Source of the DNA: Hoyosella altamirensis
Lineage (GTDB): Bacteria > Actinomycetota > Actinomycetes > Mycobacteriales > Mycobacteriaceae
Assembly: GCF_014191505.1 (NCBI RefSeq)
Contig: NZ_JACHWS010000005.1
Span: 1 to 64,000, forward strand
Length of the DNA: 64,000 bases
Direction: 5' to 3'
Shown: piece after piece, positions 1 to 64,000 of the stretch
Position numbering within the stretch: position 1 is the stretch's first letter
Layout of the letters: every line of letters starts with the position of its first letter
Made by a program: the position numbers and the translations under genes
Notes under the pieces: generated by a model
Database searches by the model: none
Told to the model about the DNA's origin: nothing
The model's input: the letters and a program-made list of their open reading frames with translations, nothing else

Positions 1-77
1 CCCTCTCGGCCCGGAGCTGATGATCTCAAGGCTAGGACCGCTAGTGTGATCTACGCAATACACGAAAGGGGTGACGC

Positions 78-1202
78 ATGCCAACAATCGGTATCTGCAT
101 GATCGTCAAAAACGAGGCCCACGTCATCCGCCGATGCCTCACCAGCGTGGAGCCTCTCGCCGACTATGTGCTGATCGTGGATACCGGGTCGACCGACGGC
201 ACGCAAGACATCGTCGACGAATATCTCGCTGAGTCAGGAAAGCAGGGAAAGGTACTGCAGGAACCATGGCGAGACTTTGCGTACAACCGCAGTTACGCAA
301 TGCAGAAGCTGCGCGAAGTCCGCACCGTCGATTACGGACTGATGATCGATGCCGACGCCGTTCTTGTGCCCGACGCTACTTTCGATGCCGAACGGTTTCG
401 AGACGCCCTGAAATACGACCTCTACGACATACCGATGATCACAGGAAAGGTGAGCTATCGACTGCCTTTGCTCTTCAGCAATCGTGCCGCCTTTTACTAT
501 CGCGGCGTTCTGCACGAATTTCTTGAGACTTCCCTCGCCCAGTCTCGCGGCGCCGTTTCCGGGTTCGTCATCAAGCAGTTCCAGGACAGCGCACGGAACA
601 GGAACCCGCGAAAGTACCTCGACGACGCGGATGTCCTGGCGGATGCGCTGAAGACCGAAACCGATCCCCTTATGCGTGCGCGCTACACGTTCTACCGAGC
701 CCAGTCACTGAAAGACGGTGGAGCACAGCGTGATGCGCTCGCCGCGTATCTCGAACGGGCCCAGCAGGGCTATTGGGAGCAGGAGGTGTTCGTCAGTCTG
801 TACCGGGCGGCGCAACTCAAAGAGGCCCTTGAGTTCGACGGCGCCGACGTCGTGCAGAGCTACCTTGCAGCCTTCGAGATATGCCAGCGTGTCGAGGCCC
901 TCCATGGCGCGATCCGGATGTGCCGCCTGCTCGGCAAGTATCACCAGGGCTACATTCTCGCCAAGCATGCCGTCGACACGTCGTGGAGCAGAACCGGCCT
1001 TTTTGTCGAGGAATGGATCCACGATTACGGTCTCCTCGACGAATACGCACTCGTCGCCTACTGGTCAGGGCATTATCGTGAATCCCACGACGTTTGGCGG
1101 CAGCTTCTGGCCACTGATTCACTCCCCGCCGTCGCGCGAAACCGAATCGAGCGCAACGCTGAATTCGCCGTGGCGAAACTCGCGGACGCTAGAGCCTCGT
1201 AG
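78..1202 (+). CDS. Family 2 glycosyltransferase with C-terminal helical (TPR-like) region
   Basis: This 374-residue protein opens with a GT-A glycosyltransferase domain. The N-terminal strand and helix (ICMIVKNEAHVIRRCL, from residue 6), the VDTGSTDGT nucleotide-binding loop and a DAD metal-binding motif at residues 91-93 are all visible. The domain runs to about residue 180. The remainder is a helical region rich in Ala, Tyr and Leu, like the TPR-type tail of SunS-like and related GT2 enzymes. The ATG follows a clear AAAGGGGTGA ribosome binding site. The next gene starts 6 bp downstream, so the two are probably co-transcribed. Acceptor and donor sugar cannot be inferred. No signal peptide or membrane segment is evident, so a cytoplasmic enzyme is likely. 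Confidence 0.8.
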   Translation: MPTIGICMIVKNEAHVIRRCLTSVEPLADYVLIVDTGSTDGTQDIVDEYLAESGKQGKVLQEPWRDFAYNRSYAMQKLREVRTVDYGLMIDADAVLVPDATFDAERFRDALKYDLYDIPMITGKVSYRLPLLFSNRAAFYYRGVLHEFLETSLAQSRGAVSGFVIKQFQDSARNRNPRKYLDDADVLADALKTETDPLMRARYTFYRAQSLKDGGAQRDALAAYLERAQQGYWEQEVFVSLYRAAQLKEALEFDGADVVQSYLAAFEICQRVEALHGAIRMCRLLGKYHQGYILAKHAVDTSWSRTGLFVEEWIHDYGLLDEYALVAYWSGHYRESHDVWRQLLATDSLPAVARNRIERNAEFAVAKLADARAS

Positions 1203-1208
1203 CCAATC

Positions 1209-2027
1209 ATGTCCCACCCGTTGACCCACACAGTTGCACAGATCAATGAGAGAGTGGCGTGGGCGTCGATCACGACCGGTCAGCCCAGCACTGGTGAATG
1301 GGCACTGTGCAGCCAGGCCGGCCCCGATTTCATCGCCGAATGGGAGGGCCGTGTCACGCATATGCTGCGACGCGACTTCCATCGGCACCACCCTATGGCT
1401 TCAGCGGCGTACGTCCTCGACTGGTATGCCAGCCTCTCCGGGTGCATCGGCGGCATGAGTTTCGGTCTTGCCCGGCGGGTACCGCGACTCGACCGTCATT
1501 CGCTGGCCTTCCATCGGCACAGCGAACACGCGTATCCCGACGGTATCGCCCTGCTTTCACCCAGGTTCTGGTGCCTCCCGTCAGACCCCGATGCCACACA
1601 CCACGAGGCGGACGTCGTCAGCACCGAACGAGATCTGGCACGCATCCTGCGCACCGAAATCCGGCGACATGCCGATGACTTCCTCACGGACTACCGTGGG
1701 GGCGCCCGATTGCCGCGGCGGCACCTCCTCGGCGTGTTCTTCGACAGTCTCGACACTGGGATGGCGATGCAGACCGGCGCGGAGCCCGCCCGGATCCTGG
1801 CCGGTGCGAAATCTGTTCTTCCCGGCGGGACTCGCGAATTCGGGGATGCCTCAACGATTACCGTCGTCCATGATTCGAAACAGCGCGCGCACTTAACGCG
1901 TAAACGGATCAGCTGTTGCTACTACTTCAAAGTCGCGGATGGTGGCGTCACCTGCGCAACGTGTCCGCGAACGAGCGACGAGCAACGCCTCGACCGTCTC
2001 GAACGCTTCGCGAACCAGCAGGATTGA
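1209..2027 (+). CDS. FhuF-like (2Fe-2S) protein, probable ferric-siderophore reductase
   Basis: This 272-residue protein ends in the cysteine pattern of the FhuF C-terminal domain: Cys236-Cys237, eleven residues, Cys249, two residues, Cys252. In E. coli FhuF these four cysteines bind an unusual 2Fe-2S cluster used to reduce hydroxamate-bound ferric iron. The N-terminal 200 residues are only weakly conserved, with a His-rich stretch at about 56-107. It lies 6 bp after the glycosyltransferase and probably belongs to the same transcript. No IdeR-type iron box was seen upstream. A siderophore-reductase role is inferred from the cysteine motif; a non-siderophore Fe-S role is possible. Confidence 0.65.
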   Translation: MSHPLTHTVAQINERVAWASITTGQPSTGEWALCSQAGPDFIAEWEGRVTHMLRRDFHRHHPMASAAYVLDWYASLSGCIGGMSFGLARRVPRLDRHSLAFHRHSEHAYPDGIALLSPRFWCLPSDPDATHHEADVVSTERDLARILRTEIRRHADDFLTDYRGGARLPRRHLLGVFFDSLDTGMAMQTGAEPARILAGAKSVLPGGTREFGDASTITVVHDSKQRAHLTRKRISCCYYFKVADGGVTCATCPRTSDEQRLDRLERFANQQD

Positions 2028-2030
2028 CAG

Positions 2031-2684
2031 TCAGTCTCGCACCAGCACTCCAAGCGCTCGGGCAAACACTGGAGCGAGCTCTACCAGCTGCAGCGGCGTG
2101 ATCATCGCTCCGCCCAAGCGTTCAGTTCCCGAAGCGATTGAGAGACGCGTCGCGCCCCGGAGATCGACGTCCTTGAGGGTCGCATGGTCCAGTTTGATCC
2201 CAGCGAGTTCGCTGCCCGTCACGGACACACGCTCCAGCGAGGCACCACCGAAGTCGGTATCCCGGAGGACGCAATCCGCGAACGTCACATCCCGCATCCG
2301 TGCACTGCGAAAATTCACAGAATCGAACTTACAATTGTGAAAAACAACCCGGCGAAACGTCACACCGTGCATCTCGACCCCTGCGAACGACGAGGTGACC
2401 AGCTCCGAATTCTGCCAGCTCGTGTCCGCGAATGTTCCGCTCACAAACTGTGAACCGTGTACCCACACCTCACTGAAGTGAGAACTCTGGAAAGAACTCG
2501 CCGTAGTCCTCAGCGCGTCGAAAGCGCATTCGGTGAACCTCACACCTTTCACCGCAAGGTCTGTCGCTTCCACCCCGTCGAACAGTGCGCAATCAGCCGA
2601 ATCGTCGCATTCCGGCAATGCACTGCGGCGTTCCAAATACTCCGCGTATGGGAGATCAGCTAGTGCTCTGGGGCTATCGCTCAT
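2031..2684 (-). CDS. Pentapeptide-repeat protein
   Basis: This 217-residue protein has about 25 consecutive A(D/N)LXX-type pentapeptide units from residue 35 to 185, for example DTDFG, GASLE, HATLK and DVDLR. Such repeats fold as a right-handed quadrilateral beta-helix. The C-terminal 30 residues are helical and lie outside the repeats. It has no signal peptide. The start overlaps the stop of the upstream YjbR gene by 11 bp, so translation is probably coupled. Members of the family include DNA-mimic gyrase protectors (MfpA/Qnr), but nothing here identifies the target. Its 3' end faces the FhuF-like gene with a gap of 3 bp. Confidence 0.8.
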   Translation of the reverse strand: MSDSPRALADLPYAEYLERRSALPECDDSADCALFDGVEATDLAVKGVRFTECAFDALRTTASSFQSSHFSEVWVHGSQFVSGTFADTSWQNSELVTSSFAGVEMHGVTFRRVVFHNCKFDSVNFRSARMRDVTFADCVLRDTDFGGASLERVSVTGSELAGIKLDHATLKDVDLRGATRLSIASGTERLGGAMITPLQLVELAPVFARALGVLVRD

Positions 2685-3051
2685 CGAGCGCTCTGATCAT
2701 CCGTTTCAGTGCTCCGAGCCGATACGACGTCTCAAGCAACTCGGCGATTTCCTGCAGGTCCGGCGTTTCCACCAGGAGGTCGAGTGCAAGCCAGCCGTAA
2801 GCGCCCGTATACGGCGGCACGAAGATCCGCGGATCCTGCCGCAGTGCTTCCGATTCCGAGAGGTCCGGACGGAACTCAAGGCTCAATCGCTCGCTGAGAC
2901 TCCCGTTGTAGATGCCGAACATCTTCTTCGCCCGGAAGGTTGGTCTTCCCCACGCCTCAACCTCTGCGGCCTCAGGCAAACTCAGCGCGATGTCACGGAT
3001 CTCATTCAGCCATGGGTCCGAGTCGGTGTACATCCGGGGGTGCGCCACCAC
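2674..3051 (-). CDS. MmcQ/YjbR family protein
   Basis: This small 125-residue protein has the YjbR/CyaY-like fold signature: ALSLPEAAEVEAWG near the N-terminus, then GRPTFRAKKMFG, and a C-terminal helix. YjbR proteins were proposed to bind DNA, but their cellular role is unclear. The annotated start is a GTG; an ATG six codons downstream (3033) is an equally plausible start because neither has a strong ribosome binding site. It sits between the HAD phosphatase (10 bp upstream) and the pentapeptide protein (11-bp overlap), suggesting a small operon transcribed leftwards from metH. Confidence 0.75.
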   Translation of the reverse strand: MVAHPRMYTDSDPWLNEIRDIALSLPEAAEVEAWGRPTFRAKKMFGIYNGSLSERLSLEFRPDLSESEALRQDPRIFVPPYTGAYGWLALDLLVETPDLQEIAELLETSYRLGALKRMIRALDER

Positions 3052-3061
3052 GCCAGACTAC

Positions 3062-3730
3062 TCATCGAGTCCAGACAGTATGAAGGTCTTCCCAGGACAG
3101 TCCCTCAAGACTTTCCCGCAGCACGCGTCCCGGCGCCGGCGCCATCGGTACCGCACACGGCACGACAAGCAATGCGCATCCTGCTGACTCGGCCGCTGCG
3201 CTGCCTGTCGGTGAATCCTCGATGGCGACGCAGTCCCCCGGGGCGAAACCGAGTTCGGCGGCAGCCCTGAGGTACGGCTCCGGTGACGGCTTGCCACGCT
3301 CAACCTCATCACCGCAGATGATGGCATCGAACCGGCTGCGCCCCAGCGTTCCGAGAGCCCGCTCAGTCAGCACGCGCTCGGTGTTGGTCACCAGCGCCAT
3401 CGGGACGCCAGCCGCCGCGACCATGTCGAGTGCCTCCTGCCCACCTGGCCGCCAGTCGATCCCCTGGTCGAACAGCTCCGATGTCTTATTACGCAGCCAT
3501 TTTCCTGCCTGAATCAGATCTTCGGGTTCGTAGGCCAGGCCGAGGTCGCTGAACAGGATCGTCAGACTGTGCGCCATGTTCGAACCCACCATGGCTTCTC
3601 GGCCGGCATGAGAGAGTTCACCGCCAAGATGCTCAGCAAGCAGATCGAGTGAAATATCCCAGATCTTTTCGCTATCGAGAAGCGTGCCGTCCATGTCCCA
3701 GAGAACGGCACGCGGACCAAGATCAGACAT
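3062..3730 (-). CDS. HAD-superfamily hydrolase (probable sugar-phosphate phosphatase)
   Basis: This is a 222-residue subfamily IA HAD phosphatase. Motif I is LWDMDGTLLDS with the nucleophile Asp12 and the acid/base Asp14. Motif II is VTNTE, a conserved Lys lies in the GKPSPEPYL segment, and motif IV is AIEDSPTGSAAA. A helical cap domain lies between motifs I and II. It resembles phosphoglycolate or beta-phosphoglucomutase-like phosphatases; the substrate is not predictable. The ATG at 3730 overlaps the end of metH by 8 bp, so I chose it over an in-frame codon at 3769 inside metH. Translational coupling to metH is likely. Confidence 0.85.
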   Translation of the reverse strand: MSDLGPRAVLWDMDGTLLDSEKIWDISLDLLAEHLGGELSHAGREAMVGSNMAHSLTILFSDLGLAYEPEDLIQAGKWLRNKTSELFDQGIDWRPGGQEALDMVAAAGVPMALVTNTERVLTERALGTLGRSRFDAIICGDEVERGKPSPEPYLRAAAELGFAPGDCVAIEDSPTGSAAAESAGCALLVVPCAVPMAPAPGRVLRESLEGLSWEDLHTVWTR

Positions 3731-6700
3731 TGAAGTACTTCGCTTCTGGATGGTGCAGAACAAAAGCATCGGTCGACTGTTCCGGATGCAGCTGTAGTTC
3801 CTCCGAGAGCGCTACACCGATCCGGCCCGGCTCGAGCAGCTCGACGAGCTTCACCCGATCTTCAAGGTTCGGGCAGGCGCCATAGCCGAACGAGTAGCGC
3901 GCGCCGCGATAGCCAAGCCGGAAGAATTCTTGTACGTCCGCTGGGTCTTCACGAGCGACAGCGGCCCCGTTGGGCATGATGAGTTCTTCCCGGACTCGCT
4001 GATGCCAGTATTCGGCGAGCGCCTCCGTAAGCTGCACGCCGATACCGTGCACTTCCAGGTAGTCGCGGTACTGGTCCTCTGCGAACAGCTCATTCGCGAA
4101 GTCCGCGATGGGCTGCCCCATGGTCACAAGCTGGAACGGCAGCACATCGACCTGTCCCGTCGCACGAGCCCTGGCCCGGGACCGGACGAAATCAGAGACG
4201 CACAGGAACCGGTCACGCTGCTGGCGCGGGAACTCGAACTCGAACCGCACCGGAGCGTCAGGATCCGGTGATTCGAGAACGAAGACGGTGTCACCCTCTG
4301 AGACGGCAGGAAAGTAGCCATACACGACAGCTGCGTGAGCGAGAATGCCTTCGGTACTCAGGCGGTCGAGCCAGTAGCGCAGGCGTGGGCGGCCCTCGGA
4401 TTCGACAAGCTCTTCATAAGAAGGCCCCTCCCCACCTCGCACGCCGCGCAAGCCCCACTGCCCGAGGAACAGGGCACGTTCGTCGAGCGTGGTCGAGTAC
4501 TCCGCAAGACTGATGCCCTTCACGATCCGGGTGCCCCAGAAGGGCGGCACAGGAACCTCGAGGTCCTCAGCGACGTCGGACCGCTCGGGAACAACCACCG
4601 GAGCCTGCTCCGCTTTCCGCTTCTCGGCGATCCGCTTCGACCGCTCGTGGCGCGCCTTGCGTTCCGCTTCTTTCTCGCGCGCGGCGACCGCTTCTGGGCT
4701 GTTCGGGTCAGGACCCTCGCCGCGCTTCTCTGCCATGATGGTGTCCATCAGCCGCAGGCCCTCGAACGCGTCACGTGCGTACAGCACATCACCGTGATAG
4801 ACCGCAGTCAGGTCATTCTCGACATAGGAACGGGTGAGCGCGGCGCCACCGAGAAGCACGGGAAACTTATCCGCGAACCCGCGGGAATTGAGCTCCTCGA
4901 GATTCTCCTTCATCACGACCGTGGACTTCACTAGAAGACCTGACATCCCGATAACGTCGGCCTTCTTCTCGACAGCCGCGTCAAGGATGTTCGCGATGGG
5001 CTGCTTGATACCGAGGTTGATAACCTCGTATCCGTTGTTCGACAGAATAATGTCGACAAGGTTCTTACCGATGTCGTGAACGTCCCCCTTGACGGTCGCG
5101 AGGACGATCCGTCCCTTGCCGGAATCCCCCGTCGCCTCCATGTGGGGTTCGAGATGCGCGACAGCAGTCTTCATGACCTCCGCGGAGGTCAGCACGAACG
5201 GCAATTGCATCTGTCCCGAACCGAAAAGCTCGCCGACCACCTTCATGCCGGCAAGGAGGTTCTCATTGATAATCGCGAGCGGCGGCTTCTCTTTCATTGC
5301 CTCTTCGAGGTCCGTGTCGAGGCCATTCCGTTCACCGTCGATGATTCGCCGTTCAAGCCGTTCAAAGAGCGGCAGTGCAGCAAGTTGCTCAGCCCGGGAT
5401 TCCCGTGCCGACGCAGCTGACACGCCCTCGAACAGGTCCATGAATTTCTGCAGCGGGTCATATCCCTCGCGGCGACGGTCATACACGAGATCGAGCGCCA
5501 CTTCACGCTGTTCGTCACCGATTTTCGACATCGGCAAGATCTTTGATGCGTGCACGATGGCCGTGTCGAGGCCAGCCTCGACACACTCGTGCAGAAACAC
5601 TGAATTGAGCACCTGCCGCGCGGCGGGGTTAAGACCGAACGAAATGTTCGAGAGCCCCAGCGTCGTGTGCACTTGGGGCCGCCGCTCCTTCAGCTGGCGG
5701 ATCGCCTCGATCGTGGCAGCGCCGTCTTTGCGGCTTTCTTCCATACCCGTACCGATGGTGAAGGTAAGGCAGTCGACGATGATGTCCTCGTCACGCAAGC
5801 CCCAGTTACCGGTGATGTCATCGATGAGGCGCTCCGCCACACGGACCTTGTCTTCGGCGGTACGAGCCTGTCCGGTTTCGTCGATGCACAGCGCGACCAC
5901 AGCAGCGCCGTGTTCCCTGACGAGGCGCATGATGCGATGGAAGCGGGAGTCCGGGCCGTCGCCGTCCTCGTAGTTGACCGAGTTGATCGCGCAGCGGCCA
6001 CCGAGGTGTTCGAGTCCTGCGCGCAGAACCTCTGGCTCTGTTGAATCAAGCATGATCGGCAGCGTTGAGGACGTCGCGAGACGGCTTGCAAGTTCCGACA
6101 TGTCCTCGGCGCCGTTGCGCCCGACGTAGTCGATGCACAGGTCGAGCATGTGCGCCCCGTCGCGCGTCTGGTCTTTCGCGATATCAAGGCATTTCTGGAA
6201 GTCGCCCGCGAGCATCGCTTCACGGAACGCTTTTGAGCCATTGGCGTTGGTGCGCTCACCGATCATCAGGATCGAACTGTCCTGCTTGAACGGCACGTGC
6301 GAGTACAGCGACGCTACCCCTGGCTCTGGCTGCGGATCGCGCTCAGCTTGCCGCGTCTCGAGTACGGCGGCACGCAGCTGGCGGATGTGCTCCGGCGTGG
6401 TGCCGCAGCAGCCACCGACAAGTGCAAGCCCGAATTCCCGCACAAAGCCGCTCAGCGCAACAGCAAGTTCCTCCGCCGTCAACGGATACTCCGCACCGTT
6501 GGCCCCGAGCACTGGGAGGCCAGCGTTCGGCATCACGGACACAGGCAGCCGGGAGTGCTTGGAAAGATGGCGCAGGTGCTCGCTCATCTCCTCTGGTCCC
6601 GTCGCGCAGTTCAGGCCAATCAGGTCGATACCGAGCGGTTCCAGCGCTGTCAGCGCCGCCCCGATCTCGCTGCCAAGCAGCATCGTTCCGGTCGTCTCGA

Positions 6701-7292
6701 CGGTGACATGGGTGATGATAGGCAACCGCGTGTTCGCCTGATCCATGGCATGCTGCGCGCCGATGATCGCTGCCTTCACCTGCAGCAAGTCCTGGCATGT
6801 CTCGATGAGGATGGCATCCGCTCCACCATCGATCATGCCCAGCGCGCACTCGGTATATGCGTCCCGCAGTGATGCGAATGGCGCGTGACCGAGCGTGGGG
6901 AGTTTGGTGCCCGGCCCAATCGACCCAAGTATGAACCGTGGCATCCCGTCGGCACTCGGACCGGTTTCGTCGGCCGCATCGCGCGCAATGCGCGTGCCCT
7001 TCTCCGCTAACTCGCGAATCCGGTCGGCGATGTCGTAATCGGCGAGGTTCGGCAAGTTGCAGCCGAACGTGTTCGTCTCGATCGCGTCGGCACCGGCTTC
7101 GAGATACGCGAGGTGGATATCGCGCAGCACATCAGGACGCGTGTCGTTGAGGATCTCGTTGCAGCCCTCGAGCTGACGGAAATCATCAAGCGTAAGGTGC
7201 GCGGCCTGCAACATTGTTCCCATGGCCCCGTCGCCGATGACAACACGCTGAGTGAGCGCATCAAGCAGGGACGTACGAACAGACACAGGCAT
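3723..7292 (-). CDS. metH: Cobalamin-dependent methionine synthase
   Basis: This is a 1189-residue MetH with its four modules in order. The homocysteine/zinc barrel is shown by NCATG near residue 228 and the GGCCG zinc-ligand pair near 293. The methyltetrahydrofolate-binding domain begins at ILMIGERTNANGS. The B12-binding module contains DVHDIGKN, which includes the lower axial His ligand. The C-terminal AdoMet reactivation domain contains YSFGYGACP. It transfers the methyl group of 5-methyltetrahydrofolate to homocysteine. The ATG at 7292 gives the expected N-terminus; an in-frame codon at 7412 would add 40 unrelated residues. The 150-bp upstream gap shows no B12-box (GCCACTG), so a cobalamin riboswitch is not apparent. 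Confidence 0.97.
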   Translation of the reverse strand: MPVSVRTSLLDALTQRVVIGDGAMGTMLQAAHLTLDDFRQLEGCNEILNDTRPDVLRDIHLAYLEAGADAIETNTFGCNLPNLADYDIADRIRELAEKGTRIARDAADETGPSADGMPRFILGSIGPGTKLPTLGHAPFASLRDAYTECALGMIDGGADAILIETCQDLLQVKAAIIGAQHAMDQANTRLPIITHVTVETTGTMLLGSEIGAALTALEPLGIDLIGLNCATGPEEMSEHLRHLSKHSRLPVSVMPNAGLPVLGANGAEYPLTAEELAVALSGFVREFGLALVGGCCGTTPEHIRQLRAAVLETRQAERDPQPEPGVASLYSHVPFKQDSSILMIGERTNANGSKAFREAMLAGDFQKCLDIAKDQTRDGAHMLDLCIDYVGRNGAEDMSELASRLATSSTLPIMLDSTEPEVLRAGLEHLGGRCAINSVNYEDGDGPDSRFHRIMRLVREHGAAVVALCIDETGQARTAEDKVRVAERLIDDITGNWGLRDEDIIVDCLTFTIGTGMEESRKDGAATIEAIRQLKERRPQVHTTLGLSNISFGLNPAARQVLNSVFLHECVEAGLDTAIVHASKILPMSKIGDEQREVALDLVYDRRREGYDPLQKFMDLFEGVSAASARESRAEQLAALPLFERLERRIIDGERNGLDTDLEEAMKEKPPLAIINENLLAGMKVVGELFGSGQMQLPFVLTSAEVMKTAVAHLEPHMEATGDSGKGRIVLATVKGDVHDIGKNLVDIILSNNGYEVINLGIKQPIANILDAAVEKKADVIGMSGLLVKSTVVMKENLEELNSRGFADKFPVLLGGAALTRSYVENDLTAVYHGDVLYARDAFEGLRLMDTIMAEKRGEGPDPNSPEAVAAREKEAERKARHERSKRIAEKRKAEQAPVVVPERSDVAEDLEVPVPPFWGTRIVKGISLAEYSTTLDERALFLGQWGLRGVRGGEGPSYEELVESEGRPRLRYWLDRLSTEGILAHAAVVYGYFPAVSEGDTVFVLESPDPDAPVRFEFEFPRQQRDRFLCVSDFVRSRARARATGQVDVLPFQLVTMGQPIADFANELFAEDQYRDYLEVHGIGVQLTEALAEYWHQRVREELIMPNGAAVAREDPADVQEFFRLGYRGARYSFGYGACPNLEDRVKLVELLEPGRIGVALSEELQLHPEQSTDAFVLHHPEAKYFNV

Positions 7293-7441
7293 GGACTCCA
7301 GGGTAGTGCGACAGTCGGGGTACTTCGGCAGGTTATCCCACTCACTGAGCCTATTCGGAATCGACGCGGAACCAGTTTGGCGCAACACCCGTGTTTCGTG
7401 CCGCATACACACAGATCGCCTAGCGGTCGTAGGCTGCGAGG

Positions 7442-8359
7442 GTGACCCTCCGCAATCTGACCCGTGAATCGCGCCCGCTGCGCGATCCGATCCTCATCGC
7501 CGCTTTTGAGGGGTGGAACGATGCCGGTGACGCTGCTAGCGATGCCGTCGAGTATCTCGAGCTGATCTGGGATGCGGAGCCCCTCGCTGAGATTGACCCA
7601 GATGACTATTACGACTACCAGGTGAATCGGCCCACAGTCCGGCTCGTCAGTGGCGTCTCCCGCGAACTGGACTGGCCAACGACGCGGCTTTCGGTCTGCA
7701 GACCTCCCGGCTCTGAGCGTGATGTCATCCTGCTGCGCGGCATCGAGCCGAACTTGCGGTGGAAAGCATTCTGCCGCGAACTGATCGACGCGACGGATGA
7801 CCTGGGCGTGGCCACCGTCATCATGCTTGGGGCGCTACTTGCCGACACTCCCCATACCCGGCCGGTACCCGTAAGCGGAACCGCGTACAGCGCCGAGGCA
7901 GCAAAGATTTACAACCTCGAGCAGACCAAGTACGAGGGTCCTACGGGGATTATCGGAGTATTGCAAGACGAGTGCGTGCGGCACGGCATCCCAGCCGTGT
8001 CGTTCTGGGCGGCGATCCCCCACTACGTCTCACAGCCGCCGAATCCCAAGGGAACCGTTGCGCTGCTGCGGCGCGTCGAGGATGTCCTCGATATCGAAGT
8101 ACCTCTTGGAGAGTTGCCCAGCCAGGCCGAGGAGTGGGAGCAGTCGATCACGGAGATGGCGAGCGAGGACGAAGAGATTGCTGATTACGTGCGGGCGCTG
8201 GAAGAGCGTGGGGACGCGGAAGATGATCTTGGCGAGCTGATGTCAAAAATTGACGGCGAGCAGATTGCGCACGAGTTCGAGCGGTATCTCCGGCGCCGGG
8301 GCCCGCGCGGGCACGGGGGCCACGGCGGCTCCGGCAATCCGGGCGGTTTCAGCCTGTAG
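7442..8359 (+). CDS. PAC2 (proteasome assembly chaperone) family protein
   Basis: This 305-residue PAC2-domain protein begins with the characteristic segment ending in IAAFEGWNDAGDAASDA, followed by a conserved GALLADTPHTRPVPVSG loop. The C-terminus is acidic, then Gly/His-rich (RRRGPRGHGGHGG). In actinobacteria the family has been discussed in connection with the proteasome, but its activity is not established. It is divergent from metH, as in M. tuberculosis (Rv2125/Rv2124c, recalled order). The start is GTG. A TAGGCT hexamer at 7430-7435 ends 6 bp upstream, so a leaderless transcript is possible. Confidence 0.85.
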   Translation: MTLRNLTRESRPLRDPILIAAFEGWNDAGDAASDAVEYLELIWDAEPLAEIDPDDYYDYQVNRPTVRLVSGVSRELDWPTTRLSVCRPPGSERDVILLRGIEPNLRWKAFCRELIDATDDLGVATVIMLGALLADTPHTRPVPVSGTAYSAEAAKIYNLEQTKYEGPTGIIGVLQDECVRHGIPAVSFWAAIPHYVSQPPNPKGTVALLRRVEDVLDIEVPLGELPSQAEEWEQSITEMASEDEEIADYVRALEERGDAEDDLGELMSKIDGEQIAHEFERYLRRRGPRGHGGHGGSGNPGGFSL

Positions 8360-8362
8360 CGT

Positions 8363-8731
8363 TCACGCGACGAACCGGGCAGCGGCGCGCTTATGAGACG
8401 GCGCGAGGGAGACCGCGACACGTCCCGAGCCGACGCCCATCACCTCGACCGAATAAACGGGCGGTGCCCACACATCAATTCCGCAGCTGTCGTCGACAGC
8501 CTGCGCGCCGTCGGCGACCTGGATGAACACCGGGCGATCGGGATCCCCGCCGATCAGGAATGTGACGCTTTGGCTTTTCTGCGCTGAGAATCGCGCGGCC
8601 GCGTGCCCTGGTATCGCACGCGGCGCAGTCTCAGCCCGATTCACCGCAAGATAATCCTGCCCAGCAGTGTCTAGTTCGAGCGTTTCCTCAGTCATATTCG
8701 TCACACTCAGGGTGACACTGCCGCCGGTCAT
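8363..8731 (-). CDS. Hypothetical protein, beta-rich
   Basis: This is a 122-residue protein of unknown function. It is rich in short beta-strand-like segments (SVTLSVTN, VTFLIGG, YSVEVMGVGSG) and lacks a signal peptide or transmembrane segment. It has one Cys. The ATG at 8731 is preceded by GGGAG at a spacing of 9 nt, so I prefer it to the TTG at 8740. It converges on the PAC2 gene with only 3 bp between the stops. I do not recognise a family. Confidence 0.6.
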   Translation of the reverse strand: MTGGSVTLSVTNMTEETLELDTAGQDYLAVNRAETAPRAIPGHAAARFSAQKSQSVTFLIGGDPDRPVFIQVADGAQAVDDSCGIDVWAPPVYSVEVMGVGSGRVAVSLAPSHKRAAARFVA

Positions 8732-8834
8732 CCGGATCAACTCCCACGCACATGTAGTTCGCTCCCCACATCCGCCAGCAAACTCAGCAGATGTGCTTCT
8801 ATAGGTGTATCGGCAGTTGACCCGTCAACGTTTC

Positions 8835-10097
8835 CTATTGAAGCGAGATTCCCAGAAGTGCATCCGTGAGGAGCGCCACATCCCGGGGTGCCGAGCTGGA
8901 GGATCCCCCTCTCGCCACCGCTTCTTCCGCCCAGAAATCAAGTGCAGCAATCGCTTTAGGCGTATCCAGGTCGTCGGCGAGGTGCTGTCGAACTCGGGCT
9001 AAAACATCGTCAGCGGGCGGGCCCGACGGCCTCGCCGCCGCGGCGCGCCACAGTGCGAGACGCTGCTCTGCCTGACCCAGCAGTTCCGCTGTCCAGGACC
9101 GGTCAGCACGATAATGCCCGTCGAGTAGAGCAAGTCGGATCGCCGCAGGATTCACACCCTCGCCGCGCAGTTTCGATACGAAAACAAGATTGCCGCGGCT
9201 CTTCGACATCTTCTCACCGTCGAGTCCGATCATTCCGGTGTGAATGTAATGCCGGGCCATCCGCTCCGAACCTGTCGCGGCTTCCGCATGTGCTGCCGAA
9301 AACTCATGGTGCGGGAAGATCAGGTCACTCCCGCCGCCCTGGATGTCGAACCCTGTACCGATCCGGTTAAGCGCGATTGCCGAACACTCGATATGCCAGC
9401 CGGGCCGCCCCGCGCCGAACGGAGAATCCCAACTCGGCTCGCCCTCACGGGCTGCTCTCCAGATCAGCGCATCGAGGGGATGCCGCTTGCCGGGACGTTC
9501 CGGGTCGCCCCCGCGCTCCGCGAAGAACTTCCGCATCGTGGCATCGTCGTACCCAGACTCGTAGCCGAACTGAACCGTCGCATCGATCGGGAAGTACACG
9601 TCCGGAAAAACTGGGTCGTCGACGACGTACGCGGCGCCGGATGCCATCAGCTTTTCAACCATCTCGATGACTTCGCCCATCGACTCCACAGCGCCGATGT
9701 AGTCACGCGGCGGCAGCACTCGCAAGGCTTCCATGTCCTCGCGGAACAGTGCTGTCTCGCGCATACCGAGTACAACCCAGTCCTCACCATCGCGGTTCGC
9801 GCGCTCGAATAGCGGGTCGTCCACATCAGTGACGTTCTGGACGTAGTGGACGTCGTGCCCCTGGGCCCGAAGAATCCTGTTGATGACGTCGAAGGTCAAA
9901 TACGTGGCGGCATGACCCAGATGCGTCGCGTCGTACGGAGTGATTCCGCAGACGTACATCGTGGCTGTCTCACCGGGCGTCACCGGACGTATCGCACGGT
10001 CTGCTGTGTCATACAGACGCAATGCGGGACCGGACTCGCGCAATCCTCCAGGCAGATCGCCGACGCTCGGAAGTTCAGGTGCAGACCAGGAGAGCAT
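8835..10097 (-). CDS. mshC: Mycothiol ligase: cysteine:GlcN-Ins ligase
   Basis: This 420-residue class I cysteinyl-tRNA-synthetase-like enzyme catalyses ATP-dependent ligation of cysteine to the amino group of glucosaminyl-inositol, the third committed step of mycothiol synthesis. Visible motifs are [17 protein letters not shown] (first zinc Cys and HIGH-like motif), the IECSAIAL Cys, PHHEF zinc His residues, and KMSKS. It lacks the anticodon-binding tail of CysS, as expected for MshC. The ATG at 10097 aligns with the short N-terminus of the family ([10 protein letters not shown]). It is the last gene of a leftward cluster with the SCO1664-like and DUF3090 genes. It is strong evidence for a mycothiol-producing actinobacterium. 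Confidence 0.96.
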
Positions 10098-10115
10098 GGC
10101 AACCACTGTATGTGT

Positions 10116-10949
10116 TCAGAACGGTGGCCAGGGAATGGGGCTAACCGGACCAAGCCCTGATACCGGACGTGGAAAGTACGGTTCGTCCAGAATGCGCCGG
10201 ATCCGCCTCACCGTCGCAGACACTTCCTCATCGGTGATCAATGCCCGTAACTCATCACCGAACACGCCCGCAACAGCCTTACCGAGGCGCTGCAGGTCCG
10301 CAAGATGATCGTCGCTGATCGCCCGGCCTGCCCAGCCCCACAGCACCGTCCGCAACTTATCCTCGCGGTGCAGACTAATACCATGGTCGATGCCATAGAC
10401 AGCGCCGTCCGAACCTGCCAGAACGTGACCGCCCTTGCGATCCGCGTTGTTCACAACGAGGTCAAAGACAGCAATCCGGGCCAGACGGACATCGTCAGCG
10501 TGCGCAAGCACGACTTCTTCGTCATCGCTCGTCACAGCGCGAAGCACCGGCAGCCAGCCCGCCGGGAGAGCGTCAATCGGGAACAATCCCAGCAGCGCCT
10601 GGCCCACTGTGTCCTCGTCGAGTTCGGTAATCCATTCTTGAACTGCACCCAGCCCGAAAGGGCCCTCCCGCACCATTGTGGTCGGCACGATTCCCCACCC
10701 CAGTTCGCTGGAGATCCGGAAGGCAGCCAGTTCACGCGCTGCCAGAGTCCCGTCAGGAAAGTCCCAGAGCGGGCGCTCCCCCCGTATCGGCTTATAGATG
10801 CACCGGACGACAGTGGCACCCTTGGACGCGTCACAAAGGAAGCTCGCGTTGCTCGCCGCGCGCAGCTGGCCGAGAACCGTCAGTTCGCCGTCACGAAGCA
10901 CCTCGTCCACCGCCACCGGTTCAGGAGAGCTACCCAGGGGACCTGTCAC
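10116..10949 (-). CDS. SCO1664-family protein (PI3/4-kinase-like fold)
   Basis: This 277-residue protein belongs to the actinobacterial SCO1664 family, distantly related to PI3/PI4 kinases. Recognisable segments are RCIYKPIRGERPLWDFPDGT (putative ATP-binding Lys), VFDLVVNNADRKGGH (catalytic-loop-like D..N) and YGIDHGISLH (metal-binding Asp). The substrate is unknown. The start is GTG. It lies 9 bp after the DUF3090 gene and 18 bp before mshC, a conserved actinobacterial arrangement (Rv2133c-like position). Confidence 0.75.
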   Translation of the reverse strand: MTGPLGSSPEPVAVDEVLRDGELTVLGQLRAASNASFLCDASKGATVVRCIYKPIRGERPLWDFPDGTLAARELAAFRISSELGWGIVPTTMVREGPFGLGAVQEWITELDEDTVGQALLGLFPIDALPAGWLPVLRAVTSDDEEVVLAHADDVRLARIAVFDLVVNNADRKGGHVLAGSDGAVYGIDHGISLHREDKLRTVLWGWAGRAISDDHLADLQRLGKAVAGVFGDELRALITDEEVSATVRRIRRILDEPYFPRPVSGLGPVSPIPWPPF

Positions 10950-10958
10950 GGCGCTGGC

Positions 10959-11618
10959 TTACAAGTCGGGATCGTCGAGGTCATCAGGGTCGTCACTGGG
11001 GTCATTACTAGGGTCGTCCGGATCATCGAGGGCGTCGATGTCTATGTCAGACGGATCGATCTCCGCCCCTCTCCGGTATCCGTTCAGCCGGATACACAGG
11101 TGCCCCTCCGGATCGAGCGGGGAGGCACAAAGGGGGCACAGAGGCCGGCCTGCCGAAACAACGCGTTCAGCCCGGGCCACAAATTGTCTAGCTTGAGCAG
11201 GCGAAAGGAAAACCCGAACGGCGTCTGGCCCCTCTTCGCTGTCACCCAGGACGACGGATTCGTCGATCTCGCCCTCCGTGAATGCGAGCAGTTCAACGAC
11301 GACTGTGCTCGCTTCAGAGTCCCAGCCGAGCCCCATTGTTCCCACTCTGAACTCGGGTTCGATCGGTGTCTCAAGCGGACTTGCGTCAGTCAGGTCAGTC
11401 TCTGGCGGCGGAATGGACGCCCCGAAGCGCCGCTGGACCTCGTCGAGCATCGCACCGATACGCTCTGCAAGCACTTTGACTTGCTGTTTCTCCAGCATGA
11501 CGCTGATCACGCGCTTGACATGCACAGCCTGCAGGTAGAAAGTGCGCTCGCCGGGCTCACCGACTGTTCCTGCGATAAAACGGTCGGGAGTCCGGAAAAC
11601 GTGTATGACGCGAGACAT
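10959..11618 (-). CDS. DUF3090 family protein
   Basis: This 219-residue protein begins with the family signature MSRVIHVFRTPDRFIAGTVG and contains TFYLQAVHVKRVISVMLEKQQ and a CPLCASPLDPEGH zinc-knuckle-like segment near residue 170. The C-terminus is a run of Asp-Pro-Asp repeats (DDPDDPSNDPSDDPDD). The ATG at 11618 follows a strong GGGAGGTGCC ribosome binding site, so an in-frame upstream start at 11687 is rejected. Function is unknown. In M. tuberculosis the same order (histidine phosphatase, DUF3090, SCO1664-like) is found at Rv2135c-Rv2133c. Confidence 0.85.
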   Translation of the reverse strand: MSRVIHVFRTPDRFIAGTVGEPGERTFYLQAVHVKRVISVMLEKQQVKVLAERIGAMLDEVQRRFGASIPPPETDLTDASPLETPIEPEFRVGTMGLGWDSEASTVVVELLAFTEGEIDESVVLGDSEEGPDAVRVFLSPAQARQFVARAERVVSAGRPLCPLCASPLDPEGHLCIRLNGYRRGAEIDPSDIDIDALDDPDDPSNDPSDDPDDLDDPDL

Positions 11619-11705
11619 GGCACCTCCCACATTAACTGGCCCGAGATCTGGTGAAGAATCGGCTAACCGGCTCGGCCTATAGGACACGGGATGAGTCGCA
11701 CACAG

Positions 11706-12392
11706 TCACCGGGGCACATCACCACCCACGACCGCATCAGATGTTCCCTCTTTGCCTGACTCGCGCGGCTTCAGGTGCGCGAAATCCGCGCCCGTGTCAT
11801 TGAGATGGTGCAGGAAGGGCCGCGTCTCGGTGTAGCGCACGACGCTGATGGACGCGGGCTCGACGATTATCCGCTGAAAACCGTCGAGGTGCAGACCTAA
11901 CGCGTCCGCCACGATGGACTTGATCACGTCTCCGTGTGTGCACACCAGCCAGAGCCCATCCCCACCGCTGGTAACCGCCAACCGCTTGTCATGCTCGCGG
12001 ATCGCCGCGACCGCGCGAGACTGCACTTGCGCTAAGGACTCACCGCCTGGAAAAACAACGGCGGATGGGTGCTGCTGCACCACCGCCCATAACGGTTCTT
12101 TCACGAGCTCCGACAGCGGCTTGCCCGTCCACTCCCCATAGTCCACCTCGAGCAGCCGCGTATCAGGAAGCGGCTCAAGGCCGAGTTTCTGTGCCAGCGG
12201 GTCGACGGTCTGCTGACATCGCAGTAGCGGCGAGCACACGATGCCGCGAATTGGAAGGCTGGCCAGGCGGCCAGCAAGGGACAGAGCCTGCTCCTGACCA
12301 CGCTCGTCTAGGCTCACCCCCGCAGTCCGGCCCGCAAGGAGGCCCGACGTATTCGCGTGGGAGCGGCCATGGCGCACCAGCAACACCGTCAT
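11706..12392 (-). CDS. Histidine phosphatase (phosphoglycerate-mutase-like)
   Basis: This 228-residue branch-1 histidine phosphatase has the phosphohistidine motif LLVRHGRSHAN at residues 4-14, a C-SPLLRCQQT helix and a second catalytic His in LVCTHGDVIK near residue 155. It matches the actinobacterial MSMEG_4193-type probable phosphomutase. The substrate is unknown; broad phosphatase activity is likely. It lies 18 bp after uppP in the same direction. Confidence 0.85.
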   Translation of the reverse strand: MTVLLVRHGRSHANTSGLLAGRTAGVSLDERGQEQALSLAGRLASLPIRGIVCSPLLRCQQTVDPLAQKLGLEPLPDTRLLEVDYGEWTGKPLSELVKEPLWAVVQQHPSAVVFPGGESLAQVQSRAVAAIREHDKRLAVTSGGDGLWLVCTHGDVIKSIVADALGLHLDGFQRIIVEPASISVVRYTETRPFLHHLNDTGADFAHLKPRESGKEGTSDAVVGGDVPR

Positions 12393-12410
12393 AAGGCCCC
12401 AGGGTAGCCG

Positions 12411-13289
12411 TCAGGTCGCGCTGATAACGCCGCCGGCGAGCAGTCCCATGATGAGCAGACCTACAACAACGCGGTAGCCGACGAACCAGTACATCGAATA
12501 GTGCTGAACGAACTTCAGGAACCAGGCGATACACGCGTAGCCAACGATGAAGGTGATGACAGTCGTCACAACGAGCTGCATGCCGCTTGCGGCCAATCCT
12601 TCACCAGCGGGATTGAAGGCATCCGGAAGGCTGAACACACCCGAGGCGACCACCGCGGGGATTGCGAGCAAGAAGGAGAACCGCGCGGCGGCATATCGGG
12701 AGAGCCCCATCGCTAGGCCAGCGGTAATGGTGCCTCCGGATCGGGATACGCCAGGGATCAGCGCCCCCGCCTGGGCCACACCCATCACCACGGCATCCCG
12801 CATGCGCAACTCAGTCATATGCCGTTTCTTGCGGCCCCAGTATTCCGCTGCGGCGAGCAGGAGGCCAGCAAAGATGAACATCGAAGAGATGATCCACAGG
12901 TTGCGCGCTCCGGTGCGGACTTCGTCACGGAAGATGAAGCCCAGCACCCCAATAGGCAGCGATGCGATGATGATGTACCAGCCGAGCTTGTACTCGAAAA
13001 CATCACGCTCATCGCGATTGAACAGGCCGCGAAACCAGGCAATCGCAATGCGGTAGATGTCCTTTGCGAAGAACACGATGACGGCCGCCTCGGTACCGAT
13101 CTGGCTGACAGCGGTGAACGAAGCACCAGCGTCTGTGCCAAAAAGCAGCTCATCCGCGAGCCGGAGGTGACCAGAGGACGAAATGGGCAGGAATTCAGTA
13201 AGGCCCTGGATCACTGCCAGCACAATCACCTGAAGCCACGTCATATGCTCGATGGCGGCATCGCCGCCCTGGGCAAGTACCGACGTCAC
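12411..13289 (-). CDS. uppP: Undecaprenyl-diphosphatase
   Basis: UppP (BacA) is an integral membrane protein that dephosphorylates undecaprenyl pyrophosphate to recycle the lipid carrier of peptidoglycan and arabinogalactan synthesis. The catalytic motifs are visible: [14 protein letters not shown] near residues 30-43 and PGVSRSGGT near 175. Several hydrophobic helices span the rest. The GTG at 13289 has GGAG at a good spacing. An ATG at 13244 (MTWLQVIV) matches the usual short N-terminus and is the alternative. Loss of UppP increases bacitracin sensitivity in other bacteria. Confidence 0.93.
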
Positions 13290-13419
13290 TGCGCGACTCC
13301 GAATCTCAGGCCGAGCTCCATGAGGTAGTACCGTACCTTCCTGCTAGCGACGGCGTGGGCGAGAGCGCCTTGGTGTGCCTCAACTGTGCGCAGCATCGCA
13401 CAGGACCAGTCTCCGCGAC

Positions 13420-14082
13420 CTATCCCCGCGCCCGGCGGCGCGTGACAATCGCGATACCACCCGCAACGATCACGATCGACGCCGCAGCTAGCGCCGTCCA
13501 CGCGAGCGCAGAGCTATCGCCTGCGGCCTCAGTCGCGGATTCAGCAGCACCGCCACCGTTTACCCCAAGCGGTTCACGCGCTGTCGTCCCCGCGGGTTCC
13601 GCGGTGGGCGGCACGGTGGCCGCTGCAAACTCGAGAGGGCTTTCGTGGACGGTCCCGAAGCCATTCACATGATCGAAGTAGACGGTGACGGCACACTCGT
13701 CTTCCCTGCAGTCCACGCCATTGCCGGTCGTTTCCACAGTGAGCTCTACTTCAAAGGTGCCAGCGCTGCTCAGGGGAATCGCTGTTCCGGGCGCTTCCGG
13801 ATCGTTGGTAACCCACAGGGAGGTGCCCTGCTGCGGCGAGCCACCCACACATCGAGGTCCTGCTGGTCCCGCGGAACCTGCGATACACGTGGAAACGTAA
13901 TAACCCGCGTCCGGGTCAAATCCGCTGCCTGCCACGGTGATGACGTCACCACTGCGGAGCCCGGCTGCCGGTGACACGTCGACAAGTGGCGCCGCGGACG
14001 CCGCCCCTGCGGCAACGGCGAGTGATCCCGCGGTACCGAAAGCGGCGCATACAGCACGGACGCTGTGGGCCCACGCCATCAT
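13420..14082 (-). CDS. Secreted, membrane-anchored neocarzinostatin-fold protein
   Basis: This 220-residue exported protein has a signal peptide (residues 1-30, AxA cleavage), a single immunoglobulin-like domain (31-152), a Pro/Thr/Ala/Gly-rich linker and a C-terminal helix (about 192-214) followed by RRRARG. The domain has the neocarzinostatin-family opening VSPAAGLRSGDVITVAGSGF. Its two Cys pairs, Cys66/Cys78 and Cys125/Cys130, match the positions and C-x4-C spacing of the neocarzinostatin disulfides. Neocarzinostatin-fold proteins bind hydrophobic chromophores. It is divergent from the haem oxygenase gene, with an iron-box-like palindrome between them. A surface haem-binding role is my inference only. 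Confidence 0.75.
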   Translation of the reverse strand: MMAWAHSVRAVCAAFGTAGSLAVAAGAASAAPLVDVSPAAGLRSGDVITVAGSGFDPDAGYYVSTCIAGSAGPAGPRCVGGSPQQGTSLWVTNDPEAPGTAIPLSSAGTFEVELTVETTGNGVDCREDECAVTVYFDHVNGFGTVHESPLEFAAATVPPTAEPAGTTAREPLGVNGGGAAESATEAAGDSSALAWTALAAASIVIVAGGIAIVTRRRARG

Positions 14083-14120
14083 GGAACCCCCTGAATCTCG
14101 TCCTCAGCAGATATGGTCAA

Positions 14121-14139
14121 AGGCAGGCTAGCCTACGCA
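14121..14139. promoter_or_regulatory. Putative IdeR/DtxR iron box
   Basis: The intergenic region between the neocarzinostatin-like gene and the haem oxygenase gene holds a perfect 10-bp palindrome AGGCTAGCCT (14125-14134). Its core matches the centre of the IdeR/DtxR consensus TTAGGTTAGSCTAACCTAA; the outer arms match poorly. It lies about 40 bp from each start codon, so one bound dimer pair could control both genes, de-repressing them under iron limitation. Confidence 0.55.
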
Positions 14140-14173
14140 GATTAGCTTTTCGCGAGAACGTTGTGGGGGCGAC

Positions 14174-14818
14174 ATGGCATTTCACACCCGGCTCAAATCC
14201 GAAACGAGCGCAGCACACCGTGCAGCGGAGGAATCACCGTTCGTCGACGCGCTAGTCAGCGGCCACCTGCCACTCGACGCCTACACACAGATGTTGGGGC
14301 AGTTGCATCTCGTGTATCTAAGCCTCGAAGACGCTGGGGCCGCACACCGCGATAATCCGGTGGTGCGCCCGTTTCTCGACGAGGCGCTCTTGCGCGTTCC
14401 CGAACTGGAAAAGGACCTCCGTTTTCTCAGTGGTCCGGGATGGCTCGACCAGATCGACCCTGTACCCGCGACTCTGGACTACACCCACCGCATCCGGGAC
14501 GTCGCTTACAGTTCGAACGCCGCGTTCATCGCACACCACTACATCCGGTATATGGGCGACCTGTCCGGTGGTCAGATCATCCGTCGCGCGCTTGAGCGCG
14601 CATATGGCTTCACCCATGACGGGGTGCGCTTCTACCGATTCGATGCCATTCCCAAAGTCAAACCGTTCAAAGACGCCTATCGCCGCAGCCTTGATTCCGC
14701 TCCCCTGACTCCCGCCGAACGCGACGCCCTCGTTGCGGAAGCGATCAGCTCGTTCTCTCTCAATGCGGCGATATTCGCTGATCTCGAAGCCGTGTTTCTA
14801 ACTGGTTCAGCTAACTGA
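14174..14818 (+). CDS. hmuO: Biliverdin-producing haem oxygenase
   Basis: This 214-residue HO-1-type haem oxygenase is close in layout to HmuO of corynebacteria. The proximal haem ligand is His15 in SETSAAHRAAE. The distal helix carries the Gly-rich motif GDLSGGQ at 128-134, and HHYIRYMGDL precedes it. The enzyme opens haem to biliverdin, CO and free iron. Its start follows TGGGGGCGAC. It is preceded by the iron-box-like palindrome and diverges from an exported neocarzinostatin-like protein, so the pair looks like a small haem-iron module. No haem ABC transporter is nearby. The 3' end overlaps the convergent hypothetical gene by 8 bp. Confidence 0.95.
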   Translation: MAFHTRLKSETSAAHRAAEESPFVDALVSGHLPLDAYTQMLGQLHLVYLSLEDAGAAHRDNPVVRPFLDEALLRVPELEKDLRFLSGPGWLDQIDPVPATLDYTHRIRDVAYSSNAAFIAHHYIRYMGDLSGGQIIRRALERAYGFTHDGVRFYRFDAIPKVKPFKDAYRRSLDSAPLTPAERDALVAEAISSFSLNAAIFADLEAVFLTGSAN

Positions 14819-15257
14819 TCGCTGAGGTGATGCGGCTCAACAGCGCGCGCACGGCGTTGCCTTCGCTGGCATTAACAGCTATTGATTCAGCCTCAGCAAC
14901 GGCGTCCCGCACTGCCGCCGAAATGCTGCGTTCGTCGCAGAGGTCAACATCGACTACCGAACGATCCACGAATGCTTCAATGTCAGAGCTGTCAGGTACG
15001 GTTGTCTCGAGATCCGCCCGGTACACCTCGACGTGAAGTGTTCTGCGGTGGAGGGTGCTATCACGCACCTGAAATGCGAAAGTCCGGCCATCTCGTGTCT
15101 GGCCGAAGCCGTGCGCATACGGACCGATGGAAAGGTCATCGATGACGAACACAGGGGCGTTGTGAGCTGTCATATCGATCTCCGGTTGCACATAAGTAAC
15201 CACCTCGATCTTCGGACGGCGCACAAAGCGAAGCGTGGAGGCCAGCGCGACCGCCAT
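14811..15257 (-). CDS. Conserved hypothetical protein (Rv2137c-like position)
   Basis: This is a 148-residue cytoplasmic protein with no recognised domain. It has an alpha/beta composition with many acidic residues and a beta-rich middle (FAFQVRDSTLHRRTLHVEVYRADLETTV). It lies divergently from the lppL-like lipoprotein and next to uppP/pyrD, the position of Rv2137c in M. tuberculosis. Function is unknown. Confidence 0.65.
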   Translation of the reverse strand: MAVALASTLRFVRRPKIEVVTYVQPEIDMTAHNAPVFVIDDLSIGPYAHGFGQTRDGRTFAFQVRDSTLHRRTLHVEVYRADLETTVPDSSDIEAFVDRSVVDVDLCDERSISAAVRDAVAEAESIAVNASEGNAVRALLSRITSAIS

Positions 15258-15327
15258 GGGCGCGTACTACTCAGTTGCGTATTCAACGATACAACCTCCA
15301 ACAATTCATTGGGGCGGATCGGGAGGA

Positions 15328-16377
15328 ATGGCAGAGTTGTCACCAATGTGTTGTGAGGGACGGCGGCACCCTCGGCGTACCGTGGCTGTTTCGGTTGCCT
15401 TCTCATCAGCCCTGGCGCTCGCGCTCGCGGGGTGCTCGTCGGATGAACAACCCGACGTGCAGGTCGTGCCCCCAGCTAGGGCGGCGGAGTCACCCGTGTC
15501 CATTGATCCAGATGGAGAGGTCCTCCCCCTCGACCTATCGGTGACCGCAACCGCGTTTGACGAGGCAACCAATTCGCTCGTTGTGCTCGCCGATGATGAG
15601 CTCCTCTATTTTTCGGGCTCGACCCAGGATCCGATGAGTGACGCCACTCGGGTCGCGCTCCCCGGTCCTGGGACCAGCCTGACGCTAGATGGTTCCGGCA
15701 ACGCCATCACTGCTGCAGGAAGCGACATCGCTGTCGTCAGCCTCGAGAGCGGTGAAGTCCAGCTAGCTTCCCCAAGCGGAATCACCGCAGAGTGGACAGC
15801 AGCAGTTGCGCGGCCCGATGGGACGATCGCGGCAGGAACTGATCGCGGTCAGGTTTTCGCCGGAGAAGACAGCGAACGCCCGGTCACCGGTCTCGTTTCG
15901 GCGGATGTCCTCATCGCCTCCGGCGCGAATCTGGCGGCGATAGACCGGCGGCAAAGCATGATCATCGAGGTATTTCCTGAACGCGGCACACTCGGTTTTG
16001 CGCTGCGCGCCGGCAACGGCGCCAGCAACGCCGTGACCGACGGTGAAGGTCGCGTTTTCGTTGTCAACACCCGTGATGGTGAGCTACTCGTCTACACACT
16101 GGACCGACTCGTGCTACGTCAACGGTATCCGGTACCTGATTCTCCGTTCGGTATTGCCTACGATGCTCAGAGGGACCGCGTCTGGGTTACGCAAACCGGA
16201 CTCAACGAGGTCGCCGCCTATGCGCTGGACACTGGGATCCCGGTCGAAGTAGCCCGGTTCGCGACCGTGCAACAACCCGACTCGGTCGCTGTGGACAGCG
16301 CGGGCGGATACCTATACGTGTCATCCGCGACGGGTGGCGGTGTGCAGCGCATCCCGCTGACCACCTCAGACGAATAA
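15328..16377 (+). CDS. Lipoprotein with beta-propeller-like repeats (LppL-like)
   Basis: This is a secreted lipoprotein of about 349 residues. A signal peptide ends in the lipobox ALALAGC, so the mature protein begins with a lipidated Cys. The rest consists of repeated four-stranded units (for example GRVFVVNTRDGELLVYTLDR and GYLYVSSATGGGVQRI), like six- or seven-bladed YVTN/NHL propellers. The ATG at 15328 touches a GGGAGGA box; an ATG at 15346 has better spacing, so the start is uncertain. It precedes pyrD by 20 bp, the same order as lppL-pyrD (Rv2138-Rv2139). Ligand unknown. Confidence 0.8.
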   Translation: MAELSPMCCEGRRHPRRTVAVSVAFSSALALALAGCSSDEQPDVQVVPPARAAESPVSIDPDGEVLPLDLSVTATAFDEATNSLVVLADDELLYFSGSTQDPMSDATRVALPGPGTSLTLDGSGNAITAAGSDIAVVSLESGEVQLASPSGITAEWTAAVARPDGTIAAGTDRGQVFAGEDSERPVTGLVSADVLIASGANLAAIDRRQSMIIEVFPERGTLGFALRAGNGASNAVTDGEGRVFVVNTRDGELLVYTLDRLVLRQRYPVPDSPFGIAYDAQRDRVWVTQTGLNEVAAYALDTGIPVEVARFATVQQPDSVAVDSAGGYLYVSSATGGGVQRIPLTTSDE

Positions 16378-16397
16378 GCATGATCAGGGAGAACTAG

Positions 16398-17483
16398 GTG
16401 TACAACATTCTGCTGAGGGTGATGTTCCTCCTTCCCCCGGAGGCGATCCATCGATTCGCTTTCGGCATGATCAAAACAATCGGCTTTCTCCCGCCGCTGC
16501 GCTGGCTCGCGGGCAAGCTGCTGAGCCAGCATGACCCGATTCTCCGTACGACGACGTTCGGTGTTGCATTTCCTGCCCCTCTCGGTCTCGCGGCCGGGTT
16601 CGACAAGAATGCAGCCGCGATCAACGCATGGGGTCCGCTTGGCTTCGGCTATGCGGAAATCGGCACCGTCACCGCACATCCGCAGCCCGGTAACCCCTCC
16701 CCGCGGCTCTACCGGCTGCCCGCGGATCACGCGCTGATCAACAGGATGGGCTTCAACAACCACGGCGCGGGCTTTGCCGCGAACAAGCTTCGCACCCGGC
16801 GCACTTCGATACCGGTGGGCGCGAACATCGGTAAAACGAAGATCGTGCCAGCGGAGGAAGCGGCGAGCGACTACATTGCCAGTGCGCAACTGTTGGGGCC
16901 GCTTTCCGATTTTCTCGTCGTGAACGTCAGCTCGCCCAATACGCCCGGTCTCCGCGACCTGCAGGCAGTCGAGTCGCTTCGCCCCCTCCTCGCCGCAATC
17001 ACGGCTGCCGTCACCGTCCCAGTGCTCGTGAAGATCGCACCTGATCTCTCTGACGACGACATTGACGCCATCGCTGACCTTGCTGTCGAACTGGGGCTGG
17101 CGGGCATCGTCGCCACGAACACGACGATCGCACGCAGCGGCCTGAACACCCCCGGTGGCGAAGTGATCGAGATGGGTGCCGGTGGGCTATCAGGCGCGCC
17201 CGTCGCGGACCGGTCCCTCGAAGTCCTGCGCCGCTTGTACCGCCGCGTCGGCGGCCAGATCACGCTGGTTTCCGCGGGCGGAATCGAGACTGTGGACCAG
17301 GCGTGGCAACGCATTGAAGCAGGCGCCACTCTCCTCCAGGGCTACACGGGGTACATCTACGGCGGACCCGTATGGCCTCGGCGTATCAACAAGGGAATCG
17401 CGCAACGCCTCCGTGCTCGGGGCTACTCATCGCTCGCGGAGGCTGTAGGCGCTGAACACCGCGCCCCGCTCGCTGGATCGTGA
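16398..17483 (+). CDS. pyrD: Dihydroorotate dehydrogenase (quinone), class 2
   Basis: This 361-residue FMN enzyme oxidises dihydroorotate to orotate at the membrane, the fourth step of pyrimidine synthesis, passing electrons to quinone. The class 2 hydrophobic N-terminal extension ([21 protein letters not shown]) is present, followed by [10 protein letters not shown], the substrate-binding [10 protein letters not shown], the catalytic Ser in [10 protein letters not shown] and the FMN phosphate site SAGGIET. The start is GTG after a GGGAGAACTAG sequence. The stop codon lies within the left arm of a long hairpin. Confidence 0.96.
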
Positions 17484-17525
17484 AGCATCTTCCCTCCCCT
17501 GGAGGGTCAATGCTTCACGATCCAG
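17473..17525. terminator. Bidirectional hairpin terminator between pyrD and the PEBP gene
   Basis: A perfect 16-bp inverted repeat (arms 17473-17488 and 17510-17525) encloses a second 6-bp hairpin CCCTCC/GGAGGG (17492-17497 and 17501-17506). There is no U-tract on either strand. It contains the pyrD stop codon and lies just before the stop of the convergent gene, so it probably terminates both. Confidence 0.7.
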
Positions 17526-17534
17526 CTTCGGTGC

Positions 17535-18065
17535 TCACTCCTGACTGTAGGTACCCACGATCACCGCACGAGCGATGGCCTGCGAGAAGAGGTTGAAGCC
17601 CAGGAAGCCTGGGGTCGCATTGTCGGGCAGGTCAATCCGCTCCGTAGCGACAGCATGCACCGCAATGTAGTAATGGTGCGTGCCATGTCCCGCCGGCGGC
17701 GCGGCGCCCACATATCCGCGGAAGCCTGCGTCGTTCTGCAACTGAACTGCCCCGTCAGGAAGCGCTGAATTGTCTTCTTGACCTGCGCCGGCCGGCAGCT
17801 CCGTCACCGAGGCGGGGATATTGGCCACCGCCCAGTGCCAGAAACCTGACCCAGTCGGCGCGTCTGGGTCGAGCACCGACACCGTGAAGCTCTTTGTTTC
17901 CGGCGGGAACCCTGACCAGCTCAGTTGCGGCGAAATGTCGCTTCCACCTGCACCGAAAACGCCGGAAACCTGCGGGTTCGCGAGTCTCTCGCCGTCCCTC
18001 ACATCGGACGACTTCAACTCGAAAGTCGGCAGGACGGGCAATGATGCATACGGATTATTGCTCAC
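17535..18065 (-). CDS. YbhB/YbcL-family PEBP (Raf-kinase-inhibitor-like) protein
   Basis: This 176-residue phosphatidylethanolamine-binding-like protein has the ligand-pocket motifs [29 protein letters not shown] and the C-terminal [14 protein letters not shown]. It is cytoplasmic, with no signal peptide. Bacterial members are of unclear function; the M. tuberculosis counterpart at the same position is Rv2140c. The GTG start has AAGGGA at 9 nt. It converges on pyrD and lies 33 bp after the M20 peptidase, with which it may form a transcript. Confidence 0.9.
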
Positions 18066-18098
18066 AGCAAGAGTCCCTTTCTGTTGGTGTTAAGGAGG

Positions 18099-19502
18099 TC
18101 AGCAATTGCGAAGGAAGTGCTCGAGAACCCTGGTCCCGAAGGTCAGAGCGTCCACCGGCACCCGTTCGTCGACACCATGGAACAGCGCGGCGAAATCGAG
18201 ATCCGGCGGCAGCCGGAGCGGAGCAAAGCCGAAGCACCGGATCCCCAGCTTCGCGAGTGCTTTCGCATCGGTACCACCCGAGAGCATGTACGGAACAGTA
18301 CGAGCCTCCGGGTCTTGTGACAGCAGCGCTTCATTCATTGCGTCGACAAGGTCACCGTCGAACGTCGTTTCGTAGGTGTCGAGCTTCGTCACCCATTCAC
18401 GCTCAACGTGCGGGCCGATGAGTTCATCAACTTCACGTTCGAACGCGGGGAGTCGTCCTGGCAGCACACGACAGTCCACTACCGCTTCCGCGGTTTGTGG
18501 GATGACATTTGCTTTGTAACCGGCCCGCAGCATCGTGGGGTTCGCGGTATCGCGCAGTGTCGCCCCGATGATCCTGGCGATGCTGCCTAGTTTCGCCAAG
18601 GTTCCCTCTAGGTCCGGCGAAGCTGGATCGAGATCAAGACCGGTTTCTTCGCCCACCGCTCCCAGGAACTGTTCGACCGATTCGGTCAGAACCAGGGGGA
18701 ACTGATGGCGACCGAGCTTCGCGACAGCTTCCGCGAGGTACGTGACCGCATTGTCCTCATGCAGAAAAGAACCGTGACCAGCACGAGCTTTCGCGGTCAG
18801 TTTCATCCACGCGATGCCCTTTTCCGCTGTTTCCAGCAGATACAGGCGCCGCTCCGAACCGTCTGGGCGCGGAACGGTGAGCGAAAATCCGCCCACCTCT
18901 CCGACAGCCTCAGTTACGCCGTCGAAAAGGTCGGGCCGATTGTCGACCAGCCAGTGAGAGCCGTACTTGCCGCCCGCTTCCTCATCCGCGAGGAAAGCGA
19001 ACACCAAGTCACGCGGCGGAACGATGCCTTCCTTCTTGAACTGACGCGCGAGGGCGAGGGTCATTCCGACCATGTCTTTCATGTCGATCGCGCCGCGTCC
19101 CCATACGTAACCCTCTTCGATGGCACCCGAGAAAGGATGAACGCTCCAGTCGGCCGGTTCGGCTGGCACCACGTCAAGGTGCCCGTGAATCATCAGCGCC
19201 CCACGTGCCGGGTCGGCTCCGGCCAGCCGCGCAAACACGTTGGCGCGGCCCGGAGCACCCGACTCAACCAGGGTGGTCTCGTAACCGGCTTCCTGCAGCT
19301 GAGCAGCCACCCATTCGGCGCATTCCCGCTCGCCCTTGGTGGTGGCCGGGTCACCTGTATTCGACGTGTCGAATTGAATGAGACGGCAGACGAGGTCGAC
19401 TACTTCACTTTCCGCTTGCGACGCCACCGCCTGTTCACCGCTGCCTGATGCGTTAGCAGCAGGCGTAGGAGGATTCGGGCCGGAGTTCCTGTCAGACGTC
19501 AC
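18099..19502 (-). CDS. M20-family metallopeptidase (dipeptidase/deacylase)
   Basis: This 467-residue binuclear zinc hydrolase has MIHGHLDVVPA (first metal His and Asp), GAIDMKDMVG (bridging Asp), ADEEAGGKYG (catalytic Glu pair) and a C-terminal GVDERVP segment with a final metal His in ALFHGVDE. A dimerisation lid domain occupies the middle. The family removes amino acids or acyl groups from peptides and amides; the specific substrate is unknown. It corresponds in position to Rv2141c. The start is GTG, upstream of tRNA-Leu on the opposite strand. Confidence 0.9.
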   Translation of the reverse strand: MTSDRNSGPNPPTPAANASGSGEQAVASQAESEVVDLVCRLIQFDTSNTGDPATTKGERECAEWVAAQLQEAGYETTLVESGAPGRANVFARLAGADPARGALMIHGHLDVVPAEPADWSVHPFSGAIEEGYVWGRGAIDMKDMVGMTLALARQFKKEGIVPPRDLVFAFLADEEAGGKYGSHWLVDNRPDLFDGVTEAVGEVGGFSLTVPRPDGSERRLYLLETAEKGIAWMKLTAKARAGHGSFLHEDNAVTYLAEAVAKLGRHQFPLVLTESVEQFLGAVGEETGLDLDPASPDLEGTLAKLGSIARIIGATLRDTANPTMLRAGYKANVIPQTAEAVVDCRVLPGRLPAFEREVDELIGPHVEREWVTKLDTYETTFDGDLVDAMNEALLSQDPEARTVPYMLSGGTDAKALAKLGIRCFGFAPLRLPPDLDFAALFHGVDERVPVDALTFGTRVLEHFLRNC

Positions 19503-19676
19503 TCCACTTTCCTACCATCGTGCGCCGGTGGTGTCCCGCTTCCGCAGCCACGAGCGGTGAGCCCCCATCCGCATGAAACCGGAAACAGACCACAAACACG
19601 ATACTTGACCTGCGGATTTTGGGTTCGCCGCAATTATGGGCTAGCCTGTTCCGGCACACGCATTACAAGCGTGGAT

Positions 19677-19761
19677 GTCCGAGTGGCGGAATGGCAGACG
19701 CGCTAGCTTGAGGTGCTAGTGTCCGGTATAGGACGTGGGGGTTCAAGTCCCCCCTCGGACA
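19677..19761 (+). tRNA. tRNA-Leu(GAG)
   Basis: A complete type II tRNA of 85 nt. The acceptor stem pairs GTCCGAG (19677-19683) with CTCGGAC (19754-19760), with A19761 as discriminator; CCA is not encoded. The anticodon stem CTAGC/GCTAG encloses the loop TTGAGGT, giving anticodon GAG. A long variable arm and the T-arm GGGGGTTCAAGTCCCCC are present. It is immediately followed by a strong hairpin. Confidence 0.97.
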
Positions 19762-19766
19762 CCTCA

Positions 19767-19807
19767 GAACAAAGGTCAGGAACTCCCAGAGTTCCTGACC
19801 TTTGTTC
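19767..19807. terminator. Strong hairpin after tRNA-Leu
   Basis: A perfect 19-bp stem with a 3-nt loop: arms 19767-19785 and 19789-19807. It begins five bases after the tRNA and ends 12 bp before the stop of the convergent HPF-like gene. No U-tract is present. It is likely a bidirectional terminator. Confidence 0.75.
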
Positions 19808-19818
19808 GTGGTCCAGAG

Positions 19819-20160
19819 TCAGCGATTACGTGCTGTCTCGGATTTGGTCACCTCACGGTTGATCTGATTCCACAGGTCATCCCGAACCTCAACGAGGCCC
19901 TTGTCAATTTCGCTCTCCGTCGAAGTCGCGACGAACTTTGGCATCCCGCTGATCCAGCACTCGAGAACCATCCGCTGCGAGTGTGTGTCGCGTTCCTTCA
20001 CTGACAGTTCGAGTTCCACCTGGCTAGGTTCCCACCGGGCGAGGCGACTGTTGAGCCGCCCGAACAGCACGTCACGGACCTTCTCTGTCTCGTTCTCCCG
20101 AAACTCGGCGATGACGCGAAGGCGATCCCGGAATTCGCTCACTAGCTTCCTCTCGTCCAA
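19819..20160 (-). CDS. HPF/RaiA-like ribosome-associated protein
   Basis: The reading frame encodes about 113 residues resembling short ribosome hibernation factors: a helix, paired strands (RWEPSQVELELSVKERD, RMVLECWISGMPKFVATS), and the C-terminal helix EIDKGLVEVRDDLWNQINR typical of the HPF fold. It lacks the long C-terminal dimerisation domain. The start is not clear. I place it at a TTG (20160) after GGCGGAAACC. The in-frame ATG at 20280 would add 40 low-complexity residues and overlap the start of the divergent SDR gene. Assignment rests on fold resemblance only. Confidence 0.5.
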   Translation of the reverse strand: MDERKLVSEFRDRLRVIAEFRENETEKVRDVLFGRLNSRLARWEPSQVELELSVKERDTHSQRMVLECWISGMPKFVATSTESEIDKGLVEVRDDLWNQINREVTKSETARNR

Positions 20161-20278
20161 TGTGGTTTCCGCCGATGCTACGCCGCTGGCTACCCCCGCG
20201 ATGCAACCGTTAGAATCGACGCCCGGGCACGGGGGCTGCCCGCTCCTTGAACAAAGAAACGGCTGGCGCGCAACAATC

Positions 20279-21697
20279 ATGATCGACCCTGATGACCTTG
20301 CGGTCTGTCTGCGAGTCCTGGACCAGGCAGCAGAACTCGACAAGGAACACCCCGATTCGGTGGTCGTCCAGCGCGCTGTCGGTCGCATGTTCAAAACCCT
20401 AAAGCGCCGTCGGCGCCGCGAAGCCCGCGACGCCAAGTCGAGCCATGACGCGTCGATCATCGCAGCAACGGCGACAGGTTCGCCCAACCGGATTGATGAC
20501 GAAACTCAGGGAATCGCGCTGAAATCTGCAACGTGCGGGGACTCCGCGGGGGAGCTTCTGCGCCCCCAAGGGTGTTACATCTGCAAGCAGGACTACACCC
20601 GCGTTGACTGGTTCTATCATCAGTTATGTCCGGAGTGCGCGGCGTTCGGGCACAGCAAGCGCAACGCACGCGCGGACCTCGCCGGGCGCCGGGCACTTCT
20701 CACGGGCGGTCGCGCCAAGATCGGGATGTACATCGCGCTGCGACTGCTGCGCGATGGTGCACACACCACCATCACCACACGGTTCCCGCGGGACGCGATG
20801 CGGCGATTCGCCGCGATGGAGGACAGCGCCGACTGGCTGCACCGGCTGCGCGTAGTCGGTGTCGACCTGCGAGACCCCGCACAAGTCGTCTCCCTCGCCG
20901 ATATGATGGCCAGCGAAGGCCCGCTCGATATTCTGATCAACAACGCGGCCCAGACTGTGCGCCGCTCCCCTGGCGCCTATAGCGCTCTCGCCGACGCAGA
21001 AACAGCACCGCTGCCACCTGGGCAACTCCCTGAGCACGTGACGTTCGGCAAGCCGAGCCAGTTGCATCCCGCGGCGCTGTCAGGAGCCCTCGACGCCACC
21101 GAGCTCTCCGCCGAACAGGTGTCTGCGCTCGCGCTTGTCGCGGGATCCGCGTCTCCCGAGCGCATCAGTAAAGGGATCGCGATCGACGCCGGCGGCCTGC
21201 TCCCGGACCTTGTCGATTCCAACAGCTGGATCCAGCGCGTGCATGAGGTCGACCCGCTCGAACTGCTCGAGGTTCAGCTCTGTAACTCTGTCGCGCCTTT
21301 CATTCTCGTTTCGCGGCTGCGCCACGTGCTTGCGGCGTCTCCCGCTCGCCGCAAATATGTCGTGAACGTTTCTGCGATGGAGGGCCAGTTCTCACGCCGC
21401 TACAAGGGACCCGGACATCCCCACACGAACATGGCGAAAGCCGCACTCAACATGCTGACCAGGACCAGCGCCGAAGACATGCTCGCTGAAGGCATCCTGA
21501 TGACCGCCGTTGATACCGGGTGGATCACCGATGAGCGGCCACACCCGACGAAGATGCGCCTCGCGGAAGAAGGCTTCCACGCGCCACTCGATCTCGTGGA
21601 TGGCGCTGCCCGTGTGTACGACCCGATTGTGCAAGGGGAAAACGGGACCGACCTCTACGGATGCTTCTTGAAGGACTATCGGCCGTCGCCCTGGTGA
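20279..21697 (+). CDS. SDR-family protein with zinc-ribbon insertion and no catalytic Tyr
   Basis: This 472-residue protein has an N-terminal helical region (1-85), then a C-x2-C-x14-C-x2-C zinc-ribbon-like segment at Cys99, Cys102, Cys117 and Cys120. A Rossmann SDR domain starts at LLTGGRAKIG (about 140) and includes NNAA (221-224) and the conserved Asn336. The catalytic Ser365 is present in NVSAMEG. The Tyr of YxxxK is replaced by Thr383 (T-NMA-K387), so canonical SDR catalysis is doubtful. A spacer of about 90 residues (235-320) is also atypical. The ATG at 20279 starts the conserved part; a long upstream in-frame extension overlaps the HPF-like gene. Function unknown; NAD(P) binding is likely. 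Confidence 0.75.
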   Translation: MIDPDDLAVCLRVLDQAAELDKEHPDSVVVQRAVGRMFKTLKRRRRREARDAKSSHDASIIAATATGSPNRIDDETQGIALKSATCGDSAGELLRPQGCYICKQDYTRVDWFYHQLCPECAAFGHSKRNARADLAGRRALLTGGRAKIGMYIALRLLRDGAHTTITTRFPRDAMRRFAAMEDSADWLHRLRVVGVDLRDPAQVVSLADMMASEGPLDILINNAAQTVRRSPGAYSALADAETAPLPPGQLPEHVTFGKPSQLHPAALSGALDATELSAEQVSALALVAGSASPERISKGIAIDAGGLLPDLVDSNSWIQRVHEVDPLELLEVQLCNSVAPFILVSRLRHVLAASPARRKYVVNVSAMEGQFSRRYKGPGHPHTNMAKAALNMLTRTSAEDMLAEGILMTAVDTGWITDERPHPTKMRLAEEGFHAPLDLVDGAARVYDPIVQGENGTDLYGCFLKDYRPSPW

Positions 21698-21790
21698 AGT
21701 ACTCGCCCGACAACAGCAGGCGAATCGGACATACCATGGAAAGTGGGGCTTCACAGGCACCGCGAATGGTCAAGGCGGGGAGGTGTGTGC

Positions 21791-22201
21791 ATGGTTTATC
21801 GCATCATCGGCGAAGCGACCATGCTGCTGCACTTCGCGTTCATCGCTTACGTCATGTTCGGCGGGTTCCTTGCGTGGCGGTGGGCGCAGACGTTCGCATT
21901 ACACGTGATTTCCGTCGTCTGGGTTATCGGTCTCGCGATCGTCAACATTCTGGGTGTTGCCCTCTACTGTCCGCTCACCTACGTCGAGAACTGGGCACGG
22001 GACCGCGCAGGACAGGAAGGACTGCCTCAGTCTGGTTTCATCGACCACTATCTTTCGGGCGTGGTGTATCCGCAGGATCACCTCGGCCTCGCGCGAGCAG
22101 TGCTGCTAACGTGCGTCCTGATCTCGTGGGCTGGCTACTTCTGGATCCGGACGAGACGCGCGCGGGTGGATCAGGACACGGCCGCTACAGTTCACACGTG
22201 A
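21791..22201 (+). CDS. DUF2784 membrane protein
   Basis: This 136-residue integral membrane protein has four predicted helices. Conserved DUF2784 features are LHFAFIAYVMFGGFLAWRW near residue 15, the short CPLTYVENWAR segment near 60, and FIDHYLSGVVYP near 85. The ATG at 21791 follows GGGGAGGTGTGTGC. Its stop overlaps the GTG start of the CoA-transferase-like gene by 4 bp, indicating coupling. Function unknown. Confidence 0.85.
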   Translation: MVYRIIGEATMLLHFAFIAYVMFGGFLAWRWAQTFALHVISVVWVIGLAIVNILGVALYCPLTYVENWARDRAGQEGLPQSGFIDHYLSGVVYPQDHLGLARAVLLTCVLISWAGYFWIRTRRARVDQDTAATVHT

Positions 22202-23451
22202 ACCCGTACCTGGTGGCGCGGTTGCCAGTTGGACAGCTCGCGGAGAACGCGGTCCGTGATGTTTCGCGCGCACTGAGCGAATACCATGCCGCAATCGGCT
22301 CCCAGCCGCCTGCTCTGGTAGCGACAGCGGAACGCATCGCGGCGGCGTTCAGGTCCGACCAGTTGTTTCGGTGGCGGGGTAAACCGGCAAGCGCCTTCGC
22401 GCCGCACTCAGGATTCTTCCGGACCGTGGACGGCTGGGTGCGGACCCACGCGAACTATCCGCACCACAGAAGTCGTCTTCTCACATTGCTCGGTTTGCCA
22501 GACCGTGCAGACCGGGACAGCCTGGCTCGCGAACTGAGTCGCCGCGCATCTGCCGAAATCGAGTCAGCTGCCGTCGATGCCGGCGCGATCGCGGTGCAAG
22601 TCCGTCCCGAATCCGTGTGGCGGACAAGTCCGCAAGGCAGTGTTGCGGCCAATGTTCAATTCAGGCGACGCGATGACCGGTTACGCGCAGCCCCTTCGCT
22701 GAACGGTCTCGCAGGCCTTCGAGTGGTCGACATGACGCGGGTCATTGCTGGCCCTGTCTGCACGCGGACGCTCGCACTGCTGGGGGCGACGGTTCTCCGT
22801 ATCGACCCGCCCCACATGCCCGAGATTGGCTGGCAACATCTCGATACAGGACAAGGGAAATTCAGCACAGTAGCCGACCTGCGGACTCACGCTGATCGCC
22901 ACTCGGTTGCAGAAATCATCAGCACCGCAGACGTCTTTGTCACCGGTTATCGGCCCGGTTCGCTGGCGGTCTTTGACCTTCCAATCGTCCCGGGGATGGT
23001 TCGCGCCGAGGTTTCCGCATGGGGCTGGCACGGCCCGTGGCGAATGCGCCGTGGGTTCGACAGCATCGTGCAGGCAGCAAGCGGGATCTCTCTGATCGAG
23101 TCTGCGGATGGCGAAACTCCCGGAGCGCTCCCAGCTCAGGCGCTCGATCATGCCTCTGGCTACTTCCTGGCCGCCGGGATAATCAGGGCACTTACCAAGC
23201 GCCTCGAGGACGGCCACGGCCACGATGTCATGGTATCGCTGGCGGGGACAGCGAACCGGCTTCTCGATCTGCCGGGACGCCAGTCCGAACGCGGTAATCA
23301 GGCCGCTCCCCCGCAGTCCACGACAATCGGGCACGGCGACTGTGTCTACGCGCGTCCTGTGTTCAACGAATTTCCCGATTATCGCTGGCCGACCCACCCC
23401 TGGGGCGAGGACGCTCTATCGTGGCCAGCCGCTAAAGGTCCCGAACGGTGA
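22198..23451 (+). CDS. Family III CoA-transferase-like protein, permuted domain order
   Basis: This is a 417-residue CaiB/BaiF-related protein. Residues 65-145 (SGFFRTVDGWVRTHANYPHH onward) resemble the C-terminal small-domain region of family III CoA transferases. The normal N-terminal signature LAGLRVVDMTRVIAGPVCTR starts only at residue 171 and is followed by QHLDTGQGK, VTGYRPGS and QALDHASGY. The two halves therefore occur in reversed order compared with FRC/CaiB. It is coupled to the DUF2784 gene by a GTGA overlap. Its 3' end overlaps the convergent FHA gene by 20 bp. The CoA donor and acceptor are unknown. Confidence 0.8.
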   Translation: MNPYLVARLPVGQLAENAVRDVSRALSEYHAAIGSQPPALVATAERIAAAFRSDQLFRWRGKPASAFAPHSGFFRTVDGWVRTHANYPHHRSRLLTLLGLPDRADRDSLARELSRRASAEIESAAVDAGAIAVQVRPESVWRTSPQGSVAANVQFRRRDDRLRAAPSLNGLAGLRVVDMTRVIAGPVCTRTLALLGATVLRIDPPHMPEIGWQHLDTGQGKFSTVADLRTHADRHSVAEIISTADVFVTGYRPGSLAVFDLPIVPGMVRAEVSAWGWHGPWRMRRGFDSIVQAASGISLIESADGETPGALPAQALDHASGYFLAAGIIRALTKRLEDGHGHDVMVSLAGTANRLLDLPGRQSERGNQAAPPQSTTIGHGDCVYARPVFNEFPDYRWPTHPWGEDALSWPAAKGPER

Positions 23452-24052
23452 TGACCCCGAGCTGCATCGCTCGTTCGGCGAGCTGTGAGCGTTTCTGATT
23501 TTGCGGTAACTCCTCCACCTGAAACTTCGCAAACAAGGTGCGCAGGTGTGTCTTCACCGCGTCAACGCTTAGGAAAAGTTCGTCGGCGATCTGCTGGTTT
23601 GCGGCCGGCCGCGCGAAAGACGCATTGTCCTTGTACGGTCGGCACAGCGCGATGAGAACGTTCCGTTGTGTCTCCGTCAGAACCGGCACTCCGCCGCTCG
23701 AAGATCCGACGCGCGTTGTGGTTCCGGTAGACCCCAGCATGTCCTCGAAGGTCAGCGCTGTCTCGCCGACCAGGATGACGTCCTTGTGCCGCAACCGACG
23801 GCGACCCGTGATGCGCTGGCCGTTGACGAAGGTCCCGTTGCGGGACAATCCATCGTCAACGACCGTCCATTCGCCCGCGATTGTTTCGAGCGCCGCGTGC
23901 AGGCGGGAAACCTGACTGTCACCCGCAAGCGAAATGTCCGCTTGCTCAGAGCGCCCGATCGTCAATCGCGATACATCCGTCGGGAAGTCCCAGTACCGCC
24001 TCCTTCCTGCTGCGTCACTGACGTAAACACGCCACCGTCCGGGCTCTTCCAC
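23432..24052 (-). CDS. FHA-domain protein with C-terminal winged/LuxR-like HTH
   Basis: This 206-residue protein has an N-terminal FHA domain (about 27-105) with the phosphothreonine-binding residues in LTIGRSEQADI, SRLHA and SRNGTFVNG. A C-terminal region (125-206) starts LTETQRNVLIALCRPY and contains ANQQIADELFLSVDAVKTHL, typical of DNA-binding HTH segments. It is therefore likely a transcription regulator gated by a phosphorylated partner. It is the last gene in a leftward set with a Ser/Thr kinase and a DUF4333 lipoprotein. The kinase is an obvious candidate partner. The start is GTG after GAGG. Confidence 0.85.
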   Translation of the reverse strand: MEEPGRWRVYVSDAAGRRRYWDFPTDVSRLTIGRSEQADISLAGDSQVSRLHAALETIAGEWTVVDDGLSRNGTFVNGQRITGRRRLRHKDVILVGETALTFEDMLGSTGTTTRVGSSSGGVPVLTETQRNVLIALCRPYKDNASFARPAANQQIADELFLSVDAVKTHLRTLFAKFQVEELPQNQKRSQLAERAMQLGVITVRDL

Positions 24053-24122
24053 GGGACCTCATTTCGCTGTGACTTCGTTCACAGCCTAGCCAAGGCACGG
24101 ACACTCCGGCCATTTCTCCCAC

Positions 24123-24626
24123 TCACTCGTCCTCATCGAGTGACCAGTACACCTCGCCATCAGCCTCCACTGTCGCGACCGCCGCGAACTCTTCGTCGTC
24201 CTCCGGAGAAACCACGCACCGAACTGAGGCGTCGGCAGTGTTTTGCAGCTCGGATTCACACGACACCTCAGTGGCATCGAATCCCGTGATTCGCGAGAGG
24301 TCGAGTTCGAGGTCTGCAGCCCCGTAGGTGACGATGTCCGCGACCTCCCACTCAAAGTCGACGTCGTTGCCATCAACGGAGGCGGCGCGGGCTTCGACGC
24401 GGTACTCGGTGTCGAGTGAGTCGACGAACGTACAGCTCACTGTCGCCCCTACCTCGGCATCAAGAGAATCAGGGCACTCCAGGGACGCGGGCGCCTCACC
24501 CGTCTGCTCTTCGAGCCCCGCGGAAATCTCCGCTTCCAGATCGCTAGTGGAAACGCTCGACGAACAACCCGCAATCAGCAGCGCGCTCGCCGCAAGAACA
24601 GCCCCCGTCATGATTTCGCGCCGCAT
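24123..24626 (-). CDS. DUF4333 lipoprotein
   Basis: This 167-residue secreted lipoprotein has a short positively charged N-terminus and the lipobox LLIAGC with Cys21. It carries two DUF4333-like copies: residues 31-90 (LEAEISAGLEEQTG, SLECPDSLDAEVGATVSCTF) and a divergent second half with VSCESELQNTADASVRCVV. Each has a Cys pair likely to form a disulfide. The ribosome binding site AGGGGAGATGCG is strong. It lies between the kinase gene and the FHA regulator gene in the same direction, so it may be the extracytoplasmic part of that system. Function unknown. Confidence 0.85.
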   Translation of the reverse strand: MRREIMTGAVLAASALLIAGCSSSVSTSDLEAEISAGLEEQTGEAPASLECPDSLDAEVGATVSCTFVDSLDTEYRVEARAASVDGNDVDFEWEVADIVTYGAADLELDLSRITGFDATEVSCESELQNTADASVRCVVSPEDDEEFAAVATVEADGEVYWSLDEDE

Positions 24627-24718
24627 CGCATCTCCCCTGGTAAACGCCAGCGCGGCGAAGTACCGCTAGGGCGTGATGCCGAAAGATTATCAATCTCGCA
24701 CGGCTCAAGTGCGGCAGA

Positions 24719-27163
24719 TCACGATCTCTCAGCGGGATGCGAGGGCTCCGTTGTGCGCAGGCCCGAGGCGACCACCCGCTCGAGAGCGCGGAGGTCGTCC
24801 TCCATCAAGCGGTACAGCCAGTAGGCGACCACGAAAGCAACGATTATGAACATGGCGGGCACGCTGAGTCCGGTAATCACTTCCTGCACGTCCTCCGGCG
24901 ACAAGAACGTCACCGCATACACGCCGGCCAGCGGGACCAGCGCCGCGATTGGCAGATAAATCATGCAGCGCTTACGCAGCCCCCGCAGCCTCCGCGCATC
25001 GTCGACGGTTGGCTGACCGTGTTTGAGGAACATCGGATAGATGCAGCGCAACAGATAAAAATTGAGAAGAAAGAACGGATAGAGGACTGCCAGCGCCCCA
25101 TGAACGGAAAGAGAACTGAGAAAGTGCAGATACGCACCAGGCGGAAGCGTACCGCCGGACACTTCCAGGCCGATGGGGATGCTGAACGCGGCGGTGAGCC
25201 AGAACCCGAAGATCACCATTACGACGCGGTCCCCTAGCAACAGGGTATCCGCTCGCACATGCGCGAGAGTCTCTGGATCGTATTGCTTTCCCTTGCGAAG
25301 GCCCCGGGGAATAACCAGAAGCCGTCGGCCAAAGGTCAGTAGCAGCACAGCGCCGATCGGCCAGAGGATCCCATTTGTGAGCCCCACGGCTGTCCAGAAG
25401 GCGGCCTCCGTCGCGGCATCCGTTTTGCCGATGATGAGCGAGTGGTTGTGTGTGGTGTTGTACACCCCAGCGAGAGCATTCGGTGCGGCAATCGCAAGGA
25501 ACGCGATCGGGAACAGCCAGCGCTCCATCCGGGCACGCCAGCTTCGCGGTGGCGGGTCGACGAGGTCGCGCGCATGTGGATCGAGGCAGAGCTCGAACTG
25601 CTGCGCGAGGATCGCGCCTGAGGACCAGCGGTCGTCACGGTCGCTCTCCAGGCACACACGCAGGACCCGCAGGAGCGTGGCCGGACAGTCAACCGGCACC
25701 GTCGCCTCAGCTTCCGGTGCAATTCCCTGTTCCCGCAGATCGAGCATATTGCCGAGCGCGACCTGCGTCTCCGCTGACAGCGACTCCTCTCCGAAAGGCC
25801 GCTTCCCGGTGAGCAGCTCCCACAGGACAACTCCGAGGGAGTAGATGTCGCTCCGGGTGTCGAGATCAGCCGGTGTCCGGCCATGTCCGGGATGGCATGC
25901 TTCGAGCTGTTCGGGCGACATGTAGGCGAGCGACCCGCCGAAGTAGGAGACGGGATTATCACCTGCGATCTCGTTGCTGAAGCTGATGTTGAAGTCAGCG
26001 AGCTTAGGGACACCGTCGGTGGTCAGGAGGATGTTCGCTGGCTTCACGTCCCGGTGCAGCACGCCGTGGTCGGCCGCATAATCGAGGGCGAGAGCAAGAC
26101 ATCTCCCCAGCCAGGCAACCGCTTCCGGCCAGGACATCGCGCTGATCATCATGCGCACAGGGGACTCGCTGGGACGGATCGCCGCCTTCTCAGCCAGAAC
26201 GTCATCTATCGCGTCGAGCAGGAGTCGGCCCGTACGATCGTCCGGTGGAGTCGACCGGACACGCTGCAGAACGCCCTGCAACGTGCCGCCGGCAACATAC
26301 TGCATGTACAGCAGCCGGGCATTGTGGCTGCGCAGCACCCGCTGGTCGAAAACGCGAACGATGTAATCGTGGTCAAGTTGCGCGAGCGTTTGAGGCTCTG
26401 TCCCGTGATCATGCGAGACCTTGACGGCCACAAGGCGCTGCATGGATCGCTGGCGTGCGAGGAAGACACGCGCGAAGGCGCCACTGCCGAGCGATAACAA
26501 AAGATCGAAGTCGTCGAGTTGCTGACCCACCTCGACGTCGTCGAGCGTGGGACGTGCGGCGCCCGGAGCCGTGGCCGCCCGGCTGCCCACAGATCGGTCA
26601 CTCTTCGGAGGGCTCGCGGCGGTGCGAGTAGCAGACTCGTCGAGCCAGCCGGTGCCGGGCTGCGGTGCGGTTCGGTCGTCGGGAAGTTGCGTGTCTTCTC
26701 CGAGCATCTCCCCGAGCCGCACAGCATTTCCGGGATACCGCCGCTGATACTCACTGAGTGAAACGTTCTCTCCGGCTTGTCTGCGGACAGTGAACTCCAC
26801 CGCGATCAGATCGGCAGGCAAGGGAGCGGATTGCAATTCTGGGAACTCCGCAACATACTCACTCAGCCGCTTTGGGTTATGGAACTCCAACCATCGAAAA
26901 TGCAGATCGACCTTGATGAGTTCCATTAGCGAGAGCCGGCGCAACTCAGGAGATGTGGACACAAACCGGCGCAGCTCAGGTGGCTGGCCCTGAGACTCCC
27001 ACTCGAGCGCAAAGCGCCGGGCTACATCCGCTGGTACAGAAAGCCCCTGCGTCACGCCCTGCGCTGCCCAGCTCAGGCCACTGCGGGACGCTGCCTCCGC
27101 TTCGGCCCGCGAACGACGTGATTCCTTCATCGTGCACCGACCGCCCAGTCGTCCTGGTATCAC
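24719..27163 (-). CDS. Polytopic Ser/Thr protein kinase with atypical DFN motif
   Basis: This 814-residue kinase has an N-terminal helical region (about 40-155) ending in RRQAGENVSLSEYQRRYPGNA, similar to the leader of planctomycete-type kinases. The catalytic domain (218-515) has LGSGAFARVF, Lys248 in VAVKVS, HRDVKPANILL (Asp372), DFN instead of DFG at 390-392, and YMSPEQL. An insertion of about 40 residues lies near 303-345. The C-terminal 260 residues hold six or seven transmembrane helices, unlike the single-span PknA/PknB kinases. The GTG at 27163 is 9 bp after TATCCT; ATG 27130 is the alternative. It heads a leftward set with a lipoprotein and an FHA-HTH regulator. Confidence 0.88.
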   Translation of the reverse strand: MIPGRLGGRCTMKESRRSRAEAEAASRSGLSWAAQGVTQGLSVPADVARRFALEWESQGQPPELRRFVSTSPELRRLSLMELIKVDLHFRWLEFHNPKRLSEYVAEFPELQSAPLPADLIAVEFTVRRQAGENVSLSEYQRRYPGNAVRLGEMLGEDTQLPDDRTAPQPGTGWLDESATRTAASPPKSDRSVGSRAATAPGAARPTLDDVEVGQQLDDFDLLLSLGSGAFARVFLARQRSMQRLVAVKVSHDHGTEPQTLAQLDHDYIVRVFDQRVLRSHNARLLYMQYVAGGTLQGVLQRVRSTPPDDRTGRLLLDAIDDVLAEKAAIRPSESPVRMMISAMSWPEAVAWLGRCLALALDYAADHGVLHRDVKPANILLTTDGVPKLADFNISFSNEIAGDNPVSYFGGSLAYMSPEQLEACHPGHGRTPADLDTRSDIYSLGVVLWELLTGKRPFGEESLSAETQVALGNMLDLREQGIAPEAEATVPVDCPATLLRVLRVCLESDRDDRWSSGAILAQQFELCLDPHARDLVDPPPRSWRARMERWLFPIAFLAIAAPNALAGVYNTTHNHSLIIGKTDAATEAAFWTAVGLTNGILWPIGAVLLLTFGRRLLVIPRGLRKGKQYDPETLAHVRADTLLLGDRVVMVIFGFWLTAAFSIPIGLEVSGGTLPPGAYLHFLSSLSVHGALAVLYPFFLLNFYLLRCIYPMFLKHGQPTVDDARRLRGLRKRCMIYLPIAALVPLAGVYAVTFLSPEDVQEVITGLSVPAMFIIVAFVVAYWLYRLMEDDLRALERVVASGLRTTEPSHPAERS

Positions 27164-27227
27164 TACTCGCCCAGGATACGCCCGGTTCGTTACGGTTTAG
27201 GGCACTTGCGCGTCGCGCGCCTTCGCT

Positions 27228-28151
27228 TCAGCGGTATTGCAGGACATCCCGAACGTTGCGCCGGTGAGACCTGCGCAGCACCGGAAATCGGCGCAGTCCG
27301 AGCCGGACAACTGCCTGGGCATACCTCGGCTCGCTGGCTACCCGGTTCTGGTGATGCGGCCGCCCGCCGCACCGACCGGCTTCCCGGCTGATCACCGCCC
27401 GCTCCTCGACGTCCACCACAGGACACGTCGCCACATTCATCGACGTCGCAAACAGGAGCACAGCAGAAAGCGCCTCCCCGGCATGCAGCCACGACTCTGG
27501 GGTGTCTTCAGCCGTCGTGAGCACACACACGTCCGCGAAGTCGGGCTCTAGTCCCCAGTTGGAAAGCCGCGCCGAGCGGGTTGGCAGTCGTGCTGCTGAG
27601 GCGATGGCATCAACGCCCTGGTCATCGAGGACGGTAAGGGCGACACCACGCTGCTCGGCGAAACGCGCGAGTTGCCGCGGCACCGGTGAAAGTGGACCGA
27701 GTGACGCGAGCGGGCGGGTCTCAGTACGCCGGCTATCGAGCGCGAGGAACATCGCCAATTCGTCACCATCCCCACTCACAGAGCGAGAGAGCTGGATGGA
27801 CGCTACAAGCAAGTGATTTCCGGGAACTGGAAACCGCGATACAGTGCTCTCCCAGCCGAGGCCTTTCATTGCGATGACGCCGTGGTGCAAAGCCGTCCCG
27901 CAGCTCACGAGAAGGAGCCTGCTGTCAGGGTCGACCACCCCAGACATCCGCTCAGGATCAGCGAAAAGGTGCAGGCGTGCGCCGTCGTAACGCCACTGCC
28001 ATGGCTGCCGGTTCCAGACTGAAGGAGCGCGGCGCGCGCGGTTCAGGGCTTCACGCACCACTGCGAAATCGGGTGTTTCTGACTGACGCGCGGCAGCATT
28101 CAGCACTTTGTCCACTGGGCTGTAGCCCGGGGTGCTCGGTGGGGTGCTCAT
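27228..28151 (-). CDS. Acg-family nitroreductase-like protein
   Basis: This 307-residue protein has the duplicated nitroreductase fold of the Acg/Rv2032 family. It shows RRAPSVWNRQPWQWRYDG near the N-terminus, DPDSRLLLVSCGTALHHGV, RRTETRPLA, and WLHAGEALSAVLLFATSMNV in the second half. Acg proteins sequester flavin rather than acting as typical nitroreductases, and in mycobacteria they belong to the dormancy (DosR) regulon. The ATG at 28151 follows GGAGTGGCG. The segment from about residue 244 (VDVEERAVISREAGRCGG) is less conserved than expected, so a sequence compromise there is possible. No DosR box was identified. Confidence 0.8.
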   Translation of the reverse strand: MSTPPSTPGYSPVDKVLNAAARQSETPDFAVVREALNRARRAPSVWNRQPWQWRYDGARLHLFADPERMSGVVDPDSRLLLVSCGTALHHGVIAMKGLGWESTVSRFPVPGNHLLVASIQLSRSVSGDGDELAMFLALDSRRTETRPLASLGPLSPVPRQLARFAEQRGVALTVLDDQGVDAIASAARLPTRSARLSNWGLEPDFADVCVLTTAEDTPESWLHAGEALSAVLLFATSMNVATCPVVDVEERAVISREAGRCGGRPHHQNRVASEPRYAQAVVRLGLRRFPVLRRSHRRNVRDVLQYR

Positions 28152-28290
28152 CGCCACTCCATTCGGTACGACTGGTCGCGGATATCGCGGATATCTCTGC
28201 CTCACCAGAATCGCTCTCGAAGGAGTGCTCACGTCACGGCCACAAGCCACGAATTGTGGACCCTTGGTCCCTGAACGGGAGGGACTTTGG

Positions 28291-28884
28291 TCAGCCGGCC
28301 TTCGCGATTGCGGGCGTGATCAATTGCTCGAGCTCTGCAATCACGCTATCCAGAGGCGTCACCGACCGCTCTGCGCGACACAGGATCACCGCGCCCTCGA
28401 TGGATGAGATGATCATGGTGGCCAGGCTCTGCGCGCGGGCCTGGGCGACACCCTCCCCCACTAGCCCTTCGAGTAACGCTTCCTGCCATACCTGGAAGGT
28501 GTCGGCGACAACCTGGGCGTGCTGTTGTTCGTCCTCACCGCCACCGGCGATGACCGCGACGACTGGGCAACCGGCCTGGTAATCGCTCGATTGCAGAATC
28601 TGCGCCCAGAACGCGCGGATCCTGCGCAGCCCCTCGAGCGGTCCATCGGCGATCGACGACTCGATCAGTGCGCTGATGGCTCTGCTCGACCCCTCGAGCG
28701 CCTCCGCAATGATCTGATTTCGGCCTGCTGGAAAGTGGTAGTACACCGAGCCACGCGGCGCCTCACTTCGCGTGAGAATCGCATCAATCGTCACACCTGC
28801 AGACCCTCGTTCGCGCATCAGTTCGATCGCGCTGAAGACCATTCTGTCGCGGGTCTTCACGCGTGAGCCCTGCGCCGCAGCCAT
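28291..28884 (-). CDS. TetR/AcrR-family transcriptional regulator
   Basis: This 197-residue TetR regulator has an N-terminal HTH (RMVFSAIELMRERGSAGVTI, then SEAPRGSVYYHFP) and a ligand-binding C-terminal domain resembling the YxaF/LmrA group (GCPVVAVIAGGGEDEQ). The ATG at 28884 follows GGAGGTGGAAG. It lies upstream of and in the same direction as the Acg-like gene, separated by 140 bp, and diverges from the nucleoside hydrolase operon. It could regulate either neighbour; no operator was identified. Confidence 0.88.
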   Translation of the reverse strand: MAAAQGSRVKTRDRMVFSAIELMRERGSAGVTIDAILTRSEAPRGSVYYHFPAGRNQIIAEALEGSSRAISALIESSIADGPLEGLRRIRAFWAQILQSSDYQAGCPVVAVIAGGGEDEQQHAQVVADTFQVWQEALLEGLVGEGVAQARAQSLATMIISSIEGAVILCRAERSVTPLDSVIAELEQLITPAIAKAG

Positions 28885-29055
28885 CTTCCACCTCCGCACT
28901 CGTGGCACACCGGACTGGCCACCGAAATTCAAGTCTATGTCATCCTGCATGTTCCGGCAGCACGGAAGGGGCCCGGCAGCGCATGACCACACACCCCCAC
29001 CGCGCCCTGTGTTTACACATCGGATAGGTTCGTCAGGGAGTCGAGAGGAGGATCG

Positions 29056-30096
29056 TTGCGCCAGCGGTTGATGTTAGACGTCGATACTGGAATCGACGAT
29101 TCACTCGCGCTCCTGTACCTCCTTGCAAGTCCAGAGGCAGATATTCGTGCCATCGCAGCCACGGGCGGCAACGTAGCCGCGCGGCAGGTCGCCACGAACA
29201 ACCTCGCCTGGCTTGAACTTTGCGGCGCGCCGGATATCGAAGTTGCGCTCGGTTCGGATGTTCCCTTGACGGCGCCCATGCAGACGAGCGAGGAGACGCA
29301 CGGGCCGCAGGGTGTCGGATACGCCGAACTGCCTGAGCCCACCCGGACCCTGTCCAGCCGCAGTGCGGCCGACGTCTGGGTGGATCTGGCACGTAAGCAC
29401 GCGGGCCAGCTCGTCGGCGTCGTGACCGGTCCGCTGACAAACCTGGCGCTTGCCCTCGAGCAGGAGCCCGAACTTCCGTCGATGCTCAAACGTCTTGTCG
29501 TCATGGGCGGTGCGTTCAACCATCCGGGAAACACCACGCCCGTCGCAGAGTGGAACATCTCCGTCGATCCCGAGGCGGCAAAAATCGTTTTCGATGCGTT
29601 CGACGAGGGCACTTCGGCTGAGCCGCCGATCATCTGCGGGCTCAACCTCACCGAACGCATCATCCTGCGACCCGGCCACGTTGCTGAACTCGCGAAGGCA
29701 GCGGGCCTGCCGCCTGAGCGTATCGCCGCAGACGACCCCCTCGGCGAGCGCTCTCGCTGCCCGAACCCCGTGATACGACATCTCTCCGATGCTCTACGGT
29801 TCTACATGGAATTTCACCGGGCCTATGAGCAGGGGTTCATCGCGCACATCCACGATCCGTTCGCCGCTGCGGTGGCGCTCAACCCCCAGTGGGTGCGCAC
29901 GCGCGCAGCGACCGTCGACGTCGAACTCGCCGGCACGCTGACCCGGGGTGCCACAGTGGCCGACTGGGTTGGGATGTGGGGCCGCGCCCCGAATGCGGAC
30001 ATCGCTGTGGCAACCGACCCTGAAGCGTTTATTCAGCACCTCATTGAGCGCGTGGGTGGTTACGCCGCCGCATTCAATGAGTCCAGTGGGGACTAA
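29056..30096 (+). CDS. Inosine-uridine-preferring nucleoside hydrolase family enzyme
   Basis: This 346-residue nucleoside N-ribohydrolase has the calcium-binding N-terminal motif MLDVDTGIDDSLAL (Asp8, Asp10, Asp14, Asp15), GGNVAARQVATNN, the MGGAF loop, NISVDPEAA, and a HDPFAAAVALNP segment with the His/Asp of the active site. It cleaves nucleosides into base and ribose. The start is a TTG preceded by GAGGAGGATCG. The downstream genes, a voltage-sensor-like membrane protein and a complete ECF transporter, are collinear and closely spaced, suggesting a salvage operon that imports and cleaves a nucleoside. Substrate preference (purine, pyrimidine or nicotinamide riboside) is not decided by the sequence. 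Confidence 0.92.
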   Translation: MRQRLMLDVDTGIDDSLALLYLLASPEADIRAIAATGGNVAARQVATNNLAWLELCGAPDIEVALGSDVPLTAPMQTSEETHGPQGVGYAELPEPTRTLSSRSAADVWVDLARKHAGQLVGVVTGPLTNLALALEQEPELPSMLKRLVVMGGAFNHPGNTTPVAEWNISVDPEAAKIVFDAFDEGTSAEPPIICGLNLTERIILRPGHVAELAKAAGLPPERIAADDPLGERSRCPNPVIRHLSDALRFYMEFHRAYEQGFIAHIHDPFAAAVALNPQWVRTRAATVDVELAGTLTRGATVADWVGMWGRAPNADIAVATDPEAFIQHLIERVGGYAAAFNESSGD

Positions 30097-30769
30097 GCCG
30101 GGCAGCGGCAACCATCGCAGGAGCTTTGACCGCGCCGAAGAACTCGAACGCCGCTTCGCCCTGCCCGTCCTGATCGCGGCAATCGTGTCCGTTCCGGCGG
30201 TTTTTCTCACGCTGTTCGACGGCGCGGCAGCAACCACCGGCACAGTCCTGAACTGGCTATCGGCTGTGGTGATTCTCGGGGAGTCGCTGATCCTGCTTTT
30301 CGTCAGCGGCGACGCGATTCGCTGGGCGCGGCGACACTGGTGGACACTCGCCATCGCATTGGTCACGATCCCGGCAGTGTTGCTCACATTCGGGCCAGTA
30401 CAGGTCCTCCGCGCCCTGATGTGGGTCGGTGCCATCCGATTGTTCCGGGTGGGCAGAATCATCAAAGCTGGACGCATCCTCAGCGAGCGGACCGAATTCG
30501 GCCAGCGGCGCACGAGGGCTCTCATTGGCGTGCTGACGGTTCTCGCCGCCGTATTCGTCTTCGTCGCGCTTGCTGACCCGGGAAGTGAGTCGCGGCAGAT
30601 CGCGACGTGGACAGTCAGCCAAGTCGGCGTCATCCCCACCATAATCGCCGGTGTGCTGCTATTTTCCGCGACGGTCATCACGCTGCGATACCGCTCATCG
30701 CGACAGGACAGCGCGGAAACCGGTGATGGGGGCCAGGATGGTGCAACACCGGACAACCAAGACACCTGA
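30077..30769 (+). CDS. Voltage-sensor-like membrane protein without recognisable selectivity filter
   Basis: This 230-residue protein has six hydrophobic helices arranged like a six-segment cation channel. The fourth contains an S4-type array with a basic residue at every third position: Arg121, Arg124, Arg127, Lys130 and Arg133, with Arg112 one turn before. Between the fifth (148-168) and sixth (183-203) helices there is only a short loop, SESRQIATWTVSQVGV, with no TVGYG-like filter. The start at 30077 overlaps the nucleoside hydrolase by 20 bp; a GTG at 30086 is an alternative. Channel activity is unproven; it could be a sensor domain or an anion/proton conductor. Confidence 0.7.
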   Translation: MSPVGTKPGSGNHRRSFDRAEELERRFALPVLIAAIVSVPAVFLTLFDGAAATTGTVLNWLSAVVILGESLILLFVSGDAIRWARRHWWTLAIALVTIPAVLLTFGPVQVLRALMWVGAIRLFRVGRIIKAGRILSERTEFGQRRTRALIGVLTVLAAVFVFVALADPGSESRQIATWTVSQVGVIPTIIAGVLLFSATVITLRYRSSRQDSAETGDGGQDGATPDNQDT

Positions 30770-30847
30770 TAATCTCGACATCGCCGTCGGGGCAGCGGCG
30801 GCTGGCATATCCACTTTGAATCAGCACGATCAACGCAGGAGTGTGGA

Positions 30848-31639
30848 ATGGCGGCCCCGGAGGCCTCTACGGGTGGGAACCTTCTGATACGGCATCGAAT
30901 CTTCATCGGCCTTGGTGCTGCCCTCATTATCGCGACGTACCTGTCACTCGTGTACTGGCGGCCCGAAGGCCTCGCAGACGCCACGGGTGTACCCGCGCTC
31001 GCAGCTCTCGCCGGGAATACGCTTGGCGCGGCGCTGCTCCTCGCCGGTGTCGTGCACCGGCTGCCACTCACGACGGTGGTGCTTATTCCGAGCGCAATCG
31101 CAGTGAACATCGTGGTTGGCCAGATTACGTCGCTGCTGGGTATCCCCCTCTATCTCGATTCGATAGGCACCGTTCTGGTCGCAGCGCTCGCCGGTCCTGC
31201 CGCTGGGGTTGCAACTGGCGTACTGGGAAGCGTGGTCTGGGGGCTGACTCTTGCTCCCGTCGCGGCCGCCTTTGCGGTAGTGGCCGCACTGATTGGGGCT
31301 CTCGCCGGATTGCTCGCGCGAGCGGGATTGTTCCGCCGTTTCTATCTCGTCCCATTCGGCGGAGGGCTGACCGGAATTTGCGCGGCACTCATCGCAGCTC
31401 CGATCGCGGCTTTCGTCTTCGGCGGTGTCACCGGCGGAGGGGCTACTGCCGTAGTCGCTGCCTTGCGCGCGGTCGAGCTCTCGCTACTCGAGTCGACCAC
31501 AATCCAGGGATTGCTCTTCGATCCCCTCGACAAAGCGATCACGTTTACGATGGTTGCGCTGATACTCGCCGCCTTGCCGCTGCGGATCACACAGCAGTTC
31601 ACGTTTGCCGCGCAACACACGCTCAGTACGGCACAATAG
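30848..31639 (+). CDS. ECF transporter substrate-binding (S) component
   Basis: This 263-residue membrane protein has about six helices, including the ECF S-component segment GIPLYLDSIGTVLVAALAGP and AAGVATGVLGSVVWG. It precedes ecfT (6 bp) and ecfA, so the whole transporter is encoded here. The S component determines substrate specificity. Because the first gene of the set is a nucleoside hydrolase, a nucleoside or base is a reasonable guess, but the sequence does not prove it. Confidence 0.85.
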   Translation: MAAPEASTGGNLLIRHRIFIGLGAALIIATYLSLVYWRPEGLADATGVPALAALAGNTLGAALLLAGVVHRLPLTTVVLIPSAIAVNIVVGQITSLLGIPLYLDSIGTVLVAALAGPAAGVATGVLGSVVWGLTLAPVAAAFAVVAALIGALAGLLARAGLFRRFYLVPFGGGLTGICAALIAAPIAAFVFGGVTGGGATAVVAALRAVELSLLESTTIQGLLFDPLDKAITFTMVALILAALPLRITQQFTFAAQHTLSTAQ

Positions 31640-31645
31640 GCAGCG

Positions 31646-32416
31646 GTGCGACTGTATTCCCCCGGGCGATCATGGCTCCATCGCAGAAACCCTTTGGCCA
31701 AACTAGTGGCGGTCATCTGCCTCGCGCTGCTTGTGTTCGCTGTTCCCGCATGGTGGTGGCTCGTTGTGCCACTCGGCGCCCTGCTTACGCTGTCGGTCAC
31801 GGTGCACAACACGCGGCAGATCCTCAAATGGTGGGCTGGCCTGGTATTGCCTTTCGCGGTACTTTCCTTCCTGCTGCAGGGTTTGTTTTTTCCCGAGGGT
31901 GAAACCCTGCTCGCAGGGTTCGGTCCGGCACGGCTGACCGTGGAAGGGCTCGAGTTCGCTGCGCTCTATGCGCTGCGAATCGCAACGATCCTTGCGGCTT
32001 TCGTACTGTTCACCGCGACCACTGCGCCGTCGAGGCTAATGACGTCTTTGACGACCGCGGGCCTGAACCCCAAGATCAGCTACATGGTCACGTCAGGGAT
32101 CGCGCTGATTCCCGCGCTGAATGATCGGGCACAGTCCGTGCTCGCCGCGCAGCGTGCCCGCGGGCTCCAAACGACGGGCAACCTCGCTCACCGCACTCGC
32201 GTGCTCCTTACAGTGGTCAAACCGGTTGTGTTCGGCGTGCTTGCCGACCTCGAACAACGGGCGTTCACGCTCGAACAGCGCGGTTTCGGTTCGCAGGTGC
32301 GGCCGACCGCGTATTCACCAGCACCGTTCTCGGCCGCCGAACGTGCATTCTGTGTTCTCGCGCCAATTGTCACGCTGACGTTCGTCCTCGTCCTGCTCAC
32401 GGTGGGACGCTCATGA
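31646..32416 (+). CDS. ecfT: ECF transporter transmembrane component EcfT
   Basis: This 256-residue EcfT has four or more membrane helices. Two cytoplasmic coupling helices carry the conserved Ala-Arg-Gly type motif in SVLAAQRARGL (about residues 170-180) and a second at VLADLEQRAFTLEQRGFG. It couples ATPase movement to the S component. The start is GTG. Its stop overlaps the ATPase start (ATGA) by 4 bp. Confidence 0.9.
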   Translation: MRLYSPGRSWLHRRNPLAKLVAVICLALLVFAVPAWWWLVVPLGALLTLSVTVHNTRQILKWWAGLVLPFAVLSFLLQGLFFPEGETLLAGFGPARLTVEGLEFAALYALRIATILAAFVLFTATTAPSRLMTSLTTAGLNPKISYMVTSGIALIPALNDRAQSVLAAQRARGLQTTGNLAHRTRVLLTVVKPVVFGVLADLEQRAFTLEQRGFGSQVRPTAYSPAPFSAAERAFCVLAPIVTLTFVLVLLTVGRS

Positions 32417-34098
32417 TCACGATCTCGGACGTCAGCTACACGTATTTCGGCACGAATGATTTCGCGTTGCGGGACGTGTCCCTTAGTGTGCCGCGCAACA
32501 GCATTTGCGGCATCGTTGGCCCGAACGGAGCTGGCAAAACCACTCTCGCGAAGCTGATCGCTGGCTGGCGCGGCCCCGGCCAGTTCACCGGCTCCATTCA
32601 AGTCGGTGGCCGGAACATCCGCGAAGCGGGCGCTCTGCAGCGTTCGCGGCTTGTCGCGTTCGTCGGCGACAATCCACCTTTGCAGCTCACAGGCTTCACA
32701 GAATCAGTCGCCGAGGAAATCGCCTTCGGGCTCGCCAACCGTGGTGTGCCGCGTGAGCGCATGATTTCACGTGTCCGCGATGTCGCCGACCGGCTCGGCT
32801 TACGCGGGCTGCTCGACCGCGCTCCGCAGTCGCTGTCTGGCGGAGAGCAACAATGCGTCGCAATCGCGGCAACCCTCATCCAGCGCCCGCGTCTTCTTGT
32901 ACTTGATGAGCCCACGACCATGCTCGATCCGCAAGGCACAGAACGGGTATGCGAAACGCTCCGTGACATTGCGGCGTCCGGCGTGACCGTCGTGATGGTC
33001 GAGCACCGAACCGAGGTTCTGCGCGAGTATGCCGACACGATCCACTTGCTCTCGGGGGGACAGCGCGTGATCTCGGGTCCGCCGCGTGCGGTCCTTGGGT
33101 CCCGACTCGCAGCCGCGACCGGGGCGGGGGTGACTCGGTTCACCGCGGCCGCATGGGAAGCCGCAATCGCACCCGATATGCCACCGGTCTCGCTGGACGA
33201 TGCAGTGGCCGCCTTCGACGGTTTTCTTGCGCGTGAACCTCAACCCCCCATGGCAGTGCCATCGGATCCGGCCGAGCCAGCGCCACATCCGAAGAATGTC
33301 CCCGCTGTGGTCCTGCGCAACGTCCACGCCAGCTATCCGCGCGGCGTGCACGCACTTCGTGGCATCACACTAGAGGTCCCGCCAGGAAACCAGGTCGCGA
33401 TCGTTGGGCGCAATGGTGCCGGCAAATCATCGCTCGCGCGAGTCCTCAGCGGGGCTTTGCTTCCGGACATCGGCTCAGTCTCAATCGGTGGCCGTCTCAC
33501 GCGGGACACGCAACCTGAGATCCTCGCACGCTCCATCGGCTTTGTGTTCCAGAACCCTGACGATCAACTGTTCGCCCGGACCGTTCAGGACGAGGTCGCC
33601 TTCGGTCCACGGCAGCTCAGACGCACAGCCATAGACGAGCTTGTGAACGATGCGCTTGAGGCAACGAGACTAAGCGACAAACGAAACATTCACCCGCATG
33701 ATCTGTCGCAAGCGGACCGCAAACTCCTCACCATCGCCAGTGTGCTGGCGATGAATACGCCGATTGTGGTGCTCGACGAACCAACAGTCGGCCTCGACGC
33801 GCGCGCCATCGGTCTCGTTGCCCGGATCATCGCGGAGCTGCGCGACGCCGGCCGGACCGTTATGACAATCACCCACGATCTCGATTTCGTCGCCGAGAAC
33901 TGCGACCGGATCGTGTTGCTGGGCGGTGGGCGTGTTTCCGCGGACCGTACAACACGCAACATGTGCGCCAGTGAAATACTCAGCGACCTCTACGGGCGGC
34001 TGCCGCAACTCGCACAGCTTGCCCGCGCCCTCCAGTGGGGCTGGTGCCCCCTCACCCCCGCGGAGGTCGGCAGCGCATTTGGCGCCCGGCCAGCCTAA
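32413..34098 (+). CDS. ecfA: ECF transporter ATPase, two fused nucleotide-binding domains
   Basis: This 561-residue protein fuses two ABC ATPase domains. The first (1-235) has Walker A GPNGAGKTTL, signature LSGGEQQ and Walker B LLVLDEPTTMLD. The second (about 290-540) has Walker A GRNGAGKSSL and Walker B IVVLDEPTVGLD, but its signature reads LSQAD instead of LSGGQ. The ATP site that pairs Walker A of the first domain with the second signature may thus be degenerate. The fusion replaces separate EcfA1/EcfA2 subunits. It closes the operon; 13 bp separate it from the convergent meaB. Confidence 0.92.
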   Translation: MITISDVSYTYFGTNDFALRDVSLSVPRNSICGIVGPNGAGKTTLAKLIAGWRGPGQFTGSIQVGGRNIREAGALQRSRLVAFVGDNPPLQLTGFTESVAEEIAFGLANRGVPRERMISRVRDVADRLGLRGLLDRAPQSLSGGEQQCVAIAATLIQRPRLLVLDEPTTMLDPQGTERVCETLRDIAASGVTVVMVEHRTEVLREYADTIHLLSGGQRVISGPPRAVLGSRLAAATGAGVTRFTAAAWEAAIAPDMPPVSLDDAVAAFDGFLAREPQPPMAVPSDPAEPAPHPKNVPAVVLRNVHASYPRGVHALRGITLEVPPGNQVAIVGRNGAGKSSLARVLSGALLPDIGSVSIGGRLTRDTQPEILARSIGFVFQNPDDQLFARTVQDEVAFGPRQLRRTAIDELVNDALEATRLSDKRNIHPHDLSQADRKLLTIASVLAMNTPIVVLDEPTVGLDARAIGLVARIIAELRDAGRTVMTITHDLDFVAENCDRIVLLGGGRVSADRTTRNMCASEILSDLYGRLPQLAQLARALQWGWCPLTPAEVGSAFGARPA

Positions 34099-34110
34099 TT
34101 CGGCCCGGCC

Positions 34111-35082
34111 TCAGCTATCGAACGCGTCGAGAATCTGCTGCGCGCCAAGCGCGGCGGTCAGCGTGCCCTCGCGGACCTGCTTCTCAACGTCACCGCGGAT
34201 CGCTTTCACCTCGGGGCTATCCACCAGACGCTGGAGAATCTGGTCGTGCACCATGTTCCACGTCCACTCGACCTGCTGCCGACGGCGATTCTCGTCGAAC
34301 ACTCCGGCGTCTGTGAGCGTGCCTCGGTGCTTGAGAACCGTTTCCCAGAATCGCTCAATTCCGATGCCCTCGAGCGCACTCATTGTCAGCACCGGCGGCA
34401 TCCACAGCGAGTCACGGGGATGAATCAGTCGCATGGCGCCCGCGAGTTCGCGAGCAGCACGTTTTGCGTCCTTCTCGAACGGGCCGTCCGCCTTGTTCAC
34501 CGCGACTACATCGGCGAGTTCTAGTACACCTTTTTTGATGCCCTGCAGCTGGTCGCCCGTCCTGGCGAGTGTGAGAAAACAGAAGCAGTCGACCATGTTC
34601 GCGACCGCCACCTCAGACTGTCCGACACCAACGGTCTCCACGAGGATCACGTCGTAACCCGCTGCCTCAACCAGGATCATCGTCTCTCGTGTGGCCTTCG
34701 CGACGCCACCGAGTGTGCCCGCTGTCGGGGACGGACGGATGTAGGCATCACGTTCGAGCGACAGACGGGCCATCCGCGTCTTATCGCCGAGAATCGACCC
34801 ACCGGTACGCGTCGATGAAGGGTCTACTGCCAGCACCGCGACCTTGTGACCCTGCTCGAGCAAATACATGCCGAGCGCGTCGATGAACGTGGATTTGCCC
34901 ACACCAGGAACACCGGTTATGCCGACGCGGTAGGCACTGCCCGCGCCGGGCAGCAGTTTGAGCAGTATCTGCTGGGCAGCGTCACGATGGTCTTTGCGTG
35001 TCGATTCCACGAGCGTGATTGCCCGCGCGAGATCCGCGCGGCGGTTCTCCTGGACCGCCGTCGCGATCGCATCAGCATCCAT
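34111..35082 (-). CDS. meaB: Methylmalonyl-CoA mutase-associated GTPase MeaB
   Basis: This 323-residue G3E-family P-loop GTPase protects and reactivates methylmalonyl-CoA mutase and gates cobalamin loading. P-loop GITGVPGVGKSTF, switch residues in VDPSSTRTGGSILGDKTRM, VETVGVGQSE and the NKADG specificity motif are clear. The C-terminal helices form the dimer interface. It lies 2 bp after mutB and ends a mutA-mutB-meaB operon, as in mycobacteria. Confidence 0.95.
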   Translation of the reverse strand: MDADAIATAVQENRRADLARAITLVESTRKDHRDAAQQILLKLLPGAGSAYRVGITGVPGVGKSTFIDALGMYLLEQGHKVAVLAVDPSSTRTGGSILGDKTRMARLSLERDAYIRPSPTAGTLGGVAKATRETMILVEAAGYDVILVETVGVGQSEVAVANMVDCFCFLTLARTGDQLQGIKKGVLELADVVAVNKADGPFEKDAKRAARELAGAMRLIHPRDSLWMPPVLTMSALEGIGIERFWETVLKHRGTLTDAGVFDENRRRQQVEWTWNMVHDQILQRLVDSPEVKAIRGDVEKQVREGTLTAALGAQQILDAFDS

Positions 35083-35084
35083 CG

Positions 35085-37376
35085 TCAGGCGGTCTCACCT
35101 AGGTCGTGGCCGAGGCGGTCAGCGAGGGTACGCAGCAAGCCGGACGCGGCGTCAGCGATCACGGTTCCCGGCGGGAAGATCGCCGATGCACCAGCTGCGT
35201 AAAGCTCATCGAAATCACCGGGCGGGATCACACCGCCAACGACGATCATGATGTCGGGGCGGCCGGCCTCGGCGAGCGCGTCCCGCAGCGCAGGCACGAG
35301 GGTGAGGTGGCCGGCTGCCAGTGAGGAGACACCCACCACATGCACGTCGTTGTCGGCAGCTTGCTGTGCCACCTCATCGGGCGTCTGGAACAGGGGTCCC
35401 ACGTCGACATCGAAACCGATATCGGCGAACGCCGTCGCGATGACTTTCTGGCCGCGATCGTGCCCGTCCTGGCCCATTTTCGCCACGAGAACGCGTGGGC
35501 GGCGACCTTCCTCCTCGGCGAAACGCTGAACGAGTTCGGTGGCTTTAGCGACGTTACTCACGGATCCCGCCTCGTCCTTGTAAACACCGCTGAGAGTGCG
35601 GATCTCGGCTTGATGACGGCCGTACACCTTCTCGAGTGCATCGGAGATTTCCCCCACTGTCGCTTTCGCACGCGCCGCGTCAATCGCGAGAGCAAGGAGA
35701 TTATGCTCCAGGCCCGGCGCCGGATTGGCGGCGGCTTGAGTCAGCTTCTCAAGGGCTTCACGAACTGCCGTCGCGTCGCGGTCTGCGCGCAAACGCTCGA
35801 GCTTCTCGAGTTGTTCGCGCCGCACACGAGAATTCTCCACCTTGAGAACCTCGATCGGGTGGTCGTCGTCCACCTGATATTTATTGACGCCGATGACCGG
35901 CTGCCGGCCCGAATCAATGCGCGCCTGGGTGCGTGCCGCGGCTTCTTCAATTCGCAGCTTCGGTATGCCGTCGCTGATAGCTTGCGCCATGCCCCCGTGC
36001 TCGCGGACTTCGTCGATGTGAGCTCGTGCCCGTTTCACCAGTTCGTGAGTCAGGGTCTCGACGTAGTACGAGCCGCCCCAGGGATCGATGGGCCGAGTCG
36101 TTCCGGATTCCTGCTGCAACAGCAGCTGCGTGTTGCGCGCGATACGGGCGGAGAAGTCTGTGGGCAGCGCCAGCGCCTCGTCGAGCGCGTTCGTGTGCAG
36201 AGACTGCGTATGGCCCTGGGTGGCTGCCATTGCCTCGACACACGTGCGGGCGACGTTGTTGAACACGTCCTGAGCGGTCAATGACCAGCCTGACGTCTGC
36301 GAGTGCGTACGCAGCGAACACGATTTCGGGTTCTTCGGATCGAACGAACTGACCAGCTCGCTCCACAACAATCGTCCCGCGCGAAGCTTGGCGACCTCCA
36401 TGAAAAAGTTCATACCAATGCCCCAGAAGAAGGACAGGCGGGGCGCAAACGCATCAATGTCGAGACCAGCTTCAAGGCCAGCCTTGATGTATTCGACACC
36501 GTCGGCGAGTGTGTATGCAAGCTCGAGATCTGCTGTCGCACCAGCTTCCTGGATGTGATAGCCCGAAATAGATATGGAGTTGAACTTCGGCATCTTCGTG
36601 CTTGTAAAGGAGAAGATGTCCGAAATGACACGCATCGACGATTTCGGGGGATAAATGTAGGTATTGCGGACCATGAATTCTTTGAGGATGTCGTTCTGAA
36701 TGGTCCCAGACAGTTTCTCCGCTGGCACCCCCTGTTCCTCAGCTGCCACGACATAAAGCGCGAGGATCGGCAGAACCGCACCGTTCATGGTCATCGACAC
36801 TGACACGGCGCCCAGGTCGATACCGTCGAACAACTGCCGCATGTCGAGAATCGAGTCAATCGCGACGCCTGCCATTCCGACGTCGCCCTGCACGCGCGGA
36901 TGGTCGGAGTCATAACCCCGGTGCGTCGCGAGATCGAACGCCACAGAAAGGCCTTTCTGGCCTGCCGCAAGGTTGCGCCGATAGAACGCGTTCGATTCCG
37001 CGGCCGTCGAAAAGCCCGCGTACTGGCGGATCGTCCATGGCTGATTGACATACATGGTGGGGTAAGGCCCCCGGATGAACGGCGCCGCACCCGGAACGGT
37101 TTCGAGCGGGTAGCCCTCAGCAACGGTCCTGGCTCGGTCCGACGACGTGAACAGGGGCCGAACGTCGATGCCCTCTGGGGTGTGCCACACGACGTCTTCA
37201 ACCGCGTAATTGTTCGCTTGTGCGGCTGCCGCCTCATGGGCACGCGCTTCCTCCTCAGTGGGAGGAGCCTGGTGGTCAGCTCCCGCGGCCACGAAGGGGA
37301 TATCAGCGAAGCGCGGAATCTTCCGGTCCCGCTGCTGACCCGCTGTCTGCGTCCTGTCGGCTGATTCAGTGGTCAC
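35085..37376 (-). CDS. mutB: Methylmalonyl-CoA mutase large (catalytic) subunit
   Basis: This 763-residue subunit interconverts methylmalonyl-CoA and succinyl-CoA using adenosylcobalamin. The TIM-barrel part carries [20 protein letters not shown] and [18 protein letters not shown]. The C-terminal B12 domain carries the axial-His motif GQDGHDRG, the SSLAAGH turn and VGGVIPPGD. In actinobacteria it feeds propionyl-CoA from odd-chain, branched and sterol degradation into the TCA cycle, and in reverse provides methyl-branched lipid precursors. Its start overlaps the mutA stop by 4 bp (ATGA). Confidence 0.97.
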
Positions 37377-39289
37377 TGGACCCCCAGAGTGTCAAGCAGT
37401 TCCGCAAGAGCGGCGACCGCGTCAATTCCCGCCCCCAGATATGCATCAGGGCTCACATCCGTATTTTCGTCCGGGTACGCGGACTGAGGTCCCGCGAGCA
37501 TCACGCTCGTCATGCCCGCTTCCCGCAGCGCACGCACCGCGTCCGGCGCCTCCTGGGCATAGCGTTTGTCGGTACCACAGATGACTGCCACCGTGGTTCC
37601 CGACTGCCGTGCGGCATCGGCAAGGCCGGACGACTCGACAGCGCCGGGGTTAACTGCCTCGATACCGCCCGATCCGAGCAGGTTCGCGATGAATGTCGTC
37701 CGGATGTTGTGCTCTGCCAGCGGACCCAGCGGCGCCAGAAACACTGTGGGACGCGATCCGTTTTCGGCAAGATGACGATCAGAACGATTCCTCAGCTTCT
37801 CGAACGGCTCGGCGTACCGAAAGACACGACCCGCGGGGAGGCGATCAGGCACTGTGCCGTCCGCGCCGACGGGCAGCGGCTTCTCCGCCGAGTCAGGAAA
37901 CTCGTTCACACCGGTGAGCTTGATCTTCCGCCGGGAAATCTCCGTCTCGCGGTGTGCGCGGACCGCCTCGATCTTTCCGCGCAGCCAGCCCGACTCCACT
38001 ACGGCGGAGTAGCCGCCCGCCGCGTCAATGCTCTGGAGCACAGCCCAGGCCGCGTGGGCAAGGTCGGAAGTGAGCTTCTCGACGTACCACGAGCCGCCCG
38101 CCGGGTCCAGAACCCTGCCGAGGTTCGATTCCTCGATGAGAAGCAACTGCGTATTACGCGCGATGCGCTGCGAAAAGCTGTCCGCCACGCCCAGGGCACC
38201 AGCGGGCAGTGCCGCGTCGAACGGCAGCACCGTTACCGTGTCCGCACCACCAACACCGGCTCCGAAGGCCGCCACAGTGGTGCGCAGCATATTCACCCAG
38301 GGGTCACGCTGGGTCATCATCGCCGATGATGTCACCGCGTGCTGCGGAGCGGCGCCCGCGTCGCGAGCCTCAAATACATCAGCGACCCGCGCCCACACCT
38401 GCCGGGCAGCGCGGAACTTAGCGGTGCTCTGGAATTGGTCATCAGTGGCGGCGAAACGGAACTCGATCTGACCCAGTGCGTGGTCAATGCTGAGGCCAGC
38501 TTCGAGCATCGCCTCCACATACTCAACGCCCGCAGCACACGCCGCACCGATTTCTTGCGCGTCGCTGCTGCCCGCGTCATGGAAGACAGTCGCATCGACC
38601 ATCAGCGCGCGGATCGTCTCCTCGCGATTCACCGCCGTCGCTGCCAGCCTGACCGCGCCCGGCAGGTCGACACCCGGGCTGTGATCGTTCGCGAAGAGCG
38701 TTGTAAGTGGCGCGGCGCCGAGTCCAATCGAAACACGAGAACGGTCAGTGACGCCGTCACCCTCACGTGCTCGTGCATCGAGCAGGGCAAGCACCGCGTT
38801 AGCTGCCACCCCGGCCTGATCGCCAGCGTCCAACGTGAGTGGAGCGAGATCGAGCAGCACGCCTTTGAGTGCACGATCGATCGCTTCGACGGGCAGGTTG
38901 TCGCCGCCCACTGCCAGCCACAACGCAGAGGTGCCGCTCTCAAGCGCGGCAAGGATGCTCTCGTTGACGGCCTCCGGATCCCGTTCGTTTACCCCGAACC
39001 GCGCCATGACAGACCAGCCACGGTTCACGTCGCGCAGGGGGTCACCACCGCGAGTGAAGGGGAACTGGCCTGGCAGCGGCTGCTCGGGTACGACATCCGC
39101 GCTCGTATAGAGGGGGCGGATCGTGACGCCGTCCTCGGTTCTGATAGCCAGGAGATCTTCCGGACGTTCACCCAGTTCGTCCGGACTCACTCGGCGCGAT
39201 TTCGCCAGCACGCCCGCGACTGACCGGCGCCACGCCTCGATATCGGGGCCCACACCCGGCTCAGCTTCCACTGTTCGGTCGACCGTCAT
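37373..39289 (-). CDS. mutA: Methylmalonyl-CoA mutase small subunit
   Basis: This 638-residue small subunit resembles MutB across the barrel and the flavodoxin-like C-terminal domain but lacks the DxHxxG cobalamin ligand, as is normal for the structural subunit of the heterodimer. Conserved parts include ASVG-like N-terminus [17 protein letters not shown] and [21 protein letters not shown] chose the ATG at 39289 because a TAAACT -10-like hexamer ends exactly 7 bp before it, suggesting a leaderless mRNA; the upstream ATG at 39313 would add eight residues and has only a weak ribosome binding site. Confidence 0.95.
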
Positions 39290-39296
39290 TCGAATG

Positions 39297-39302
39297 AGTT
39301 TA
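39297..39302 (-). promoter_or_regulatory. Probable -10 element of a leaderless mutA promoter
   Basis: On the minus strand TAAACT is followed by 7 nt and then the ATG of mutA (39289). This is the typical distance from an actinobacterial -10 (TANNNT) to the transcription start. No convincing -35 was found. Confidence 0.4.
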
Positions 39303-39431
39303 GTGTGCGACATGAACCGTCAGTGCCCCGCCTCCCAACAACGCGGCGGCAGAGATGCACGTCACACTACAAAAGCCGCAGGCTCTATGTGACATTTGCC
39401 CGCTTTGTTTCTCCGCCGGAAAAAAGCACCG

Positions 39432-39437
39432 TAGTCT
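39432..39437 (+). promoter_or_regulatory. Probable -10 element of the TVP38-family gene
   Basis: TAGTCT ends 8 bp before the GTG start at 39446, and there is no ribosome binding site in between. A leaderless transcript is likely. Confidence 0.4.
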
Positions 39438-39445
39438 TTTCATTC

Positions 39446-40243
39446 GTGACTATCGACCCGCCCATTGCGCCCCCAAGCACATCTCGGGGAATCCGGCGCG
39501 CCGCTTCCGTAGTTACGGAGTCTCTGACCGCGGCCGCGTCGAAGACCGCGCGGTCGGCGCGTTCACTCTCCCGCACACGGCTTCTCGGTGCACTCATACT
39601 GATTGTCGCCTGCGCGGTCGTCCTCGTCTGGGTTCCGATACCGACTGTGACTGAGTTGCGTGAGTGGGCGGCCGAATTTGGGCCGGTCTTCCCGATCCTT
39701 TTCTTCGTGGCAAACGTGCTAATCACTCTGTTCCCCATCCCCCGCACCATGTTCACGGTGACCGGTGGCCTGCTATTCGGCGTCGTTCCGGGCATCGTGA
39801 TCGCGATCGGAGCGGGGACGCTCAGCGCCGTGATCGCGCTTCTGCTCGTCCGCGTACTCGGGCGGGATTTCGTCCACGCCCGGATCACCGCACCGACCTT
39901 CCACGAGGTCAACGCGCGCCTGGCGCGGCGCGGGTGGCTGGCCGTCGCGTCGCTGCGACTGATCGCGCCAATTCCGTTCTCCGTCGTCAACTATTGCTGC
40001 GCCCTGTCGTCAGTCCGGGTCTTCCCCTTCGCGGTTGCGACGTTCTTCGGCATGATGCCCGGCACTGTGGGCGTTATCCTCCTCGCCGACGCAGTTACCG
40101 GCGAGACCGATCCGCGGCTGGCCCTGCTTTCCGGCGCCCTGCTGGGCATCGGCGTCATCGGCCTCATCGCGGACAGCAAACTCGGGGCGCGTGAAGCACT
40201 GCACCTTCAGCCACACGACCCAGTCGGCGACGCGGCGCACTAA
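39446..40243 (+). CDS. TVP38/TMEM64-family membrane protein (DedA-like fold)
   Basis: This 265-residue protein has an N-terminal cytoplasmic stretch and about six membrane segments with the SNARE-associated-Golgi/VTT-domain motifs: LITLFPIPRTMFTVTGGLLFG, then FHEVNARLARRGWLAVASLRL and FSVVNYCCAL. The Pro-Arg and Arg-Leu-Pro-type re-entrant loops are typical. The family has been linked to lipid scrambling or undecaprenyl-phosphate handling. It is divergent from mutA, as at Rv1491c/Rv1492. The GTG at 39446 is chosen from the adjoining -10 hexamer. Confidence 0.87.
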   Translation: MTIDPPIAPPSTSRGIRRAASVVTESLTAAASKTARSARSLSRTRLLGALILIVACAVVLVWVPIPTVTELREWAAEFGPVFPILFFVANVLITLFPIPRTMFTVTGGLLFGVVPGIVIAIGAGTLSAVIALLLVRVLGRDFVHARITAPTFHEVNARLARRGWLAVASLRLIAPIPFSVVNYCCALSSVRVFPFAVATFFGMMPGTVGVILLADAVTGETDPRLALLSGALLGIGVIGLIADSKLGAREALHLQPHDPVGDAAH

Positions 40244-40286
40244 GATCAAGTCGGGAGTATTGACTTAATCAGCGGGAGGCATCGCC

Positions 40287-40880
40287 TTGTTCGTTATGAC
40301 AGTCGACCAGCGGCACAGCCGCCGCGACATTGACCGAGTCGACGCTGTCCTGACTGAACTCAATCAGAAGGTGCTGGTTCGCCCGTTCGAACGCACAGCC
40401 GGAGATGAACTGCAGGGCGTTATCGACGGAGCTGATGCCGCGGTCGAAGCAGCACTAGGCCTCATCCGTGATGGCCACTGGAGCATCGGGATCGGAATCG
40501 GCACGGTACGCGAACCCCTGCCGCAAGCAACACGCGCCGGCCATGGGCCCGCCTTCGAAGCGGCTCGTGACGCTGTCACTCGAGCCAAGAACTCCCTCGC
40601 GGGCATCGCGGTGACAGGGCCCGTCCCGGAAACGGCAGCGCGAGCGGAGACCGCACTCGCCCTGCTCGGGATCCTTGTATCACGTCGCTCCCAGCAGGGG
40701 CACGAAGCGGTGGCACTGATGGCGCAAGGCATGACCCAAGCGGAAGCCGCCGCACAGCTAGGAGTCAGCAAACAAGCAGTCTCACAGCGCCTGGCCGCCG
40801 CCGCGTGGCACGTCGAGCGCCCCGCGCGCGACCTCGCGAGATACCTCCTGGAGGTTGCGGACAGAGGAAGCGAGGACTAG
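40287..40880 (+). CDS. SatD-like protein with C-terminal helix-turn-helix
   Basis: This 197-residue protein resembles SatD: RPFERTAGDELQGVID and WSIGIGIGTVREPLPQATRAGHGPAFEAARDAV match the conserved GDEFQG and GIGxG/GPAF segments of that family. A C-terminal HTH (AVALMAQGMTQAEAAAQLGVSKQAVSQRLAAAAW) follows. SatD was described in streptococcal acid tolerance, but its function is unknown. The start is a TTG after GGGAGGCATCGCC; an in-frame ATG lies three codons later. Its stop TAG overlaps by one base the GTG of the membrane protein gene (TAGTG), so the two are coupled. Confidence 0.7.
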   Translation: MFVMTVDQRHSRRDIDRVDAVLTELNQKVLVRPFERTAGDELQGVIDGADAAVEAALGLIRDGHWSIGIGIGTVREPLPQATRAGHGPAFEAARDAVTRAKNSLAGIAVTGPVPETAARAETALALLGILVSRRSQQGHEAVALMAQGMTQAEAAAQLGVSKQAVSQRLAAAAWHVERPARDLARYLLEVADRGSED

Positions 40881-41500
40881 TGATAGCGCTCGCAATCGCG
40901 TTCCTTGTGCTCGCCCTCATCATCGCGCTCATCCCTCCTGCCGCCCAATTGCCGCAGCGCGCCGAACTGCCAGCGTGGGTACACGCAGGATCAGCACTGC
41001 TCGCCCTGGGGGCCGCGGCCCTAGCAGGAGCGGTTGCCACAGAACCCGCACCAGCCGTGCAGGTTGCCGTACTTGTCATCGCCGTTGCCGTCGCTGCGGT
41101 CGGCGGCTCACCGGTGGTCCTCGGCGCATTCAGCCTGGCCCACCGGGAGGCCGCACGCGAAAGACGGAGCCACCACCTCCCGCCGCAGCGGGAGAACCGC
41201 GACTCGGGCAATTCTGCTGGGGAAGACGCGGAACCCAGCACCGCGACCGAGGACGAGTTCGACACCCCGGGGCCACTCCGTGGCGGGTTCACAATCGGGA
41301 TTCTTGAACGCGTGGCCGTCGCTGTCTCAATCCTCACCGCGTGGCCACAAGGAATTGCAATCGTCATGGCCGTCAAGGGCCTCGCTCGTTATCCGGAACT
41401 CCGAAATCCCGATGCCTCGGAACAATTCATCATCGGCACTGCGACAAGTGTTCTTTGGGCTGCGGCTGCGAGCGGCACGGCATACCTCATCGTCACCTGA
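40880..41500 (+). CDS. Membrane protein coupled to the SatD-like gene
   Basis: This 206-residue protein has two or three N-terminal membrane helices, a charged cytoplasmic loop of about 60 residues (acidic, DSGNSAGEDAEPSTATEDE), and a C-terminal pair of helices around ERVAVAVSILTAWPQGIAIVMAVKGLARYPEL. The latter resembles the C-terminal part of SatD-operon membrane proteins. The start is a GTG overlapping the previous stop by one base. Probably functions with the SatD-like protein; mechanism unknown. Confidence 0.7.
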   Translation: MIALAIAFLVLALIIALIPPAAQLPQRAELPAWVHAGSALLALGAAALAGAVATEPAPAVQVAVLVIAVAVAAVGGSPVVLGAFSLAHREAARERRSHHLPPQRENRDSGNSAGEDAEPSTATEDEFDTPGPLRGGFTIGILERVAVAVSILTAWPQGIAIVMAVKGLARYPELRNPDASEQFIIGTATSVLWAAAASGTAYLIVT

Positions 41501-41615
41501 GATCTCGTCAATCTCATCGGACCGTGATCATCGCAGGAGTAACGTCGTAGCTGGACCGGCGAGGGTATCGCGCGGCTGCACAAAGCACTCGGAGAGTCGG
41601 CGAAAGCGAGAATCC

Positions 41616-43124
41616 ATGACCGCACCGAACAGTCTCGGCGGGCGAGAATCGAATCGAGCACTTCCGTCTCATGTGCACATCCTGGTCGCTGGCGCCGGCT
41701 TCTCTGGCCTCGGTGCCGCAATTCAGCTCAGTCAATCAGGCATGAACGACTACGTGGTCGTTGAGAAAGCCGCTGACGTTGGAGGGACGTGGGAGGCCAA
41801 TTCGTATCCGGGTTGCGCCTGCGATGTGCCCTCGGTGCTGTACTCCTATTCATTTGCGCAGAACCCTCACTGGAGCGCCACATTCTCGCCGCAGCCCGAG
41901 ATTTACGCCTACTTGCAGCGCATGGCGCGCGAGTTCGGCGTGATGCCGAAAGTCCACCTGCGCACCGAATTGCTCGACGCCTACTGGGACGATGCAGCGA
42001 AACGCTGGCAGATCACCACCGACCGCGGTTCGGTCAGCGCCACAATCTTCATTAACGCCACGGGCCCACTCTCTGATGTGGCAATCCCCGAGATCCCGGG
42101 GCAAGAAGCGTTCACCGGCAACGCTTTTCATTCTGCCCGGTGGGACCACGAGTACGACATCGCCGGTAAACGGGTAGCCATCATCGGCACCGGCGCCTCC
42201 GCGATTCAGTTCGTTCCGGAGATCCAGCCACTGGTCGAACACTTTGTACTGTTCCAGCGCACCGCGCCGTGGATCCTGCCGCGTCGCGACCGGACGTACA
42301 CCAAGCTCGAGAAACGAATGTTCCGCCACGTACCGCTGATGCAGCGCCTAGCGCGATATATCACCTACTGGTACAGAGAAAGCTACGTTATTGGCTTCAC
42401 CCAGATACGGTCCGCCCTCCGCATTGCCGAAGCCGTCGGACGATACAACATCCGGCGCCAGATCAAAGATCGGGAACTCCGCAAGAAGGTAGCCCCGACC
42501 TTCCAGCTCGGCTGCAAACGTGTCCTTATGTCCAACACGTATTACCGGGCTCTAGACCAGGGCAACGCGGACGTTAACACAACGGGAATCGAACGGATCA
42601 CTGAAAACTCGGTGATTGCCAAAGATGGCACAGAGTATCCCGTCGATTGCATAATCTACGGAACCGGCTTCCACGTCAGCGACGCCGCTATCGCGAAGAA
42701 CGTGAAAGGGCGATCTGGCCGCACACTCGATGAGGTTTGGAAAGGTAGCCCAGAAGCGTACCTCGGGATTACCGTCGCTGACTTCCCCAACTATTTTCAC
42801 ATGGTGGGCCCTAACACCGGACTTGGCCACAGCTCGATCGTTTTCATCATCGAATCGCAATTGCGCTATATCCTCGATGCCATCGCGCAACTCGACAAAA
42901 GAAAACTCGTCGCGATTGAACCCATGCCGCAAGCCCAGCGAGAATGGGTCGACTTTGTTCAGGAGAAGTCGCAGGGCACCGTGTGGCTGGCGGGCGGGTG
43001 CAATAGCTGGTACATCGATGACAAAGGCCGAAACACAACTTTGTGGCCTGGCTTCACTTTCACCTACCGGAAGCTGACAGCCAAAGCTGATCCGGAACAC
43101 CACATTGCGGTGGCCGACGTGTAA
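41616..43124 (+). CDS. Baeyer-Villiger-type flavin monooxygenase
   Basis: This 502-residue FAD/NADPH monooxygenase has two Rossmann motifs, VAGAGFSGLGAA (residues 25-36) and AIIGTGASA (about 188-196). Between them lies the Baeyer-Villiger fingerprint FxGxxxHxxxWD, read as FTGNAFHSARWD. A WxxNxYPGC segment (WEANSYPGCACD) is also typical. Such enzymes insert oxygen next to ketones or oxidise related compounds; the substrate is unknown. The ATG at 41616 lacks a strong ribosome binding site. It stands alone, with a long hairpin directly after it. Confidence 0.9.
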   Translation: MTAPNSLGGRESNRALPSHVHILVAGAGFSGLGAAIQLSQSGMNDYVVVEKAADVGGTWEANSYPGCACDVPSVLYSYSFAQNPHWSATFSPQPEIYAYLQRMAREFGVMPKVHLRTELLDAYWDDAAKRWQITTDRGSVSATIFINATGPLSDVAIPEIPGQEAFTGNAFHSARWDHEYDIAGKRVAIIGTGASAIQFVPEIQPLVEHFVLFQRTAPWILPRRDRTYTKLEKRMFRHVPLMQRLARYITYWYRESYVIGFTQIRSALRIAEAVGRYNIRRQIKDRELRKKVAPTFQLGCKRVLMSNTYYRALDQGNADVNTTGIERITENSVIAKDGTEYPVDCIIYGTGFHVSDAAIAKNVKGRSGRTLDEVWKGSPEAYLGITVADFPNYFHMVGPNTGLGHSSIVFIIESQLRYILDAIAQLDKRKLVAIEPMPQAQREWVDFVQEKSQGTVWLAGGCNSWYIDDKGRNTTLWPGFTFTYRKLTAKADPEHHIAVADV

Positions 43125-43129
43125 GCAAA

Positions 43130-43176
43130 AATAGTGAAGCTTTTACCCTCCTCACGGGGGCAAAAGCTTCACTATT
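43130..43176. terminator. Bidirectional hairpin terminator after the monooxygenase gene
   Basis: Perfect 15-bp inverted repeat with arms 43130-43144 and 43162-43176, with CCC/GGG pairing inside the loop. It separates convergent genes (stops at 43124 and 43195). It shares the core GTGAAGC/GCTTCAC with the hairpin at 17473-17525. Confidence 0.75.
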
Positions 43177-43194
43177 GGCTTGCTCTGGCGCTAC

Positions 43195-44355
43195 CTACTC
43201 CTGTGGTGCTGAACTCGGTGGAATCATGCCCGGCACGCCACCGGACAGCTCCGACAAGCCTATCTCGACTGGCTTTTGCGCTTCTGCCTCGGCGGCCTGG
43301 ACGGCCGCGGTGATCGCCGGATCGGTACTGATATCGAACCAGTCCTCAATGTCGTCGGGATCGTCCTCCGGACGTGGGAGGTCGCTGTCCGGTTCGCTCG
43401 GTTCGAACCGGAATACCCCGTCCTGTCCTGGCGCGCCAAGCTGCTTCGCGAAGCCCTGCAGCGCAGCGTTGTAGTCACTGGGAACGACCCAGACCTTGTT
43501 CGCATCGCCCTTAGCCATCTCAGGCAGGGTCTGCAGGTACCGGTAGGCAAGCAGCTCTGGCGTTGGCCGGCCTTTTTTGATGGCGGCAAAGGTTTTTTCG
43601 ATCGCCTTGGCCTCACCCTGAGCCCTCAGGTACGCAGCCGCCCTGTCGCCCCGCGCCCGCAGAATCGCGGATTGCCGTTCACCCTCGGCATCGAGAATCG
43701 TCGCCTGCTTCGCACCCTCTGCCTGCAGGATCCGGCTCTGCTTTTCACCTTCAGCTGAGCGGATCGCGGACTCCCGCTGCCCCTCAGCTGTCAGAATCAT
43801 CGCCCGCTTCTCGCGATCCGCCTTCATCTGCTTTTCCATCGATTCCTGCACCGACGGCGGCGGGTCAATCGAGCGGAGTTCCACGCCACCGATCTTCAGG
43901 CCCCAGTTGGAGGTTTTCTCATCCAATGCGCCACTGAGCTGCTGGTTGATCGCATCGCGAGATGTCAGCGTCTGTTCGAGCGTCATGCCACCCACTACGT
44001 TACGCAGCGTGGTTACCGTCAGCTGCTCAACACCGCCGATGTAGTTGTTGATGCCATACACCGCAGCTCTCGGCTCCGTCACGCGGAAATAGACAACCGT
44101 ATCGATCATCAGCCGCAAATTATCTTTCGTGATCGCGGCTTGCGGCGGAAAAGAGACCACTTGCTCGCGCGTATCTACGCGGGACCGAACCCGATCAGCG
44201 AATGGGATGAGAAAGTTAAGTCCAGATACTGTTCGCGTGTATTTGCCGAAGCGCTCAATGACCGCCGCCTCCGCCTGAGGAATCAGCACCACCGACTTCG
44301 CGAGTATCACAACGGCGAGCAGTATGAGAACTGCGACAACGACGAGAACTTCCAT
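43195..44355 (-). CDS. SPFH/stomatin-like membrane-associated protein
   Basis: This 386-residue band-7 protein has a single N-terminal membrane helix (MEVLVVVAVLILLAVVILAKS), an SPFH domain (AAVIERFGKYTRTVSGLNFLIPFADRV), and a long coiled-coil of EAEGxRQSAILRAxG-type repeats (about residues 185-260). The tail is acidic. These proteins form large ring-like membrane microdomain scaffolds. The ATG overlaps the NfeD stop by one base (TGATG), and SPFH plus NfeD form a conserved pair (Rv1488/Rv1487 order). Confidence 0.93.
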   Translation of the reverse strand: MEVLVVVAVLILLAVVILAKSVVLIPQAEAAVIERFGKYTRTVSGLNFLIPFADRVRSRVDTREQVVSFPPQAAITKDNLRLMIDTVVYFRVTEPRAAVYGINNYIGGVEQLTVTTLRNVVGGMTLEQTLTSRDAINQQLSGALDEKTSNWGLKIGGVELRSIDPPPSVQESMEKQMKADREKRAMILTAEGQRESAIRSAEGEKQSRILQAEGAKQATILDAEGERQSAILRARGDRAAAYLRAQGEAKAIEKTFAAIKKGRPTPELLAYRYLQTLPEMAKGDANKVWVVPSDYNAALQGFAKQLGAPGQDGVFRFEPSEPDSDLPRPEDDPDDIEDWFDISTDPAITAAVQAAEAEAQKPVEIGLSELSGGVPGMIPPSSAPQE

Positions 44356-44786
44356 CAGAGCTGCCTCCAAACGATGGCTGTCGAGCCATCTATATGTGCC
44401 ACGGTCACCGATGTCCCCTCAGGGTACTTTTCCGTAGTGTCGAGTGCGCGTGCTGTCCAGAGCTCCCCCATGAGCTTGATCTGGCCCTGTTCGCCGGTAA
44501 TCTCTCGCGTGACGATCGCGGTACGGCCTTCCAGTTCCGCCACGGTCCCCTCGATCGCCGGTTTGGTATGAAGCTTCCTCAACAGGATCGGCCGCACACC
44601 GACAAGCAGCGCTATCGACATCACCAAGAAGAAGAGCGCGTCCACCCAGACCGGGAAATCGAAAATCCAGCTGAATCCTGCTGTCGCGAGTGCCGAACCG
44701 GCGAGCATCAGCAGAAAGAACTCACCGACTAGAAGCTCAGCGACAGCAAGAAGCACTGCGCCTACAAACCACAGAATCGCTGCCAC
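44355..44786 (-). CDS. NfeD-family membrane protein
   Basis: This 143-residue short NfeD has three hydrophobic helices (AAILWFVGAVLLAVAELLVG onwards) and a C-terminal OB-fold (EGRTAIVTREITGEQGQIKLMG...WTARA). It lacks the ClpP-like protease domain of long NfeD. It partners with the SPFH protein downstream. The GTG at 44786 is preceded very closely by GGAGG, so the precise start is uncertain. Confidence 0.85.
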   Translation of the reverse strand: MAAILWFVGAVLLAVAELLVGEFFLLMLAGSALATAGFSWIFDFPVWVDALFFLVMSIALLVGVRPILLRKLHTKPAIEGTVAELEGRTAIVTREITGEQGQIKLMGELWTARALDTTEKYPEGTSVTVAHIDGSTAIVWRQL

Positions 44787-44874
44787 GCCTCCATCTAAGT
44801 CGCGTTTACCGATTCCGGCAACCGCGCCCGTATGACGTCGGCAAGTATTCGCGAACAATTACGAGCGCACGCGC

Positions 44875-45699
44875 CTATTCGGGTTCTGTAACGAAGTCCA
44901 CGAGCCTCTCGACCGCGCCAATCAGATCGGATTCGAGATCACGAAAGCTTGATACTGAATTTCGCACATGCCGCCAGCCGTCTTGCGGCGTTCCCCAGCC
45001 GAGGGCGTCACATACTCCGGTTTTCCAGTCCTGCCCCATCGGGACCTTGGGCCACGCCGTGATTCCCACCGCTTTAGGCCGGACCGCCTCCCAAATGTCC
45101 ACGTATGGATGACCTGTGACCATCACGTACGGTCCAAGACTCTGTGTGAGACGCGACTCCTTCGAACCGGCTACCAAGTGATCAACGAGCACACCCACTT
45201 TGCTGCCTGGCCCCAGATCGAAACGAGCAAGCTTCTCGCCGAGATTATCGAGACCGTCAAGAGGTTCGACCACGACACCCTCCACGCGCAGATCGTGCCC
45301 CCACACCCGCTCGACAAGTTCGGCGTCATGTACGCCTTCTACCCAGATCCGGCTCGCGCGCGCGGTTCGCGCACGGACATCAGCTACGCGCACCGAACCG
45401 GACGCCGACTTTCGCGGCGCCGCAGCAGCGCGGACTGCGGGTTTCGTCAGCGTTACCCGTCGCCCTTCGAGAAGGAACCCGCCTTCGCGCAGGCGGAAAA
45501 GCCGCGTGCATCGTGACGCGTCTTCTAACCGCACGAAGTCGCCATCGTAGGTGCGCTCGAACCCGAGAATCGCCCCGCAGTAGCCCGACGCGGCGTCTTC
45601 CACCACCATGCCGTGCTCCGCGGCTATCGCCGGATATGACTTTCGCTGCGACCGTGAATGGCCCGAAAGGATGTCCCCTGAATACCTGTCATCCACCAC
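44875..45699 (-). CDS. DUF3097 family protein
   Basis: This 274-residue actinobacterial protein is of unknown function. It contains a TOPRIM-like middle section (RIWVEGVHDAELVERVWGHDLR, with a Glu and HDAELVE), then VGVLVDHLVAGSKESRL and VTGHPYVDIWEAVRPKA, a pattern in which conserved acidic residues could bind metal. It is divergent from the Rv1486c-like gene. Confidence 0.85.
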   Translation of the reverse strand: MVDDRYSGDILSGHSRSQRKSYPAIAAEHGMVVEDAASGYCGAILGFERTYDGDFVRLEDASRCTRLFRLREGGFLLEGRRVTLTKPAVRAAAAPRKSASGSVRVADVRARTARASRIWVEGVHDAELVERVWGHDLRVEGVVVEPLDGLDNLGEKLARFDLGPGSKVGVLVDHLVAGSKESRLTQSLGPYVMVTGHPYVDIWEAVRPKAVGITAWPKVPMGQDWKTGVCDALGWGTPQDGWRHVRNSVSSFRDLESDLIGAVERLVDFVTEPE

Positions 45700-45750
45700 G
45701 GCGGAAACCTTATGAGCTAGACCGAGGTACCGATAGCAGCCACGCCGATC

Positions 45751-45756
45751 TATGCT
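45751..45756 (+). promoter_or_regulatory. Probable -10 of a leaderless transcript
   Basis: TATGCT ends 8 bp before the ATG at 45765, and no ribosome binding site is seen, pointing to a leaderless mRNA. Confidence 0.4.
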
Positions 45757-45764
45757 GGTCTGTC

Positions 45765-46571
45765 ATGTCGACTCCGAGCGCCACACTCACAGTCTGGGGC
45801 AGTTCCTGGCTGGCCGGGCGCGCCGCGCCTGACGATGTGATCGATGCGCTGCGCCAGTGGGCACCGCTTCACGTTGTGGTTTCCGGGGATCGCGTGGCCA
45901 GCGGCGGCGTTGACCCGCACTGGTTCTCCGAGTCTGATGGCACCGCTGCCCACCTGCTGCGCCTTCTCAGATCCGGAGCCGCAGCGGCACAGTCGTTCCG
46001 GCTGGTTCTTCCCGCACCGGGTGACTTCCGTGGCGTCCCGCTCGGATCGCCATTCGCCACGGCAGCGGCAGGAGCGGGCGAAGGCGTCATCCTCGCAGGT
46101 GCTACCGACGTTATCGGGCTCGTTCCAGCACCTGAAGGCGCCGAAGCGCTGCGCTGGTCCGTGTACAGCCTCCCCTGTCCCGGAACCGAACCCGTTTATC
46201 CGGCACTCGGTGAAGCGGAACTCATGCTCCGGGAGGCCACCAGGGAAGCCGCGACGGCGCTGGCGAAACTAGAGTTCATCGACACGTCCGGTGGACAGGA
46301 CGTGCGACCTATGATCGTTGAAGCGCTCGCCGATCTCTCGGCTGTCCGCTACCCCGACAGCATCCCGCCGCGCGCCGCACGCGTCTTCGACGCGGCAAAT
46401 GAGATTGATGCAATTCTGACGGTCGCAGACCAGCATGGGCCGATCGGCGCGATCTCCGCAGCGCAGGCCGAAAACCGGGAGTCGCTGCTACGCCCGTTGC
46501 GCACCGCAGTCCGTGAAGCACGCCTCGCGGCGGTTCACGCTTGCGTCGCCGAAACCCGCCGGCGAACCTGA
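45765..46571 (+). CDS. Conserved hypothetical protein (Rv1486c-like position)
   Basis: This 268-residue protein has no recognised domain but is conserved between ferrochelatase and the NfeD/SPFH pair in mycolata. It is an alpha/beta protein with a Gly/Ala-rich N-terminal half and a helical C-terminal half ([26 protein letters not shown]). No signal peptide. The stop overlaps the convergent hemH gene by 37 bp. Function unknown. Confidence 0.75.
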
Positions 46572-47620
46572 CAGCAGCCTGGCAGGCAGGGCGAGCCGTT
46601 CACTGCCGTGCCCCTCGACGGCTCCGCGCCGAGACGGCGCGGTACAGCCAGGCCGATTGCCTCGCGGACGAGTTCCACCACCAGTTTCGCGAATCGCGGA
46701 TCTGTGCCCGGTGTCGCGGCGCGCGCGAAACCCATGCCGAGTTCTGCGGCCTTCTCCTTGGCCTCAGTGTCGAGGTCCCACACAACCTCGAGGTGATCGG
46801 ACACGAAACCCACCGGACAAACGATGACCGCCTTCTCCCCCGCTTCAGAAAGAGACTCAAGGTGGTCGCAGATATCTGGCTCAAGCCAAGGAATGTGCGC
46901 TGGACCAGAACGCGACTGCCACACCACGTCGTAGTCGTCGACCCCTGATGCTTCAGCGCAGAGCCTCGCTGCCTCACGAACTTGACGACTATAGAGGTGG
47001 CCGCCCTCGCTCGGTACCCCGGCCGACTCGTCCGCCGCTACAGGTATGGAGTGAGCCGTGAACACAAGCCTCGCGCCGCTGCGCAGCGGTGGTGGCAACT
47101 CGTCCCGCGCCCTGCGTATCGCGTCGGCGAACGCATCAACCAGCAGTGGATGGTCATAATAGTGCCGCAGTTTCACCAACTCTGGAGCGTTCCGCGCTTC
47201 ATTTCCGTTCTCCGCGACGGACGCCCTGGCACGCGCGATGTCTTCGTGGTACTGGCGGCAACCCGAGTATCCACCCCACGCTGATGTGGGGAAGACCAAG
47301 GCACGATCGACGCCCGCGTCCGCCATCTCTTCGACTGTGTCCTCAGCCAGTGGATGCCAATTCCGATTGCCGAAATACACGGGAAGGTCGAGCCCCGCGG
47401 CAGCGAGTTCCTTCTGGACCGCTGCGATGATCTGCCTATTCAGCTTATTGATCGGAGAGACGCCACCGAAGTGCAGATAGTGCTGCTCCACCTCATCTAG
47501 GCGCGCGGACGGCACATTTCGGCCACGTGTCACGTTCTCCAGGAAGGGCCGCACATCGCTCGGCTTCTCAGGACCGCCGAAAGACAGCAGCAGTAACGCG
47601 TCAAATCCACCAGAACTCAT
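46535..47620 (-). CDS. hemH: Ferrochelatase (coproporphyrin-type, probable Fe-S)
   Basis: This 361-residue ferrochelatase inserts ferrous iron into the porphyrin ring; actinobacterial enzymes act on coproporphyrin III in the coproporphyrin-dependent pathway. It begins [18 protein letters not shown], contains FTAHSIP (catalytic His), the Glu-rich [17 protein letters not shown], and a Cys (GYSGC) that corresponds to a cluster ligand of mycobacterial enzymes. The C-terminus has SPCLPGCC, a Cys cluster consistent with a [2Fe-2S] centre, though the spacing is unverified. The ATG at 47620 was chosen by family alignment; it lies 5 bp after inhA. Confidence 0.95.
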
Positions 47621-47625
47621 GACGT

Positions 47626-48417
47626 TCAGAATGCCTGCGTACTGGTACCGCCGTCGACATAGATCACGGTACCGGTGGTTTTCGGCAGCCAGTCTGACAG
47701 CACGGCGCATACCGTTTGCGCCACCGGCGTCGGGTCGTCGACGTCCCAGCCGAGCGGCGCGCGCTCCTCCCACTTCTCGTTCATGCGCTGCAACTCTTCA
47801 CCCGCGCCAGTCGCGGCGCCCGCGATCGCTTTGGCCGCGAGGGTCCGGATTGGTCCCGCAGCAACGAGATTGGAACGGATTCCACGCGCGCCGGCCTCTC
47901 GTGCCACATAGCGGTTAATTGACTCCAGTGCCGCCTTTGACACGCCCATCCAGTTGTAGAACGGCATGGCTGCGCGCGGATCAAAATCCATCCCCACAAT
48001 CGACCCACCCGCGGACATTAGAGGCAGCGCTGCCTTCGCCAACGAGGCATACGAGTACGCAGAGACCTCCATTGCGACAGCGACATCGCTCCACGGCGCA
48101 TCTAGAAAGGGACTGCCCAGACATGAAGGCGGGGCGAAACCGATCGAGTGCACTACCCCGTCGATCCCATCCACATGTTCGCGCACGCGATCTGCAAGCG
48201 TGTCGAGGTGCTCTTGGTTCTGCACATCTAGCTCCACCACGGGAGCTTCCGCAGGCAGGCGCTTCGCGATCCGCTCGATCAGCCGCATCCGTGCGAAGCC
48301 CGTGAGTACTACTTGAGCACCTTGCTCCTGGGCAGTCTTCGCGACGTGAAAAGCGATAGACGCGTCGGTGATGACACCGGTGATGAGGAGTCGTTTCCCC
48401 GCGAGCAGACCGCTCAC
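47626..48417 (-). CDS. inhA: Enoyl-ACP reductase InhA
   Basis: This 263-residue NADH-dependent enoyl-ACP reductase of the FAS-II mycolate elongation system opens with [17 protein letters not shown]. It has the SIGFAP loop (Ser94 equivalent), and a catalytic Tyr and Lys in [11 protein letters not shown] (Tyr158 and Lys165 equivalents). It is the target of activated isoniazid and ethionamide in mycobacteria. It follows fabG1 by 66 bp and precedes hemH by 5 bp, the canonical mycobacterial order. The product supports mycolic acid synthesis by this organism. Confidence 0.95.
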
Positions 48418-48483
48418 TTATCTACCTCCGTGTTGTGTGACTGCCAGAACCTTGCCAGAACGCCGCGCCAAACGAGCGGAAAA

Positions 48484-50274
<1,791 letters not shown>

Positions 50275-50278
<4 letters not shown>

Positions 50279-51279
50279 CGTCCAGCTCCACTACGAATAC
50301 CAGCCGACACGCTGAGCCTGGAACGTCGCGACACGACGAAACGCACGATGTCGGCAATCCAGTCATGGTCAGTGCGGAGGGAAAGCAGAGGCGACCCGCA
50401 TCGCCGCAACACCGCGGCCACATCCTCGCGGTGCTGTTCAGCGGCCGCCGCGAAATCGTTCCTCAGCTTCCTCGTTGTTTTCACTTCCTTCGTGGCGCCC
50501 GACTCAGGGTCCTGCAGGGTTACCAGTCCCACATCGGGCAACTCCAGGTCACGCGGGTCAAGCACTTCGACTGCGAGCAGGTCATGACGGCCCGAAACAG
50601 CTCGCAGCGAACGCTCCCAATCAATGGGGCCGAGGAAGTCACTGATGATCACGGCGAGTCCACGGCGACGCTGCGGCCGACGCAGGGCGTCGATAGCCGC
50701 ATCGAGACTGCCACGTGTACCTGATGCTGCGCGCGGCGTCGTCGCGATCTTCCGGAGCAGAGTCTGTCTGTGGTGCATACCCGAACCTGCAGGTACACGG
50801 ATCGTATCAGCACCGGTCGCGACGATCGCGCCGATGCGATTCCCGCCGCCTCCGGTGAGGTAGGTGATTGCCGCACACGCCGCCACTGCCAGGTCCCGCT
50901 TGTCGCTGTCTGCAGTACCGAAATCAAGGCTCGCCGACAGATCGAGCACTATCCACGTCTCGAGTTCACGGTCCGCAATCGTCTGGCGGACATGCGGGTG
51001 TGTCGTCCGGGCGGTCACCGACCAGTCCATCTGGCGGACGTCGTCGCCCGGCTGGTACATGCGCGCGTCACCAGGCTCGGAACCTGGGCCGGGAATCAAA
51101 CCCAGATGGTCGCCATGGAGGACCCCGTCCAGCTTGCGCCGAACTGTGAGTTCGAGAGTTCGTAGCGCTGCGGCGAGCTGGGGATCGCGCAGTTCACCGC
51201 TGGCAAATGACGGCGGCGCGGGGTGACGCCGCTTCTCAGGAGGACGCTCTGCTCGGCCATCGCCTTGCTGCATTGTCAT
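50275..51279 (-). CDS. DUF58 protein (MoxR-associated)
   Basis: This 334-residue cytoplasmic DUF58 protein has the family motif REYQPGD-like MYQPGDDVRQMDWSVTART followed by a VWA-like fold (IVLDLSASLDFG). It lies 6 bp after moxR and overlaps the VWA gene. It probably acts as an adaptor linking MoxR to its membrane partner. Position matches Rv1480. Confidence 0.92.
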
Positions 51280-51285
51280 TCCACG

Positions 51286-52386
51286 TCACCGGGGCGACTG
51301 CGGTGCTGCACCCACGGGCTCTGCGGTCACCTGCGGTAACCCCACCGTCCGCAGCACACGGTCGATGATGGAGTCGGGCGTGATCTCATCGGCCATCGCG
51401 TCATAACTGAGAACCAGACGGTGCCTGAGCACATCGGGGATGATTTCGACGACGTCCTGGGGGACGACGTAATCCCGACCGCGCATGAGCGCTAGAGCGC
51501 GCCCCGCGGCGATGATTCCGAGAGTCGCACGCGGGGAAGCTCCGTATGCGAGCCATCCCGCCACTTCATCCATGCCGAACTTGCGAGGATCACGCGTAGC
51601 TGTGATCACTCGCACAACGTAATCAATCAGAGCATGGTGCACGAATACGTTGCTCGCGGTGCGCTGCAAGCGAATGACCTCAGAAGAATCCAGAATGCGG
51701 CGCGCCTCCGGTGGCGTTACGCCCATTCGGTAGACGATCTCGCGTTCCTCGGCCATCGAGGGGTAATCGACCAGAACTTTGAAGAGGAAGCGATCCCGCT
51801 GCGCTTCTGGCAGTGGATACACGCCTTCGCTCTCGATCGGGTTCTGTGTCGCTAGTACGAGAAACGGATCAGGCACTGGATATGTCTTGCCGCCAATCGA
51901 CACGTGGCGTTCCGCCATCACCTCGAGCAGAGCGGACTGAACCTTCGCGGGGGCGCGGTTGATCTCGTCCGCAAGGACGAAGTTCGCAACCACAGGACCG
52001 AGTTCGGTATCGAACTGCTCTCGGCCCTGCCGATAAATGCGTGTACCAATCAAGTCGGTCGGCACAAGGTCTGGCGTGAACTGGACGCGCGAGAAGCTAC
52101 CACCGATCACCTGCGCCAGCGTCGACACCGCAAGGGTCTTCGCCACACCGGGAACGCCTTCGAGCAGGACGTGGCCTCTGGCCAGCATTCCCGCGAGCAG
52201 CCGCTCTACCAGAGCATCTTGCCCCACGATGACGCGTTTCACTTCATGCGCGGTGCGTTCGAGCAACTTCGCATCGTCTTCCAGCGTCGCCGACGGCGGG
52301 AGGTGCCCGGGCCGCGACGATCCGGGACCATGGCCGGTTCCGTCGCCGACCGGATTGCCCTGTTCTCCTGTGCGCTCGAACGTCAC
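51286..52386 (-). CDS. moxR: MoxR-family AAA+ ATPase
   Basis: This 366-residue AAA+ ATPase has Walker A GVPGVAKTLAVSTLAQ, Walker B LADEINRA, sensor 1 ATQNPIESEGVYPLPEAQ, and a lid domain. It is a chaperone-like ATPase operating with the DUF58 and VWA proteins. I chose GTG 52386; an in-frame ATG at 52398 would add four residues. It follows the ripA-like gene, as in M. tuberculosis Rv1477-Rv1479. Confidence 0.94.
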   Translation of the reverse strand: MTFERTGEQGNPVGDGTGHGPGSSRPGHLPPSATLEDDAKLLERTAHEVKRVIVGQDALVERLLAGMLARGHVLLEGVPGVAKTLAVSTLAQVIGGSFSRVQFTPDLVPTDLIGTRIYRQGREQFDTELGPVVANFVLADEINRAPAKVQSALLEVMAERHVSIGGKTYPVPDPFLVLATQNPIESEGVYPLPEAQRDRFLFKVLVDYPSMAEEREIVYRMGVTPPEARRILDSSEVIRLQRTASNVFVHHALIDYVVRVITATRDPRKFGMDEVAGWLAYGASPRATLGIIAAGRALALMRGRDYVVPQDVVEIIPDVLRHRLVLSYDAMADEITPDSIIDRVLRTVGLPQVTAEPVGAAPQSPR

Positions 52387-52411
52387 TCTGCAGACCACCG
52401 TTACATGCCAG

Positions 52412-52483
52412 GGCCGGAATTTTGCCGGCCAATGTCAGTACCTGGTCCACTATTCCAGGTTCCGCCGGACTCTGCCGGAACCT
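52412..52483. terminator. Two hairpins between ripA-like gene and moxR
   Basis: GGCCGG/CCGGCC (52412-52417 and 52425-52430) and an 8-bp stem AGGTTCCG/CGGAACCT (52457-52464 and 52476-52483) lie between the ripA stop and moxR start on the minus strand. They could attenuate read-through or terminate ripA. No U-tract. Confidence 0.4.
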
Positions 52484-52496
52484 CCCGCCGCCGACG

Positions 52497-54104
52497 TCAG
52501 ATCATGCGGACAGCGAACGGCTGAATCCCGCTCCAGCGGACTGACACGACCCGGACTGTCGCGCCGGAGAACGGCGCCTCGACCATTTGCCCGTTGCCGA
52601 TGTACAGCGAAACATGCTGGCTGCCGCCCGCACCCCAGAACAGCATGTCGCCGCGCTCCATCTGGGCGACTGGAACTTTGGTGCCGGCGTTGTAGATGTA
52701 CCCGCTGAATCGGGGAAGGCTGATTCCCACGCCCGCGAAGGTATAAACCATCAGCCCAGAACAGTCGAATCCGATTTTCAGGTAGTCACCGTGCCGGTCC
52801 GCCACGCCACCGTCCCTGATGCCCAAGGTAGGCCCGTTCGCGTTGCCGCCGCCCCACGCGTAGGGGACGCCAACCTGAGAAAGCGCGCGATTGACCACAG
52901 CGTCAATCTTCTGCGCCCGGGTGGACGGAATTGGATCTCCCCCACCTGGGTCTCCACTTGACGGTGGCGGATTTTGGCCGCCGGGCGGTGGAACCGCCCG
53001 CGGCGGCGTGAAGCTCTCGAGGGAACCCATTGAGCCGGACGCAAGGATCGTGTCAACAAGTCGTCCCAGGTCGAGATTGGCGAGGAGGTTCGCTTCCTGG
53101 CGCGCCGCACCCATCGAGCCGGTGCTGGGTACCCCCGCCGGAGCGGATGTAGCCGGCGCGACAGGCTCAGCATTGTCGACTGGCCCTATCGCGTCCGAGT
53201 TCCCCTGCTCCGTGAATTCCTCATGCGGCGCGGTGAATTCAGGATTCTGGGCAACTTCTTCTGTCCCGGGAGTCCCCTGAGCGGCGGCCGGCTCCTGCGC
53301 GGCTGCCCAGCTGTCGTGTGCGCTCCGCTGCCCCTGAAGTCCGTCGACCGTGTCCCTGGCCGCCTGCAGTAACGCCTGTGCTGCAGTCCGCTCGCGAGCG
53401 AGCCGTTCACGCTCTCCCACAGCCTGCTGCTGACGTTCCAGCGCAGTACCGAAAGCCGACATCGCGGCCTCTCTGGCCGTCTGAGCCTGGCTGGCAGCGG
53501 AGCGTGCCTGATCCCTCGCGAGCCGCGCGGAAGAGTCCTGGTTTGCCATCTGCGCTCGAGCGCGCTCGAGCGCCTCGATCGCGCTCTTCTGGCTCAGCCC
53601 GACCACATTCCGGAGGTGCGCGCGATCAAGCACTTCGCCTGGGCCTAGCGCACCCGCGAAGAGCTCCAGCGAGTCAGCAGGGCCACCCTGAACATAGTTG
53701 TGGTGTACGAACGCGTCATAGCGCTCTTGAGCCTCTCGGATGCTCTGACTTGCTTCCTCTAGCAGCGCACGGGCAGCGGAGGCTTCGTCCTCGGCCCGTG
53801 TCGCTTCGCTCTGCGCGCGCTCGAGGTCGACCAAAGCCTTGTTCGCCTGCTGACGCACAGTAGCGATCTCGGCATCGAGGTTCGCGAGCTCCGCTTCCTT
53901 CGTAGCGAGCTCATCAATGAGATGCGCTACGGTTCGCACGCTGCTTGCCGCTGCGCCTTGCGCGTCAGCAATTTCGCCATCACTTGGGCGTGGCGGAATC
54001 GCGAGCGACACAGTTGATTGCGTCGCCATCAGCAGGCCTGCCAACCCAAGCCCGACCACAATCCGGACCGCCCCGACTGGCGGCCTGACTCTTCGTCGGT
54101 TCAC
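52497..54104 (-). CDS. ripA: RipA-type NlpC/P60 peptidoglycan hydrolase
   Basis: This 535-residue exported protein has a signal peptide (about residues 10-37, LGLAGLLMATQSTVSLA), a long N-terminal coiled-coil (55-270) rich in Ala/Glu/Arg, a Pro/Gly-rich linker, and a C-terminal NlpC/P60 domain (about 405-535). The domain has catalytic Cys in FDCSGLMVYTF, His in GGSQHVSLYIGNGQMVEAP, and VGVPYAWGGGN before them. RipA cleaves the D-Glu to meso-DAP bond to separate daughter cells. The GTG at 54104 follows GAGGGAGTGGACT. Only one NlpC/P60 gene is present here, while M. tuberculosis has ripA and ripB in tandem. Confidence 0.93.
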   Translation of the reverse strand: MNRRRVRPPVGAVRIVVGLGLAGLLMATQSTVSLAIPPRPSDGEIADAQGAAASSVRTVAHLIDELATKEAELANLDAEIATVRQQANKALVDLERAQSEATRAEDEASAARALLEEASQSIREAQERYDAFVHHNYVQGGPADSLELFAGALGPGEVLDRAHLRNVVGLSQKSAIEALERARAQMANQDSSARLARDQARSAASQAQTAREAAMSAFGTALERQQQAVGERERLARERTAAQALLQAARDTVDGLQGQRSAHDSWAAAQEPAAAQGTPGTEEVAQNPEFTAPHEEFTEQGNSDAIGPVDNAEPVAPATSAPAGVPSTGSMGAARQEANLLANLDLGRLVDTILASGSMGSLESFTPPRAVPPPGGQNPPPSSGDPGGGDPIPSTRAQKIDAVVNRALSQVGVPYAWGGGNANGPTLGIRDGGVADRHGDYLKIGFDCSGLMVYTFAGVGISLPRFSGYIYNAGTKVPVAQMERGDMLFWGAGGSQHVSLYIGNGQMVEAPFSGATVRVVSVRWSGIQPFAVRMI

Positions 54105-54516
54105 AGTCCACTCCCTCAAGGCCGGCGATTTCTGCCTACGTGCGTGGCAGGTGCCGTCCGGCCCGGAGGTGCGACCGAGACTGAGTTAGGCGCTGAGATA
54201 CCTCAGACTGCCTCCCTCCGGCATGGGCATATTGCGCGTACCCGCCCGCCTCACAAAACACAGTGGGCCACTTCACCCACCTACGTGTCATGTGAACCGT
54301 ACGACAACACACATCACGATTACATCAATTTGCACAAAACTACACAGCAGTAATTTGCAAATGTCCGTTTGTATGAGTACGGCTTTCGCGCCGATTCGGG
54401 GTATTACTACTTCGTTTCGGCAAACGCGCACACGGGATTACTCCGGAATGCACCAGATTTCGGCTCATCAGACGAGCCGTCGTTCGGCAGGCTTTCCCGG
54501 GAAGGAATAGCCACCC
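54105..54516. other. 412-bp intergenic region upstream of ripA
   Basis: A relatively A+T-rich stretch (54290-54420) with no plausible gene. It contains a perfect palindrome ATTTGCAAAT at 54353-54362 and a second AATTTGCA copy at 54327-54334. Near ripA the leader can form hairpins (for example CTGAG...CTCAG around 54181-54208). I see no motif that securely identifies a known riboswitch. It must carry the ripA promoter. Confidence 0.5.
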
Positions 54517-55080
54517 TCAGCTAATCGCCCCGGGGCTCGCCGCATCTTCGGTGTAGTCGGCATAGTCATAGCCGCGACGCGACCACCAGCGGGTCGCGAC
54601 AACCACCGCGACAACAAGGAACAGCACGGCCACCGTCAGCCCAGTCCAGGGGAAGCTAGACGCGGTGATTCCGTCGAGAAACATCGCAGCTGCATCGGGA
54701 TGCTCACGGCGAGCGATTTCCATCTGCGCGCCCTCAAGGGTGAACCGGCTAATGGAATCGCTATAAGACGCAATGACGTTCTGCCCGAGAACGAGAATCG
54801 TTCCACCGTCCGCAGCACCGATGTCATTCGCCAGATCGCGCGGGCCACCCCCGTACCAAGGGTTGTACGGGAAAGCGACGATCTTCAGGTCTATGCCCTG
54901 CTCGGCAGCCTCAGCGACGATATCCCGAAAAATGTCGACTTCCCCTTCCGGGGCGTAGACATTGTCCTCCGCCAGCCCAGCTAGCACGTCGTCGAGATTC
55001 ACCGCCGGTGGTGTATTGGCCTGAAATGGCCCCCCACTGGTGAGCGCATCGGTAACCGGTCCAGCGTTCACAAATCTCAC
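54517..55080 (-). CDS. Membrane protein, Rv1476-like
   Basis: This 187-residue protein has a N-terminal soluble domain resembling a TPM-like fold (EDNVYAPEGEVDIFRDIVAEA, DLKIVAFPYNPWYGGGPRDLAN, GGTILVLGQNV), a single membrane helix near the C-terminus (WTGLTVAVLFLVVAVVVATRWW) and a short tail. The position, between acn and ripA, matches Rv1476 in M. tuberculosis. The GTG at 55080 follows GGAGACAAG. Function unknown; probably envelope-related. Confidence 0.75.
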   Translation of the reverse strand: MRFVNAGPVTDALTSGGPFQANTPPAVNLDDVLAGLAEDNVYAPEGEVDIFRDIVAEAAEQGIDLKIVAFPYNPWYGGGPRDLANDIGAADGGTILVLGQNVIASYSDSISRFTLEGAQMEIARREHPDAAAMFLDGITASSFPWTGLTVAVLFLVVAVVVATRWWSRRGYDYADYTEDAASPGAIS

Positions 55081-55284
55081 CTTGTCTCCATCCGGTGCCG
55101 AAGACGGGTTCCGGCGGCACCGCGCGACCACCACCGCAGATCAGTGTCGCGCACATCGAGGCACCGCTAGCGCCAGCCGGGTTCGGCGAATCAGCAGTCG
55201 ATGATACGCGACCAAGCACCTGCAACCTCGGCGCTCTGCCGCGCGAGTGTCGCTGCCCGGCAGTGATGCCACCCCCGCGATTTC

Positions 55285-55302
55285 ACAGTACGACCGTACT
55301 GT
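55285..55302. promoter_or_regulatory. AcnR operator in the acn promoter
   Basis: A perfect 8-2-8 palindrome ACAGTACGACCGTACTGT matches the AcnR binding motif CAGNACnnncGTACTG described for C. glutamicum acn. It abuts a TAGAAT -10 hexamer at 55303-55308, so bound repressor would block RNA polymerase. The acnR gene lies downstream of acn. Confidence 0.85.
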
Positions 55303-55308
55303 TAGAAT
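55303..55308 (+). promoter_or_regulatory. -10 element of the acn promoter
   Basis: TAGAAT directly after the AcnR palindrome. The predicted transcript has a leader of about 130 nt before the GTG of acn. Confidence 0.6.
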
Positions 55309-55338
55309 TCTTTTTGCCACTCCAGGTATCTGTCGTAG

Positions 55339-58251
<2,913 letters not shown>

Positions 58252-58289
58252 CCCGTACCGGTCCGCTGCAGGCAACATTTGCCCAGTAC

Positions 58290-58343
58290 ACGGCTGCGGG
58301 CCCGGGAACGCACCACTTCGTGGTCGCCCGGGCCCGCAGCCGT
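58290..58343. terminator. GC-rich hairpin between acn and acnR
   Basis: Perfect 17-bp inverted repeat (arms 58290-58306 and 58327-58343) with a further CCAC/GTGG pairing in its loop. No U-tract. Located between the acn stop and the acnR start, it would reduce acnR transcription relative to acn. Confidence 0.75.
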
Positions 58344-58372
58344 CTGGGCTACCACGTGAAGGGCTAGTGAAC

Positions 58373-58948
58373 GTGCCCAGAGTCAGTGAAGATCATCTCG
58401 TCGCGCGGCGTGCGCAAATTCTTGACGGTGCGCGCCAGTGTTTCGCTGAGTTCGGCTACGAAGGAGCGACGGTTCGCCGGCTGGAAGAGGCGACCGGACT
58501 CTCACGTGGCGCGATCTTTCATCATTTCCGCGACAAGGACGCCCTGTTCCTCGCGCTGGCGCATGAAGATGCACGCCGCATGGCGGATACCGCCGCAGAG
58601 CAGGGCCTCGTCCAGGTGATGCGGAATCTTCTCAAGGATCCAGCGCAATTCGATTGGCTCGGCACGCGGCTCGAGATCACTCGGAGACTCCGAACGGATC
58701 CCGAGTTCCGGAGGGAATGGTCCGACCGCTCAGGTGAGCTCACCGCCGCCGCTACCGCCCGGCTCGAACGGCAGCGGTCAGCAGGACGGCTCCGCGAGGA
58801 CATCCCAACCGAAGTGCTTCTGCGCTATCTCGATCTGGTGCTGGATGGTCTGGTTTCACATTTGGCTTCAGGGCAGTCAACGGATCATCTCGACGCAGTG
58901 CTCGACCTAGTCGAGGCCTCGGTGCGTCGCGGACACAGCAAATCCTGA
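58373..58948 (+). CDS. acnR: TetR-family repressor AcnR
   Basis: This 191-residue TetR regulator has an HTH with AQILDGARQCFAEFGYEGATV and LSRGAIFHHFRDKDALF, and a C-terminal helical domain. AcnR represses acn in corynebacteria by binding the palindrome found here at 55285-55302, and responds to citrate/Mg in C. glutamicum. The GTG at 58373 has AAGGG at a spacing of 9; GTG 58367 is too close. M. tuberculosis Rv1474c occupies this position. The stop codon lies in a hairpin. Confidence 0.92.
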   Translation: MPRVSEDHLVARRAQILDGARQCFAEFGYEGATVRRLEEATGLSRGAIFHHFRDKDALFLALAHEDARRMADTAAEQGLVQVMRNLLKDPAQFDWLGTRLEITRRLRTDPEFRREWSDRSGELTAAATARLERQRSAGRLREDIPTEVLLRYLDLVLDGLVSHLASGQSTDHLDAVLDLVEASVRRGHSKS

Positions 58949-58985
58949 AGTATTTACGCTGAGTAAAGCGTAAGCACTTCAGGAT
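58942..58985. terminator. Hairpin at the acnR stop
   Basis: A 10-bp outer stem ATCCTGAAGT/ACTTCAGGAT (58942-58951 and 58976-58985) and a 7-bp inner stem TTACGCT/AGCGTAA. The acnR TGA is within the first arm. Bidirectional for acnR and the convergent HTH gene. Confidence 0.75.
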
Positions 58986-59003
58986 CTTCCGTTGTCGTTG
59001 CGA

Positions 59004-59237
59004 TCAGGCTGATACACGGCGACGGCGGTTCGCACCACCTCGACCGCGTAGTTTCACGTCTGACTCGACAAGGATTTTGTGGACGAAGCCATAGCTTCTG
59101 CCCATTGCTTCGGCGAGCGAACGGATACTCGCTCCCGACTCGTACTTCTGGCGGATCTCAGATCTGATGCGCTCTCTGGATTCGCCGGTGATTCGTGCTC
59201 CCTTATTGAGCCCCGCTGACCCTGCTGAACCGGCCAT
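59004..59237 (-). CDS. Small helix-turn-helix protein (Rv1473A-like)
   Basis: This 77-residue basic protein has an HTH: IRSEIRQKYESGASIRSLAEAMGRSYGFVHKIL, with a Arg-rich tail (RGRGGANRRRRVSA). The ATG at 59237 follows GGAGGTTGAG. The conserved position between acnR and the ABC-F gene matches Rv1473A. Probably DNA-binding; target unknown. Confidence 0.85.
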   Translation of the reverse strand: MAGSAGSAGLNKGARITGESRERIRSEIRQKYESGASIRSLAEAMGRSYGFVHKILVESDVKLRGRGGANRRRRVSA

Positions 59238-59432
59238 CTCAACCTCCACTGAGCTCGGCGCCGGGTGATTGCACCTAACGTGTGCTCGGGGCGTGCGCGC
59301 CGCGCGCGTGCTCTGGGCCATTCCGCTGGCACAATGCTGTATCCCTCCAGCGTAGACAATCGTCAAACTGGTGATCAACAAGTTGGCAAGAACCATTGCG
59401 GCTGATTTAAGACAGCACTGCCCGAAACGCCG

Positions 59433-61064
59433 TTATGCGAGCTGAATGAGCTCCAGATACTCTTCGGACCAGTGGTCCTCGGCACCGTCGGGGAGCATGA
59501 TGATCCGTTCCGGGTTCAGCGCTTCAGCAGCCCCCGGATCGTGTGTCACTAGGACGACCGCGCCCTCGTAGGTGCGCAGCGCGTCGAGCACTTGCTCGCG
59601 GGAGACCGGATCGAGGTTGTTAGTCGGCTCATCGAGCAAGAGAACGTTCGCCGCGGACGACACGAGTCCCGCGAGGGCGAGCCGTGTCTTCTCGCCACCG
59701 GACAGCGTGCCCGCCGGCTGCTCGAGTTGCGCGCCAGTGAACATGAACGCGCCTAACAGGCTTCGTAGCTCCTGTTCCCCAGCGTCGGGTGAAGCCTGCC
59801 GGATGTTTTCCCACACCGAAGCGGCGTCATTCAGCGTGTCATGTTCCTGCGCGAAGTAGCCTCGCTTCAGGCCGTAACCCGCCTCGATCTGACCCGTATC
59901 CGGGGTTTCGTGGCCCGCAAGTATCCGGAGCATTGTTGTCTTCCCCGCGCCGTTCAGGCCCAGGATGACAACTCGGCTGCCACGGTCGATCGCCAGATCC
60001 ACGCCAGTGAAGACCTCAAGGGAACCGTAAGACTTCGACAGGCCCTGCGCCGTCAGGGGTGTCTTTCCGCAGGTGGCTGGCTGCGGGAACTTGATGCGCG
60101 CAACCTTGTCGGATACACGCTCGGCGTCGAGTTCAGACATCATACGGTCAGCGCGGCGCAGCATGTTCTTCGCTGCCGCTGCCTTCGTGGCTTTGGCTCC
60201 AAGCTTGTCAGCCTGCGCACGCAAGGCCGACGCTTTCTTCTCAGCGTTGGCTCGCTCACGCCGCCGCCGCGCTTCGTCAGTCGCGCGGGCATCAAGATAC
60301 TTCTTCCAGCCCATGTTGTAGACGTCTGCCTCACCGCGGACCGCGTCGAGGAACCAGACCTTGTTCACCACAGCATCAAGGAGTTCCACATCATGCGAGA
60401 TCAAAATCAGGCCGCCTTCATGGCTTTGCAGAAAGCCACGAAGCCAGGTGATTGAATCGGCGTCCAAGTGGTTTGTAGGCTCGTCGAGCAACAACGTCGT
60501 GCCCGATTTGCCACCGGAGCCATCGGAGGCTGAAAACAAGATCCGCGCGAGCTCAACGCGGCGGCGCTGGCCACCAGACAACGTTCTGAGCGGCTGGTCG
60601 AGAACCCGGTCTGGGAGACCGAGCGAACTGCAGATACGCGCTGCTTCGCTTTCGGCCGCATAACCACCAAGGGAAGAGAAACGGTCTTCGAGATTTCCGT
60701 ATTTGCGTACAGCTGCGTCGCGTTCTCTGTCATCAGTGAACTCGGCCATCTGAACCTGGAGCTTTTCCATCTTACGCAGAATGGTGTCGAGTCCCCTTGC
60801 TGACAGGACACGGTCCTTGGCGAAGAGATCGAGATTGCCCTCGCGGGGATCCTGCGGGAGGTAACCAACCTCACCCGACCGCGTCAGAGTTCCCGCATAG
60901 GGCTCCCCTTCACCGGCGAGAATCCGCATCGTTGTCGTCTTACCGGCACCGTTGCGGCCCACCAGCCCGATCCGGTCACCAGGCTGCACGCGCAGAGCCG
61001 ACCCGGGCGCGGCAAGCAGGGTACGCATCCCAGCACGCACTTCAAGATCGGTAGCGGTAATCAC
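59433..61064 (-). CDS. ABC-F family ATPase
   Basis: This 543-residue soluble ABC-F protein has two ATPase domains: GRNGAGKTTTMRIL and TLSGGQRRRVELARIL, then a linker with long charged helices (about 240-310, the P-site-tRNA interaction motif region), then GLNGAGKTTMLRIL and TLSGGEKTRLALAGLV. ABC-F proteins act on the ribosome. Without a membrane domain it is not a transporter. The GTG at 61064 follows AGGAGTTGTT. Corresponds to Rv1473, which lies next to a macrolide-associated annotation, but resistance cannot be inferred here. Confidence 0.93.
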   Translation of the reverse strand: MITATDLEVRAGMRTLLAAPGSALRVQPGDRIGLVGRNGAGKTTTMRILAGEGEPYAGTLTRSGEVGYLPQDPREGNLDLFAKDRVLSARGLDTILRKMEKLQVQMAEFTDDRERDAAVRKYGNLEDRFSSLGGYAAESEAARICSSLGLPDRVLDQPLRTLSGGQRRRVELARILFSASDGSGGKSGTTLLLDEPTNHLDADSITWLRGFLQSHEGGLILISHDVELLDAVVNKVWFLDAVRGEADVYNMGWKKYLDARATDEARRRRERANAEKKASALRAQADKLGAKATKAAAAKNMLRRADRMMSELDAERVSDKVARIKFPQPATCGKTPLTAQGLSKSYGSLEVFTGVDLAIDRGSRVVILGLNGAGKTTMLRILAGHETPDTGQIEAGYGLKRGYFAQEHDTLNDAASVWENIRQASPDAGEQELRSLLGAFMFTGAQLEQPAGTLSGGEKTRLALAGLVSSAANVLLLDEPTNNLDPVSREQVLDALRTYEGAVVLVTHDPGAAEALNPERIIMLPDGAEDHWSEEYLELIQLA

Positions 61065-61265
61065 AACAACTCCTGGCAATTCGCGGATCAAGCGCCGAAT
61101 CAAGCGCGGTGGCCCGCGTTCTCAGCGACGCGGGATGAGGACAGCAACGTGGCGTCTAGCCCGCGTCATTCAGGTCCAGCCCCTTAGGGTACCGGCTCGC
61201 CCACTAAATCGCGATGTCATAAATCACATGTACCCACGCGACACGCCACAAAACGCTCAGCCAGA

Positions 61266-61296
61266 TTGACGCTCACACAGGTGCCGCTACTACGGT
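61266..61296 (+). promoter_or_regulatory. Promoter of the SDR-lycopene cyclase pair
   Basis: TTGACG (61266-61271) and TACGGT (61291-61296), 19 bp apart, end 6 bp before the ATG at 61303. The transcript should be leaderless. Confidence 0.5.
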
Positions 61297-61302
61297 GGTG
61301 CA

Positions 61303-62070
61303 ATGACCTCTCAGGACCTCGCAGGCCGTACCGCACTCGTCACCGGCGCAAGCCGCGGCATTGGGAAAGCGATCGCAGCCGAATTGCTGCGGCGCGGCGC
61401 TAACGTCGCGATCACTGCGAGGAAGGCTGAGGCGCTGGAGGAGACCGCCCACGAACTCGCTGAGGATGCGGGCCAGGCAGGCGTAGTGGCGCTTCCCGGC
61501 AACACCGGCGACCCGGAATCAAGACATGGCGTGGTCGCCGCGACGCTCGATCGCTTCGGCTCGCTCGACATCCTGATCAACAACACAGGTATCAACCCCG
61601 TTTACGGTCCGCTTGTCGAAGCCGACCTCGGCGGGGTGTCGAAGATCTTCGACGTCAACGTCGTCGCGGCGCTTGGCTACGTTCAGGAGGCCTACAAGTC
61701 GTGGATGAACGAGCACGGCGGGGCCATCATCAACGTCGCCAGTGTGGCGGGGCTGCGTTCTTCTGGAGTGATATCCGCATACGGCGCCTCCAAAGCCGCG
61801 CTGATCCGTCTCACTGAGGAGCTCGCGTGGCAGCTCGGGCCCAGTATTCGCGTCAATGCGGTCGCGCCTGGCGTTGTCAAGACGAAGTTCGCCGAAGCGC
61901 TGTACACAGCGGGCGAGGATCAGGCTGCGAGTATCTACCCAATGAAACGTCTAGGGACGCCTGAGGACGTGGCTGCGCTGGTCGGCTTCCTGGTTTCGGA
62001 CGACGCCGCGTGGATCACCGGTGAAACCGTCCGCGTCGATGGTGGGCTCCTTGCTACCGGGGGGCTCTGA
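61303..62070 (+). CDS. Short-chain dehydrogenase/reductase
   Basis: This 255-residue classical SDR has TGASRGIG (residues 15-22), NNTGIN, and an active-site Ser in NVASVAGLRSSGVISAYGASKAAL with Tyr and Lys (YxxxK). The C-terminal signature WITGETVRVDGG is typical of FabG-like enzymes. It has a leaderless promoter and is followed 12 bp later by the lycopene-cyclase-like gene. Substrate unknown; may reduce a 3-ketoacyl or a carotenoid-related ketone. Confidence 0.88.
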   Translation: MTSQDLAGRTALVTGASRGIGKAIAAELLRRGANVAITARKAEALEETAHELAEDAGQAGVVALPGNTGDPESRHGVVAATLDRFGSLDILINNTGINPVYGPLVEADLGGVSKIFDVNVVAALGYVQEAYKSWMNEHGGAIINVASVAGLRSSGVISAYGASKAALIRLTEELAWQLGPSIRVNAVAPGVVKTKFAEALYTAGEDQAASIYPMKRLGTPEDVAALVGFLVSDDAAWITGETVRVDGGLLATGGL

Positions 62071-62082
62071 TAGGCGCGCGCC

Positions 62083-63201
62083 ATGACTGCGGCTAGCGGC
62101 GACGTCGTTGTCGCTGGGCTCGGTCCGGCGGGACGTTCCCTGGCGCACCGGTGCGCCGAGCGCGGTCTGCGCGTCATCGCTGTCGATACGCATCCGGATA
62201 GAACGTGGCGGCCCACCTACGGCGCCTGGGCGGACGAGTTGCCGCCATGGCTATCGCCACGAGCGGTCGCAGCGATTGCGCATCAGCCGCACGCGTTCGG
62301 AACGCAGGAATGGCGAATTGACCGCGACTACGTGGTGTTTGACACCACTGCGCTCCAGCATTCGCTCACCCTCACCGGATGCACCGTCATCCAGGAGACT
62401 GTCACGCGAATCCGGCCGGGAGTCGTTCAGCTTGCAGACGGCACGCATCTCTACGGCAGGGTGGTCGTAGACGCGCGCGGACTACGCGCAGCGCACCATC
62501 CGCAGCAAACCGCATTTGGAGTTGCGGTCCCAGCCAGCGCGGCCGAGCCCATTCTCGCGGGGCGGTCCGCTTGGTTCATGGACTGGCGTCCTTCCCCTGC
62601 CAGTTCGGGTCCACCGTCGTTTCTCTACGCGATCCCGCTGGGGAAGGGACGTGTTCTGCTGGAGGAGACGTGTCTCGCCGGTAGGCCACCGATCCCATTC
62701 GGTGAGCTCGAAACCAGGCTTGATGCCCGTCTGCGGGCGCATGGTGTACGACGTGGCGGACATGAACCCATAGAACGCGTGCGGTTCGCTGTCCAGGCCC
62801 CACGGCACCCACAGCGCGGCGTCACCAGCATCGGTGCGCGCGGCGGGATCCTGCACCCGGCGAGTGGCTATAGCGTCGCCGCCTCACTCTCGCTGGCGGA
62901 TCCGCTGGCAGACGCGATCGCGTTCAGATCGGATCTCTCAGCAGTGCTTTGGCCGGTACGGGCCCGTCTCGTGTCAGAACTTCGCGAGCGTGGACTCGCT
63001 AGCTTTCTGCGCCTGCCAGGCGACGACGTTCCCGAATTCTTCGATCAGTTCTTCGCCATGCCCGTGCAATTGCAGCGGGCGTACCTTTCGGGCCGAACTG
63101 ACCTCAGCGGGCTCGTCATAGCGATGACGCGGATCTTCCGCGGTCTCTCGCATCGCAAGCGGACGCATCTGATCCGCGGAGTTGTGCGGCCGCGCCTGTA
63201 G
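62083..63201 (+). CDS. Lycopene-cyclase-family flavoprotein
   Basis: This 372-residue FAD-dependent protein has VVVAGLGPAGRSLAHRCAE at the N-terminus, then YGAWADELPPW and, in the middle, FLYAIPLGKGRVLLEETCLA, which are signatures of CrtL/CrtY-type lycopene beta-cyclases. GGILHPASGYSVA is the second FAD contact. No other carotenoid genes are in the window. It is coupled to an SDR gene. It may cyclise a carotenoid, or be a related non-redox flavoprotein. Confidence 0.8.
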   Translation: MTAASGDVVVAGLGPAGRSLAHRCAERGLRVIAVDTHPDRTWRPTYGAWADELPPWLSPRAVAAIAHQPHAFGTQEWRIDRDYVVFDTTALQHSLTLTGCTVIQETVTRIRPGVVQLADGTHLYGRVVVDARGLRAAHHPQQTAFGVAVPASAAEPILAGRSAWFMDWRPSPASSGPPSFLYAIPLGKGRVLLEETCLAGRPPIPFGELETRLDARLRAHGVRRGGHEPIERVRFAVQAPRHPQRGVTSIGARGGILHPASGYSVAASLSLADPLADAIAFRSDLSAVLWPVRARLVSELRERGLASFLRLPGDDVPEFFDQFFAMPVQLQRAYLSGRTDLSGLVIAMTRIFRGLSHRKRTHLIRGVVRPRL

Positions 63202-63298
63202 CCACAAACGCTAGGGGTACTTTTTCCCGGGCATGTTCGATTTGTACAAATCTGGCCCCGAGACTGTACGTAAAGTACCGCACGAGAAATCTGGTATC

Positions 63299-63328
63299 CC
63301 TCTCGACAGCTACGCGTGTGGCGAGAGG
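63299..63328. terminator. Hairpin between the lycopene-cyclase gene and sufT
   Basis: 7-bp stem CCTCTCG/CGAGAGG (63299-63305 and 63322-63328) between convergent genes. A perfect 14-bp palindrome GATTTGTACAAATC (63239-63252) lies in the same gap. Confidence 0.45.
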
Positions 63329-63341
63329 TAATCCAGTGTCG

Positions 63342-63677
63342 CTATACGGTGAAGCCGAGAGCGCGGAGCTGCTCCCGCCCGTCATCAGTGATCTTCTCCG
63401 GCCCCCACGGCGGCATCCACACCCAATTGATCTTCAGGTCGGAGCACAAACCACTCCTCACTAGCGCGGACCGGGTCTGCTCCTCGATAACATCTGTTAG
63501 AGGGCAAGCGGCCGAGGTCAGCGTCATGTTGACAGTGGCCACGGCTTCGTCGTCGATTTCGATGCCATAAACAAGTCCGAGATCCACGACGTTGATGCCC
63601 AATTCAGGGTCCACCACATCGCGCATGGCCTCCTCAACATCGTCGAGCGGAGGAATTGTCACATTAGCGTCAGTCAT
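63342..63677 (-). CDS. sufT: MIP18/SufT-type iron-sulfur assembly factor
   Basis: This 111-residue DUF59 (MIP18) protein has DVVDPELGINVVDLGLVYG and TSAACPLTDVIEEQ, with the conserved Cys. SufT assists maturation of [4Fe-4S] proteins. The ATG overlaps the sufU stop by one base (TAATG), so it ends a suf operon that extends beyond the window. Confidence 0.93.
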   Translation of the reverse strand: MTDANVTIPPLDDVEEAMRDVVDPELGINVVDLGLVYGIEIDDEAVATVNMTLTSAACPLTDVIEEQTRSALVRSGLCSDLKINWVWMPPWGPEKITDDGREQLRALGFTV

Positions 63678-64000
63678 TACTGCTGTCCTTCTCTGGATGT
63701 GCCTTCAGTTATCTGAACAACGGCATCCTTGAATGCCATCCATCCCAACAGCGCGCATTTGACCCGAGCCGGGTATTTCGCCACCCCGGCAAATGCAATG
63801 CCGTCCCCCAGGAGATCTTCATCACCCTCGATCGTCCCTCTGCTCCCGATCATTTCCTGGAACGCACCGACGATTTTCAGCGCGTCACCCAGTGGGAGAC
63901 CGATCAGCTGGTCTGTCAGCACTGATGTCGAAGCTTGGCTGATCGAGCATCCCTGACCGTCGTAGGAGATATCGGCGACAGCATCTTGTTCGATGTGCAC
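63677..64000 (-). CDS. sufU: SufU-like iron-sulfur scaffold/sulfur transferase (5' truncated at window edge)
   Basis: 107 residues of the C-terminal part are visible. They include SYDGQGCSISQASTSVL (the second metal/sulfur Cys) and the C-terminal KCALLGW Cys with the SufU-type insertion (GTIEGDEDLLGDGI) between them. SufU receives persulfide from SufS. The N-terminal Cys lies outside the window. The reading frame is open to the window edge, so the true start is upstream on the minus strand (beyond 64000). Confidence 0.92.
   Translation of the reverse strand: MHIEQDAVADISYDGQGCSISQASTSVLTDQLIGLPLGDALKIVGAFQEMIGSRGTIEGDEDLLGDGIAFAGVAKYPARVKCALLGWMAFKDAVVQITEGTSREGQQ

Follow-up and report, generated by a model that had tools for sequence, protein, structure and literature searches.

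Within the analysed stretch of 64,000 nucleotides from Hoyosella altamirensis, referred to as the window, three reading frames on the minus strand encode a polytopic Ser/Thr kinase, a DUF4333 lipoprotein and a regulator that combines an FHA domain with a LuxR-type helix-turn-helix (HTH; Table 1). The first-pass annotation had described three such genes on one strand in this order, and its description is borne out by the reading frames and by Pfam matches above the curated cut-offs, with 123.5 bits for Pkinase in the first protein, 67 bits for PF14230 (DUF4333, cut-off 27) in the second and both FHA (63.5 bits) and GerE/LuxR (28.4 bits, cut-off 23.5) in the third. The lipidated cysteine that it had assigned to the DUF4333 protein is equally readable in the sequence as Cys21 of the lipobox ASALLIAGC. 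The frames are conserved in two further Hoyosella genomes, G002 and G001, with identities to the window of 98 and 83% for the FHA protein and of 96% and about 74.5–76% for the kinase, thus identifying them as real genes and excluding chance reading frames. The trio is complete in all three Hoyosella genomes searched, where gene order and strand are conserved. The genes are separated by 92 and 70 bp, a scan found no terminator-like sites in either gap, and we infer that all three reside on one transcript. Promoter and terminator scans of the locus yielded no more hits than shuffled sequences. A conserved block upstream of the kinase start is a possible promoter; a scan with the sigma-70 consensus found no site in it.

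Table 1. Coordinates of genes and features at the locus, in window positions.
Feature	Position	Strand	Basis or remark
Kinase, DUF4333 and FHA-HTH reading frames	24719-27163, 24123-24626, 23432-24052	all (-)	in the given order
Conserved block CGGGCGTATCCTG.GCGA.TAGT	27162..27184	(-)	upstream of kinase start; alignment of three Hoyosella genomes
Hanks-type Ser/Thr protein kinase, 803 aa	24719..27130 (ORF to 27163)	(-)	Pfam Pkinase 1.3e-35
Kinase domain	25595..26494	(-)	Lys of VAVK and HRD present, DFN for DFG
C-terminal TM region	24824..25519	(-)	matches in 81/261 family genomes and one planctomycete
DUF4333 lipoprotein, 167 aa	24123..24626	(-)	lipobox Cys21; Pfam 1.8e-18
FHA-LuxR regulator, 206 aa, GTG start	23432..24052	(-)	Pfam FHA and GerE, AF2 model
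FHA domain	23765..23962	(-)	Pfam; motif residues conserved
Thr113 codon, FHA-HTH linker	23714..23716	(-)	T in 112/116; candidate phosphoswitch
GerE/LuxR-type HTH core	23504..23602	(-)	Pfam 1.3e-6, 28.4 bits

The kinase consists of an N-terminal region followed by the kinase domain and about six transmembrane (TM) helices, and it more likely starts at the ATG at 27128-27130 than at the GTG at 27163, with the reading frames of the two other Hoyosella genomes beginning at a matching ATG. Its polytopic nature, as proposed in the annotation, is evident in the hydropathy profile, which displays about six hydrophobic stretches connected by short loops behind the kinase domain and no large external domain, unlike the Mycobacterium tuberculosis kinase PknH, which carries an external sensor domain. 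Counted from the GTG, the catalytic residues Lys 248 and Asp 372 of the HRD motif are found in 35 and 36 of 37 aligned kinases. The DFG motif is replaced by DFN in 36 of the 37, including the protein from Hoyosella, with the aspartate being retained; we predict catalytic activity, although the substitution counts against the interpretation favoured below. A further point against it is that this Hoyosella genome encodes another polytopic kinase (L075) with no FHA gene nearby. A polytopic kinase of the planctomycete Rhodopirellula sallentina (L262; 37% identity over residues 196-773) shares the N-terminal region, the kinase domain with its DFN motif and the TM region at the C-terminus; no FHA-LuxR gene was found in the two loci examined (L262, L263).

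Above-cut-off Pfam matches in the regulator are to FHA and the FHA-like family PF16697 in its N-terminal part and to GerE in its C-terminal part; a SARP domain is not among them. The AF2 model (mean pLDDT 77.9, pTM 0.50) contains a helical C-terminal domain. Among 116 sequences, on which all final residue counts are based, the FHA motif is conserved at Arg 34 (108), Ser 49 (115), Arg 50 (110), His 52 (116) and Asn 72 (115), as are Lys 167 (113) and His 169 (115) of the HTH. The linker between both domains is variable except for a near-invariant threonine, Thr113, which is retained in 32 of 35 sequences in a set where no two are more than 70% identical, while an alignment-free count in 96 sequences finds a threonine exactly 22 residues past Asp91 in 81. 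The surrounding region is predicted to be disordered (model residues 107-120, numbered one lower, with pLDDT below 50). An aspartate or glutamate is located one to three residues ahead of Thr113 in 96 of the 112 sequences that have this threonine; in Hoyosella the motif reads GTTTR and the acidic residues are missing, which counts against the interpretation favoured below. Its conservation, which is newly observed here, makes Thr113 a likely candidate for the switch of the regulator, and could also have a structural reason. In a Foldseek search with the FHA part, the best matches were GarA and OdhI, in each of which the FHA domain binds a phosphothreonine of the same protein. In these proteins, which to our knowledge carry no HTH, the phosphorylatable threonine precedes the FHA domain, whereas Thr113 is located behind it. 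The FHA part also matches the NCBIfam model of EspM, an FHA-containing ESX-1 regulator of Mycobacterium marinum, with 27.3 bits, far below its cut-off of 550.

A relationship between kinase and regulator is reflected in their distribution. Out of 261 genomes of the family, 73 contain both, eight the regulator alone, eight the kinase alone and 172 neither, counting the TM family of the kinase and close FHA-LuxR relatives at E-values up to 1e-40. Left out are six g29 genomes with more distant FHA-LuxR proteins (best E 5.8e-29 to 3.6e-31), all six with an adjoining Ser/Thr protein kinase (STPK) gene, whose addition changes the counts to 74/13/7/167; G033 is tallied as containing only the regulator since its kinase is cut by the contig end. 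At the level of 31 genera, the equivalent numbers are 12/2/1/16 (p 7.6e-6). The co-occurrence is imperfect and in part follows phylogeny, which we count against our favoured interpretation. In a contig scan, FHA-only matches were many and FHA-LuxR relatives few. In the surroundings of 115 FHA-LuxR genes, 21 STPK genes are found within 3 kb (669,353 bp) compared to two further out (639,046 bp), a roughly tenfold difference in density; the pair of the window is not among the 21, and neither is G033, again owing to its truncated kinase. These neighbours are of several kinds and occur in several separate arrangements. In a tree of 96 FHA proteins, in which 19 of the 93 inner forks are left open, the pairing with polytopic kinases requires three changes, counted against the other labelled rows only, and at least two of these changes are forced by well-supported branches; the nine rows labelled 'kelch' were assigned by Pfam for L067, L082 and L239 and by genus and position for six. 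Family-wide co-occurrence and repeated, differently arranged adjacency thus support the proposal of the annotation that the kinase and the FHA regulator are partners.

Conversely, no STPK gene was detected within 3 kb of 94 of the 115 FHA genes, and in other genera kinase and regulator genes are separated in most genomes, both of which count against such partnership. In several genomes the FHA and kinase genes are about 25 kb apart; a large cluster was considered there and discarded, as the intervening genes look like conserved housekeeping genes, judged from sequence starts and order with lsr2, lysS and clpC as the only anchors. The wider neighbourhood of both genes is mostly housekeeping synteny (lysS-lsr2-clpC) offering no functional clue. 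FHA-LuxR proteins might accordingly read the targets of other kinases, with their neighbourhood in Hoyosella being accidental, as would fit the 30 of 115 FHA genes with an lsr2-like gene at most 4 kb away, of which 26 have no STPK gene within 3 kb, and the eight genomes holding the regulator alone. The enrichment of STPK genes in several separate arrangements and the strong co-occurrence render this explanation improbable.

The DUF4333 protein shows a different pattern. The annotation had envisaged a three-part relay, in which the lipoprotein would sense signals outside the membrane and control the kinase. The conserved order and strand in three genomes, the short gaps and the missing external domain of the kinase are in line with this view. 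However, the protein changes fastest among the three (70.9% identity in G001 vs 83.5% and 74.5% for the others), and although DUF4333 matches are found in 43 of 61 genomes, these occur whether the kinase is present or absent. By coordinates, DUF4333 is near the pair only in Hoyosella among the 61 genomes, the nearest other case being about 44 kb away, and a search of 140 fetched loci with the window protein, which divergent copies could escape, gave two matches, both in Hoyosella. With the trio being intact in three of three Hoyosella genomes and found nowhere else in our sample, the survey proposed in the annotation did not reveal a general conserved unit, and we have thus rejected the three-part cassette as such. 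A role of the lipoprotein as external sensor lacks support beyond this genus and we regard it as improbable; instead, the protein looks like a local, Hoyosella-specific addition.

A search of the literature found no description of the kinase/DUF4333/FHA-HTH trio, in agreement with the annotation, which knew of no such arrangement in mycolata, but its components have precedents. PknH and EmbR, a Ser/Thr kinase and an FHA transcription factor of M. tuberculosis, are reported to be encoded side by side in one operon (PMC9239209), and phosphorylation of EmbR is described to require its FHA domain (PMC9239209, PMC4601284). In the three Hoyosella genomes the corresponding genes are neighbours too, but with the DUF4333 gene in between, and whereas EmbR is a SARP with OmpR-type HTH, BTAD and C-terminal FHA domain, the Hoyosella regulator contains an N-terminal FHA domain and a GerE/LuxR HTH. 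Our best reading, by analogy, is that the pair would work like PknH-EmbR while being built from other protein families, with phosphorylation of the regulator predicted. FHA+LuxR proteins of identical domain architecture are part of a 2012 census of Actinobacteria, which places them in Rhodococcus and Nocardia and whose available text mentions neither a tie to kinases nor a linker threonine (PMC3466318).

In PknH-EmbR, the FHA domain is reported to dock on the kinase (PMC4601284, PMC9239209), and the annotation had expected the same here. The FHA domain would then bind a phosphothreonine of the autophosphorylated kinase, which presents the regulator as substrate, leaving the linker threonine a secondary or structural role. 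Candidate sites are Thr 179 in the N-terminal linker, common to 20 of 36 kinases, and a threonine at one position of the activation loop in 13 of 36, due to which docking at this site is possible in other genera. The loop of the Hoyosella kinase, with an aspartate at this position, is among 16 of 36 that contain no threonine at all, and the linker threonine of the regulator is thus a better candidate than docking, which we consider unlikely. A related pair, PknQ and MupFHA from a Mycobacterium ulcerans plasmid, is encoded in one neighbourhood with reported interaction, and the available account does not mention a LuxR HTH as found in the Hoyosella regulator (PMC4238996). Together with EmbR2-PknH, it provides precedent for an FHA protein that mainly restrains its kinase (PMC4238996), with the HTH serving autoregulation only. 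The high conservation of HTH residues instead indicates DNA binding as a main function, making such a brake highly improbable.

We thus favour, with a probability of about 0.5, a two-gene Ser/Thr phospho-signalling pair to which the lipoprotein is a Hoyosella-specific extra. The kinase would be anchored in the membrane by its approximately six helices with the catalytic domain on the cytoplasmic side, and would respond to some envelope or membrane cue by phosphorylating the linker of the regulator, most likely at Thr113 and in Hoyosella possibly also at Thr111 and Thr112. The FHA domain would bind this phosphothreonine in the same or a second molecule, which would alter pairing and DNA binding of the LuxR-type HTH and consequently transcription.

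How Ser/Thr kinases distinguish most of their partners is described as still to be determined in a review of the field (PMC4601284), and the specific route from bacterial Ser/Thr kinases to transcription is an open question. Tentatively, and with considerable doubt, FHA-LuxR proteins might constitute a general class of 'response regulators' for Ser/Thr kinases of mycolata, whose fixed linker threonine is phosphorylated and read by their own FHA domain. If true, one regulator module would be recurrently paired with six-TM, Kelch propeller, NHL propeller and plain sensor kinases, in parallel to the histidine kinases paired with receiver-HTH proteins in two-component systems. A pairing that recurs in this way and features a single conserved candidate phosphosite would offer many parallel cases that can be tested directly, with Thr113 narrowing the test to one residue.

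The three genes on the minus strand were confirmed by open reading frames and Pfam matches to follow the order claimed in the first-pass annotation, with transcription proceeding from a Ser/Thr kinase to a DUF4333 lipoprotein and a 206-residue protein combining an FHA domain with a GerE/LuxR-type HTH domain (FHA-LuxR). The 4.76 Mb Hoyosella genome contains 12 Pkinase matches (E 1e-10) and a single FHA-LuxR gene, besides one weak match with an internal stop (E 3.7e-4). Comparison with two other Hoyosella genomes favours the ATG listed in the table as the start of the kinase, whose residues are numbered here from the GTG at 27163. Since the intergenic gaps of 92 and 70 bp contain no terminator-like site in a terminator scan, a single transcript is plausible. 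The flanking gene order is mostly conserved in two other Hoyosella genomes, one of which (G001, of the same genus) lacks the CoA-transferase at this place, and the FHA protein of Hoyosella sp. YIM 151337 is 83% identical to that of the window.

Positions of the genes and of related kinases
Feature	Position	Remark
Nitroreductase-like gene		upstream of the trio, same strand
Ser/Thr kinase	24719-27163	minus strand; preferred ATG 27128-27130
DUF4333 lipoprotein	24123-24626	minus strand
FHA-LuxR regulator	23432-24052	minus strand
CoA-transferase ORF		downstream of the trio, opposite strand
Second polytopic kinase	L075 9341-11674	window's genome (G000:C1); same family, 51% identical
Polytopic kinase	L060 8229-10226	genome G026; between lsr2 and clpC, the slot of the FHA-LuxR gene elsewhere
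Planctomycete kinase 1	L262 7046-9541	Rhodopirellula sallentina
Planctomycete kinase 2	L263 6241-8730	Rhodopirellula sallentina

The proposal that these genes form a three-part cassette with the lipoprotein as outside sensor was not supported beyond Hoyosella. Of 61 genomes, 43 have DUF4333 matches irrespective of whether they encode the kinase, and by coordinates none of them lies near kinase or FHA genes outside Hoyosella; with the window's protein as query, only two of 140 fetched loci gave a match, both from Hoyosella. The lipoprotein also diverges faster than both neighbours. It is not part of any general system but may still modulate the kinase in Hoyosella. DUF4333 is expanded in G003 (11 matches) and G033 (6), several of these matches being paired domains that share a single open frame.

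Kinase and regulator show a strong association. Among 261 genomes of the family, 73 contain both, 8 only the regulator, 8 only the kinase and 172 neither (Fisher p 9e-46, ignoring kinship). Tallied by hand from the genome match lists for 31 genera, the respective numbers are 12, 2, 1 and 16 (p 7.6e-6). Seven of the kinase-only genomes belong to a single genus (g24) with a divergent kinase and the eighth (G220) encodes a distant FHA-LuxR protein. The two genes are separated in most other genomes. Around 115 FHA-LuxR genes, we found 21 Ser/Thr kinase genes within 3 kb (669,353 bp read) versus 2 beyond (639,046 bp read), the former in 21 different loci, several of which are closely related, including six pairs from genus g29. 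The arrangement is tandem in Hoyosella and L074, divergent in L078, L087, L233 and the loci of genus g16 (L082, L194, L210) and convergent in L066, L079, L224 and genus g29 (L067, L237-L241); in both g16 and g29 the two genes adjoin. The nearby kinases are polytopic by transmembrane match in L076-L078, L087 and L233, and by Pfam contain NHL repeats in L232, no further domain in L066 and L224 and Kelch repeats in all three g29 and g16 proteins checked (L067, L239, L082). On the FHA tree, pairing with polytopic kinases requires three changes, at least two of them forced.

An lsr2-like gene is located within 4 kb of 30 of the 115 FHA-LuxR genes (L062, L092 and L204 among them), and at several loci the FHA-LuxR gene sits between lysS-lsr2 and clpC. 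The genome of the window has lysS, lsr2 and clpC side by side with no FHA-LuxR gene among them (L264). In G026 the polytopic kinase takes the place between lsr2 and clpC (L060), perhaps a trace of an ancestral lsr2-FHA-kinase-clpC order that was later split.

The kinase retains Lys248 and the HRD motif in a comparison of 37 sequences, 36 of which carry DFN in place of DFG. Its Pfam match is split into two stretches and is followed by about six hydrophobic segments. No FHA-LuxR or DUF4333 match was found in the 20-kb locus of the second Hoyosella kinase, and L083 (G017) contains four polytopic kinase genes in 14 kb, three of them consecutive, which is a lineage-specific expansion. The first planctomycete protein is 37% identical to the Hoyosella kinase over residues 196-773 and resembles it in its N-terminal region, DFN motif and transmembrane part; the second matches in kinase and transmembrane parts, with DFN not found. 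In three actinobacterial genomes (from loci L096, L097 and L099), the search yielded either kinase-domain matches around E 1e-19 or no match. The family appears common to mycolata and planctomycetes, as judged from one planctomycete genome (that of L168), and was perhaps spread by transfer between phyla.

FHA motif and HTH residues of the regulator are conserved in an alignment of 116 sequences. An AF2 model (6 sequences, mean pLDDT 77.9, pTM 0.50; model numbers are ORF numbers minus one) contains strands at 6-103 and, beyond a linker at 107-120 where pLDDT falls below 50, four helices at 126-196. The best Foldseek matches of the regulator are GarA and OdhI, with EmbR among the first 17. The linker holds Thr113, found in 112 of 116 sequences (exceptions L090, L084, L231, L074) and 32 of 35 after thinning to at most 70% pairwise identity, the next-best columns before the HTH boundary being 120 (Pro, 90/116) and 124 (Ser, 79/116). 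With the spacing counted independently of the alignment, a threonine is placed exactly 22 residues past Asp91 in 81 of 96 sequences. At least one acidic residue is among the three preceding Thr113 in 96 of 112 cases; the Hoyosella linker reads GTTTR, without such a residue.

The main rival to a switch of this linker is docking of the FHA domain on the kinase, in the fashion of the M. tuberculosis pair PknH-EmbR. A threonine at position 402 of the activation loop is common to 13 of 36 kinases. Hoyosella carries Asp at this position and no threonine in the entire loop; in all, 16 of the 36 kinases have a threonine-free loop. A search at the level of paper listings, mostly outside subscription journals and with PMC4238996, PMC4601284, PMC3466318 and PMC9239209 also consulted, returned no recognised description of the trio, of kinase/FHA-LuxR pairs in mycolata or of the threonine in the linker. 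The Foldseek match titles include phosphorylated OdhI, the DgcB FHA domain with its phosphorylated N-terminal peptide and the MDC1 FHA domain with an MDC1 phospho-T4 peptide. These three proteins set a precedent for an FHA domain that recognises the protein it belongs to. Since the activation loop in Hoyosella is devoid of threonine and the regulator contains its own conserved threonine beside the FHA domain, we favour a switch located inside the regulator, where the kinase would phosphorylate the linker, the FHA domain would read it in cis or trans and the output of the HTH domain would shift as a result.
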